A stretch of DNA of 33,547 nucleotides from positions 1 to 33,547 of IMG/VR virus record IMGVR_UViG_3300030106_003611; one strand, given 5' to 3'. The DNA comes from a virus. The notes beneath the pieces were generated by a model, which worked only from the letters and a program-made list of their open reading frames with translations, was not told the DNA's origin and made no database searches. Shown here piece after piece: positions 1 through 33,547 of the stretch. Both the position numbers and the translations under genes were made by a program. The stretch's first letter is position 1. The number at the start of each line of letters is the position of its first letter.

Positions 1-45
1 GAAATAACAGAACCTAGTACAATTTGGACGGAAATACCTTCTTAA
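1..45 (+). CDS. 3' end of a structural gene (5' truncated)
   Basis: The first 14 codons read in frame as a short tail ending in ..TIWTEIPS and a TAA at 43-45, 11 bases before the tail fibre ATG. The Trp/Thr-rich ending is common at the C-terminus of phage tail or virion proteins, but only 14 residues are visible, so no product can be assigned. Its position directly upstream of the tail fibre, in the same direction, suggests it is the preceding structural gene of the late block. The alternative is a chance open frame. Confidence 0.45.
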   Translation, partial: EITEPSTIWTEIPS

Positions 46-56
46 TAGGATAAAAA

Positions 57-1097
57 ATGGCAAGTACATATTCGGATAGATTACGGTTAGAACTCATAGG
101 CTCAGGCGAACAGTCGGGTACATGGGGTACAACTACAAACGTAAATATAGGCACTCTTATAGAGGAAGCTATAGCAGGACACGCTACAGTGTCTATGTCA
201 GATGCTAATTACACCCTAACAGCCAATAGTGGGGTCAGTGACGAAGCAAGACAAATGATAATTAAACTGACAGGCACATTGTCTGCCTCTAGAAATGTTA
301 TTTGCCCCACTAAAGAAAAATTGTATGTGGTTGATAACGCTACTTCTGGCAGTCAATCTATTGTATTTAAAACATCCTCTGGGTCAGGGGTAACTATTGC
401 TAATGGAGATAAAGTCTTAGTATTTTGTGACGGCACAAATGTAGTTGCGGGGTTAACTAATTTAGGGGCAGCATTAGCACCGGGGGGTGGAGGTACAGGG
501 TTAACAGCTGCAGGTACAAGTGGTAATGTATTGCGGTCTAATGGGTCTGCTTGGGTGTCTGCTGCTATTATACCTACTGGTTCTGTAATGTTATTTTATC
601 AATCTGCGGCCCCCACTGGTTGGACTAAATCTACTAGTCATAACGATAAAGCTCTACGAGTAGTTAGTGGTTCAGGTGGAGGATCAGGTGGTAGTGTAGC
701 ATTTACTACAGCATTTGCTACAAGTAGGGCGGTAACAGTATCTGGTAGTGTGTCTACATCTGTAAGCACAGGAACTACTGGCGGTACAGCTCTGACCATA
801 GAGAATATCCCCGGTCACACTCACTACGTATATACACATGCAGGTGTACAGGCTTCAGAAACTACGGATGGTGCTGGAGGAGGGGATTCTGCTACAAGAG
901 TAAACAGTAAAACTACAGGTGCTACAGGTGGTTCAGGATCAGGTACAGATGGCTCTGAATCTATTTCAAAAGCATCTTCTACAGCACACACGCACAGTAT
1001 ACCTGCGTTATCAGCTACTTCTAGTCTCTCAGCTTCAGGTACAACAAATGTAGGGGTTAATTACATAGACGTAATAATTTGCTCTAAGGATGCCTAA
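57..1097 (+). CDS. Tail fibre / tail collar-domain protein
   Basis: 346 aa. This is probably the distal receptor-binding part of the virion. The N-terminus (SDRLRLELIGSGEQSGTWG, residues 6-24) is of the kind I associate with tail fibres of marine short-tailed phages. Residues about 172-203 (IPTGSVMLFYQSAAPTGW...) match the phage tail collar domain (PF07484 type), in which a G-x-V-x-x-F start is followed by A-P-x-G-W. The C-terminal third is Gly/Ser/Thr-rich with two HTH (His-Thr-His) triplets at 254-256 and 311-313, reminiscent of the metal-binding HxH motifs in the T4 long tail fibre tip and short fibre. An AGGA-type ribosome site lies at about 47-51. The stop overlaps the next start as TAATG. 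The collar call is firm; host receptor and metal binding are inference. Confidence 0.88.
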   Translation: MASTYSDRLRLELIGSGEQSGTWGTTTNVNIGTLIEEAIAGHATVSMSDANYTLTANSGVSDEARQMIIKLTGTLSASRNVICPTKEKLYVVDNATSGSQSIVFKTSSGSGVTIANGDKVLVFCDGTNVVAGLTNLGAALAPGGGGTGLTAAGTSGNVLRSNGSAWVSAAIIPTGSVMLFYQSAAPTGWTKSTSHNDKALRVVSGSGGGSGGSVAFTTAFATSRAVTVSGSVSTSVSTGTTGGTALTIENIPGHTHYVYTHAGVQASETTDGAGGGDSATRVNSKTTGATGGSGSGTDGSESISKASSTAHTHSIPALSATSSLSASGTTNVGVNYIDVIICSKDA

Positions 1098-1396
1098 TGA
1101 AATTACAAGCAGGGTCTTTTTGCCCTTTAATTAAAAAAGATTGCATAGAGTTAAAGTGTGCTTGGTTTACACAATTAAGGGGGCATAACCCTAATACTGG
1201 CGAAGAAATAGATGACTGGGGCTGTGCGGTAGGATGGCTTCCGGTTTTGCTTGTAGAGAACTCTCAGCAGCAAAGAAGTACAGGTGCAGCTGTAGAATCA
1301 TTTAGAAATGAGATGGTTAAGGCTAATGAAAGCAGCCATAAAGTTTTAACAGAAGCAACTAAATTAAGGTTAGTAAAAGACGATGAGGATGTATGA
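1097..1396 (+). CDS. Conserved phage protein with four cysteines
   Basis: 99 aa, function not recognised. Four cysteines (C9, C16, C21, C43) lie in the first half with tryptophans at 23, 41 and 47. That spacing could hold one zinc ion or an iron-sulphur cluster. The second half (VESFRNEM...) is charged and probably helical. The start codon shares its A with the stop of the tail fibre gene (TAATG), and the 3' end overlaps the next ORF by 4 bases. I have the impression of similar short proteins next to marine phage tail fibres, but cannot name a family. It is most likely a real gene because of the tight coupling and full-length open frame. Confidence 0.7.
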   Translation: MKLQAGSFCPLIKKDCIELKCAWFTQLRGHNPNTGEEIDDWGCAVGWLPVLLVENSQQQRSTGAAVESFRNEMVKANESSHKVLTEATKLRLVKDDEDV

Positions 1397-1644
1397 AGTT
1401 TAAATACCCTCTGATATATATAAAATGGGACGATGCCTGTGCAGACAATAGTTGGGTAGATTTAAAAGACCCAGAGCTTAAAGAAGCTGTAGTCATAACA
1501 TTAGGGTTTTTGATAAAAGAAAATAAGAAACATATATTAATTGCCAGCACATATGACGAAGCAAATATGAATTGTAGTATCCAGATACCTAAACACTCTA
1601 TTATTAGTAGGAAGGAGATTACAGTAAATAAAGAGGATGAATAA
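1393..1644 (+). CDS. Hypothetical small protein
   Basis: 83 aa, not recognised. It starts ATG at 1393, overlapping the previous stop by 4 bases (ATGA), and ends in TAATG overlap with the next gene, so it sits inside a translationally coupled run. The sequence is mixed alpha/beta looking, with a Trp-rich start (WDDACADNSW) and a central hydrophobic strand around residues 35-52. No signal peptide or membrane segment is evident. Context is the interval between tail fibre and lysis genes, where phages often keep small accessory genes. Confidence 0.6.
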   Translation: MKFKYPLIYIKWDDACADNSWVDLKDPELKEAVVITLGFLIKENKKHILIASTYDEANMNCSIQIPKHSIISRKEITVNKEDE

Positions 1645-2144
1645 TGCTAGACCCCGCAACTATTGGATTAGCTATAGCAGGTGTAAGAACAACTGCAGAG
1701 TTAGTAAAGAAGGGTATAGCTGCTGCTAAAGATGTTAATGAAGTAACGCAAGATTTAGGTAAACTTTTTGACCATACAGACACTTTATCTAAAGCTAAAA
1801 AAGAGGTTAAGTCTGGCAAGAACAAATCGTTATCTCAACAGGCAATGGATATTGTTGTAGCTGAAGAGAACGCAAAGAAGCAAATAGAAGATATAAAACA
1901 AAAACTCTACTGGGGGCCATACCCCAATGGTGCAAATATTTATAAAAAGTTTTTAGCTACTCGAAGTCAAATGATTAGGGAGCAGAAACTTGAGCGAGAA
2001 AAAGAGATAGCTAGAAAGAAACAACGTATTGATAATATTATATATTATGGTACTGTTATAGCTATATTGGGGTTTGGTGGTTTTATGATATGGTTTATAG
2101 TGGATATGGCTATAGGAATGGGACAACGAGCAGGTAAGTGGTGA
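1644..2144 (+). CDS. Phage membrane protein, helical, one C-terminal TM
   Basis: 166 aa. Residues 1-35 form an Ala/Ile-rich amphipathic stretch, followed by a charged helical region (about 60-130, rich in Lys/Glu) and a strong hydrophobic segment at about 134-157 (IIYYGTVIAILGFGGFMIWF), consistent with a single transmembrane helix. The short tail after it ends RAGKW. No enzymatic motif is seen. It is encoded immediately before the EF-hand membrane protein and upstream of the holin, so a role in lysis or in envelope remodelling is possible but unproven. Its stop (2142-2144) overlaps the GTG start(s) of the next gene. Confidence 0.7.
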   Translation: MLDPATIGLAIAGVRTTAELVKKGIAAAKDVNEVTQDLGKLFDHTDTLSKAKKEVKSGKNKSLSQQAMDIVVAEENAKKQIEDIKQKLYWGPYPNGANIYKKFLATRSQMIREQKLEREKEIARKKQRIDNIIYYGTVIAILGFGGFMIWFIVDMAIGMGQRAGKW

Positions 2145-2512
2145 GTATATTTAAATATGGGATTGAGGAATTGACGCAGAAAAAATTTGAACCTGATAGC
2201 AGGTACGCAAAACATGATCTTGATGGCGATGGCGTTGTTTCAGATGAAGAGCTAAAACGAGAAGAGCGTATGATCCGTATAGAAAACTCTGATCGTATGG
2301 CGGATCAACAACGTAGAATGGTCTGGGTTTCGTTACTATCGGTGTGTGCTGGTGTAGTTGTAATACTAACCCCAATAGTTTCTGAATCTAGATTAAATAT
2401 TATTATTCCGTTTTTGCAAGTTTGGAGCATTACCAACTTAGGTATAGTAGCTACATTTATGGCTGCATCAGCATGGAGTAAACGAAATGGCAGTGAAAAA
2501 GAAAAAAACTAA
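2138..2512 (+). CDS. Transmembrane EF-hand protein
   Basis: 124 aa, starting at GTG 2138 or the adjacent GTG 2141. A complete canonical EF-hand loop lies at residues 27-38: Asp at positions 1, 3 and 5, Gly at 6, Val at 8, Ser at 9 and Glu at 12 of the loop (DLDGDGVVSDEE). After a basic and acidic helix come two hydrophobic segments, about 61-80 and 87-111, predicted to span the membrane. The loop would bind calcium if folded. A single EF-hand attached to a two-TM hairpin, encoded two genes before small basic proteins and the holin, suggests a cytoplasmic-face calcium-binding membrane protein made late in infection. The biological role is unknown to me. The EF-hand call is strong; lysis involvement is inference. 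Confidence 0.8.
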   Translation: MVSIFKYGIEELTQKKFEPDSRYAKHDLDGDGVVSDEELKREERMIRIENSDRMADQQRRMVWVSLLSVCAGVVVILTPIVSESRLNIIIPFLQVWSITNLGIVATFMAASAWSKRNGSEKEKN

Positions 2513-2681
2513 AAGTAGAGTAAACGAGGCTGGTAATTATACTAAGCCAACTATGCGAAAGCGTTTATTTAATCGTATAAAAGCTGGATCAAAAGGTGGG
2601 AAACCGGGCCAATGGAGTGCTCGCAAAGCCCAAATGCTTGCCTCAGCCTATAAAAAAGCAGGTGGCGGATACACATCATGA
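2487..2681 (+). CDS. Small very basic conserved phage protein
   Basis: 64 aa, dominated by Lys, Arg, Gly and Ala (starts MAVKKKKTKSRVNE; middle KAGSKGGKPGQWSARKAQ; ends GGGYTS). It has the look of a nucleic-acid-binding or ribosomal-protein-like peptide. I recall near-identical small proteins in many marine phage and virome contigs, where the function is unknown. It starts within the 3' end of the EF-hand gene (26-base overlap), with GGAGTAAACGA preceding the ATG. It overlaps the next basic protein by ATGA. Its role could be DNA compaction or virion packaging, but nothing in the sequence proves it. Confidence 0.72.
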   Translation: MAVKKKKTKSRVNEAGNYTKPTMRKRLFNRIKAGSKGGKPGQWSARKAQMLASAYKKAGGGYTS

Positions 2682-2923
2682 CGTTAAAGAAGTCACAAAG
2701 GTCATTAAAGTCTTGGACTAAACAAAAGTGGAGGACTTCAGATGGTAAAAAGTCTAAGGGTAAAAAACGGTATTTGCCAGATGCAGCTTGGAAAAGTCTA
2801 ACTCCTGCGGAGAAAGCAGCTACTAACAGAGCAAAAGCCAAAGGCAACAAAAAAGGCAAACAATTTGTTAAACAACCTAAAAATATTGCTAAAAAAGTTA
2901 GGAAATATAGGAGAACAGCATAA
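2678..2923 (+). CDS. Basic phage protein, DUF5872-like
   Basis: 81 aa, strongly basic. Features in order: LKSWTKQKWRTSDGKKS (about 9-25), KRYLPDAAWKSLTPAEKAAT (about 30-49), then KGKQFVKQPKNIAKK near the C-terminus. This pattern matches my memory of the DUF5872 family of small phage and viral proteins, whose function is unknown; the family assignment is from memory and needs a profile search. It is coupled to the previous gene by ATGA and to the holin by TAATG. Being paired with another very basic protein hints at a nucleic-acid-related role. Confidence 0.68.
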   Translation: MTLKKSQRSLKSWTKQKWRTSDGKKSKGKKRYLPDAAWKSLTPAEKAATNRAKAKGNKKGKQFVKQPKNIAKKVRKYRRTA

Positions 2924-3306
2924 TGTGGCAAAGTTTAATTAATCCAATAGCCTCTGTAGTAGGAAGTTTTGTTGAGTCTAGAGTAGAGAAACAACGGGGC
3001 AAGACTAAAGTTGCTGTGGCTAAAGCAGAGGCTGAGGCAGAAGTCTATAAACAAACGTCTTTGCAGGAGGGCAATTGGGACAAGATTATGGCTGAAGGTA
3101 GTCGGCAGTCCCTTAAAGATGAGTGGCTTACTATTTTATTTTCTGTTCCTTTGATTCTTGCTTTTATTCCCGGAGCAGAGGGTATTGTTGAGAGTGGTTT
3201 TAGACAATTAGAAATGATGCCTACTTGGTATCAGTACAGTCTAGGTGTAATTGTAGCTGCCTCATTTGGTGTGAGAAGTGCAACTAAATTTTTTGGTAAA
3301 CGATGA
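2923..3306 (+). CDS. Holin (3-TM / gene-transfer-release type)
   Basis: 127 aa. The N-terminal 65 residues are an amphipathic Ala/Lys/Glu helix. Then come KDEWLTILFSVPLILAFIPG (about 66-85, hydrophobic), GFRQLEMMPTWYQ (about 93-106) and a second hydrophobic helix (YSLGVIVAASFGVRS, about 107-121). This architecture and the D-E-W and M-P-x-W-Y-Q motifs match the holin family known from gene transfer agents and many marine phages (PF11351-type). Holins permeabilise the inner membrane so that the endolysin reaches peptidoglycan. An M15 endolysin three genes downstream fits this. TAATG start coupling, ATGA at the end. Confidence 0.82.
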   Translation: MWQSLINPIASVVGSFVESRVEKQRGKTKVAVAKAEAEAEVYKQTSLQEGNWDKIMAEGSRQSLKDEWLTILFSVPLILAFIPGAEGIVESGFRQLEMMPTWYQYSLGVIVAASFGVRSATKFFGKR

Positions 3307-3521
3307 AAAAGAAAATACACGTAAATCAACACGTAATTCGTAGTAACTATAAAACAGGGGAAAGAAAACCTTGTCTTACAGTTAAAACGTATAAAACTAA
3401 TACCTACGCAAATGCAGTAGAAATTAAAGGGGCATCTAAAGTTATATACAGTCCTGATAAACCTTTACCGTGTGGGGCTAGGGTATGGATAGAAACTGAT
3501 GCTGAAGTTGTGACATTATGA
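3303..3521 (+). CDS. Hypothetical small protein
   Basis: 72 aa, unrecognised. Short beta-rich looking sequence, basic N-terminal half (MKKKIHVNQHVIRSNYK), ending in a WIETDAEVVTL strand. No signal peptide or TM. It is held between holin and a single-TM protein by 4-base ATGA overlaps on both sides, which argues it is translated. Its position within the lysis cassette is the only clue to function. Confidence 0.6.
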   Translation: MKKKIHVNQHVIRSNYKTGERKPCLTVKTYKTNTYANAVEIKGASKVIYSPDKPLPCGARVWIETDAEVVTL

Positions 3522-3931
3522 GTAGACAAATATTTGCTATTGGTATTTTAGCCATAATAATTACTCTTACTAGTTTTCTAGTTAACATAAAGGTAGAAGC
3601 AGATAAAGATATTAAGAATGAGTATTGTCAAGTTAGAGTCCAATTAGCTATGCATATATTTGATAGTATAAAAAGCGGATTACCCCTAGACCGTATAAAT
3701 GCAGCTTGGGGGACTCCTCCTATAAATGAAGCACATTCTAAGAGTAGAAATGCATGGTGGGAAAAATTAAAGTTAGAAGTAGATACATTAATGAAAGAAG
3801 GTAAACTATCCATACGTATCCAAGACATAGTAGCAGAGAGGTGTAAGGATATTCCAGTAGAACAATGTTGTTTAATAATGACTTATTACAAAAAAGATGG
3901 GAGGGTAATACTAGATGCAGTTGACACCTAA
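3518..3931 (+). CDS. Single-TM protein in lysis cassette
   Basis: 137 aa. An N-terminal hydrophobic helix (about residues 5-23) gives the layout of an N-in/C-out inner membrane protein or signal anchor. The following domain has cysteines (about C37, C109, C116, C117) and mixed helices. The gene sits directly before the endolysin and overlaps it by 17 bases, the place where phages often put an i-spanin (Rz-like). However, no lipoprotein partner and no long coiled coil typical of Rz can be seen, so a spanin role is only a possibility. ATGA overlap with the previous gene. Confidence 0.6.
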   Translation: MSRQIFAIGILAIIITLTSFLVNIKVEADKDIKNEYCQVRVQLAMHIFDSIKSGLPLDRINAAWGTPPINEAHSKSRNAWWEKLKLEVDTLMKEGKLSIRIQDIVAERCKDIPVEQCCLIMTYYKKDGRVILDAVDT

Positions 3932-4349
3932 TTTTACTTTAGAGGAACTTACAGCGTCAGGTACAGCTGCTAGGTTAGGTATAGATAATACCCCCAATGC
4001 TATAGAAATAAGTAATCTAAGACGGTTGGCTTATATGCTACAAGAATTACGGAATATGTTTGATGCTCCTATTTTTATTAACTCTGGGTTCAGAAATAAA
4101 GAGCTTAATCGTGCTTTGGGGTCAAAAGATAGCTCGCAGCATATGAAAGGTTGTGCGAGTGATATACGTGTATCAGGATACACTCCTAGAGAAGCTGTTA
4201 GAAAGATAGTAGATTCAGGTATAAGTTACGATCAGGTAATCTGTGAGTATGATAGTTGGGTGCATATATCTGTACCTAATGAGGCTGGTAAAGAACCTAG
4301 AAAAAATGCGTTGACTATTGATAAAGATGGAGTAAGGCTTTTTGCATGA
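3915..4349 (+). CDS. Endolysin, M15-family D-Ala-D-Ala carboxypeptidase-like
   Basis: 144 aa, a full-length single-domain Peptidase_M15_3-type enzyme, expected to cut peptide bonds in peptidoglycan. It begins LTPNFTLEELTASGTAARLGI, continues with SGFRNKELNRALG (57-69), and carries the zinc ligands H76 and D83 (S-Q-H-M-K-G-x-x-x-D) and H117 (W-V-H-I-S). No signal peptide, so it depends on the holin upstream. It has a good ribosome site (GGGAGG, about 3900-3905), 9 bases before the ATG, within the 3' end of the preceding gene. The assignment is strong. Confidence 0.92.
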   Translation: MQLTPNFTLEELTASGTAARLGIDNTPNAIEISNLRRLAYMLQELRNMFDAPIFINSGFRNKELNRALGSKDSSQHMKGCASDIRVSGYTPREAVRKIVDSGISYDQVICEYDSWVHISVPNEAGKEPRKNALTIDKDGVRLFA

Positions 4350-4527
4350 GTGGCAAGTATACTTAGATAAATTTGGAGTGTGGCGAATCGTGCATGTAGA
4401 TGATAATTGGAAGATACCTAATGGGACTAGAGTCAAAGAATTTAAAACAAGACAGCAAGCAAGAAAATTTACCAACAACCCCCCTGACGGAATGTTGTGG
4501 CAGCAGACTGACGAGCGAAACAGGTGA
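4342..4527 (+). CDS. Hypothetical small protein, TTG start
   Basis: 61 aa, read from TTG 4342, which overlaps the endolysin end by 8 bases. GGAGTAAGG at about 4329-4337 is a plausible ribosome site. The first residues (M)HEWQVYLDKFGVWRIVHVDD are beta-like, followed by a KEFKTRQQARKFTNN helix. There is no in-frame ATG near the start, so TTG is the only sensible choice. Function not recognised. A second frame (4400-4582) overlaps it completely but has poorer protein character. Confidence 0.55.
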   Translation: MHEWQVYLDKFGVWRIVHVDDNWKIPNGTRVKEFKTRQQARKFTNNPPDGMLWQQTDERNR

Positions 4528-4559
4528 ATGTTGTGGGATGTTAAAGGATCAAGATAACG

Positions 4560-6764
4560 ATGCTACAGAAACTACAATTTAGACCGGGAGTTAATAGAGA
4601 GGTATCTAACTACTCTAATGAAGGTGGTTGGTACAAATCGGATAAAATACGTTTTAAAGCAGGATTCCCTGAACAGATAGGCGGGTGGACTAGAGTATCG
4701 GCTAATCAATATGCAGGTATAGCTCGTAATCTTATAAATTGGGTGGCTCTTGATGGAGATAACTTAACGGGTGTAGGCACTAACGAAAAGTATTATATAG
4801 AAGAAGGTGGTACATTTAGTGACATTACTCCTGTACGGGCAACTAATTCAAACACTACTACATTTTCTGCGACCAATGGATCAGCTGTAATAACGGCTAC
4901 GGATAGTGCAGGACATGGAGCAAGTGTAGGAGATTATGTAACCATATCTAGTGCTGTCAGTCTTGGTGGACTTATAACGGCTGCTGTATTAAATACTGAG
5001 CATGAGATCACGGCTATATTAAGTTCTACTGTCTATACTTTTACTGCTAGTGCTACAGCTAACGCTTCGGATTCTGGAAATGGCGGTTCTGCTACAGATG
5101 CAGATTATCAATTAAATACAGGGCCAGAGTCTTTTAGTTACGCAGCAGGGTGGGGTTCTGGTACATGGCCTGATTATGTAGATGTAACTCTAGGCACAGA
5201 CCCCTTTAATGTAACAGCGGGTAGTGCTACGGTCACTGTCACCCACAGTACACATAATTTAGATACAGGAGATTACATATACATAAACTCTATAGGCACT
5301 TCTTTTAATCTTAGTGGCACAGATGGAAGAACTGGTTTCGCTTGTACAGATGTTATGCTCACAGCTTTCCAAATTACTAAACTAGACGCTAACTCATACA
5401 CGATATCTTTGGTAATAAATGGAGTCACCTACGATCCTGATAGCTCTGATTCATCTGCGGGAGGCACAGTGTCTATCCGCAAAGAAAATACAACTACTTC
5501 TACATGGGGAACTACAGGGGTTGCTGATCTTGCTTCACAGCTACGTATATGGTCTCACGACACGTTTGGAGAAGATTTGGTATTTAATGTGTACCAAGGG
5601 GGCGTTTATTACTGGGATAAATCAGCGGGCGTAAGCACCAGAGGGGTAGCTCTAAGTGCTCGTACTAGTAGTGCGACAGGTTTTGATGCAGCTTACATAC
5701 CCCGTACAGCTACTTCTGTTTTAGTAGCCGATCAATCAAGACACGTTGTATGTCTAGGTACAGATAGATTTGGTGGGGCTAGTGGGGCATTTGATGCTCT
5801 ACAGATTAGATGGTCAGCATCTGAAGACGAAGCCATGTGGGTTCCACGAACTGATAATACAGCAGGTGATTATAGATTAGATAGAGGTAGTCAAATAGTT
5901 ACTGCTATACAAACTCGACAAGAAATACTTATATTTACAGATTCAGCTATATATTCAATGCAGTTTGTTGGCTTACCCTATGTTTTCACATTTAATTTAA
6001 TAGCTGACAATATATCTATTATATCCCCTAACTCAGTTCTTACTGCAAATAACTTGGTTTTTTGGATGGGCAATGATAAATTCTATGTATACGATGGACA
6101 GGTTAGAGCTTTACCGTCTACACTACGATCTTATGTATATGATGGTATGAATGTCGATCAAAAGTTTCAGATTTTTGCAGGAGGAAATGAAGGGTTTAAT
6201 GAGGTCTGGTGGTTTTACTGCTCAAGTGGTTCTAATAGTGTAGATTCCTACGTCATATATAACTATCTTGAAAACCTATGGTATTTTGGCACTATGGCAA
6301 GAAGTGCTTGGCTTGACAGCGGATCGAAAAGTAACCCAATAGCAGCAGATTATAATAGCAGACTTTTATACCATGAAAGCGGTATTGACGATTTGTCCGG
6401 TACTTCAGCCGCATCTATTAGTTCTTATATAGAATCATCGGATTTTGATATAGGAGATGGGGAGCGTTTTGGATTTGTTTGGCGTATAATACCTGATTTA
6501 GCATTTACTGGGTCTACAGCTACAACCCCAGATGTATCTTTGACATTAACACCCCGCAATTTTTCGGGTGCATCCTATACCACAGAAACCGCTAAATCGG
6601 TTACTGCAAGTGCATTATCACCTACCGAGTTATACACAGACGTTGTAAATGTGCGGGCTAGAGGTAGGCAGATGAAATTTAGAGTTGATGGAAGTTCCTC
6701 TATTGGGACTAAGTGGCAATTAGGAACACCACGCATGGATATTAGAACAGACGGGAAACGATAA
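4560..6764 (+). CDS. Tail hub / head-tail stabilisation protein (P22 gp10-like)
   Basis: 734 aa. The N-terminus (KLQFRPGVNREVSNYSNEGG) and the long beta-rich body with repeated aromatic turns resemble phage tail hub/stabilisation proteins that sit between portal and tail tip (P22 gp10 type); this is similarity of style, not a proven match. Two related inserted beta domains lie at about 98-180 and 212-306; both contain GSA-x-(I/V)-T-(A/V)-T and a GDY-(I/V)-x-I motif. The core resumes at WGTTGVADLASQLRIWSHD (316-334) and FGEDLVFNVYQGG, and includes TAIQTRQEILIFTDSAIY (448-465), a repeat-like propeller strand pattern. AAAGGA lies 11 bases before the ATG. TAATG overlap downstream. The virion role is likely; the exact position in the tail is inference. 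Confidence 0.65.
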   Translation: MLQKLQFRPGVNREVSNYSNEGGWYKSDKIRFKAGFPEQIGGWTRVSANQYAGIARNLINWVALDGDNLTGVGTNEKYYIEEGGTFSDITPVRATNSNTTTFSATNGSAVITATDSAGHGASVGDYVTISSAVSLGGLITAAVLNTEHEITAILSSTVYTFTASATANASDSGNGGSATDADYQLNTGPESFSYAAGWGSGTWPDYVDVTLGTDPFNVTAGSATVTVTHSTHNLDTGDYIYINSIGTSFNLSGTDGRTGFACTDVMLTAFQITKLDANSYTISLVINGVTYDPDSSDSSAGGTVSIRKENTTTSTWGTTGVADLASQLRIWSHDTFGEDLVFNVYQGGVYYWDKSAGVSTRGVALSARTSSATGFDAAYIPRTATSVLVADQSRHVVCLGTDRFGGASGAFDALQIRWSASEDEAMWVPRTDNTAGDYRLDRGSQIVTAIQTRQEILIFTDSAIYSMQFVGLPYVFTFNLIADNISIISPNSVLTANNLVFWMGNDKFYVYDGQVRALPSTLRSYVYDGMNVDQKFQIFAGGNEGFNEVWWFYCSSGSNSVDSYVIYNYLENLWYFGTMARSAWLDSGSKSNPIAADYNSRLLYHESGIDDLSGTSAASISSYIESSDFDIGDGERFGFVWRIIPDLAFTGSTATTPDVSLTLTPRNFSGASYTTETAKSVTASALSPTELYTDVVNVRARGRQMKFRVDGSSSIGTKWQLGTPRMDIRTDGKR

Positions 6765-7051
6765 TGGCGATACCAATACTACCTACACCACCAATGCAGT
6801 ATGAAAGAAGGTATTTGGACGAGCTTAATCGTGTGCTCAGATTATTTTTTACTCGTTATGACACTCCAGAAGTATTCCAAACCGCAAGATTGCAAATACT
6901 TGACAACGATGGTGGGGTAATTATAGATACAGAATTTGACACAGCAACATCAAAAACACATATAATATTGAGTAATTTACCAACTTCAGCTTCTGGTTTG
7001 GCAGTAGGAACCGTTTATAATGACAGTGGAACTTTGAAAGTAGCGACATGA
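6764..7051 (+). CDS. Conserved hypothetical virion-region protein
   Basis: 95 aa. It begins with a proline-rich segment (PILPTPPMQYERRYLDELNRV, residues 4-24) followed by a helix ending LRLFFTRYDTPEVFQT. The second half is beta-like and ends GTLKVAT. I associate this layout with short proteins next to the tail hub gene in marine podovirus contigs; no function is known to me. TAATG coupling at the front and ATGA at the back make co-translation with the neighbouring structural genes likely. Confidence 0.68.
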   Translation: MAIPILPTPPMQYERRYLDELNRVLRLFFTRYDTPEVFQTARLQILDNDGGVIIDTEFDTATSKTHIILSNLPTSASGLAVGTVYNDSGTLKVAT

Positions 7052-8604
7052 TGAACCCAACAGCACAAGAATTAGCAAGTAAAGGACGGTATGGAGATAC
7101 CATGCTTGTCCACATGAACCCCGAAGAAGTAGCAGGGATAGCATCTTTAGCTCCGGGGCAGATGACAATTAACCCTGAGACAGGGCTACCAGAAGCGTTT
7201 AAGTTTAGAGATTTTCTACGGTTTGCTTTACCCATTGCAGGGTCTATTGCTCTTCCAGCGATGGCTCCTACTTTAGCGGGCTCTAGTGTTTTTGCTAAAG
7301 CAGCTTTATCGGGTGTAGGGTCAGGTTTGGGTAGTTTACTAGCAGGTTCTAATAGCGATGAAGCATTAGCTAGTGGTTTAACCGCAGGGCTTACCTATGG
7401 ACTAGGATCAAAATTTTTACCTGAAGGAACTGGGGATGCGGTAAATAAAGCAGTAGGAAGCCCTAAAGTAGTTAAAATACCAGACCTACCAACATCAGGG
7501 GCTCCAAAACTTGATGCACAAATGGCTGAAAATTTTGCAAGACGAGCTCCCGCTACTAACTTTTTAGGTAGGGTTACAGAAAATCCTGCGGGTACAATAG
7601 GATTAGGACTTTCAGGGGCTGCAGGGGCGTTAGCAGCTACTCCAGTAGAAGCTGAAGACGATATGATAACTGACGTTGGGTTAGCTGGCCCTTATAGAAG
7701 ACGGGTTAGATACCCCGGTTCTGGTTTTGGTAGTAGAGAGTTTGGATATTTTAGTCCGTCAGGTATATATGGAGCTTCTGGTGGTTATGTAAATAAGATG
7801 CAAGAAGGTGGGGAAGTAGACCCTACTAGTCCTGTAGAAGATGATTCTTTAGGGCTTATGGCATATGCTCCTCTGATAGCAAATTATCCTTCCTATGATA
7901 CAGGTGTCGGGTCAATGCCTGTCATGCCTCCTACAAGAATGGAAACTCCAATAAGCACTGTAGAGCAAGACTATGGCGTAACTCCGGTAGCTGCTGGTAG
8001 TGGGGGTATAGGTAGTCGTGAACCTAGACTTGGGTTTGACTCTTTTGATAATCGAAAAGCTCCTGAAGGATTTATGTATTTTCTAGCTAATAAACCGGGG
8101 GCATCAGGTAGACCCGAAACGTTTTCTGCTCCACCTGAATATAGGCTAACCCCTACTAAAAATTTATCTGCATTAGAAATGGAAGACTTAACCAGTAGAG
8201 GTATATTGATGCCCTATCGACCAGAAGGTGCTAGATATATAGATTACCAACCCCAAGTGGCATTGAAAGAAGAAGACGGTTTTGGAGGTTTTAAAAGTTT
8301 TGATGAGGTTAGAGCACAATCTATGCAAGAAGGTGGATTAGCAACTATATCAGAAGGTATGGTTAGTGGCGCAGGGGACGGCATGTCAGATAATGTGTAC
8401 GGGACTATAGATAATATGCAAAAAGTAGCTTTGTCTGAAGGAGAGTTTATAATCCCCGCAGATGTAGTTAGCGGTATAGGCAACGGGTCAAGCGAATCTG
8501 GTGCAGAAAGACTATACGATATGATGGACAGAATAAGAAAGGCTAGAACGGGGACAATGCAACAAGCTCCAGCTATTGATGTAAGTGTAATGATGCCCGC
8601 TTAA
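7048..8604 (+). CDS. Gly/Ala-rich virion-associated protein
   Basis: 518 aa. Residues about 52-125 are hydrophobic Gly/Ala-rich helices (ALPIAGSIALPAMAPTLAG and following), such as occur in ejection proteins that insert in membranes. The middle is low-complexity and Pro/Gly-rich. Two short motifs MQEGGEV and MQEGGLA occur near residues 251 and 426. The C-terminus carries a recognisable phage block: SEGMVSGAGDGMSDNVYGTI, ALSEGEFIIPADVVSGIGNG, and YDMMDRIRKARTG. This block recurs in many marine phage structural proteins by my recollection, but has no defined role. A virion component, probably internal, is the best call. Confidence 0.68.
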   Translation: MMNPTAQELASKGRYGDTMLVHMNPEEVAGIASLAPGQMTINPETGLPEAFKFRDFLRFALPIAGSIALPAMAPTLAGSSVFAKAALSGVGSGLGSLLAGSNSDEALASGLTAGLTYGLGSKFLPEGTGDAVNKAVGSPKVVKIPDLPTSGAPKLDAQMAENFARRAPATNFLGRVTENPAGTIGLGLSGAAGALAATPVEAEDDMITDVGLAGPYRRRVRYPGSGFGSREFGYFSPSGIYGASGGYVNKMQEGGEVDPTSPVEDDSLGLMAYAPLIANYPSYDTGVGSMPVMPPTRMETPISTVEQDYGVTPVAAGSGGIGSREPRLGFDSFDNRKAPEGFMYFLANKPGASGRPETFSAPPEYRLTPTKNLSALEMEDLTSRGILMPYRPEGARYIDYQPQVALKEEDGFGGFKSFDEVRAQSMQEGGLATISEGMVSGAGDGMSDNVYGTIDNMQKVALSEGEFIIPADVVSGIGNGSSESGAERLYDMMDRIRKARTGTMQQAPAIDVSVMMPA

Positions 8605-9014
8605 TGGTAGTAGAACCAAAGTCACAAGAATTATCAGCGAGAATATTATATGAAAGAGCACTGGTACAACCTACAAATGATCTTAAATCACTGCTTTGGT
8701 ACAGTAAAAGAGGCACTATTGACTGGGTGGTGGGGTATACAGCTTGGATTGGAAAGACTGTACAAATGCATGTTGCATGTGTGGGTGAATATAAGTACAC
8801 GCCTAAATCTCTCCTCCATGCAGCTTTCGATTATCCTTTTAATAAGTGTGGGGTTGGTATTGTGTTTGGTGTGGTTAATAGTTTGAATGACAAGGTGTTA
8901 AAGTACGATATAAAATTAGGTTTTACAGAAAAAATGCGTTGGGAAGGAATGCATGATGACGGTGGGGATTTAATTCTATTAGAGATGCATAAGAGAGATT
9001 GCAAATGGATATGA
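8604..9014 (+). CDS. GNAT-like acetyltransferase-fold protein
   Basis: 136 aa. The order of a beta strand (WVVGYTAWIG, about 41-50), HVACVGEYKYTPKSLLHAAFDYPFNKCG, a strand (VGIVFGVVNSLNDKVLKYDIKLGF), and a terminal basic helix/strand (LILLEMHKRDCKWI) matches phage GNAT-superfamily proteins found between tail genes, where N-K-x-x-x-K-x-x-x-x-L-G-F is typical. The classic acetyl-CoA loop (Q/R-x-x-G-x-G/A) is not obvious, so activity is doubtful. It starts with TAATG and overlaps the next ORF. Possible roles are protein modification or a structural use of the fold. Confidence 0.68.
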   Translation: MVVEPKSQELSARILYERALVQPTNDLKSLLWYSKRGTIDWVVGYTAWIGKTVQMHVACVGEYKYTPKSLLHAAFDYPFNKCGVGIVFGVVNSLNDKVLKYDIKLGFTEKMRWEGMHDDGGDLILLEMHKRDCKWI

Positions 9015-9988
9015 AAATTTATGACTTAATAAATCCACGATTCTGGATGGAGCTTTTTACTTTTTATGGTGGAAGTAAAGGTGGCGGAGGTAGTAGCCAA
9101 CAAGTATACCAATCCCAGATGCCAAAAGAATTAGTGCCGTATGCAAGAGATATAGCGAAACAAGCTCAGAAATATGCAGCTGAAGAATACACTCCCTACG
9201 GAGGAGAAAGAATAGCTGCTTTAGACCCTGCTCAACAAAGAGCATTAGGGGCGTATGAATCTATGGGGCCGTCCCCTTATTTTCCTGCGGCTGGACTAGC
9301 AGCTTTACAAGCAACACAAGGAGCAATGCAGGGATTTACTCCTCAACAATTTGGTGCAGATCAAGCAGCCCAATATATGTCTCCATATCAACAAGCCGTT
9401 ACTGATGTAGCTAAACGACAAGCTACAAGTGAAGCAGAGAAGATGAGAGCTAATATAGCTGGACGAGCTCAAAAAGCAGGTGCATTTGGTGGCTCTCGCT
9501 ATGGACTTATGGAGGGTAAACTTTACTCTGATTTAGGCACTCGTCTATCTGACATACAAGCCAAAGGCTCAGAAGCTGCGTTCCAGCAAGCACAGCAGCA
9601 ATTTGAAAGAGATCGAGCAGCTCGCATGGGGGCAGAAGAGTTAAGACAACGTGGACTTGGTATGGGTATAGAAGGAGCTAGAGCATTAGGACAACTAGGG
9701 ACTACCCAACAACAATCAGAAATGCAAAGATTACAAGCTTTAGAACGTGCAGGTACATTACGTCAAGCAGAAGATCAAAGGTTATTGGATATGAGGTATC
9801 AAGATTTCCTACGTCAAAAAGAATACCCATACAAACAACTTGGGTTCTATTCTTCTATGATTCGAGGATTACAACCAATAAGTCCGTATTCTACATACAA
9901 ACCCCCTCCTAGTCCGTTCCAACAGGCTTTAAGTTTGGGATTGGCTGGATTAGGAGCTTCTAGGTTATTCGGAGGTGGAGGCGACTAA
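9005..9988 (+). CDS. Ejection-type internal virion protein (Ala/Gln-rich)
   Basis: About 327 aa. An in-frame TTG at 8999 exists, but the ATG at 9005 has AGAGAG 7 bases upstream, so I chose it. After a short hydrophobic start and a GGGGSS linker come Ala/Gln/Arg-rich helices (about 30-270, with many QQ pairs and an AEKMRANIAGRAQKAGAFGG stretch), and a Gly-rich C-terminus (SRLFGGGGD). Long amphipathic helices and Gly-rich ends are characteristic of proteins ejected with DNA in short-tailed phages. No enzymatic motif. Coupled by TAATG to the transglycosylase gene. Internal virion or ejection role is inferred from composition and context. Confidence 0.62.
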   Translation: MDMKIYDLINPRFWMELFTFYGGSKGGGGSSQQVYQSQMPKELVPYARDIAKQAQKYAAEEYTPYGGERIAALDPAQQRALGAYESMGPSPYFPAAGLAALQATQGAMQGFTPQQFGADQAAQYMSPYQQAVTDVAKRQATSEAEKMRANIAGRAQKAGAFGGSRYGLMEGKLYSDLGTRLSDIQAKGSEAAFQQAQQQFERDRAARMGAEELRQRGLGMGIEGARALGQLGTTQQQSEMQRLQALERAGTLRQAEDQRLLDMRYQDFLRQKEYPYKQLGFYSSMIRGLQPISPYSTYKPPPSPFQQALSLGLAGLGASRLFGGGGD

Positions 9989-12243
9989 TGGCGATTCAAG
10001 ATCAAGGTATAGCATCTATAACTCCTAGTATAGGAGCAGCAGGTATAACTTCAACTTCACCTACATTGCAAAGTGTAGTGCCTAAACAAACTATAGATCA
10101 AACTGTAGATTATCTTAAAAAAGTTCCTTTTGAGTATTTAAGGAGTGAAATGACTAATCCTACAGGGGATATACCTATATATCTGGTTGCCGCTGAAACA
10201 TCTAGAAGGCTTAACGAAACTAAAAGGGCTCAAATGCCTGTACCTCCTACCAGCACTGTTGCGGATAAACTATTAGAAGAATCAGGAATTATGTCTCCGG
10301 TTGCTCAAAGAGCTCCTATGCCTTCCGAAATGCCAATGCAGTTTAGTAACGGAGGTGAAGTATTTGCTCCAGTTTATGGAGAAGGTATGGGGTTTGGTCG
10401 TCCAGAGGATGAATTTGGAAATACATCTGCACTAGCTAACACTTTAACATCTCAAGACTTTAGACGATTAATAGAAGATGTTGCAAGGGAGCGAGGACTT
10501 ACTTTAGAACAAGCTGCTGATTTAGTAGCAATGGGTACACAAGAATCTAATCTAAACCCATACTCCCCAGTAGGAAGTGCAGGTGAAATAGGTGGTATGC
10601 AGGTTAAACCCTCTACTGCAGCTGATCCGGGGCCAGACTCTACTGCTTTTGGTGATGAGTCAGAACTAGCTGCGTATAATAAGTGGCAAAGAGAATTTGC
10701 TGAAACTCAGGGTAGAAACCCTGAATACGGAGAAAAAGTAGAATGGATTGGGAGTAACATGCCCAGAACGGCAACAATGCTAGAAAACCCACGTAATAAC
10801 GTAGACACAGCCACTGCATATTATCAAGGGCTTTTATCTAGATACGATGGGGATAGAGATAAAGCTATAGCCGCATATAACCAAGGGCCGGGTGCTATAG
10901 ATAAGATTGCACAGGAAGCTCAGATAAACGGTAGACCTTTCTTAGAAGTATTAGAAGAAGCTAACCCCGAAGGGTATGCGTATTTAACGTCAGTAAATAA
11001 GAATTTATCTGACCGTCCTGAAGCCACTGTAGATTATCCTGAAGGGCCATCATTAGAAGAGGCTGTCGAAGAGAAAGAAAAGGTAGACAGAGAAAGAGAA
11101 CTAGAATTAGAGCGAGAAAGAATAAGAGAAAAAGAAAGAATAGAACAAGAAGAGAGAGATAGGGAAAAAAGATATACACCAGACGAGATTATTATAAGTG
11201 ATGAGCCTCCTAAAAAAGATGCTCCTGAAGCTGAAGCTGAAGCTGAACAGCCTTCTACCGCCACTCCGGGAGATGTTAGAAGGGTAGATCAGTCAGAGAA
11301 AAATGTAAAAGCTATAAGGGAAGGTGAGGAAAGAGCTAAAGCAGAACGAGAAAGGCTTAGAAAACTTCAAGAAGACAAAGATGCGGCACAAGAAGAGTAC
11401 TCAACTGTGGAACAGAGGCTACAAAAGTATTTACAAGAAACTCAAGATGAATTAGGACAGCCTGAAATAACGTATGATGATAATTTAACGGAAGTAAGAA
11501 GACGGTTTAAAGAGGCAGGACTTGATAAAGATTACACCACTATAGACAACAGATTAAAGAAACGAGGTGCTGACAATGAAAAGCGTCTACAGTACTTTAA
11601 AGCTATGCCATTTTTTGCAGCGGCTAGAGCAGCTATACAGGGTGGAGATCAAAATATTTTAGAAACTGTTTTAAGAGTAGGTGGAGCAGCCGCAGAAACT
11701 TACGGGCAAGCTCAAGATTTAATTAGAAAAGATGAAGATGATTTGATGGAGCTACAATTACTCCGTGAAGAAATGGAGACAGCACAAAGCAGGTTTGAGT
11801 ATGGGGAAGTTGAAAAGTTACGCAATGAACAAACAAGAGTCCGTGAGCGTTTAACAGATAATAGTATGGCTGTTAACTTAAAAGTACTAGAGCTAGACGT
11901 ATTAATAAAAAAAGCAGAACTAGACGCTGAAACTGACGCTCTAACAACTGCTTTTAATAGAATAGAAAAAAACATTAGTAACTACATAAAGGAGTGGACA
12001 AAAGCAAATCCTCCTCCTAATTTGAGTGAACTTCCTACTGGAGGCGAACTGGAAACGATTAAACGTATAATAGTACAACAAAGAGAAGATTTAAAAGATA
12101 TTGACGATCTAGATGAATTAGACCCGGCAGAATTAGACGAAGCAATAAAGCAAATACAAATAGGTTTGTGGGAAAATAAAAGAAGGCAAGCTGAAGATAG
12201 AATGAGAAATTGGTACTCCGGCCCCTCTCAGTCCTCTCAATAA
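9988..12243 (+). CDS. Virion lytic transglycosylase with long coiled coil
   Basis: 751 aa. N-terminal helical motif (PFEYLRSEMTNPTGDIPIYL, about 47-66), then MQFSNGGEV (117-125). SLT-type transglycosylase domain at about 153-310: catalytic Glu186 in T-Q-E-S-N-L, G-M-Q-V-K-P-S (203-209), and A-Y-N-Q-G-P-G (296-302), the standard signatures. It cuts glycan strands between N-acetylmuramic acid and N-acetylglucosamine. Next comes a low-complexity Glu/Arg region (about 355-470, ELERERIREKERIEQEERD and similar), then helical segments to the C-terminus. This is the layout of a tail-associated peptidoglycan-drilling ejection protein rather than a lysis enzyme, which is supplied separately at 3915-4349. 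Confidence 0.88.
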   Translation: MAIQDQGIASITPSIGAAGITSTSPTLQSVVPKQTIDQTVDYLKKVPFEYLRSEMTNPTGDIPIYLVAAETSRRLNETKRAQMPVPPTSTVADKLLEESGIMSPVAQRAPMPSEMPMQFSNGGEVFAPVYGEGMGFGRPEDEFGNTSALANTLTSQDFRRLIEDVARERGLTLEQAADLVAMGTQESNLNPYSPVGSAGEIGGMQVKPSTAADPGPDSTAFGDESELAAYNKWQREFAETQGRNPEYGEKVEWIGSNMPRTATMLENPRNNVDTATAYYQGLLSRYDGDRDKAIAAYNQGPGAIDKIAQEAQINGRPFLEVLEEANPEGYAYLTSVNKNLSDRPEATVDYPEGPSLEEAVEEKEKVDRERELELERERIREKERIEQEERDREKRYTPDEIIISDEPPKKDAPEAEAEAEQPSTATPGDVRRVDQSEKNVKAIREGEERAKAERERLRKLQEDKDAAQEEYSTVEQRLQKYLQETQDELGQPEITYDDNLTEVRRRFKEAGLDKDYTTIDNRLKKRGADNEKRLQYFKAMPFFAAARAAIQGGDQNILETVLRVGGAAAETYGQAQDLIRKDEDDLMELQLLREEMETAQSRFEYGEVEKLRNEQTRVRERLTDNSMAVNLKVLELDVLIKKAELDAETDALTTAFNRIEKNISNYIKEWTKANPPPNLSELPTGGELETIKRIIVQQREDLKDIDDLDELDPAELDEAIKQIQIGLWENKRRQAEDRMRNWYSGPSQSSQ

Positions 12244-12260
12244 AGAAAGAGTTAATAATT

Positions 12261-15200
12261 TTGGCTACAGATAATACAAAAAGGGCTCCCAGAATAGGGC
12301 CACTATTCACAATGTCTAGGGATTTTGACATGCGTAGGGCAGACCCTAGGTCATATATGAGAAGGGTTTCTCCTGCACCTCTTGATTTAAGTAGTATTAT
12401 TGATTCCATTGGCCCAAGACAAGCAGGTTTTACTGATGCATTTGTTGATAGTATCAGAAGACCTTCAGAGTTTCTTGCGGCACAGCGATATTTTGACGAT
12501 CCTAGCGATACAACTAGAAAAAGATTATTACAAGAATCTCAAGAAACCTACGGGTACTTACCGGAAGATGAAGCTTTTGACAGTCTGTCCAACTTTATAA
12601 CTTTTTATAAACAAATTGCAGGTCAGTCTTTAGGGTTTATGTTATATCCTTTATTAGCAGGAGGAGCAGCTTCACTTATTCCTGCCCCCGGTACAGGTAC
12701 AGCAGCTTTTTTAACTACAGGTACAGCAGGATATACCACAGAGTATCTAATAAGAAAAGCTAGAATGAACCAAGACCTAATAGACCAAGGCAAAATGTCC
12801 GAGGGGGTTACTGATGATGACAAAATGAGAATGCTTTCAGGTGGTTTTGGGTCAGCATTATTAGATTTTTATGGTTTTAAACTACTTAAACCTATAGGAC
12901 AAGCTATAGGTTTGTTTGGTAAAGGGCAACAAGCTAGATTTTTTAAAGAAGCTAGAGCTAATAAAGGCAGTATTATGGCTCGTAGCACTACAAAAAACTT
13001 TAAAAATAAATTAGAAGATACAGACAGACTCTCCGATAGTTATAACAGACTTCTTGCTAGTGGATCAGTTAGGGGTAGATTAGGAAAAGGAGCCCTTGGA
13101 TTTGGAACTTTTGAAGCAGCACAAGAAGTAGCTCAAACAGCCATAGAGCGTTGGGCAGTTGGGGAAGAACCATATTCAGAGGAAGCTTTGGAAGAATTTA
13201 TAAATGCAGGTACATGGGGGTTTTTATTAGGAGCTCCTATAGGCTCTGTAGCTAATCTTGCAAATAAAGCAGCAGAAGATGTAAAAAAAGATGAGGATAC
13301 AAAAATTGCAGGGTTACTTACTGGCCCTAGCTCTTCTACAGCATTAGCTACACCACGTAGACTTACTGGCCCTGATCCTGATCCACCATTACGTGTTTAT
13401 CCGGGGCCAAGACAAATACCTGAACAAACACTTTCTAGAGGTTCAACACAAGTAGTGCCAGTAGGTGATGTTGAGAGAAGTGGGGGAAGAACTATTATAG
13501 ATATTGAACCTGAGGATATAATTCCATTTGGAGGTTACTTAGAATCTGACCCAAGATTAGGTTCAACTTTTGTAGCTGATTCTAAAGGTAATATAAGACG
13601 TAATACTGACGACTATTTTTCTAACACTAAAGATACTCCGATTTACGCTACTACCATTCCTGCAGGAGATAAAATGGGGCCACCACGTTTTATGACTCCA
13701 TTTATAACTGGGTATACTCCGATTCCTGCTATAGATAAATATGGAGAGCATTTTGATGTTGTAGAGGCTCAAAAAGAGGCGGTGCGGGAAAAATTAACAG
13801 AAGTAGGATACATAACAACTCCGTCAGAAGACCTTATGCAGTTTCAAAGATTAGTAAGCACTTTTAAAATGAGGCAGCCCCCATTACAAACACTTGTAAA
13901 TAAATCTGCTGGATTAGAAAGACAGAAAACGTCTGCTGAAAATAATATTGAAGGGTCACGACATACAGATACAGTAGAAAATTCTGATGATAATAAAAAT
14001 ACAGAGAAAGCACTTAATAAATTAACTCCAGTTATAAAACGTAAAAGAGAAAAAGTAAATAGAGAAAGTATAAAAGATGCTAAGGAGGCTAACGAAGAAA
14101 AAACAGCAGCTGAAGAGGCTGGAAGCACACGAACAGGTAGACCTCAAAAACTAAACAAAGAAAATACTAAAAAACTTAAGACAGAAGCAGAGGCGTTAGC
14201 CCAACAACTCAAAATAAGAAAGGGCGGTAAGCCAGCGACACCTGAAGATATACTTAGTGTTTCAGATGTAGATTTAGGCAAACTTGCAGATTCTCTAGCT
14301 AATCAAGGGAACGTAAAAGGTGCTGATAGTGTAATAGATTATAGACAGGCTAAAAAAGATTATGAAAAAGTAGCAAAACTTCCTATGTCACAGGAAAATG
14401 GAGTTAAGAAAACGTCACAAAAAAATATAGTAGATACTCCTAAAGCTAAAAACAGAAAAGAAAAAATAAAAAAGAAGAAAGAAGAAACTTCAAAAGAAGA
14501 AACTTCAGAAGAAATTCCTACTACCCCCGGCAAAACGTACCGTAAATTAATGCAGACTCAAGGGAAAAGAAAACCTGTAACTATAATAGAACAAGGACTG
14601 TCTAGTGAAAGTAAGTTAAAAGAATCTATAGGTTCAGGAAATATAATCCCAGAAACAAGAATAGCTACCCTTAGCCCTATAAGAGATTTAGCAGATTACT
14701 ACTATAAAGAAATGGGGTATGACCCTACAAAACCTCGTAACTACAGAGCTTACGCAAATGCGTTAGAAATGGCTGAAAAACAATGGGTAAATGATAGTGG
14801 TTTTTATGGACTTGAAGGACTTCCTCATTCTGCTGCTGAAAATCTAGCATCAGACGGAGAGTTGTTTAGAGCCATAGATGGTATAGAATCTGAAAATATA
14901 AACGCTAACAACCTTAAACAAGCTCTTAGGGAAATTGCTAAAAAATCTACAGGTTATACAAAACAATTAGCTAATAGACTAGCTGCTATGGGGTTAGATA
15001 CTGCTATACGTTATGGAAAGGTTGTAGACCCAGTTACAGGAGAACAGAAAGAAGGTTCGTATAATCCAAAAACAGATACCATAACTTTAGACCCTGAATA
15101 TGGAGCAAATATTCATACTCTACTGCATGAAGTTATGCATGCTGCCACTTTGAATGTATTACGCAAAGGAAAAATACTAGATAAAAACGGGAAACCTAAA

Positions 15201-18200
15201 TACCGTAGAGAAAATAAATTATATAAAGATATTCAAGAATTATTTAATATATCTAAAAACTATCTAGATTCAATAACTATGGCTACTGCTAGACAAAATG
15301 TAGAAGAATTTGTAGCAGAGGTGTTTGTTAATCCTGATATAAAGAAAAGACTAGAAGAAGTTAGCTATAAGAACAGAAGAAAATATACTCTATATGAGCG
15401 TCTAGTTAATATCATAAAACGTATATTACGTATACCTATAGATTCTGTGTACGATCAAGCCTACTTCACTATAAGTGATATATTAGAAGTACCGGGCGAC
15501 CTTTCTGATACTTATCAAGATACTTTATATAGACAAGCCCAATTTCATAATAATACTCCTAACGATAATTTACTTACTAGAGGGTTTAAATCGTTTAATG
15601 ATGCTATAAAAAATACATATGTTCCTAGCACAGCCGAAAATGCTAAGAGAATCGGTGAAGCTTTTACGGCTTTATCTAGACCAATACGTGGAATGCTGAC
15701 ACGCTTTCAGTCTTTGCATAACATGTTAAAATTTATGAAGTATATGGTTCCAAGAAATATACATCCTTTTATGGATAATCTTGACACTCTTATACGTTCT
15801 AAAGAATCTTACACAGCAGAAATGCGAAATAGACTTAGTGCCTCTATTAAAAAATATATAAAACTACGAGCAGATAACCCAAAAGATTGGGACAAATTAG
15901 AAGATATAGTGCTAACTAGCACCATAGAAGGTGTAGAAATTTCATCTTTAGACCCATCTGTTGAAAGTCCAGCAACTACAAAAAAAGCATGGCTAAATAA
16001 AATACAAGAAGAAGAGGGTCTTAATGATAGTCAACTAAAAGATAGAGCAAAAGAATGGGACAAACTACGTAACGAATTTAAATCTATAAAAAATAAAGAA
16101 GTGCAGAAAGCATATTACGATATTCGTAAAATATATAATGTTCTTTGGAATGAAATAAAAGATGCAGTAGAACCTTTAGTAGATTCTTATTTGGGGGATA
16201 CCCCTGCTAGTAGGTCTATTAAAGTAAAGATTATGTCTAGGATATTAGAGCATTCTAAAATTAATCCTTATTTTGCTCTTACTAGATTTGGGCAGTATAG
16301 AGTTACCCACATTAATCCTTTGCTAAATAGAAGAGAAACTAGATTTTTTGAAACTAAAGGAGAAAAAGATAGTTATATAAGAAATTTTAAAAATGATTTA
16401 GTTAAAAGTATAAAAGATACTAACCCTATACTGGCAAAACAAATGTTGGATTTTGATATAGAAAGAGATAAGTTCAATGTAGACATAACTATGCCTGATA
16501 AAATTGCTAAAAATGAACTAAGTGAGCGTCAGTACGAAGTGTACAAAGAAGTAAGAGATTTTTACGATGGATTAAATAACGCCCAGAAAGATATATTTGA
16601 AAGATTTAACAGTATTATTAGCTTTACCGCAGAGTCTACTTTTGGTAAAGGTAGTGATCTAAATAGACTACCTTCAGATTCTGTAATTAAAGAAGCCCTA
16701 AAGATAATGGACGATAATAATGTTAGCTCTGAAGAACAAAATAATTTTAAAGAAATATTACTCCAGACTGCTCCCGAAGTAGCAGTAGCAGGTAATTTTA
16801 GAAAACGAAAGAATGTTCTAGGAGCTGAAAGAGACCTTATACGTAGTTTAGCTTCTGCTGGAGATAATCATATAAAAATGGCAGCGTCTTTAAAATACAA
16901 TAGAGAGTTGGGAAATGCTTATGAAGGAATAGAAGCAGCCATGAAAGCTGACCAAGGAACAGCTAGACAAAATCAATATGAAGATTTTGAAATGACTCAA
17001 GACAGTATGAAGATATTGGCTAACAAAGTAAAATTTACACAACTAGGGCCAAACTATGGAAGAGGGACAAGGTGGTGGACTGCAGGTGCTTTTCATTTCA
17101 CTATAGGTGCAAATATATCTTCTGCTTTAGTGCAGTTATTGCAAATGCCTTACGTTATAAATATGGTAGGAAATGAATATGGATTTCAAGACACTGGAAA
17201 ATTTATACTAGAAAATTCAAAAATATTAATGGGTACTGGCTCTATACTAGACATGGCTTCTAAAACGTATGCAACTAGTGATGTAGAAAAAGCTAATATA
17301 GGAAAATACTGGGGGCATCGCAGAATTACTAAAGACTTTTTAGATGGGTATTCAGAATATAGAAGTTTCCCAAGCTTACTCAATTACACAAACGCTGAAT
17401 TACAGTATTTACAAGCTAATAAAACCCAAAAAGCAGCACTAAGAGAAAAATTTAAAGACAATCCTGAAGTTATTAAAAATTTTAATAACATAAAAGGAGA
17501 TATGAAATTTACTAAAAATGTAGATGGTAAGCAAGTAGCATACAGTGGGTCTGAGTTAAGAGATTTAGTAAATACGTTAAAACAAAGAGATCAAATTGGT
17601 AAATCTCCACTGTTTGAACATATGGAAATGAGCCGACATGGAATTGAAGCCTATGGTAGTGGAATGACTAGAGGACTGAATTTTTTTATGAAGGCTTCCG
17701 GGGCTACATTTAACGCAGCAGAACAATTTCAAAGAGAAGTAACTGCATTAACTGTATTTAGACTAGAAATGCAAAAGTCAGGAAATGTAGAAAAAGCAGT
17801 TAAAAAAGCTAGTGATGCTCTTGAAGAATATCATGGGCCTGTAACATCAGCTACAGGTGCTCCCATACAACAGTCTGGTCTTGGAAAATCTTTAACTGTA
17901 TTTAAGCAATACGCTATGACTATGTATGCGTTACTTTTTGGAACAGCTAAAAAAGCATTTACAGGTGATAAGTATGGAATATCTAAAAAAGAACAACGAA
18001 TTGCTCAAAAACAACTTTTAGGGATATTTGGGGTTAGTTTTTTACTAGGAGGGGGAAAGGGGCTACCCGGTTTTGGTTTAGCTGAATTTATATATGACAA
18101 TTTATTTAAAGAAGAAGGTGAAGATGATCTTGAAAAAATAACTAGAGATTTTCTTGGTGAAGCCCCTATAGATAAAATAACAGGACTTAATTTTGAAAAT

Positions 18201-18848
18201 AGAGCAGGTTATGGAAATCTAATTATGCAAGATTCATTTAACACTTTAGATAATCGTGAAGATTTTATGAGTTATATATTTGCTCAATTAGGAGGCCCAT
18301 CTGCAGTGTATACTGCTAATGCAGCTGTTCTTGCAAAGAAGACGATGAATGGGGAGGCTACAGTTAGAGATGTTCAAAACTCTGTTCCTACTGCTATTAA
18401 AAATCTTTGGAGGGGTGTTGACTACTACAATCAAGGCGTTAGAACCACTAAAGGGGATTTAGTAACAGATGATGTTTCTGCTATACAGGCTTTATGGCAA
18501 GCATTTGGACTTGTAGATAACAGACTAGCTACTCAGTTAGAAAAAAATGCTTATCAGTATAAAATTAAAAAAGAAATAAATGAGAGAACTCAGAGATTAG
18601 TAACTCAACTAGGAGTGAGTAAGAGAATAGGAGACTTTGAGGCATATGAAGATATTATGGAAAAAATACGAGAGCACTATCGTAAGTATCCAGAAACAGG
18701 ACTATCTCCTAGATCAGTAAGACGTAGATTAAAACTACAAGAGGATTATCGCAAAAAGTATGGATACTACGGAGCGTTCTTAGACCCAAAACTAGAAAAG
18801 TTTTTACAAGAAAGATTGGAGAGTTATGAGGGAGGGTATGATGACTAG
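12261..18848 (+). CDS. Giant virion protein with zinc metallopeptidase motif
   Basis: About 2195 aa from TTG 12261. I prefer this start because it lies 17 bases after the previous stop, has AAAGAAAGAG upstream and gives a normal MATDNTK N-terminus; the frame is open 17 codons further upstream. Domains in order: Gly/Ala-rich hydrophobic helices (about 100-175 and 305-335); a Lys/Glu-rich stretch (about 570-760); a gluzincin-like site with H956-E-V-M-H960 followed by N-V-E-E-F-V-A-E-V-F about 55 residues later, the proper distance and pattern for the third ligand; then long helical regions. The last 600 residues (containing FMKASGATFNAAEQFQREV and LGKSLTVFKQYAMTMYALLF) resemble the associated domains of large polyvalent phage proteins. 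It probably enters the host with DNA. Ends on a CTAG shared with the minus-strand gene. Confidence 0.75.
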   Translation: MATDNTKRAPRIGPLFTMSRDFDMRRADPRSYMRRVSPAPLDLSSIIDSIGPRQAGFTDAFVDSIRRPSEFLAAQRYFDDPSDTTRKRLLQESQETYGYLPEDEAFDSLSNFITFYKQIAGQSLGFMLYPLLAGGAASLIPAPGTGTAAFLTTGTAGYTTEYLIRKARMNQDLIDQGKMSEGVTDDDKMRMLSGGFGSALLDFYGFKLLKPIGQAIGLFGKGQQARFFKEARANKGSIMARSTTKNFKNKLEDTDRLSDSYNRLLASGSVRGRLGKGALGFGTFEAAQEVAQTAIERWAVGEEPYSEEALEEFINAGTWGFLLGAPIGSVANLANKAAEDVKKDEDTKIAGLLTGPSSSTALATPRRLTGPDPDPPLRVYPGPRQIPEQTLSRGSTQVVPVGDVERSGGRTIIDIEPEDIIPFGGYLESDPRLGSTFVADSKGNIRRNTDDYFSNTKDTPIYATTIPAGDKMGPPRFMTPFITGYTPIPAIDKYGEHFDVVEAQKEAVREKLTEVGYITTPSEDLMQFQRLVSTFKMRQPPLQTLVNKSAGLERQKTSAENNIEGSRHTDTVENSDDNKNTEKALNKLTPVIKRKREKVNRESIKDAKEANEEKTAAEEAGSTRTGRPQKLNKENTKKLKTEAEALAQQLKIRKGGKPATPEDILSVSDVDLGKLADSLANQGNVKGADSVIDYRQAKKDYEKVAKLPMSQENGVKKTSQKNIVDTPKAKNRKEKIKKKKEETSKEETSEEIPTTPGKTYRKLMQTQGKRKPVTIIEQGLSSESKLKESIGSGNIIPETRIATLSPIRDLADYYYKEMGYDPTKPRNYRAYANALEMAEKQWVNDSGFYGLEGLPHSAAENLASDGELFRAIDGIESENINANNLKQALREIAKKSTGYTKQLANRLAAMGLDTAIRYGKVVDPVTGEQKEGSYNPKTDTITLDPEYGANIHTLLHEVMHAATLNVLRKGKILDKNGKPKYRRENKLYKDIQELFNISKNYLDSITMATARQNVEEFVAEVFVNPDIKKRLEEVSYKNRRKYTLYERLVNIIKRILRIPIDSVYDQAYFTISDILEVPGDLSDTYQDTLYRQAQFHNNTPNDNLLTRGFKSFNDAIKNTYVPSTAENAKRIGEAFTALSRPIRGMLTRFQSLHNMLKFMKYMVPRNIHPFMDNLDTLIRSKESYTAEMRNRLSASIKKYIKLRADNPKDWDKLEDIVLTSTIEGVEISSLDPSVESPATTKKAWLNKIQEEEGLNDSQLKDRAKEWDKLRNEFKSIKNKEVQKAYYDIRKIYNVLWNEIKDAVEPLVDSYLGDTPASRSIKVKIMSRILEHSKINPYFALTRFGQYRVTHINPLLNRRETRFFETKGEKDSYIRNFKNDLVKSIKDTNPILAKQMLDFDIERDKFNVDITMPDKIAKNELSERQYEVYKEVRDFYDGLNNAQKDIFERFNSIISFTAESTFGKGSDLNRLPSDSVIKEALKIMDDNNVSSEEQNNFKEILLQTAPEVAVAGNFRKRKNVLGAERDLIRSLASAGDNHIKMAASLKYNRELGNAYEGIEAAMKADQGTARQNQYEDFEMTQDSMKILANKVKFTQLGPNYGRGTRWWTAGAFHFTIGANISSALVQLLQMPYVINMVGNEYGFQDTGKFILENSKILMGTGSILDMASKTYATSDVEKANIGKYWGHRRITKDFLDGYSEYRSFPSLLNYTNAELQYLQANKTQKAALREKFKDNPEVIKNFNNIKGDMKFTKNVDGKQVAYSGSELRDLVNTLKQRDQIGKSPLFEHMEMSRHGIEAYGSGMTRGLNFFMKASGATFNAAEQFQREVTALTVFRLEMQKSGNVEKAVKKASDALEEYHGPVTSATGAPIQQSGLGKSLTVFKQYAMTMYALLFGTAKKAFTGDKYGISKKEQRIAQKQLLGIFGVSFLLGGGKGLPGFGLAEFIYDNLFKEEGEDDLEKITRDFLGEAPIDKITGLNFENRAGYGNLIMQDSFNTLDNREDFMSYIFAQLGGPSAVYTANAAVLAKKTMNGEATVRDVQNSVPTAIKNLWRGVDYYNQGVRTTKGDLVTDDVSAIQALWQAFGLVDNRLATQLEKNAYQYKIKKEINERTQRLVTQLGVSKRIGDFEAYEDIMEKIREHYRKYPETGLSPRSVRRRLKLQEDYRKKYGYYGAFLDPKLEKFLQERLESYEGGYDD
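18845..18848. other. Convergent stop-codon overlap on CTAG
   Basis: The giant plus gene ends in TAG (18846-18848). The minus-strand 75-aa gene ends in TAG read from 18847-18845. Both stops sit on the single palindrome CTAG inside ACTAGT. No spacer and no hairpin with a T-run is visible here, so the late and early transcripts run into each other unless termination happens inside the opposite gene. Confidence 0.9.
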
Positions 18849-19072
18849 TCTATTCTCCAAATGCGTAACCCTCTTACGTTATTTTCTAAAACTGTTTTGG
18901 ACGCTATTCGCACTCCAGCTTTTCTGGCTTTTTTGGCTATTTCATACAGTAAAGGGCGGCATTTACAACAAGGTAGGAAAAAACTAGTACCCACTTGAAA
19001 CGCCCACCAATCTATATGGACAGGCGTTCCCTCTAGGTTTAACCAAGATATTTTACTCGTCTTCTCCTTCAT
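18845..19072 (-). CDS. Conserved small protein at end of replication block
   Basis: 75 aa, unrecognised. Basic with three cysteines close together (FFLPCCKCRPLL, about 31-42), Trp-rich first half (IDWWAF) and a basic helical C-terminal half (EIAKKARKAGVRIASK). Its start overlaps the end of the primase-helicase gene by 20 bases and is preceded by AAGG. The Cys cluster could coordinate a metal with partners, but a fourth ligand is not obvious. It is the last gene of the minus-strand operon. Confidence 0.62.
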   Translation of the reverse strand: MKEKTSKISWLNLEGTPVHIDWWAFQVGTSFFLPCCKCRPLLYEIAKKARKAGVRIASKTVLENNVRGLRIWRID

Positions 19073-21911
19073 CCTTATCTACTGAATCTACCTTATCACT
19101 ATCCAAGATTAAACATGATACGGGTGGGGATTTTATATAACCCTTACCCAACCTAATATATTTCGGCTCTTTAAAACACACCCCGTTATTTCTCAAATTC
19201 TTAACCATAAACGTGTAGTCAATCTGTTTCTTACTACACCAATTACGTAACGATCTAGAGTTGATATATAACCTCTTCGTATCCGGTTCTTCTCTTATAA
19301 CTATATTAGCAGAAGGTTTATGTATAATGTCCGAGTCCTCAACCATAGTATCTCGCCTATCTACATCAGAGTTTAAAATTAATGTAGCGTTCAAATGCTC
19401 TGAAAGAAATATACCTAATGACTCTTCCGCAGTATTTACCATACCCTTTGGAGTGTTTTGTTGGCTTATAAGCTCTGCAAGTAACCACTCATAAGTGGAC
19501 TGAACATCAAATCTCCATAATCCTAGATCATTTCCTAGCTCTACACCTGTCATACCTATACCTGCCATAGCAACCCAGAAACGTTCCTTGTTTGTAAAGT
19601 CACCGTCTTTTCGTATCTGTCTAATCATACTCTGGACTCTTTCCTTACATTCCTCTGGATGTCCTATCATATACGGTACAATAACTTCTGCAGCCACTCC
19701 ATGATTTTCAAATAACTCATTTATAAGGTCACCATTTTCTTCATCACTTAAATTATTATCTTTAAATTCAAACTGCAGTAACCGCATCAACTCACCTTCA
19801 GGAGTTGCCTTCTCATAGGTAAGTAAATCAGTAATGCTTGAGTTAGCTGTAGTTATCGTCCCAGTATTCCAAAATATATTATTAATTCTTTCAGCATTCT
19901 CACTGCCTTTTAACCTGTTTATACCCTCTCCGTCTGATAATGTGTACACAAATTTAGAGGCTTCTTTAGGGTCTAGGTTAGTTATTTCGTCTATACATAA
20001 AGGAATGGATTGGTATATACCCAAGCGTTGCAACCAAGAGTTAGGTGTATCTGCTCCTTTCATCGCCAATCCTTTAGGATGCCCCCATATAGAATTTACA
20101 CTAAGTATCGTAGCACTTTTGCTTTTACCGCTACCATCTGAGCGTAAATGTAACAGCCCTCCATTCACATTGGTGTATTTAAACAAAGGACATGCAAGAC
20201 CAAATCCTAAAATAAACCTACGATATTCTTCACCCTCTCTAGCATATAATTTATTTATCGCCTGTTTCCATTTATCAAGTTCTCCTGCATAAGAAAACTT
20301 ATGAGCGTAACGGCTAAGTGTCATATTTTTAGGAGTAGGCTTACACCCCCCTGCCGTAAACTCTCTGTCTCCTAACACAAAAGACTGTGCATTATTGCCC
20401 CACCCCATTTGGTTATATGCTTTTGTTACTTTCTCTGTTTTCTCTAAATACTTTAACCAAGCGTTTAGGTATCCCACTATTTCTCCTTTCTGATCTTCTC
20501 TCTCAACTACAATTCCATATTTACTTAATACATCAAATTTAGATTTACCGTTCAGATCGGCAAAAGATATAGTAAAGTCTCTAGTGCCGTCTTTAGGTAA
20601 TTTAAAACGAATCTGTGCCAACATACCCTCTTCTGAATCCTCTAATCTTTTCTCCATAAATAAAGGATTGTCATATACACATTTAAATTGAGGTTTTTTG
20701 TTTTTAGCATCGGGGGGTTTTTCTATCCATATACCCTGTCCTTCTATATAACTATAAGGTTTTGGGGGAACCGGAATGTTGTACTCAATAACAGTTCCTA
20801 TTTTTTCTAAAGTATCTCGTACTAATATAGGTTTCTTTATCCCCTTTAATGTTTTTGCTAAAGCTATAGGACTGTTAATAGAATCCTTATATGCACACTT
20901 AACACATAATTCAGGGTTTAATGCTTCAAACTTCTTACATGTATGAGGTTTACCTTTAATATTTATTACTTTTTTCTTAGTTTCTTCAGGAGTGTAATCT
21001 GGATACCCCTCTGATAATTTTTTTATAGCCTCTTCTTTATCATCGCAATATAAAGCTATAGATAGTCCTGCAAACCACAAAGGTTCTGATTGATCTTTCG
21101 GGTTTTTAACTAAGTCATTAAGTTGGTTACACTTATTTACAGCAGTATTAAAATCATAATTTATATGTTCTGATGGTGTAAATATACTGTTATCTTCAGG
21201 GACTATATCTACAGGTTGTTCTACCTCTTCAACTTCTTCAACCTTACCTAAAATACTGTCCCAAAACTCATAAGTATGTGGGCCATCCCCCTCAGCAATA
21301 ACCCTAACTGGGACTTTGCCCCCCTTTTTATAGTTATGAGTGCCTACAATTCTCAACACTCTAGATGCATCTGTAGATACAACTGGGTCTATTACTAACC
21401 CGGCATTAATAAATAAAACTTTTAATCTACCAGCTAGTGATAACCACTGTTCTTTTTCTATTGGGGTTTCTAGACAGTAATGAATATGTATACCAGACCC
21501 AGAACCTACTATTAGTGGCATGGGTAAATCGTTATCTTCCACAACCCTTCTAAGTTCTTTAAGAGCTTCAGGCAATTCCGCATAAGAATTTTTAACTTTC
21601 CCTACATCTATATCATAAGATAAAGTGCTAAATCTACAAGCATTCTCTGCTATTCGTAAATTTCTTCTCTCCCCTTTTTTATATTTGTCGTATACTTCTT
21701 TCTTATAATCAGCTATAGCGTAGTACGTATCTATTCTTTTAGAGTCTAAATCCTCCGCTATCTTAGCAGCCTCAGCTATAGAAGAAGCCCAGTATTGATT
21801 GGAAATAGATTTTTTATCCCCTGTATGCTGTAAACTAAAAATACAGTATGAGTATTCACCATCTCCGTAATCATCGGGCAGTACAGTTTCTAAAAAATGT
21901 TTTGGGATCAT
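19053..21911 (-). CDS. Primase-helicase: AEP-like domain plus DUF927 ATPase
   Basis: 952 aa. Residues about 90-215 form an archaeo-eukaryotic primase-like domain: L-S-Y-D-I-D (acidic pair D100/D102), G-S-G-S-G-I-H-I-H-Y (136-145), and D-A-S-R-V-L-R-I-V-G-T (181-191). About 277-345 looks like a primase C-terminal helical domain with H323/C325/C336/C339, a possible zinc site. About 440-720 is a DUF927-type helicase ATPase: S-D-G-S-G-K-S (591-597, degenerate Walker A in which the first Gly is Arg590), and L-C-I-D-E (638-642, Walker B). It should prime and unwind at the fork. AGGGG precedes the ATG by a normal distance; a Cro-like regulator ends 9 bases upstream. A T7 gp4-like role is inferred, not a sequence match. 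Confidence 0.85.
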   Translation of the reverse strand: MIPKHFLETVLPDDYGDGEYSYCIFSLQHTGDKKSISNQYWASSIAEAAKIAEDLDSKRIDTYYAIADYKKEVYDKYKKGERRNLRIAENACRFSTLSYDIDVGKVKNSYAELPEALKELRRVVEDNDLPMPLIVGSGSGIHIHYCLETPIEKEQWLSLAGRLKVLFINAGLVIDPVVSTDASRVLRIVGTHNYKKGGKVPVRVIAEGDGPHTYEFWDSILGKVEEVEEVEQPVDIVPEDNSIFTPSEHINYDFNTAVNKCNQLNDLVKNPKDQSEPLWFAGLSIALYCDDKEEAIKKLSEGYPDYTPEETKKKVINIKGKPHTCKKFEALNPELCVKCAYKDSINSPIALAKTLKGIKKPILVRDTLEKIGTVIEYNIPVPPKPYSYIEGQGIWIEKPPDAKNKKPQFKCVYDNPLFMEKRLEDSEEGMLAQIRFKLPKDGTRDFTISFADLNGKSKFDVLSKYGIVVEREDQKGEIVGYLNAWLKYLEKTEKVTKAYNQMGWGNNAQSFVLGDREFTAGGCKPTPKNMTLSRYAHKFSYAGELDKWKQAINKLYAREGEEYRRFILGFGLACPLFKYTNVNGGLLHLRSDGSGKSKSATILSVNSIWGHPKGLAMKGADTPNSWLQRLGIYQSIPLCIDEITNLDPKEASKFVYTLSDGEGINRLKGSENAERINNIFWNTGTITTANSSITDLLTYEKATPEGELMRLLQFEFKDNNLSDEENGDLINELFENHGVAAEVIVPYMIGHPEECKERVQSMIRQIRKDGDFTNKERFWVAMAGIGMTGVELGNDLGLWRFDVQSTYEWLLAELISQQNTPKGMVNTAEESLGIFLSEHLNATLILNSDVDRRDTMVEDSDIIHKPSANIVIREEPDTKRLYINSRSLRNWCSKKQIDYTFMVKNLRNNGVCFKEPKYIRLGKGYIKSPPVSCLILDSDKVDSVDKDEGEDE

Positions 21912-21920
21912 ATATAGCCC

Positions 21921-22115
21921 CTACTTAGCCGCACGTTCTAATAAACTTAATAGAATATGCACCTTGTTTATATGAGTGGAATGTTTAGGGGCTGTACCTC
22001 CTTCAAACCAAGACATCAATGTAGGTCTAGATATATCTAATAATGTAGACATGTCAGAAACTGTTACCTTTAAATCTATGCAGCGTTGCCCTAATTCTTT
22101 ACCAATAGATTCCAT
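21921..22115 (-). CDS. Small helix-turn-helix (Cro/XRE-like) protein
   Basis: 64 aa. The helix-turn-helix core is at about 17-40: V-T-V-S-D-M-S-T-L-L-D-I-S-R-P-T-L-M-S-W-F-E-G, the normal spacing for a recognition helix starting at SRPTL. Strong ribosome site AGGGGGA 4 bases before the ATG. As a single HTH protein inside the replication operon it could control transcription of the primase or of its own operon. The 91 bases upstream hold an inverted repeat. It resembles Cro-type repressors or antitoxin-like DNA-binding proteins; no dimerisation domain is visible. Confidence 0.75.
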   Translation of the reverse strand: MESIGKELGQRCIDLKVTVSDMSTLLDISRPTLMSWFEGGTAPKHSTHINKVHILLSLLERAAK

Positions 22116-22206
22116 GAAATCCCCCTAAATAATGGTAGAAGCCCTAGATAAGCCACAAAAGGAAAGGAAAGAACCCACCCAAGGCCTCTACACATAACTA
22201 AATATC
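22116..22206 (-). promoter_or_regulatory. Spacer with purine tract and inverted repeat
   Basis: A 91-base gap between the SSB-like gene and the HTH gene with no coding frame. On the minus-strand transcript a 9-bp stem with one G.U pair can form between the complements of 22183-22191 (GGCCTCTAC) and 22135-22144 (GTAGAAGCCC). The loop holds a pyrimidine run, the complement of AAAAGGAAAGGAAAG at about 22157-22171. It may be an operator for the HTH protein, an RNA processing site or an attenuator. There is no T-run typical of an intrinsic terminator. Confidence 0.35.
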
Positions 22207-22848
22207 TTATTTATCTTCTTTTGCCCAACCTTTAATCATATCTTCTTCTGATTCGGGGGGTTGTTCTTTATCTTTCTTACTAGGACGTTTAGTGGGTTCA
22301 TCTGCTTCTGATCCTGCTTGGAGCAGGGTAGGATCGCCCTGCTCTGATTTTATGTCATCGGATATTCTTTTTTGCATCTCTCCCTCCGATTCAACAGGTT
22401 CAAAATCCTCGTCCTCCATATAAGGAATAAACTTAGTGACCTGCACTGATACAAGAATTGAAGATATACCTGTCCTACCTGCTACATCATAAGCATATTG
22501 ATAAAGCTTAACACTCCCCCTAGAGCCATTACCTAAACTAGTAGCGTCTATAACCTCATTCGCTCCGTTAACTACCCTTACAGGTTTGTTTTCAGTGCCA
22601 TCTAATTTATAACGCTTGCGTTTAAGGTTTACTACGTATTTACTATCATCATTTTTATCTGTCTTTACGGTTAAATGATTTGCCTTCCAGTCATCTGCTA
22701 CCTTTTTATCTTCAGTAGCTATTTGAAGTTCCCACTGCTCCGTACCAAATGGATTTACAGCTTTAACCAACTTAGGCCAGTTAAACTCTACATCCTTAAT
22801 GATAATGTTGCGAGGTTCAAACGATGTTTCTTTTTTGGCTTTTGCCAT
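22207..22848 (-). CDS. ssDNA-binding protein (T7 gp2.5-like family)
   Basis: 213 aa. N-terminal half: I-K-D-V-E-F-N-W-P-K-L-V-K (18-30), N-P-F-G-T-E-Q-W-E-L-Q-I (32-43). Middle: Y-V-V-N-L-K-R-K-R-Y (66-75), then V-I-D-A-T-S-L-G-N-G-S-R-G-S-V-K-L (94-110), with the G-N-G-S signature that I associate with phage OB-fold SSBs, and V-S-V-Q-V-T-K-F-I-P-Y (128-138). The C-terminal 70 residues are charged and flexible, rich in Glu/Asp, as expected for the protein-interaction tail of SSBs. It binds and protects ssDNA at the fork and would contact polymerase. GGAGTAATATC precedes the ATG. Confidence 0.78.
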   Translation of the reverse strand: MAKAKKETSFEPRNIIIKDVEFNWPKLVKAVNPFGTEQWELQIATEDKKVADDWKANHLTVKTDKNDDSKYVVNLKRKRYKLDGTENKPVRVVNGANEVIDATSLGNGSRGSVKLYQYAYDVAGRTGISSILVSVQVTKFIPYMEDEDFEPVESEGEMQKRISDDIKSEQGDPTLLQAGSEADEPTKRPSKKDKEQPPESEEDMIKGWAKEDK

Positions 22849-22858
22849 GATATTACTC

Positions 22859-23485
22859 CTATGAAGTTGTAGAAAAATCAGGGTCTTTAACTATTTTTAA
22901 TTTCGTAATTTCGCCAGACCCCTTACTTCTTTGCGAAACTACTTTGTACTCTTCGGGAGTTATAGCCCGAACAGGTTTGAATAAAACCTTGGGTATCCCA
23001 TTTTCAAACTCAAAAAATGCCTGAGTAACTACGTGAGCAACTGAGAGTTCATACTGGGTTAGATATTCAGTATACGCATTATATGGGTACTTACCCACTT
23101 TGTTTTTACCGAATATAGAGGCAGAGGATAAGATAACTCTATACAAGTCCCCATCAAGCTCTTCGGGTAACAAAACAGCTAACCTTAAACTATGTTTACA
23201 AGCTTTAGAATTACCCCCACCAGACCCTTTTATATCATTAGAACACGACATACACAAGTCACTTGGGGCATCTTCAACCTCTGCATCAGGTTTTTTACCA
23301 TCACTGCTCCAACAAGTGGGAGTTGTAGGATTTCCATCTTTATAGCCCTCTTTATACCAAATTCTTTGGATTTTTGGAGCTACACCTACTATTATCCACT
23401 CCTGCGGTTCAGAGGTATTAATAACTCTACCCTTATAAAACCTGCTGAAAACTCCATCTTTTATAGAAATCTTACTGTGTATCAC
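22859..23485 (-). CDS. Conserved phage protein with zinc-finger-like Cys cluster
   Basis: 208 aa, GTG start. The central segment holds T-C-W-S-S-D-G-K-K-P-D-A (57-68), D-L-C-M-S-C (76-81) and A-C-K-H-S-L-R-L-A-V (94-103): four cysteines (58, 78, 81, 95) plus His97, a pattern that suggests one bound zinc. Flanking beta-rich parts (SEPQEWIIVG, 25-34; FFEFENGIPKVLF, 158-170) may make an OB-like fold. I have the impression of homologues next to SSB genes in marine phages, with no established function. A replication or recombination accessory role is inferred from position between SSB and HTH genes. Its 5' end overlaps the excisionase-like gene by 14 bases. Confidence 0.7.
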   Translation of the reverse strand: MIHSKISIKDGVFSRFYKGRVINTSEPQEWIIVGVAPKIQRIWYKEGYKDGNPTTPTCWSSDGKKPDAEVEDAPSDLCMSCSNDIKGSGGGNSKACKHSLRLAVLLPEELDGDLYRVILSSASIFGKNKVGKYPYNAYTEYLTQYELSVAHVVTQAFFEFENGIPKVLFKPVRAITPEEYKVVSQRSKGSGEITKLKIVKDPDFSTTS

Positions 23486-23726
23486 TATCAGACTTTCGTA
23501 AAGATGGCCTAGCTACTCTTTTTTCACTTGCAGTGTATTGTTTATTAAAAGCATCTCCTACCACATGATCTCGTACACTATCTATGGTAAACATGTAGCT
23601 ACCCCCTAAAACAATGTAAGGTATGTCATCTCGTTTTACCATTCTTCTGACAGTAGCTGTACTCACTCCCAAATATTCTGCTATTTCTTTAAGAGTAACT
23701 AAGTTAGTATCTTCTTTAAGTGTCAC
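23472..23726 (-). CDS. Excisionase-type helix-turn-helix protein
   Basis: 84 aa from GTG 23726, with AAGGAG 6 bases upstream. Residues 9-52: V-T-L-K-E-I-A-E-Y-L-G-V-S-T-A-T-V-R-R-M-V-K-R, then I-P-Y-I-V-L-G-G-S-Y-M-F. This is the winged HTH seen in excisionase/MerR-like DNA-binding domains (helix_turn_helix_17 type). In temperate phages such proteins help excision, but here there is no integrase in the window, so transcription control or origin binding is more likely. C-terminus is basic. Confidence 0.82.
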   Translation of the reverse strand: MTLKEDTNLVTLKEIAEYLGVSTATVRRMVKRDDIPYIVLGGSYMFTIDSVRDHVVGDAFNKQYTASEKRVARPSLRKSDSDTQ

Positions 23727-23737
23727 GTTACACTCCT

Positions 23738-24151
23738 TTATGTTTTACCCTTCCGCACCACTATAGTATATTCTCTAGTTATGTTCATACCTTCGGGTAG
23801 TAGGTCAGGGTTCTCCTCAATCAAACTTCTAAAATTACCTTGATGAATGCGTTTCTCTAAAATCTCTATTACTTTATGTTTATCTATAAATTTATAAACA
23901 GCATCCCAATTAGTAGGAATATACCTAGTTTTGATACTTCTAGTTATAGTGCCACTGCTAGTTTTAATGCTGTCAGCATCTATGTCTTTACATAAATCCA
24001 ATAATCGTTTCTTCACAATATCTAACTGCCGAACTAACTCACCGTCCTTAGTATCATACTCTTTGGATAGTTCTTCTCGTTTATCTCGTATATTTCTATA
24101 CGCCCTAGCTAATTCATCAGCTGATACTCTGGATGTATCGTTGGGTTCCAT
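23738..24151 (-). CDS. Conserved phage coiled-coil protein
   Basis: 137 aa. N-terminal half is a helix (ELARAYRNIRDKREELSKEY, about 13-32, then QLDIVKKRLLDLCKD). The C-terminal half has a recognisable block: S-I-K-T-S-S-G-T-I-T-R-S-I-K-T-R-Y (60-76), P-T-N-W-D-A-V-Y-K-F-I (78-88), L-E-K-R-I-H-Q-G-N-F (97-106), and R-E-Y-T-I-V-V-R-K (126-134). I recall this arrangement in many podo- and siphovirus replication clusters as a protein of unknown function. It opens a sub-operon: an 86-base gap precedes it, with AGGAG before the ATG. Confidence 0.72.
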   Translation of the reverse strand: MEPNDTSRVSADELARAYRNIRDKREELSKEYDTKDGELVRQLDIVKKRLLDLCKDIDADSIKTSSGTITRSIKTRYIPTNWDAVYKFIDKHKVIEILEKRIHQGNFRSLIEENPDLLPEGMNITREYTIVVRKGKT

Positions 24152-24237
24152 GATTTTCTCCTATTTCTATAAATACTTTTCACACCTTAACACAATTGAC
24201 CAGTAGTGTATAGTATTTTGCTTAATATTTTTTATAT
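24152..24237 (-). promoter_or_regulatory. AT-rich intergenic gap, possible promoter
   Basis: 86 bases between the helicase gene and the 137-aa gene, one of the few gaps in the minus block. On the minus strand it contains TTGTGT followed 17 bases later by TTATAG, a loose match to a sigma70-type promoter, 20 to 30 bases before the gene start. AT-rich content makes chance matches likely. No hairpin of terminator type was seen. Confidence 0.25.
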
Positions 24238-25788
24238 TTATAATTCTTTATACAAACGTACAATATTGGAATGTACATCTATCTTACTTTGCAACATGCT
24301 GTATATTCGTCTTTCTACCTCACTACCTTCTAAATGAACTACAGTAACAGGATTCTTTTGCCCTGCTCTATGGGCTCTAGCATTACATTGTAGGTATGTC
24401 TCTACAGACATAACAGGCGACCAGTACACTATAGTATCCGCCCTGTGCAGGGTTACTCCATGTGATGCAGACTGTGGTTGTATGACCAATACTCTAGGAT
24501 CGTCAGCGTCTTGAAACCTTCTAAATATATTTGTACGTTTAACAGCACTCACATCCCCATTTATAACTTCACAAGTAATCCCCGATTTATTTAAATGTTC
24601 CGATACAGTTAGTATAGCGTGTCTATATGGTACAAAAATAAGTAGTTTATGGGATGACTCCTGTATTATTTCATCTAATATCTTTATTCGTGTAGAAGCA
24701 TCAAAGTTTATTATCTCGCCCTCGTCTGAATAAACAGCCCCACCAGATAATTGTAGTAACTTATTCATTGCGGCAGCGGCATTAACCATTGTTATATCTT
24801 CCCCTGCAGCGTTAACTATAAGTCGTTGTTTCATCAACTTATAATACTTATTCTGTTGAGGGGTCAATGGCACTGATCTAGTCGTATAAGTAATATCTGG
24901 TAAGTCCAAACACTCCTCTTTTGTATATCTAATCGCAGGTTGAAGCACTTTATGGACTAATTTTTTAGCCTCAGGTCTAGGTACATACTTAAACTGTGTG
25001 ACCTTACGCATTACCATTTCTCGCCATCTACCCAAAAATCTAGGTACATTTGTAGGGTTAACTAATTTAGCTAACCCGTAAGCATCTACAGGGCTTTGAG
25101 ATGCAGGTGTACCTGTAAGCATCCATAATCTTGTATCGGCAGCAATTAAACTATTGAGAACTTTCCACCTATTCGTAGCTACATTCTTGTATGCGTTAGC
25201 TTCGTCTACCACAATCAAGTCAAATCCACCGTTTTTTATTTCGTCTTTTACTATCTCTACTCCGTCATAATTAATAATTACAAATTCAGCCCCAGACTTA
25301 ATAATATCTGCTCTTTTGTTTTGTCTCCCATGACAAACTGCCGCTGTTCTGTGCATAGCACATGCAAATAAATCATCAAGCCAAGCAGATTGCATAATAG
25401 ATAGTGGGCATATAACTAATACTCTGTTGACTAACCTTAGCTTCATTAGATAGTCAGCCGCCCAAATAACAGATGCAGTCTTACCTGTACCCTGTTCGTT
25501 AAAGCAACAAGCCTTTTTATGTAGCGTAAGGAATGAAGATGTTTCAATCTGATGGTCAAAAGGTTTAAATTTACCCGACCACTCATAGTTAGTTTTTATA
25601 GGTGAAGGGACATTCTGAACACCTATCTCGGTAAGTTTTTGAGATTCTTTTATACCCCAGTGGACTAAAACCTCACTAATACCCTTATCATTAGCTTTCT
25701 TTAATAGTTTAGATTTAGTTATAGAATCCAACAAAACAGCGGGGTTTCTAACTCGTAACAATAATGCTTTATTTTGTATTATGTCCAT
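24238..25788 (-). CDS. SNF2-like DEAD/DEAH helicase
   Basis: 516 aa, complete. Helicase motifs in order: Q-G-T-G-K-T (99-104, Walker A), V-L-V-I-C-P (123-128, Ia), D-E-A-N (195-198, DEAx), L-T-G-T-P (224-228, III), I-F-V-P-Y-R (384-389, IV), Q-P-Q-S-A-S-H-G-V-T-L (437-447, V), Q-C-N-A-R-A-H-R-A-G-Q (467-477, VI). The order and the R-A-H-R-x-G-Q motif are diagnostic of SNF2-family translocases. It moves on dsDNA with ATP; in phages it is thought to aid recombination or fork processing. AGGAGA lies 5 bases before the ATG. It overlaps the EndoVII gene by 20 bases. Confidence 0.93.
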   Translation of the reverse strand: MDIIQNKALLLRVRNPAVLLDSITKSKLLKKANDKGISEVLVHWGIKESQKLTEIGVQNVPSPIKTNYEWSGKFKPFDHQIETSSFLTLHKKACCFNEQGTGKTASVIWAADYLMKLRLVNRVLVICPLSIMQSAWLDDLFACAMHRTAAVCHGRQNKRADIIKSGAEFVIINYDGVEIVKDEIKNGGFDLIVVDEANAYKNVATNRWKVLNSLIAADTRLWMLTGTPASQSPVDAYGLAKLVNPTNVPRFLGRWREMVMRKVTQFKYVPRPEAKKLVHKVLQPAIRYTKEECLDLPDITYTTRSVPLTPQQNKYYKLMKQRLIVNAAGEDITMVNAAAAMNKLLQLSGGAVYSDEGEIINFDASTRIKILDEIIQESSHKLLIFVPYRHAILTVSEHLNKSGITCEVINGDVSAVKRTNIFRRFQDADDPRVLVIQPQSASHGVTLHRADTIVYWSPVMSVETYLQCNARAHRAGQKNPVTVVHLEGSEVERRIYSMLQSKIDVHSNIVRLYKEL

Positions 25789-26086
25789 GCACTCTCCTAA
25801 GATATTCTGACGCTTTTTTCAATATTTTTATATTATCTTTAAAACAACCTAAACCATTATTGCATCTATCACAAATCAAACCCCTTATTATATTTGTTTT
25901 ATGGCAATGGTCTACAACTAATTTTGCTACTTCACCGCATATAGGACACATGCTGTTACACTCGGATACTCTCCGATCATATTCTTCCTTACTCATACCA
26001 TACCTCCTAAAACGATCATACCCTGTTCTTTTTCTATACTCCTTACCGTAGTCAAGACGTTTCTTACGGTTTCTATAAGGACTCAT
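25769..26086 (-). CDS. Recombination endonuclease VII-like
   Basis: 105 aa. Zinc and catalytic pattern of T4 endonuclease VII: C47-P-I-C50, D59-H-C-H62, then C72-D-R-C75-N-N. The helix after it (FKDNIKILKKASEYL) matches the family. It resolves four-way junctions and branched DNA before packaging. T4 EndoVII is 157 aa, so this is a compact version lacking most of the dimerisation region. ATGA overlap with the HNH gene upstream. Confidence 0.92.
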   Translation of the reverse strand: MSPYRNRKKRLDYGKEYRKRTGYDRFRRYGMSKEEYDRRVSECNSMCPICGEVAKLVVDHCHKTNIIRGLICDRCNNGLGCFKDNIKILKKASEYLRRVHGHNTK

Positions 26087-26346
26087 GCAGGTTTATGATT
26101 TGATTTTCTCTTAAACGATCTATTTTTATTTACTGAAGTTAATTTAACATTTGATTTCTTAGCACTACCACCTTTAGATAATGGAACTACGTGATGTAAA
26201 TCTTTACCTTTTCTAGATGAATATCCGTTCTTTTTATCCCACTCTCGCCTAGCTCTCTGACGTTTCATTCTATTATCATGTTCACCCCTAGCCAATTGCT
26301 GTTGGTATTCTTTTTTATAGGGTCTTGGTTTATTTACATACGGCAT
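26083..26346 (-). CDS. Small HNH-type nuclease domain protein
   Basis: 87 aa, very basic. Core: D-L-H-H-V-V-P-L-S-K-G-G (49-60), then S-N-V-K-L-T-S-V-N-K-N-R-S-F (65-78), matching the His-His, Gly and Asn positions of HNH nucleases. The Cys pairs of the zinc-binding HNH type are absent. The basic N-terminus suits DNA binding. Such small HNH genes occur near phage replication genes either as free-standing homing endonucleases or as working nucleases. It directly abuts the Cas4-like gene (TAA then ATG) and overlaps EndoVII by ATGA. Confidence 0.78.
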   Translation of the reverse strand: MPYVNKPRPYKKEYQQQLARGEHDNRMKRQRARREWDKKNGYSSRKGKDLHHVVPLSKGGSAKKSNVKLTSVNKNRSFKRKSNHKPA

Positions 26347-27018
26347 TTATATTCTTTCGTTGTATTCACAAGAGATAACTGGACACCACCCTCTACAAGT
26401 AAAATTTTCTCTAGCATTCCATACGTCATTTACATAGCAAGTATTTAGTATATCAATCTCATCTCTCCATTTTACCCATAAATCGTCCTGTTCGTCACTA
26501 GAATATTTAGCTTTTATTAGAGCTTTTTTAACTAAAAAAAGAAGTCCTGCTTTTACCTCGGTAACAAAAGGATAGTGTTTAAATACAGCTAAAGACATAA
26601 GCTCTAATTGATCTGTGTCAGCCCTGTCAGGATGCTTACCTGTTTTATAATCAATAATAACAGCTTTATCTTTTTGGATTATTAATAAATCTACTATACC
26701 TCTATACCAAACATCTTTAGCATAAAAAGAACAAGGCTCTAAATCTTTTGTTACCCCTAATTTTTCTTCGCAAAGAACTTCTCCCTTAAAGCTCTCCAAT
26801 ATAGCATCCACAGATTTCTTTATATACTCAAAAGGTTTTGGTATTTCTACATTATTTTTTACATACTCTTCTGCAGCCTTATGAACCCTATTACCGTAAA
26901 TCAAGGCTCTTGATCGAGGCTCCTTAATATCTTTAGCCACTCTAAGATGGTAATACTTTCTTGGGCATTGCTTAAACAAACTTAGACTACTGTAAGACCA
27001 ACTATTCGCATTCGCCAT
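26347..27018 (-). CDS. PD-(D/E)XK exonuclease, Cas4/RecB-like
   Basis: 223 aa from ATG 27018; an upstream in-frame ATG at 27042 exists, but GGAAG sits 5 bases before 27018 and the N-terminus (MANANSWSYSSLSLFKQCPR) is then normal. Catalytic set: H46 in G-N-R-V-H-K, D110 in G-I-V-D, D123-Y-K125 in A-V-I-I-D-Y-K-T-G. Cysteines C18 (F-K-Q-C-P-R-K) and C208, C212, C217 near the C-terminus have the arrangement of Cas4/AddB 4Fe-4S nucleases. It probably degrades DNA ends in recombination or host DNA breakdown, like a T7 gp6 replacement. Overlaps the polymerase 3' end by 17 bases. Confidence 0.85.
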   Translation of the reverse strand: MANANSWSYSSLSLFKQCPRKYYHLRVAKDIKEPRSRALIYGNRVHKAAEEYVKNNVEIPKPFEYIKKSVDAILESFKGEVLCEEKLGVTKDLEPCSFYAKDVWYRGIVDLLIIQKDKAVIIDYKTGKHPDRADTDQLELMSLAVFKHYPFVTEVKAGLLFLVKKALIKAKYSSDEQDDLWVKWRDEIDILNTCYVNDVWNARENFTCRGWCPVISCEYNERI

Positions 27019-28888
27019 AACTTCTTCCCACTCCTGACTCACAATCCAATGGTAATCCTTCGGCCCACTTAGGGGTACATCTCATACAGGATTCAATATA
27101 ATCAAGTGCGGGTGATACTTCATCGTTTCTGACTACACATATAACAGAATCATGGACAGTTAATACCACCCGGTATTTTTTAGCTATCTGTAGCATCTGT
27201 TCACCTATGATGCACCTAGCTATTCCTTGTGTTATATTTTCAACTGCTTTAGCTCCGTATATGTATGTGTCTCCTGTACGTGATTTGTATATATAATCCC
27301 CTGTAGTAACTTCCACTGGTTCCTTACCCTCAACTTCTTTTAATATAACTTTCTGTTTTAATTCAGGGTATTGTATACGTAAACTACTCGGAAGCACAAA
27401 TGAAGAATCCCTCCACAACAATTTAGGAGTGTGGGAACTGGTGGTTTTTTCAGAAAAAACAGGCCAACGACCCTCTGGATTTTTACCACTAACCATGCCT
27501 TTTATAGCTATATCCATTTTGCCCCAAAACTGTTTTATCTTAGAATTACTCGTCCTATAGGTCTCAATGACATCTTGAGCAAATTCTTCATCAATACTTA
27601 CACCCTGAGCCTGAATAAACTTCTGAAATTTACTATACCCCATACCATAGCCACAACCCAAAATTACAGACTTACCTATAAACCTTTCCTCTTTAGATAT
27701 ATCCTTTACTTCTTTTTTATATATCTTTGATGCCATGATCTTATAGACATCTTCCTGCTTTCTAAATGACTCTACCAAATCCTCTTGCCCTGCAAGCCAA
27801 GCCAATGTCCTAGCTTCAATCTGTGAAGAATCAGTATTAATTATCATATAGCCCTTAGGAGCCACAATAGACTTCTTCAGAGCATTAGCATCTGTACCTC
27901 TACTAGGTAAATTCTGTAGATTAATTTTATCTGACCCACCCCATCGTGTGGTATGAGCCGCACAATATCTAAGGGGGATTGGTAGCGTACCTCTACCAGC
28001 AATATCAATAAATCTCTGTGTTCTAGTTTCCTCCAGTGTAGACTTAACTCCCATACGAGCCGCCACAACTGTTTGCACTCTTACATCATGATGTTCCTGT
28101 AGTTCTTTAAACGCTTCATCAGCCTTAGCAAATGCAAAAGTCTCTTTACCTGTACGTGGGGATATTTTTGTGGGAGGAGTAACTCCTAGTTCTTTTAACA
28201 CTTCTGCAAACTTAGGATTACTCATTAACGAATCTTTATCGTAACCACTACTCTGTAACAGCTTTTCTTTTTTATTCGTAACGTCCTCTAAGTGTTTAAG
28301 TAACAAAGATTTGTTTAGCCTTAATTGTGGTTTCACAAACATTCTTAGAGTTAAATCAATTAACTTCAACTCTGAATCGGGAAAATCTTTATTTAAAACA
28401 TCATATGCTTTTTTGGTAAGTTCCACATCATTTATACAATATTTAGAATACCTGCTTAAAAAATCATCATCAAAGTCTTTTAATCTTAAACCTTTAGCCT
28501 CTAATACTTCTTTACCTTTTACGCCAACCTTTAAATCTTTAACTAAAGAATCTAGAGAATGACTAACGTGAGCCCCACGTATAGCTCTAGACATACACAA
28601 AGTATCAAGTAAAAAATGGGGAATAATGTTGAACCGCCAAGACAATATTGCGGCATCAAACATACAATTATGTGCTAGGACAGCACAATTAGATAAGTTA
28701 AATGAAGTTAAAAATTTATATATTTTATTAAAGTCACCAGTACACCATACAGGCGTATCTTGATTAACTTTAACGGCTACCCCGATAACTTCAAATCGGG
28801 AATCCCTTATATATTCTTCAGTAGTCATTTTACTAAGAGAATACTTAGGGTCGTAGTAAGTCTCAAAATCTAAGGTTATTATATCCAT
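27002..28888 (-). CDS. polA: DNA polymerase, family A, with 3'-5' exonuclease
   Basis: 628 aa. Exonuclease (DEDDy): D7/E9 in L-D-F-E-T, D78 in L-A-H-N-C-M-F-D, and Y150-C-I-N-D154. Polymerase: motif A D353-S-S-Q-I-E-A-R; motif B R402-x3-K406-x3-L410-x3-Y414-G; motif C V-H579-D580-S. The residue equivalent to E. coli Phe762 is Leu410, the class said in virioplankton studies to mark slower or temperate-type replication. The 5'-3' exonuclease domain of cellular PolI is missing, which is normal in phages. No Shine-Dalgarno is visible before the ATG; a 16-base palindrome sits 17-32 bases upstream. It replicates the phage genome with the primase-helicase and SSB of the same operon. Confidence 0.96.
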   Translation of the reverse strand: MDIITLDFETYYDPKYSLSKMTTEEYIRDSRFEVIGVAVKVNQDTPVWCTGDFNKIYKFLTSFNLSNCAVLAHNCMFDAAILSWRFNIIPHFLLDTLCMSRAIRGAHVSHSLDSLVKDLKVGVKGKEVLEAKGLRLKDFDDDFLSRYSKYCINDVELTKKAYDVLNKDFPDSELKLIDLTLRMFVKPQLRLNKSLLLKHLEDVTNKKEKLLQSSGYDKDSLMSNPKFAEVLKELGVTPPTKISPRTGKETFAFAKADEAFKELQEHHDVRVQTVVAARMGVKSTLEETRTQRFIDIAGRGTLPIPLRYCAAHTTRWGGSDKINLQNLPSRGTDANALKKSIVAPKGYMIINTDSSQIEARTLAWLAGQEDLVESFRKQEDVYKIMASKIYKKEVKDISKEERFIGKSVILGCGYGMGYSKFQKFIQAQGVSIDEEFAQDVIETYRTSNSKIKQFWGKMDIAIKGMVSGKNPEGRWPVFSEKTTSSHTPKLLWRDSSFVLPSSLRIQYPELKQKVILKEVEGKEPVEVTTGDYIYKSRTGDTYIYGAKAVENITQGIARCIIGEQMLQIAKKYRVVLTVHDSVICVVRNDEVSPALDYIESCMRCTPKWAEGLPLDCESGVGRSYGECE

Positions 28889-28904
28889 GATACAAAATAT
28901 TTAT

Positions 28905-28920
28905 TGTCCCTATAGGGACA
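28905..28920 (-). promoter_or_regulatory. 16-base perfect palindrome before polA
   Basis: TGTCCCTATAGGGACA is identical on both strands. In minus-strand RNA it can fold to a 6-bp stem with a UAUA tetraloop, covering the VRR-NUC stop (28910-28912) and ending 16 bases before the polymerase ATG. No T-run follows, so it is not a standard terminator. It may act as an RNA operator or protein-binding site at the polymerase start. Confidence 0.6.
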
Positions 28921-29200
28921 GCTTATTTAATAACTCTTGCACCGCTAAGATATTGTTTTCGTTAATTACTAGCGTGTGCCCTCCTATTGCTTCAATCTCA
29001 TCTAAATTTTTTTGTTGTAACTCTGTAGGTTTCTTCTTACCGACCTTGCATTCAATACCTACAAACTTACCATTGTAACACACAATTATGTCAGGTACAC
29101 CTGATTTACCATATCCATTCATAATGGGCGAGAAATAATAAGCACCGTTTTTACGCAGTACTTTATAAACTTGGTGTTTTATCTTCGCTTCTGGTGTCAT
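28910..29200 (-). CDS. VRR-NUC domain nuclease
   Basis: 96 aa, a single-domain VRR-NUC (PD-(D/E)XK superfamily) protein. Catalytic residues: D37 in G-V-P-D-I-I-V, then E50-C-K52 in V-G-I-E-C-K-V-G, and P-T-E-L-Q-Q (58-63), the family's conserved Gln. Length is typical of stand-alone phage VRR-NUC proteins, which cut branched DNA or act as accessory nucleases near polymerase genes. Its 5' end overlaps the small gene at 29163-29339 by 38 bases. Assignment is firm; substrate is inference. Confidence 0.93.
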   Translation of the reverse strand: MTPEAKIKHQVYKVLRKNGAYYFSPIMNGYGKSGVPDIIVCYNGKFVGIECKVGKKKPTELQQKNLDEIEAIGGHTLVINENNILAVQELLNKLSL

Positions 29201-29339
29201 CTATAACCCACCAACTTAGAGCCATTTCAAGTCTTTGATAATCTAAATTTACTAACTTGTGTATTGTTTTATAACCGTGAGAGGAATCCTTAGACGACTC
29301 TCCGGTTATAAACACTTCTTCCTCGTAAAACGGTTTCAT
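29163..29339 (-). CDS. Small hypothetical protein (58 aa)
   Basis: 58 aa, found by reading the gap between the VRR-NUC and the 59-aa gene. Starts MKPFYEEEVFITGESS and ends DKTPSL; an acidic first third, then a helical LDYQRLEMALSWWVI segment. Its ATG (29339) overlaps the stop of the tiny membrane protein by ATGA, and AGAAG lies 5-6 bases upstream. It overlaps the VRR-NUC start by 38 bases. The tight coupling supports it, although overlap of two coding frames makes this less certain than its neighbours. Function unknown. Confidence 0.55.
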   Translation of the reverse strand: MKPFYEEEVFITGESSKDSSHGYKTIHKLVNLDYQRLEMALSWWVIDDTRSEDKTPSL

Positions 29340-29452
29340 ACAACTTCTAATATACCTCTAACTATTTCTACCAATATAGGCGTACACGCCATAGCAACAA
29401 ATAAACAAACCCATAGCCAAAAAGCAAAATGATTTAATTTAGTGTAAAACAC
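29336..29452 (-). CDS. Tiny single-TM protein (38 aa)
   Basis: 38 aa from GTG 29452. The translation is MFYTKLNHFAFWLWVCLFVA followed by MACTPILVEIVRGILEVV. Residues about 9-30 form one hydrophobic helix, so a small membrane peptide is expected. An excellent ribosome site (AAAGGGGGATAATC before the GTG) sits inside the 3' end of the preceding gene, and the stop overlaps the next ATG by ATGA. Its size and TM nature match phage small membrane effectors such as inhibitors of host envelope functions or superinfection exclusion peptides, but no family is recognised. Confidence 0.6.
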   Translation of the reverse strand: MFYTKLNHFAFWLWVCLFVAMACTPILVEIVRGILEVV

Positions 29453-29618
29453 GATTATCCCCCTTTTCGTCCGTATCGGCTAACATAATTAGTAATGTAG
29501 CTATCTCTGTATGGGCATTTTTTACCGCCTCAGAGAAAACTGCTTTATCTCTTTCAGAAGGTAACTCTTCATATATAACATCGAGAATACTTAATACTAT
29601 ATCTTTATCTAGACTCAT
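29439..29618 (-). CDS. Hypothetical acidic helical protein
   Basis: 59 aa using ATG 29618, which overlaps the stop of the upstream 325-aa gene by ATGA; an ATG 13 codons further upstream lies inside that gene and is less likely. Sequence is helical and acidic: DIVLSILDVIYEELPSERD, then KNAHTEIATLLIMLADTD. No motif recognised. The next gene begins inside its last codons, so the group is translated as a unit. Confidence 0.6.
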   Translation of the reverse strand: MSLDKDIVLSILDVIYEELPSERDKAVFSEAVKNAHTEIATLLIMLADTDEKGDNRVLH

Positions 29619-30592
29619 TCTTGAACCCAATTTTGTTCGACAGCCTTTTGATGCCACAGTCTGTATTTATCACTAGTTCTCGTAGGGAATTGCCCCCGAT
29701 CAGACGAACCATCTGCTCTCTGGCCGATCTTAACTTCCTCTATAATAATACGAGCATAATATTTATATATAACATTCCGTAACATAGCGGCTATTACTTT
29801 AGGTCGTTTACTTACATATCCCATTTGACCCCAAGATTCTAACGCATTAGTTACAAATTGGGAATGTAGATCAAAAGCCTCAGGATTTGCTAGTGCAGGG
29901 ATTATATCTTCGTGCATAGATAAAGCCCTGTTTATACAATCTTCATCCACTACAGTTTCCCCCCACCTATACCTATCTTTAAGTTGCATAAACGCAGTAG
30001 CTGTTTTTATGTAGTCAAACAACCCACGATATTTTTGTGTTATCACACGTTTTTTATCATTATTAACAACCCAGTTTAAACCTGTACCTGCATTTAAACA
30101 TTCTCTGTCACCATCAAAATGCCACCTTGTCCCATCATTAGGTGCAAAATAAACATTATGTTTAATATCATTATTATATTCAGTATGACGATACACTACA
30201 GGTTGCATACCCCATGTCCACCCTAAATACATATTACGCCCCAATATGTGGTGCACCATATGGCATACTTTATTATTAAAATCAGGTTGACCATGTATAA
30301 TACGAAAGCCTATTTTTAAACCCTCATCCCTTCGGAAAGATAGTATGGGTTGATTTACCCCTGCAAAACATTTTATAGCGTGTGCCATAGGAGGGGTTTC
30401 TAGATAGATGTTAATATCTCCTGTGTGTTCATCTTTCTGCATAAACTGCCATACATCGGCCCGCCTAGCAAGAGGTACTAAGCCTTTATATTTTCCTCTA
30501 GTTATAGGTTTTACGGATTCATAGTATTCCACTGCATCTATATATTTACGTAATACTGGGTAATGATTAAAATTTATTTGTCCAAACGCCAT
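29615..30592 (-). CDS. Large unknown phage protein
   Basis: 325 aa, no family recognised. Soluble looking, rich in aromatics and His: Y-Y-E-S-V-K-P-I-T-R-G-K-Y-K-G (23-37), G-R-N-M-Y-L-G-W-T-W-G-M-Q-P (118-131), W-H-F-D-G-D-R-E-C (157-165). Several His residues in the middle (e.g. CHMVHHILG, 109-117) might bind metal, but no known active site is visible. GGAGAATATC precedes the ATG. It is one of two long unknown genes that precede the nuclease/polymerase genes in the transcript, a common place for phage early or host-takeover genes. Confidence 0.7.
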   Translation of the reverse strand: MAFGQINFNHYPVLRKYIDAVEYYESVKPITRGKYKGLVPLARRADVWQFMQKDEHTGDINIYLETPPMAHAIKCFAGVNQPILSFRRDEGLKIGFRIIHGQPDFNNKVCHMVHHILGRNMYLGWTWGMQPVVYRHTEYNNDIKHNVYFAPNDGTRWHFDGDRECLNAGTGLNWVVNNDKKRVITQKYRGLFDYIKTATAFMQLKDRYRWGETVVDEDCINRALSMHEDIIPALANPEAFDLHSQFVTNALESWGQMGYVSKRPKVIAAMLRNVIYKYYARIIIEEVKIGQRADGSSDRGQFPTRTSDKYRLWHQKAVEQNWVQE

Positions 30593-30601
30593 GATATTCT
30601 C

Positions 30602-30847
30602 CTATATGTTTATTGATATGTGATAAATAGTTTCGGTATCTCTTGAACCGATTCCGTATACTTCAGTACCTACTTCAGCTATAGCAAGTAGTGAATACTT
30701 ACGCATAACTTCATGAGGTAGTTCATCCTCCTGTCTAAGTTCTCGCACCTCCTTTCCCATCACGCCCGTATAATCCCAAAATTCAATACCATCAGGCTTA
30801 ACCTCTAGCCTTATTGGTTGATAACCTAAACCCATAGCCCTACTCAT
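30602..30847 (-). CDS. Hypothetical small protein
   Basis: 81 aa, unrecognised. Beta-rich start (QPIRLEVKPDGIEFWDYTG, 10-28), acidic middle (ELRQEDELPHE) and a C-terminal strand pair ending SINI. It overlaps the preceding 314-aa gene by 8 bases and lies 9 bases before the 325-aa gene, so all three are likely co-translated. Confidence 0.62.
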   Translation of the reverse strand: MSRAMGLGYQPIRLEVKPDGIEFWDYTGVMGKEVRELRQEDELPHEVMRKYSLLAIAEVGTEVYGIGSRDTETIYHISINI

Positions 30848-31784
30848 CGAGGATAACCCACCATCTATTTGGCTTTTCCTTCATGCCTGTACCCTCGAAA
30901 TACTTACTTTCAGTTACTTTAACTAAGTTGTTAGCTATATCCATATCCATACCCATATCTATAACCGACATCCGATCAGAGATAATTTCTGGCATGCGTT
31001 CCTCGGAAACTCCTTCACATATTGTCTCTGGATTCTGTAGGTTTCCGAATAGCTTTATACTATCAGTGCCTGTTTTTAGAGTAGCCCTTGTAACCGTGTA
31101 TCTATCTGTAATTACATTTTTAAAGACATGATAAATTGCAGGACTCCACGCTCTTGCTTTTTCATTATTTTCGTAATGTGTATAGTATCTATCAAAAGCT
31201 TCTTTGAATGTATCAGTTACAGGTTTATACCCATGTTGTATCATGTTATGTACTTCTTTTACATCTATTTGGGTGTTGTAATAGCTCTCTCCGTTTAGTC
31301 TACTATGCATTACTCTTTTATGGTCATTCAAGTAAGATATAAATCTTGCGTGTCCTTTAGCAGTGTAACTTTCTGTAAACTGTTCATGCACTTTTAAGTT
31401 CTTTAACACTTTTATAATTGCTTTAATATTTGTAGACTTCTTTTCACTACCTTTTAGTTTAATGTCTTTATGACTGATACCATAATACGTCTTATTAGAA
31501 CTACTAGAATCTATCCATCTTTTCCCTTGATTACTCATTCTAGCTAGTGATGTATATGGATCACGCTTATCTGCAATATTAAGTTGATTCGTAGTCGTAT
31601 AATTTATTTCTCCGCTATGAGTCAGACGATATCCTGTTTTAGTAAAAGATAAACATAATCTAGGGAAACAACATATAACTTCTCGTGCTAAATCCCTCAT
31701 ACCATCTCTTATCGTATCCCCTTGTTTGTCTATATCCTCCAAGCTACGCATACATATAAATTCTGTTTCTTTAGTTCTTGTCAT
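30840..31784 (-). CDS. Large unknown phage protein
   Basis: 314 aa, no domain recognised. Basic in the middle (SHKDIKLKGSEKKSTNIKAI, about 103-122), with several Tyr-rich patches (ESYYNTQID, FDRYYTHYEN) and an acidic/Met-rich helix near the end (MSVIDMGMDMDIANN). GGAGAGTAATC precedes the ATG. No TM or signal peptide. With the 325-aa protein it forms a pair of unknown genes typical of phage early regions; it could interact with host proteins, but that is only positional inference. Confidence 0.68.
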   Translation of the reverse strand: MTRTKETEFICMRSLEDIDKQGDTIRDGMRDLAREVICCFPRLCLSFTKTGYRLTHSGEINYTTTNQLNIADKRDPYTSLARMSNQGKRWIDSSSSNKTYYGISHKDIKLKGSEKKSTNIKAIIKVLKNLKVHEQFTESYTAKGHARFISYLNDHKRVMHSRLNGESYYNTQIDVKEVHNMIQHGYKPVTDTFKEAFDRYYTHYENNEKARAWSPAIYHVFKNVITDRYTVTRATLKTGTDSIKLFGNLQNPETICEGVSEERMPEIISDRMSVIDMGMDMDIANNLVKVTESKYFEGTGMKEKPNRWWVILDE

Positions 31785-31806
31785 GATTACTCTCCTTATT
31801 TAAAAT

Positions 31807-32094
31807 TTATTTTACAGACTTTAATTTTGTATTATTCTCCTCACCATCTATCCGTCTCTTTATACTCACATTAGCAACCCCACCATCTTCTAATAACTTA
31901 ATCAAAGTATGGGGGTCACTATTACCGAATAAATTTAGTATCCATGTAGTTTCGCCTATGCTTATCTCTATCTCCGTAGAAGTTCCTAATAGATCGTTAT
32001 CACGTACACCTACACGCCTAACCGGATTAACTTCTACGTGCCGAACCGAAAACAAACCTTCTTCTATATCACTCATGCTTATTCTCCTTCCCAC
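31807..32094 (-). CDS. Hypothetical small protein
   Basis: 95 aa. Mostly beta: FSVRHVEVNPVRRVGVRDND (15-34), EIEISIGETTWILNLFGN (40-57), and a basic end (VSIKRRIDGEENNTKLKS). Acidic N-terminus (MSDIEEGL). No domain recognised. GGAGAATAAGC lies just before the ATG; its start overlaps a 51-aa frame by 16 bases. Coupled to the early region. Confidence 0.62.
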   Translation of the reverse strand: MGRRISMSDIEEGLFSVRHVEVNPVRRVGVRDNDLLGTSTEIEISIGETTWILNLFGNSDPHTLIKLLEDGGVANVSIKRRIDGEENNTKLKSVK

Positions 32095-32234
32095 TTAGGG
32101 GTTTCTTTAATTGAAAAACTTATAAGATTATCACCGTTAAGAATGCCATCACCCAGATTAGAAAGTAACTCTGTGAGTACATCTGCATTCTCAACCTCAT
32201 CTATTTCAAATTTAATTTCTACTATCCAACTCAT
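32079..32234 (-). CDS. Small acidic protein (51 aa)
   Basis: 51 aa reading MSWIVEIKFEIDEVENADVL and ending IKETPKWEGE. It looks like a two-stranded, one-helix peptide and is acidic. Found by reading the 190-base gap between annotated frames; no clear Shine-Dalgarno (AAAAAACAAT precedes the ATG), and an inverted repeat lies 11 bases upstream. The overlap with the next gene and good protein character make it plausible. Function unknown. Confidence 0.5.
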   Translation of the reverse strand: MSWIVEIKFEIDEVENADVLTELLSNLGDGILNGDNLISFSIKETPKWEGE

Positions 32235-32244
32235 ATTGTTTTTT

Positions 32245-32272
32245 GTAGGGAGTCATAATTATGACCCCCTAC
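32245..32272. promoter_or_regulatory. 28-base near-perfect palindrome
   Basis: GTAGGGAGTCATAATTATGACCCCCTAC: 14-base arms with one mismatch, and the inner GTCATAATTATGAC is perfect. It lies between the 65-aa and 51-aa genes. On neither strand is it followed by a T-run, so it is not a typical terminator. A dimeric protein operator is a plausible reading; the HTH proteins at 21921 and 23472 are candidate binders. Confidence 0.5.
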
Positions 32273-32282
32273 GGCTCCTTTG

Positions 32283-32480
32283 TTATTCACCAAATTTAAT
32301 TGGATCAATATTTTTGGTTTTTCTAAGATGCTGATACTCGATGTCTGCTTTGTAAAGATTAATCTTTTTACCTGCTATATTTGCAAAACTATCGGCATCT
32401 GCCCTTTTCAATGCACCTGATCGAAGATCAGCCCATACTTCATCTAATTTTGCGTGTAGTGCTTCTGTAGGTTTACTCAT
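32283..32480 (-). CDS. Conserved small phage protein
   Basis: 65 aa, helical: EALHAKLDEVWADLRSGALK (6-25), FANIAGKKINLYKADIEYQH (32-51), short acidic end. I recall similar proteins (with the DLRSG.. and A-N-I-A-G-K patterns) in phages and prophages without function. ATGA overlap with the repeat protein upstream; GGAGATAACATC precedes the ATG. Confidence 0.66.
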   Translation of the reverse strand: MSKPTEALHAKLDEVWADLRSGALKRADADSFANIAGKKINLYKADIEYQHLRKTKNIDPIKFGE

Positions 32481-32908
32481 GATGTTATCTCCTGTTGGTT
32501 TTTAATAAATCGTTTAATTTTAACTAATGTTACATATGCTTCTACTAACTCTTTTGGAACCTCCTCTCTTGGTATAAGACATCTTCTTTTAAAATTTCGT
32601 CTAATTGTCTGATCTAATATTTTATCTCTATTCTCCTCACGATATTTTTTATCGTATGTTTTATTCTCCTCACGATATTTTTTAAGGTATGCTTTTTTCT
32701 TTTCTCTATTCTCCTCATAATGTTTTTTACCGTATGCTTTTCTCTTTTCTCTATTCTCCTCACGATATTTTTTAAAGTATGCTTTATTCTCCTCACGATA
32801 TTTTTTATAGTATGCTTTATTCTCCTCACGATATTTTTTAAAGTATGCTTTTCTCTTTTCTCTATTCTCCTCATTATATTTTTTAGAGTATGCTTTTCTA
32901 TCAAACAT
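32477..32908 (-). CDS. Repeat protein, paralogue A (15/11-residue units)
   Basis: 143 aa from ATG 32908 (GTG 32911 is in frame but too close to AGGGGG). After MFDRKAYS come seven units at 9-101: KKYNEENREKRKAYF-type 15-mers at units 1, 4, 5 and 7, and KKYREENKAYY-type 11-mers at units 2, 3 and 6. The 11-mers lack four residues (REKR). The C-terminal tail (NFKRRCLIPREEVPKELVEA..) is shared with the neighbour. Rich in Lys, Glu and Tyr, it should form a long helix or coiled coil. Function unknown; it may be a structural or nucleic-acid-binding early protein. The same C-terminal flavour occurs in small marine phage proteins near HNH genes, but I cannot confirm a family. Confidence 0.7.
   Translation of the reverse strand: MFDRKAYSKKYNEENREKRKAYFKKYREENKAYYKKYREENKAYFKKYREENREKRKAYGKKHYEENREKKKAYLKKYREENKTYDKKYREENRDKILDQTIRRNFKRRCLIPREEVPKELVEAYVTLVKIKRFIKNQQEITS
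32492..32564. repeat. 73-base direct repeat, copy 1
   Basis: Encodes the shared C-terminal tail of paralogue A. It matches 32919-32991 at about 69 of 73 positions with no gaps (offset 427 bases), evidence for recent tandem duplication. Confidence 0.85.
32606..32884 (-). repeat. Coding tandem repeats, 45- and 33-base units
   Basis: Seven imperfect units encoding residues 9-101 of paralogue A. On the plus strand each shows a TCTCCTCACGATATTTTTTA-like core with variations. Four units are 45 bases and three are 33, the latter missing 12 in-frame bases. Confidence 0.88.
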
Positions 32909-33371
32909 CACTCACCCCCTGTTGGTTTTTAATAAATCGTTTAATTTTAGCTAATTGTACATATGCTTCTACTAACTCTTTTGGAATCTCCTTTTTTGGC
33001 GTATTAAATGTTCCTTTAAAATATCGTTTGGTTTTCTGATCTAATAGTTTATCTCTATTCTCTTCATGATATTTTTTATCGTATGCTTTTTTATTTTCTC
33101 TATTCTCCTCCCAATATTTTTTATGTTTTGCTTTTACCTTTTCCCCATTCTCCTCACGATATTTTTTATTTAGTGCTTTTACCTTTTCTCTATTCTCCTC
33201 ATAATATTTTTTATCGTATGCTTTTTTCTTTTCTCTATTCTCCTCATCATATTTTTTCCTGTATGCTTCTATCTTTTCTTTGTTCTCCTCACGATATTTT
33301 TTCTTACATGCTTTTACTTTTTCTTTATTTTCTTCACGATATTTTTTAAAGTATGCTTTTCTATCAAACAT
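32901..33371 (-). CDS. Repeat protein, paralogue B (seven 15-residue units)
   Basis: 156 aa from ATG 33371, whose A is shared with the upstream gene's TGA. After MFDRKAYF come seven 15-residue units at 9-113, for example KKYREENKEKIEAYR and KKYDEENREKKKAYD. Then a tail (KRYFKGTFNTPKKEIPKELV..IKRFIKNQQ) matches paralogue A. The ribosome site AAGGGGG sits 6 bases before the ATG and is the same in both copies. Unlike A, every unit is 15 long. Likely a duplication of A or vice versa. Expected to be highly helical; function unknown. Confidence 0.7.
   Translation of the reverse strand: MFDRKAYFKKYREENKEKVKACKKKYREENKEKIEAYRKKYDEENREKKKAYDKKYYEENREKVKALNKKYREENGEKVKAKHKKYWEENRENKKAYDKKYHEENRDKLLDQKTKRYFKGTFNTPKKEIPKELVEAYVQLAKIKRFIKNQQGVSDV
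32919..32991. repeat. 73-base direct repeat, copy 2
   Basis: The second copy encodes the C-terminal tail of paralogue B. Four differences from copy 1 were counted by eye, clustered near the middle and one near the end. Confidence 0.85.
33033..33347 (-). repeat. Coding tandem repeats, seven 45-base units
   Basis: Seven 45-base imperfect units encoding residues 9-113 of paralogue B. Unit length is constant, unlike the neighbouring array. All units keep the reading frame; variation is mostly at positions encoding the fourth and eighth residues of each unit. Confidence 0.88.
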
Positions 33372-33547
33372 CACTCACCCCCTTCTCTTTCAATAATCTC
33401 CTCAATTTTTTCTGGAGTCTCTATCACTTTTTCTACCCTCTGACTTTGATCCATATAACTAGAGTCCTCCGCATAAACTTCTGGATTGAGGACAACTTGA
33501 TCGTTTTGCAATATCTGTATAAATCTTTCTTTAGCTAGTTTTTCCCA
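33371..33547 (-). CDS. 3' end of an early gene (5' truncated at window edge)
   Basis: The reverse strand is open from the window edge to TGA at 33373-33371: 58 codons starting WEKLAKERFIQILQNDQVV and ending VEKVIETPEKIEEIIEREGGE. The tail is acidic and helical. The TGA shares its last A with the ATG of paralogue B. No product can be named from this fragment. It shows that the minus-strand transcript begins to the right of this window. Confidence 0.62.
   Translation of the reverse strand, partial: WEKLAKERFIQILQNDQVVLNPEVYAEDSSYMDQSQRVEKVIETPEKIEEIIEREGGE

Follow-up and report, generated by a model that had tools for sequence, protein, structure and literature searches.

Organization of the locus

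The window, i.e. the whole stretch of DNA analyzed here, is a virus record of 33,547 bases that is assigned to a tailed phage by its genes for a family A DNA polymerase, a primase/helicase, and nucleases. The primase/helicase-like product (952 amino acids; 19053-21911, minus strand) is 27.7% identical to its best relative from a cultured phage (Pseudomonas phage Rollin). The features under study are two neighboring repeat genes and a small partner gene:

32901..33371, minus strand: gene 1 (protein P0002, 156 amino acids), seven 15-residue units followed by a C-terminal hairpin (translation, helix prediction)
33045..33359, minus strand: repeat array of gene 1 (amino acids 5-109), 7 x 15 residues, net charge about +15
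32910..33056, minus strand: predicted C-terminal helical hairpin of gene 1 (amino acids 106-154; AlphaFold on the full protein and on the domain alone, alignment)
32477..32908, minus strand: gene 2 (protein P0001, 143 amino acids), units of 15, 11, 11, 15, 15, 11, and 15 residues followed by a C-terminal hairpin (translation, spacings)
32618..32896, minus strand: repeat array of gene 2 (amino acids 5-97), net charge about +18, with 11-residue units that lack codons 12-15
32483..32629, minus strand: predicted C-terminal helical hairpin of gene 2 (alignment, hmmsearch)
32283..32480, minus strand: partner gene (65 amino acids), with a 4-nt overlap between its start and the stop of gene 2

Genes 1 and 2 overlap by 8 nt, and both related phages likewise have the partner gene after their repeat gene(s). 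The arrays, built on the unit consensus KAYxKKYxEENxEKx, reach scores of up to 435 in Tandem Repeats Finder (reporting threshold 50) and are far beyond chance. Upstream of the first unit both proteins carry MFDR alone, and with zero Cys pairs a zinc ribbon is absent from P0001 and P0002; both finish in a kindred stretch, PKELVEAYVxLxKIKRFIKNQQ. Because the period of the repeat DNA is a multiple of three, further open reading frames arise as by-products; one at 32614-32904 in a different frame and those on the plus strand facing the arrays were dismissed on this ground.

The initial annotation had described two adjacent seven-unit genes, one composed of 15-residue units throughout and the other with three 11-residue units, and translation and spacings bear out both place and composition. 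It had further derived the short units from an in-frame loss of four residues. The shorter unit indeed equals the longer one minus exactly codons 12-15 (xEKx), i.e. 12 nt, whereas the direction, loss rather than gain, can be inferred only, since 15 is the commoner length. An 11-residue unit also occurs in the matching gene (L063b) of one of the two related phages. The gene overlaps, a C-terminal hairpin of about 45 residues shared by both proteins, a hypervariable residue 4 in the unit, and the wide distribution of the repeat lie outside that annotation.

The repeat in phage nucleases

Relatives were collected with a degenerate DNA pattern that covers one unit and returned 72 stretches of viral contigs, and with a profile-based search, which added 80 further loci; counts from a second degenerate pattern refer to the matches listed. 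As its confirmation relied on a query with 15-residue spacing, the profile search may favor this length, a bias from which the pattern searches are free. The matches listed hold 163 non-redundant repeat proteins, nearly all on viral contigs, and the pattern is rare in cellular genomes (16 stretches in 84,980 species genomes). The usual order in most of these proteins is a zinc ribbon, the repeats, and then an HNH, endonuclease VII (EndoVII), or GIY-YIG domain. By motif count at least 92 of the 163 non-redundant proteins listed are HNH/EndoVII-like and at least 5 GIY-YIG-like, figures that are lower bounds, several uncounted proteins being nuclease-like by eye.

The charged 15-residue repeat of the window proteins matches that of phage endonucleases by PHROG comparison, tblastn, and the unit profile; the PHROG matches are driven by the repeat only, and two of them are labeled endonuclease. 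The same 15/11/19-residue unit, in sequence and spacing, is found in phage HNH/EndoVII/GIY-YIG proteins (e.g. L004, L038, L144, and protein P0010 of MW202615). These possess a nuclease domain and frequently an N-terminal zinc ribbon, whereas the window proteins have neither and terminate in the hairpin. For P0001 and P0002, Pfam gave no match past a cut-off and NCBIfam none at all, and only the hairpin follows the repeats. The link between the window proteins and the nucleases is one of shared modules only. The view that these genes represent the least described protein type of the window is not supported in the sense of a separate class, since HNH, EndoVII, and GIY-YIG proteins of phages commonly contain the repeat. 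A search of the full-text literature, including one by sequence motifs, found no paper on the repeat.

Names given to such proteins vary. Corynebacterium phage PSonyx gp78 (L303, 487-1038) is annotated as an HNH endonuclease, with the HNH motif not seen; it combines a zinc ribbon with the same repeats and with a C-terminal portion that by eye resembles a Myb-type DNA-binding domain. A protein of MW202615 (L304, 466-1158) is annotated as 'ring-infected erythrocyte surface antigen', a name that probably stems from its charged repeats, and ends with the HNH motif HVDHIIPL. The window itself harbors, downstream of a Cas4-like gene, two adjoining small genes on the minus strand (25769-26086 and 26083-26346); one product falls in the endonuclease VII family (PF02945, E 1e-18), the other is an HNH-like protein of 87 amino acids.

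Quantized unit lengths

Unit lengths in relatives had been expected to follow steps rather than to scatter, and this is what was found: spacings of 15, 11, 19, and 7 or 8 residues prevail, and those of 12-14 and 16-18 hardly ever occur. In a first sample of 112 non-redundant proteins, scored with a unit profile built on this same sample and with proteins taken as independent once near-duplicates were removed, spacings of 15 (464), 11 (50), 19 (19), and 7 or 8 (15) were counted, next to single-digit numbers at 12 (1), 13 (3), 14 (0), 16 (0), 17 (3), and 18 (0). A second viral sample (49 new proteins among the matches listed, same fixed profile) yielded 15 (158), 11 (42), 19 (10), and 7/8 (12), with five spacings in total at 12-14 or 16-18. 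The four residues are lost at two sites, either xEKx (window, L003, L006, L045) or K[KE]Yx (most others), and therefore the short unit is not one inherited variant.

Mutational slippage as the sole cause is ruled out for the preference of four over three residues. Short direct repeats able to seed slippage are present at 0.32 per context for 9 nt and 0.44 for 12 nt, and despite this similar supply a 4-residue shortening occurs in 66 proteins vs. a 3-residue shortening in 3 (P ~1e-12). The 3-residue step is excluded by selection, not by mutational supply alone, which agrees with the earlier proposal that 12-base changes preserve the register: they are tolerated better than 9-base changes, beyond what supply provides. 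Since supply also favors steps of 4, 7, 8, and 11 over 1, 2, 5, and 6 residues, the pattern may in part be mutational.

A right-handed stripe on a predicted helix

AlphaFold models the full P0002 (alignment of five rows, mean pLDDT 84.5) as one helix of 101 residues (4-104) followed by the hairpin, so that the rod suggested by the initial annotation is predicted as helical and not as a disordered chain; AlphaFold tends to render charged repeats as helix. Aromatic and aliphatic residues form a stripe. Its periodicity peak lies at 96.0 degrees per residue for gene 1 and at 96.5 for gene 2 rather than at 100, a signal reached by none of 500 shuffles. The 96-degree peak is present in 52 of 81 relatives. 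Across relatives each unit has one position that is 97% aromatic, one that is 92% Asn, one that is 75% aliphatic, and a mixed fourth stripe position.

With a turn of 96 degrees per residue, gaining or losing 4 residues rotates the stripe by 24 degrees, 7 or 8 by 48, 3 by 72, 1 by 96, and 2 by 168 degrees. Among small indels the 4-residue step is thus the least costly, and the observed frequencies follow roughly this order. These data support the idea of a conserved register with the right-handed stripe as reference and the 11-residue units as a tolerated perturbation. Near-straight and right-handed geometries had both been considered. The right-handed one (15/4) fits the stripe in both proteins, whereas a straight helix is disfavored, because it would prefer 18 over 19 residues and would not split four from three so sharply; its ideal spacing of 18 is almost absent.

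The stripe gives weight to the main rival of the reading preferred below, namely a right-handed coiled-coil scaffold in which the paralogues would assemble into parallel homo- or hetero-oligomers via the Tyr-Asn-Ile stripe and would serve as a protein-protein spacer that makes no contact with nucleic acids. The window proteins share the 96-degree periodicity of right-handed coiled coils with 11- and 15-residue periods, the stripe spacing of 4-4-4-3 is that needed for a pentadecad (4-4-3 in the 11-residue unit), and overlapping tandem pairs of hairpin-type genes occur in four lineages of contigs (window, L063, L026, L031). However, a nearly invariant Asn at one of the four stripe positions and a hypervariable neighbor position would make a poor classical core, several relatives (L039, L003, L084) have a single gene only, and neither the strong positive charge nor the company of nucleases is accounted for. 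We consider this scaffold unlikely.

Arrays are net positive in 94 of 94 measured relatives, with a mean of +2.3 per 15 amino acids. Compared with shuffles, the arrays show no enrichment of opposite charges at i/i+4 (mean z in relatives -0.6 for i+4 and 1.7 for i+3; z 0.5-1.7 per offset for P0001/P0002). An ion-pair ladder behind the 4-residue rule is thereby ruled out, and the stability of an isolated helix is not guaranteed. The same result, together with the clear amphipathic stripe, speaks against a charge-stabilized single alpha-helix in the role of an inert spacer, a reading which the very high Lys/Arg/Glu content and the predicted uninterrupted helix would suit and which we hold to be highly improbable.

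The predicted C-terminal hairpin and a branch devoid of nuclease domains

The C-terminal domain of about 45 residues is predicted as a helical hairpin (AlphaFold, 14 sequences, mean pLDDT 85.4). The window proteins display the branch signature, an L-D-Y ... IP-x-EL-x-E ... KR hairpin, and belong to a smaller, nuclease-less branch that carries the hairpin where the nuclease would be. The hairpin profile matches two proteins outside its training set (hmmsearch), QIG62331.1 (E 4e-7) and L187 (E 1.7e-5). Neither for the repeat nor for the hairpin did the PDB give a significant match by sequence or by fold (Foldseek), i.e. no solved homologue, and the best BFVD match was an unnamed protein with an E of 0.08.

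Some hairpin homologues possess N-terminal zinc fingers (L005, L084, and P0008 of Tenacibaculum phage JQ). The last of these, the hypothetical protein QIG62331.1, is encoded near an endonuclease VII gene; its C-terminal hairpin is homologous to that of the window proteins, but an N-terminal zinc ribbon and a short charged linker stand where those have repeats. The zinc ribbon of P0008, here combined with the hairpin, matches the ribbons that annotated HNH and EndoVII proteins from cultured phages carry. Repeat, zinc ribbon, nuclease, and hairpin therefore behave as exchangeable modules.

Cassette exchange and sequence evolution

The genomic position of the three genes differs between phages. 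In the window and in G001 (L166), repeat genes and partner lie upstream of the polymerase among other early genes, and in G002 (L167) between the polymerase and a Cas4-like gene; they span 32283-33371 in the window, 353-1684 in G002, and 3048-3643 in G001. Between the window and G002, core genes are near synonymous saturation (dS above 1), whereas the cassette genes show a dS of 0.10-0.43 and were therefore exchanged more recently. Judged from these comparisons, the repeat genes and the small downstream gene represent a mobile cassette. Compared with G001, early genes at about 28.9-32.1 kb of the window (27002-31784 compared with L166) have a dS of 0.13-0.37 vs. about 1 for the DNA polymerase, which points to mosaic exchange within the early region.

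The dN/dS of the repeat genes ranges from about 0.4 to 1.9 and is mostly near 1, and most control genes range from 0.06 to 0.5. Values of 0.9-1.9 in the window-type genes of lowest dS, the absence of nuclease and zinc domains, and the horizontal exchange would be expected of decaying relics, i.e. former homing-type endonucleases that lost the nuclease domain and persist as functionless passengers of a mobile cassette. Against such decay stand the intact frames of five genes, which have up to 13 units and are spread over three phages, the 97% aromatic Tyr position and the 92% Asn position across relatives, selection against 3-residue indels, and the retention of the hairpin in distant phages; it appears rather improbable.

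Residue 4 of the unit, located before KKY, is hypervariable: in 38 units it takes 14 different amino acids, encoded by 17 codons, and its change rate is at least 4.7x that of flanking synonymous sites. In gene 2 this codon reads TCT, TTT, TAT, TTT, GGT, CTT, and GAT, its third base always being T, within an almost invariant stretch of 33 nt. In window-type genes the third base has 9 changes at 5 sites vs. 33 at 10 sites for the first two bases, roughly half the rate, and in 16 other genes 39 changes at 16 sites vs. 81 at 32. Diversifying selection on codon 4 is not established, and a mere lack of constraint is possible, because the third base changes often too.

This bears on two further explanations. 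Early host-takeover or anti-defense proteins engaged in an arms race could present one variable residue per unit to a host target, as would fit the accessory position in an early operon, the high dN, the hypervariable residue 4, and the exchange between phages. We regard this as improbable: PADLOC has no family for P0001 or P0002 and named families gave no match, dN/dS over the whole gene does not significantly exceed 1 (p at least 0.055), and the difference between base positions of codon 4 is too small to establish diversifying selection. Very little credence is given to a recognition or measuring rod with a near-invariant 15/11 scaffold and a single free residue in each unit (position 4, in part also 8), which would be reprogrammed unit by unit, adjusted in length by units and 4-residue steps, and exchanged as a cassette.

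A putative DNA-associated rod

The reading that we favor, tentatively and at a probability of roughly 0.4, is that of a DNA-associated basic helical rod that descends from homing-type nucleases or works alongside them. The repeat module is mostly a part of phage homing-type endonucleases; here it occurs without zinc ribbon or nuclease domain, and the hairpin stands in for the nuclease. Each 15-residue unit would set three residues, one aromatic, one Asn, and one aliphatic, on a right-handed stripe of 96 degrees per residue; a stripe rich in Lys/Arg would run alongside. It is supposed that the hydrophobic stripe most likely packs on another chain, be it the paralogue or a further copy of the same protein, or on some other partner, that the basic stripe runs along nucleic acid, and that the hairpin provides a second contact. 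Units may be gained or lost whole or altered by 4-residue steps, because such changes disturb the stripe least, and the gene pair together with the small downstream gene may travel between phages as an early-operon cassette.

By analogy, the rod could act as a DNA-bound spacer or tether, as does the KER helix of yeast CAF-1. In the part of the source considered, KER is reported as a long, net-positive single helix rich in Lys, Glu, and Arg that binds DNA and is proposed as a spacer setting distances, and another single helix tested there did not bind DNA, so that binding is not a general trait of such helices (PMC10335832). The predicted window rods share the length, the richness in Lys, Glu, and Arg, and the net positive charge, and the two are likened by these features and not by sequence homology; DNA binding was shown for KER, whereas for the rods it is inferred, and a tandem 15-residue unit is not described for KER in that part of the source, unlike in the window rods (PMC10335832).

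Implications

The length rule, i.e. 15 residues, plus or minus 4, rarely 7 or 8, and almost never 1 to 3, constitutes a testable geometric prediction. The repeat is found in very many phage nuclease genes, and the nuclease-less branch presents the rod alone, which makes the role of the repeat for phage homing-type nucleases directly testable. If the rods bind DNA, phages would own a simple DNA-bound spacer of adjustable length, similar in principle to that of CAF-1.
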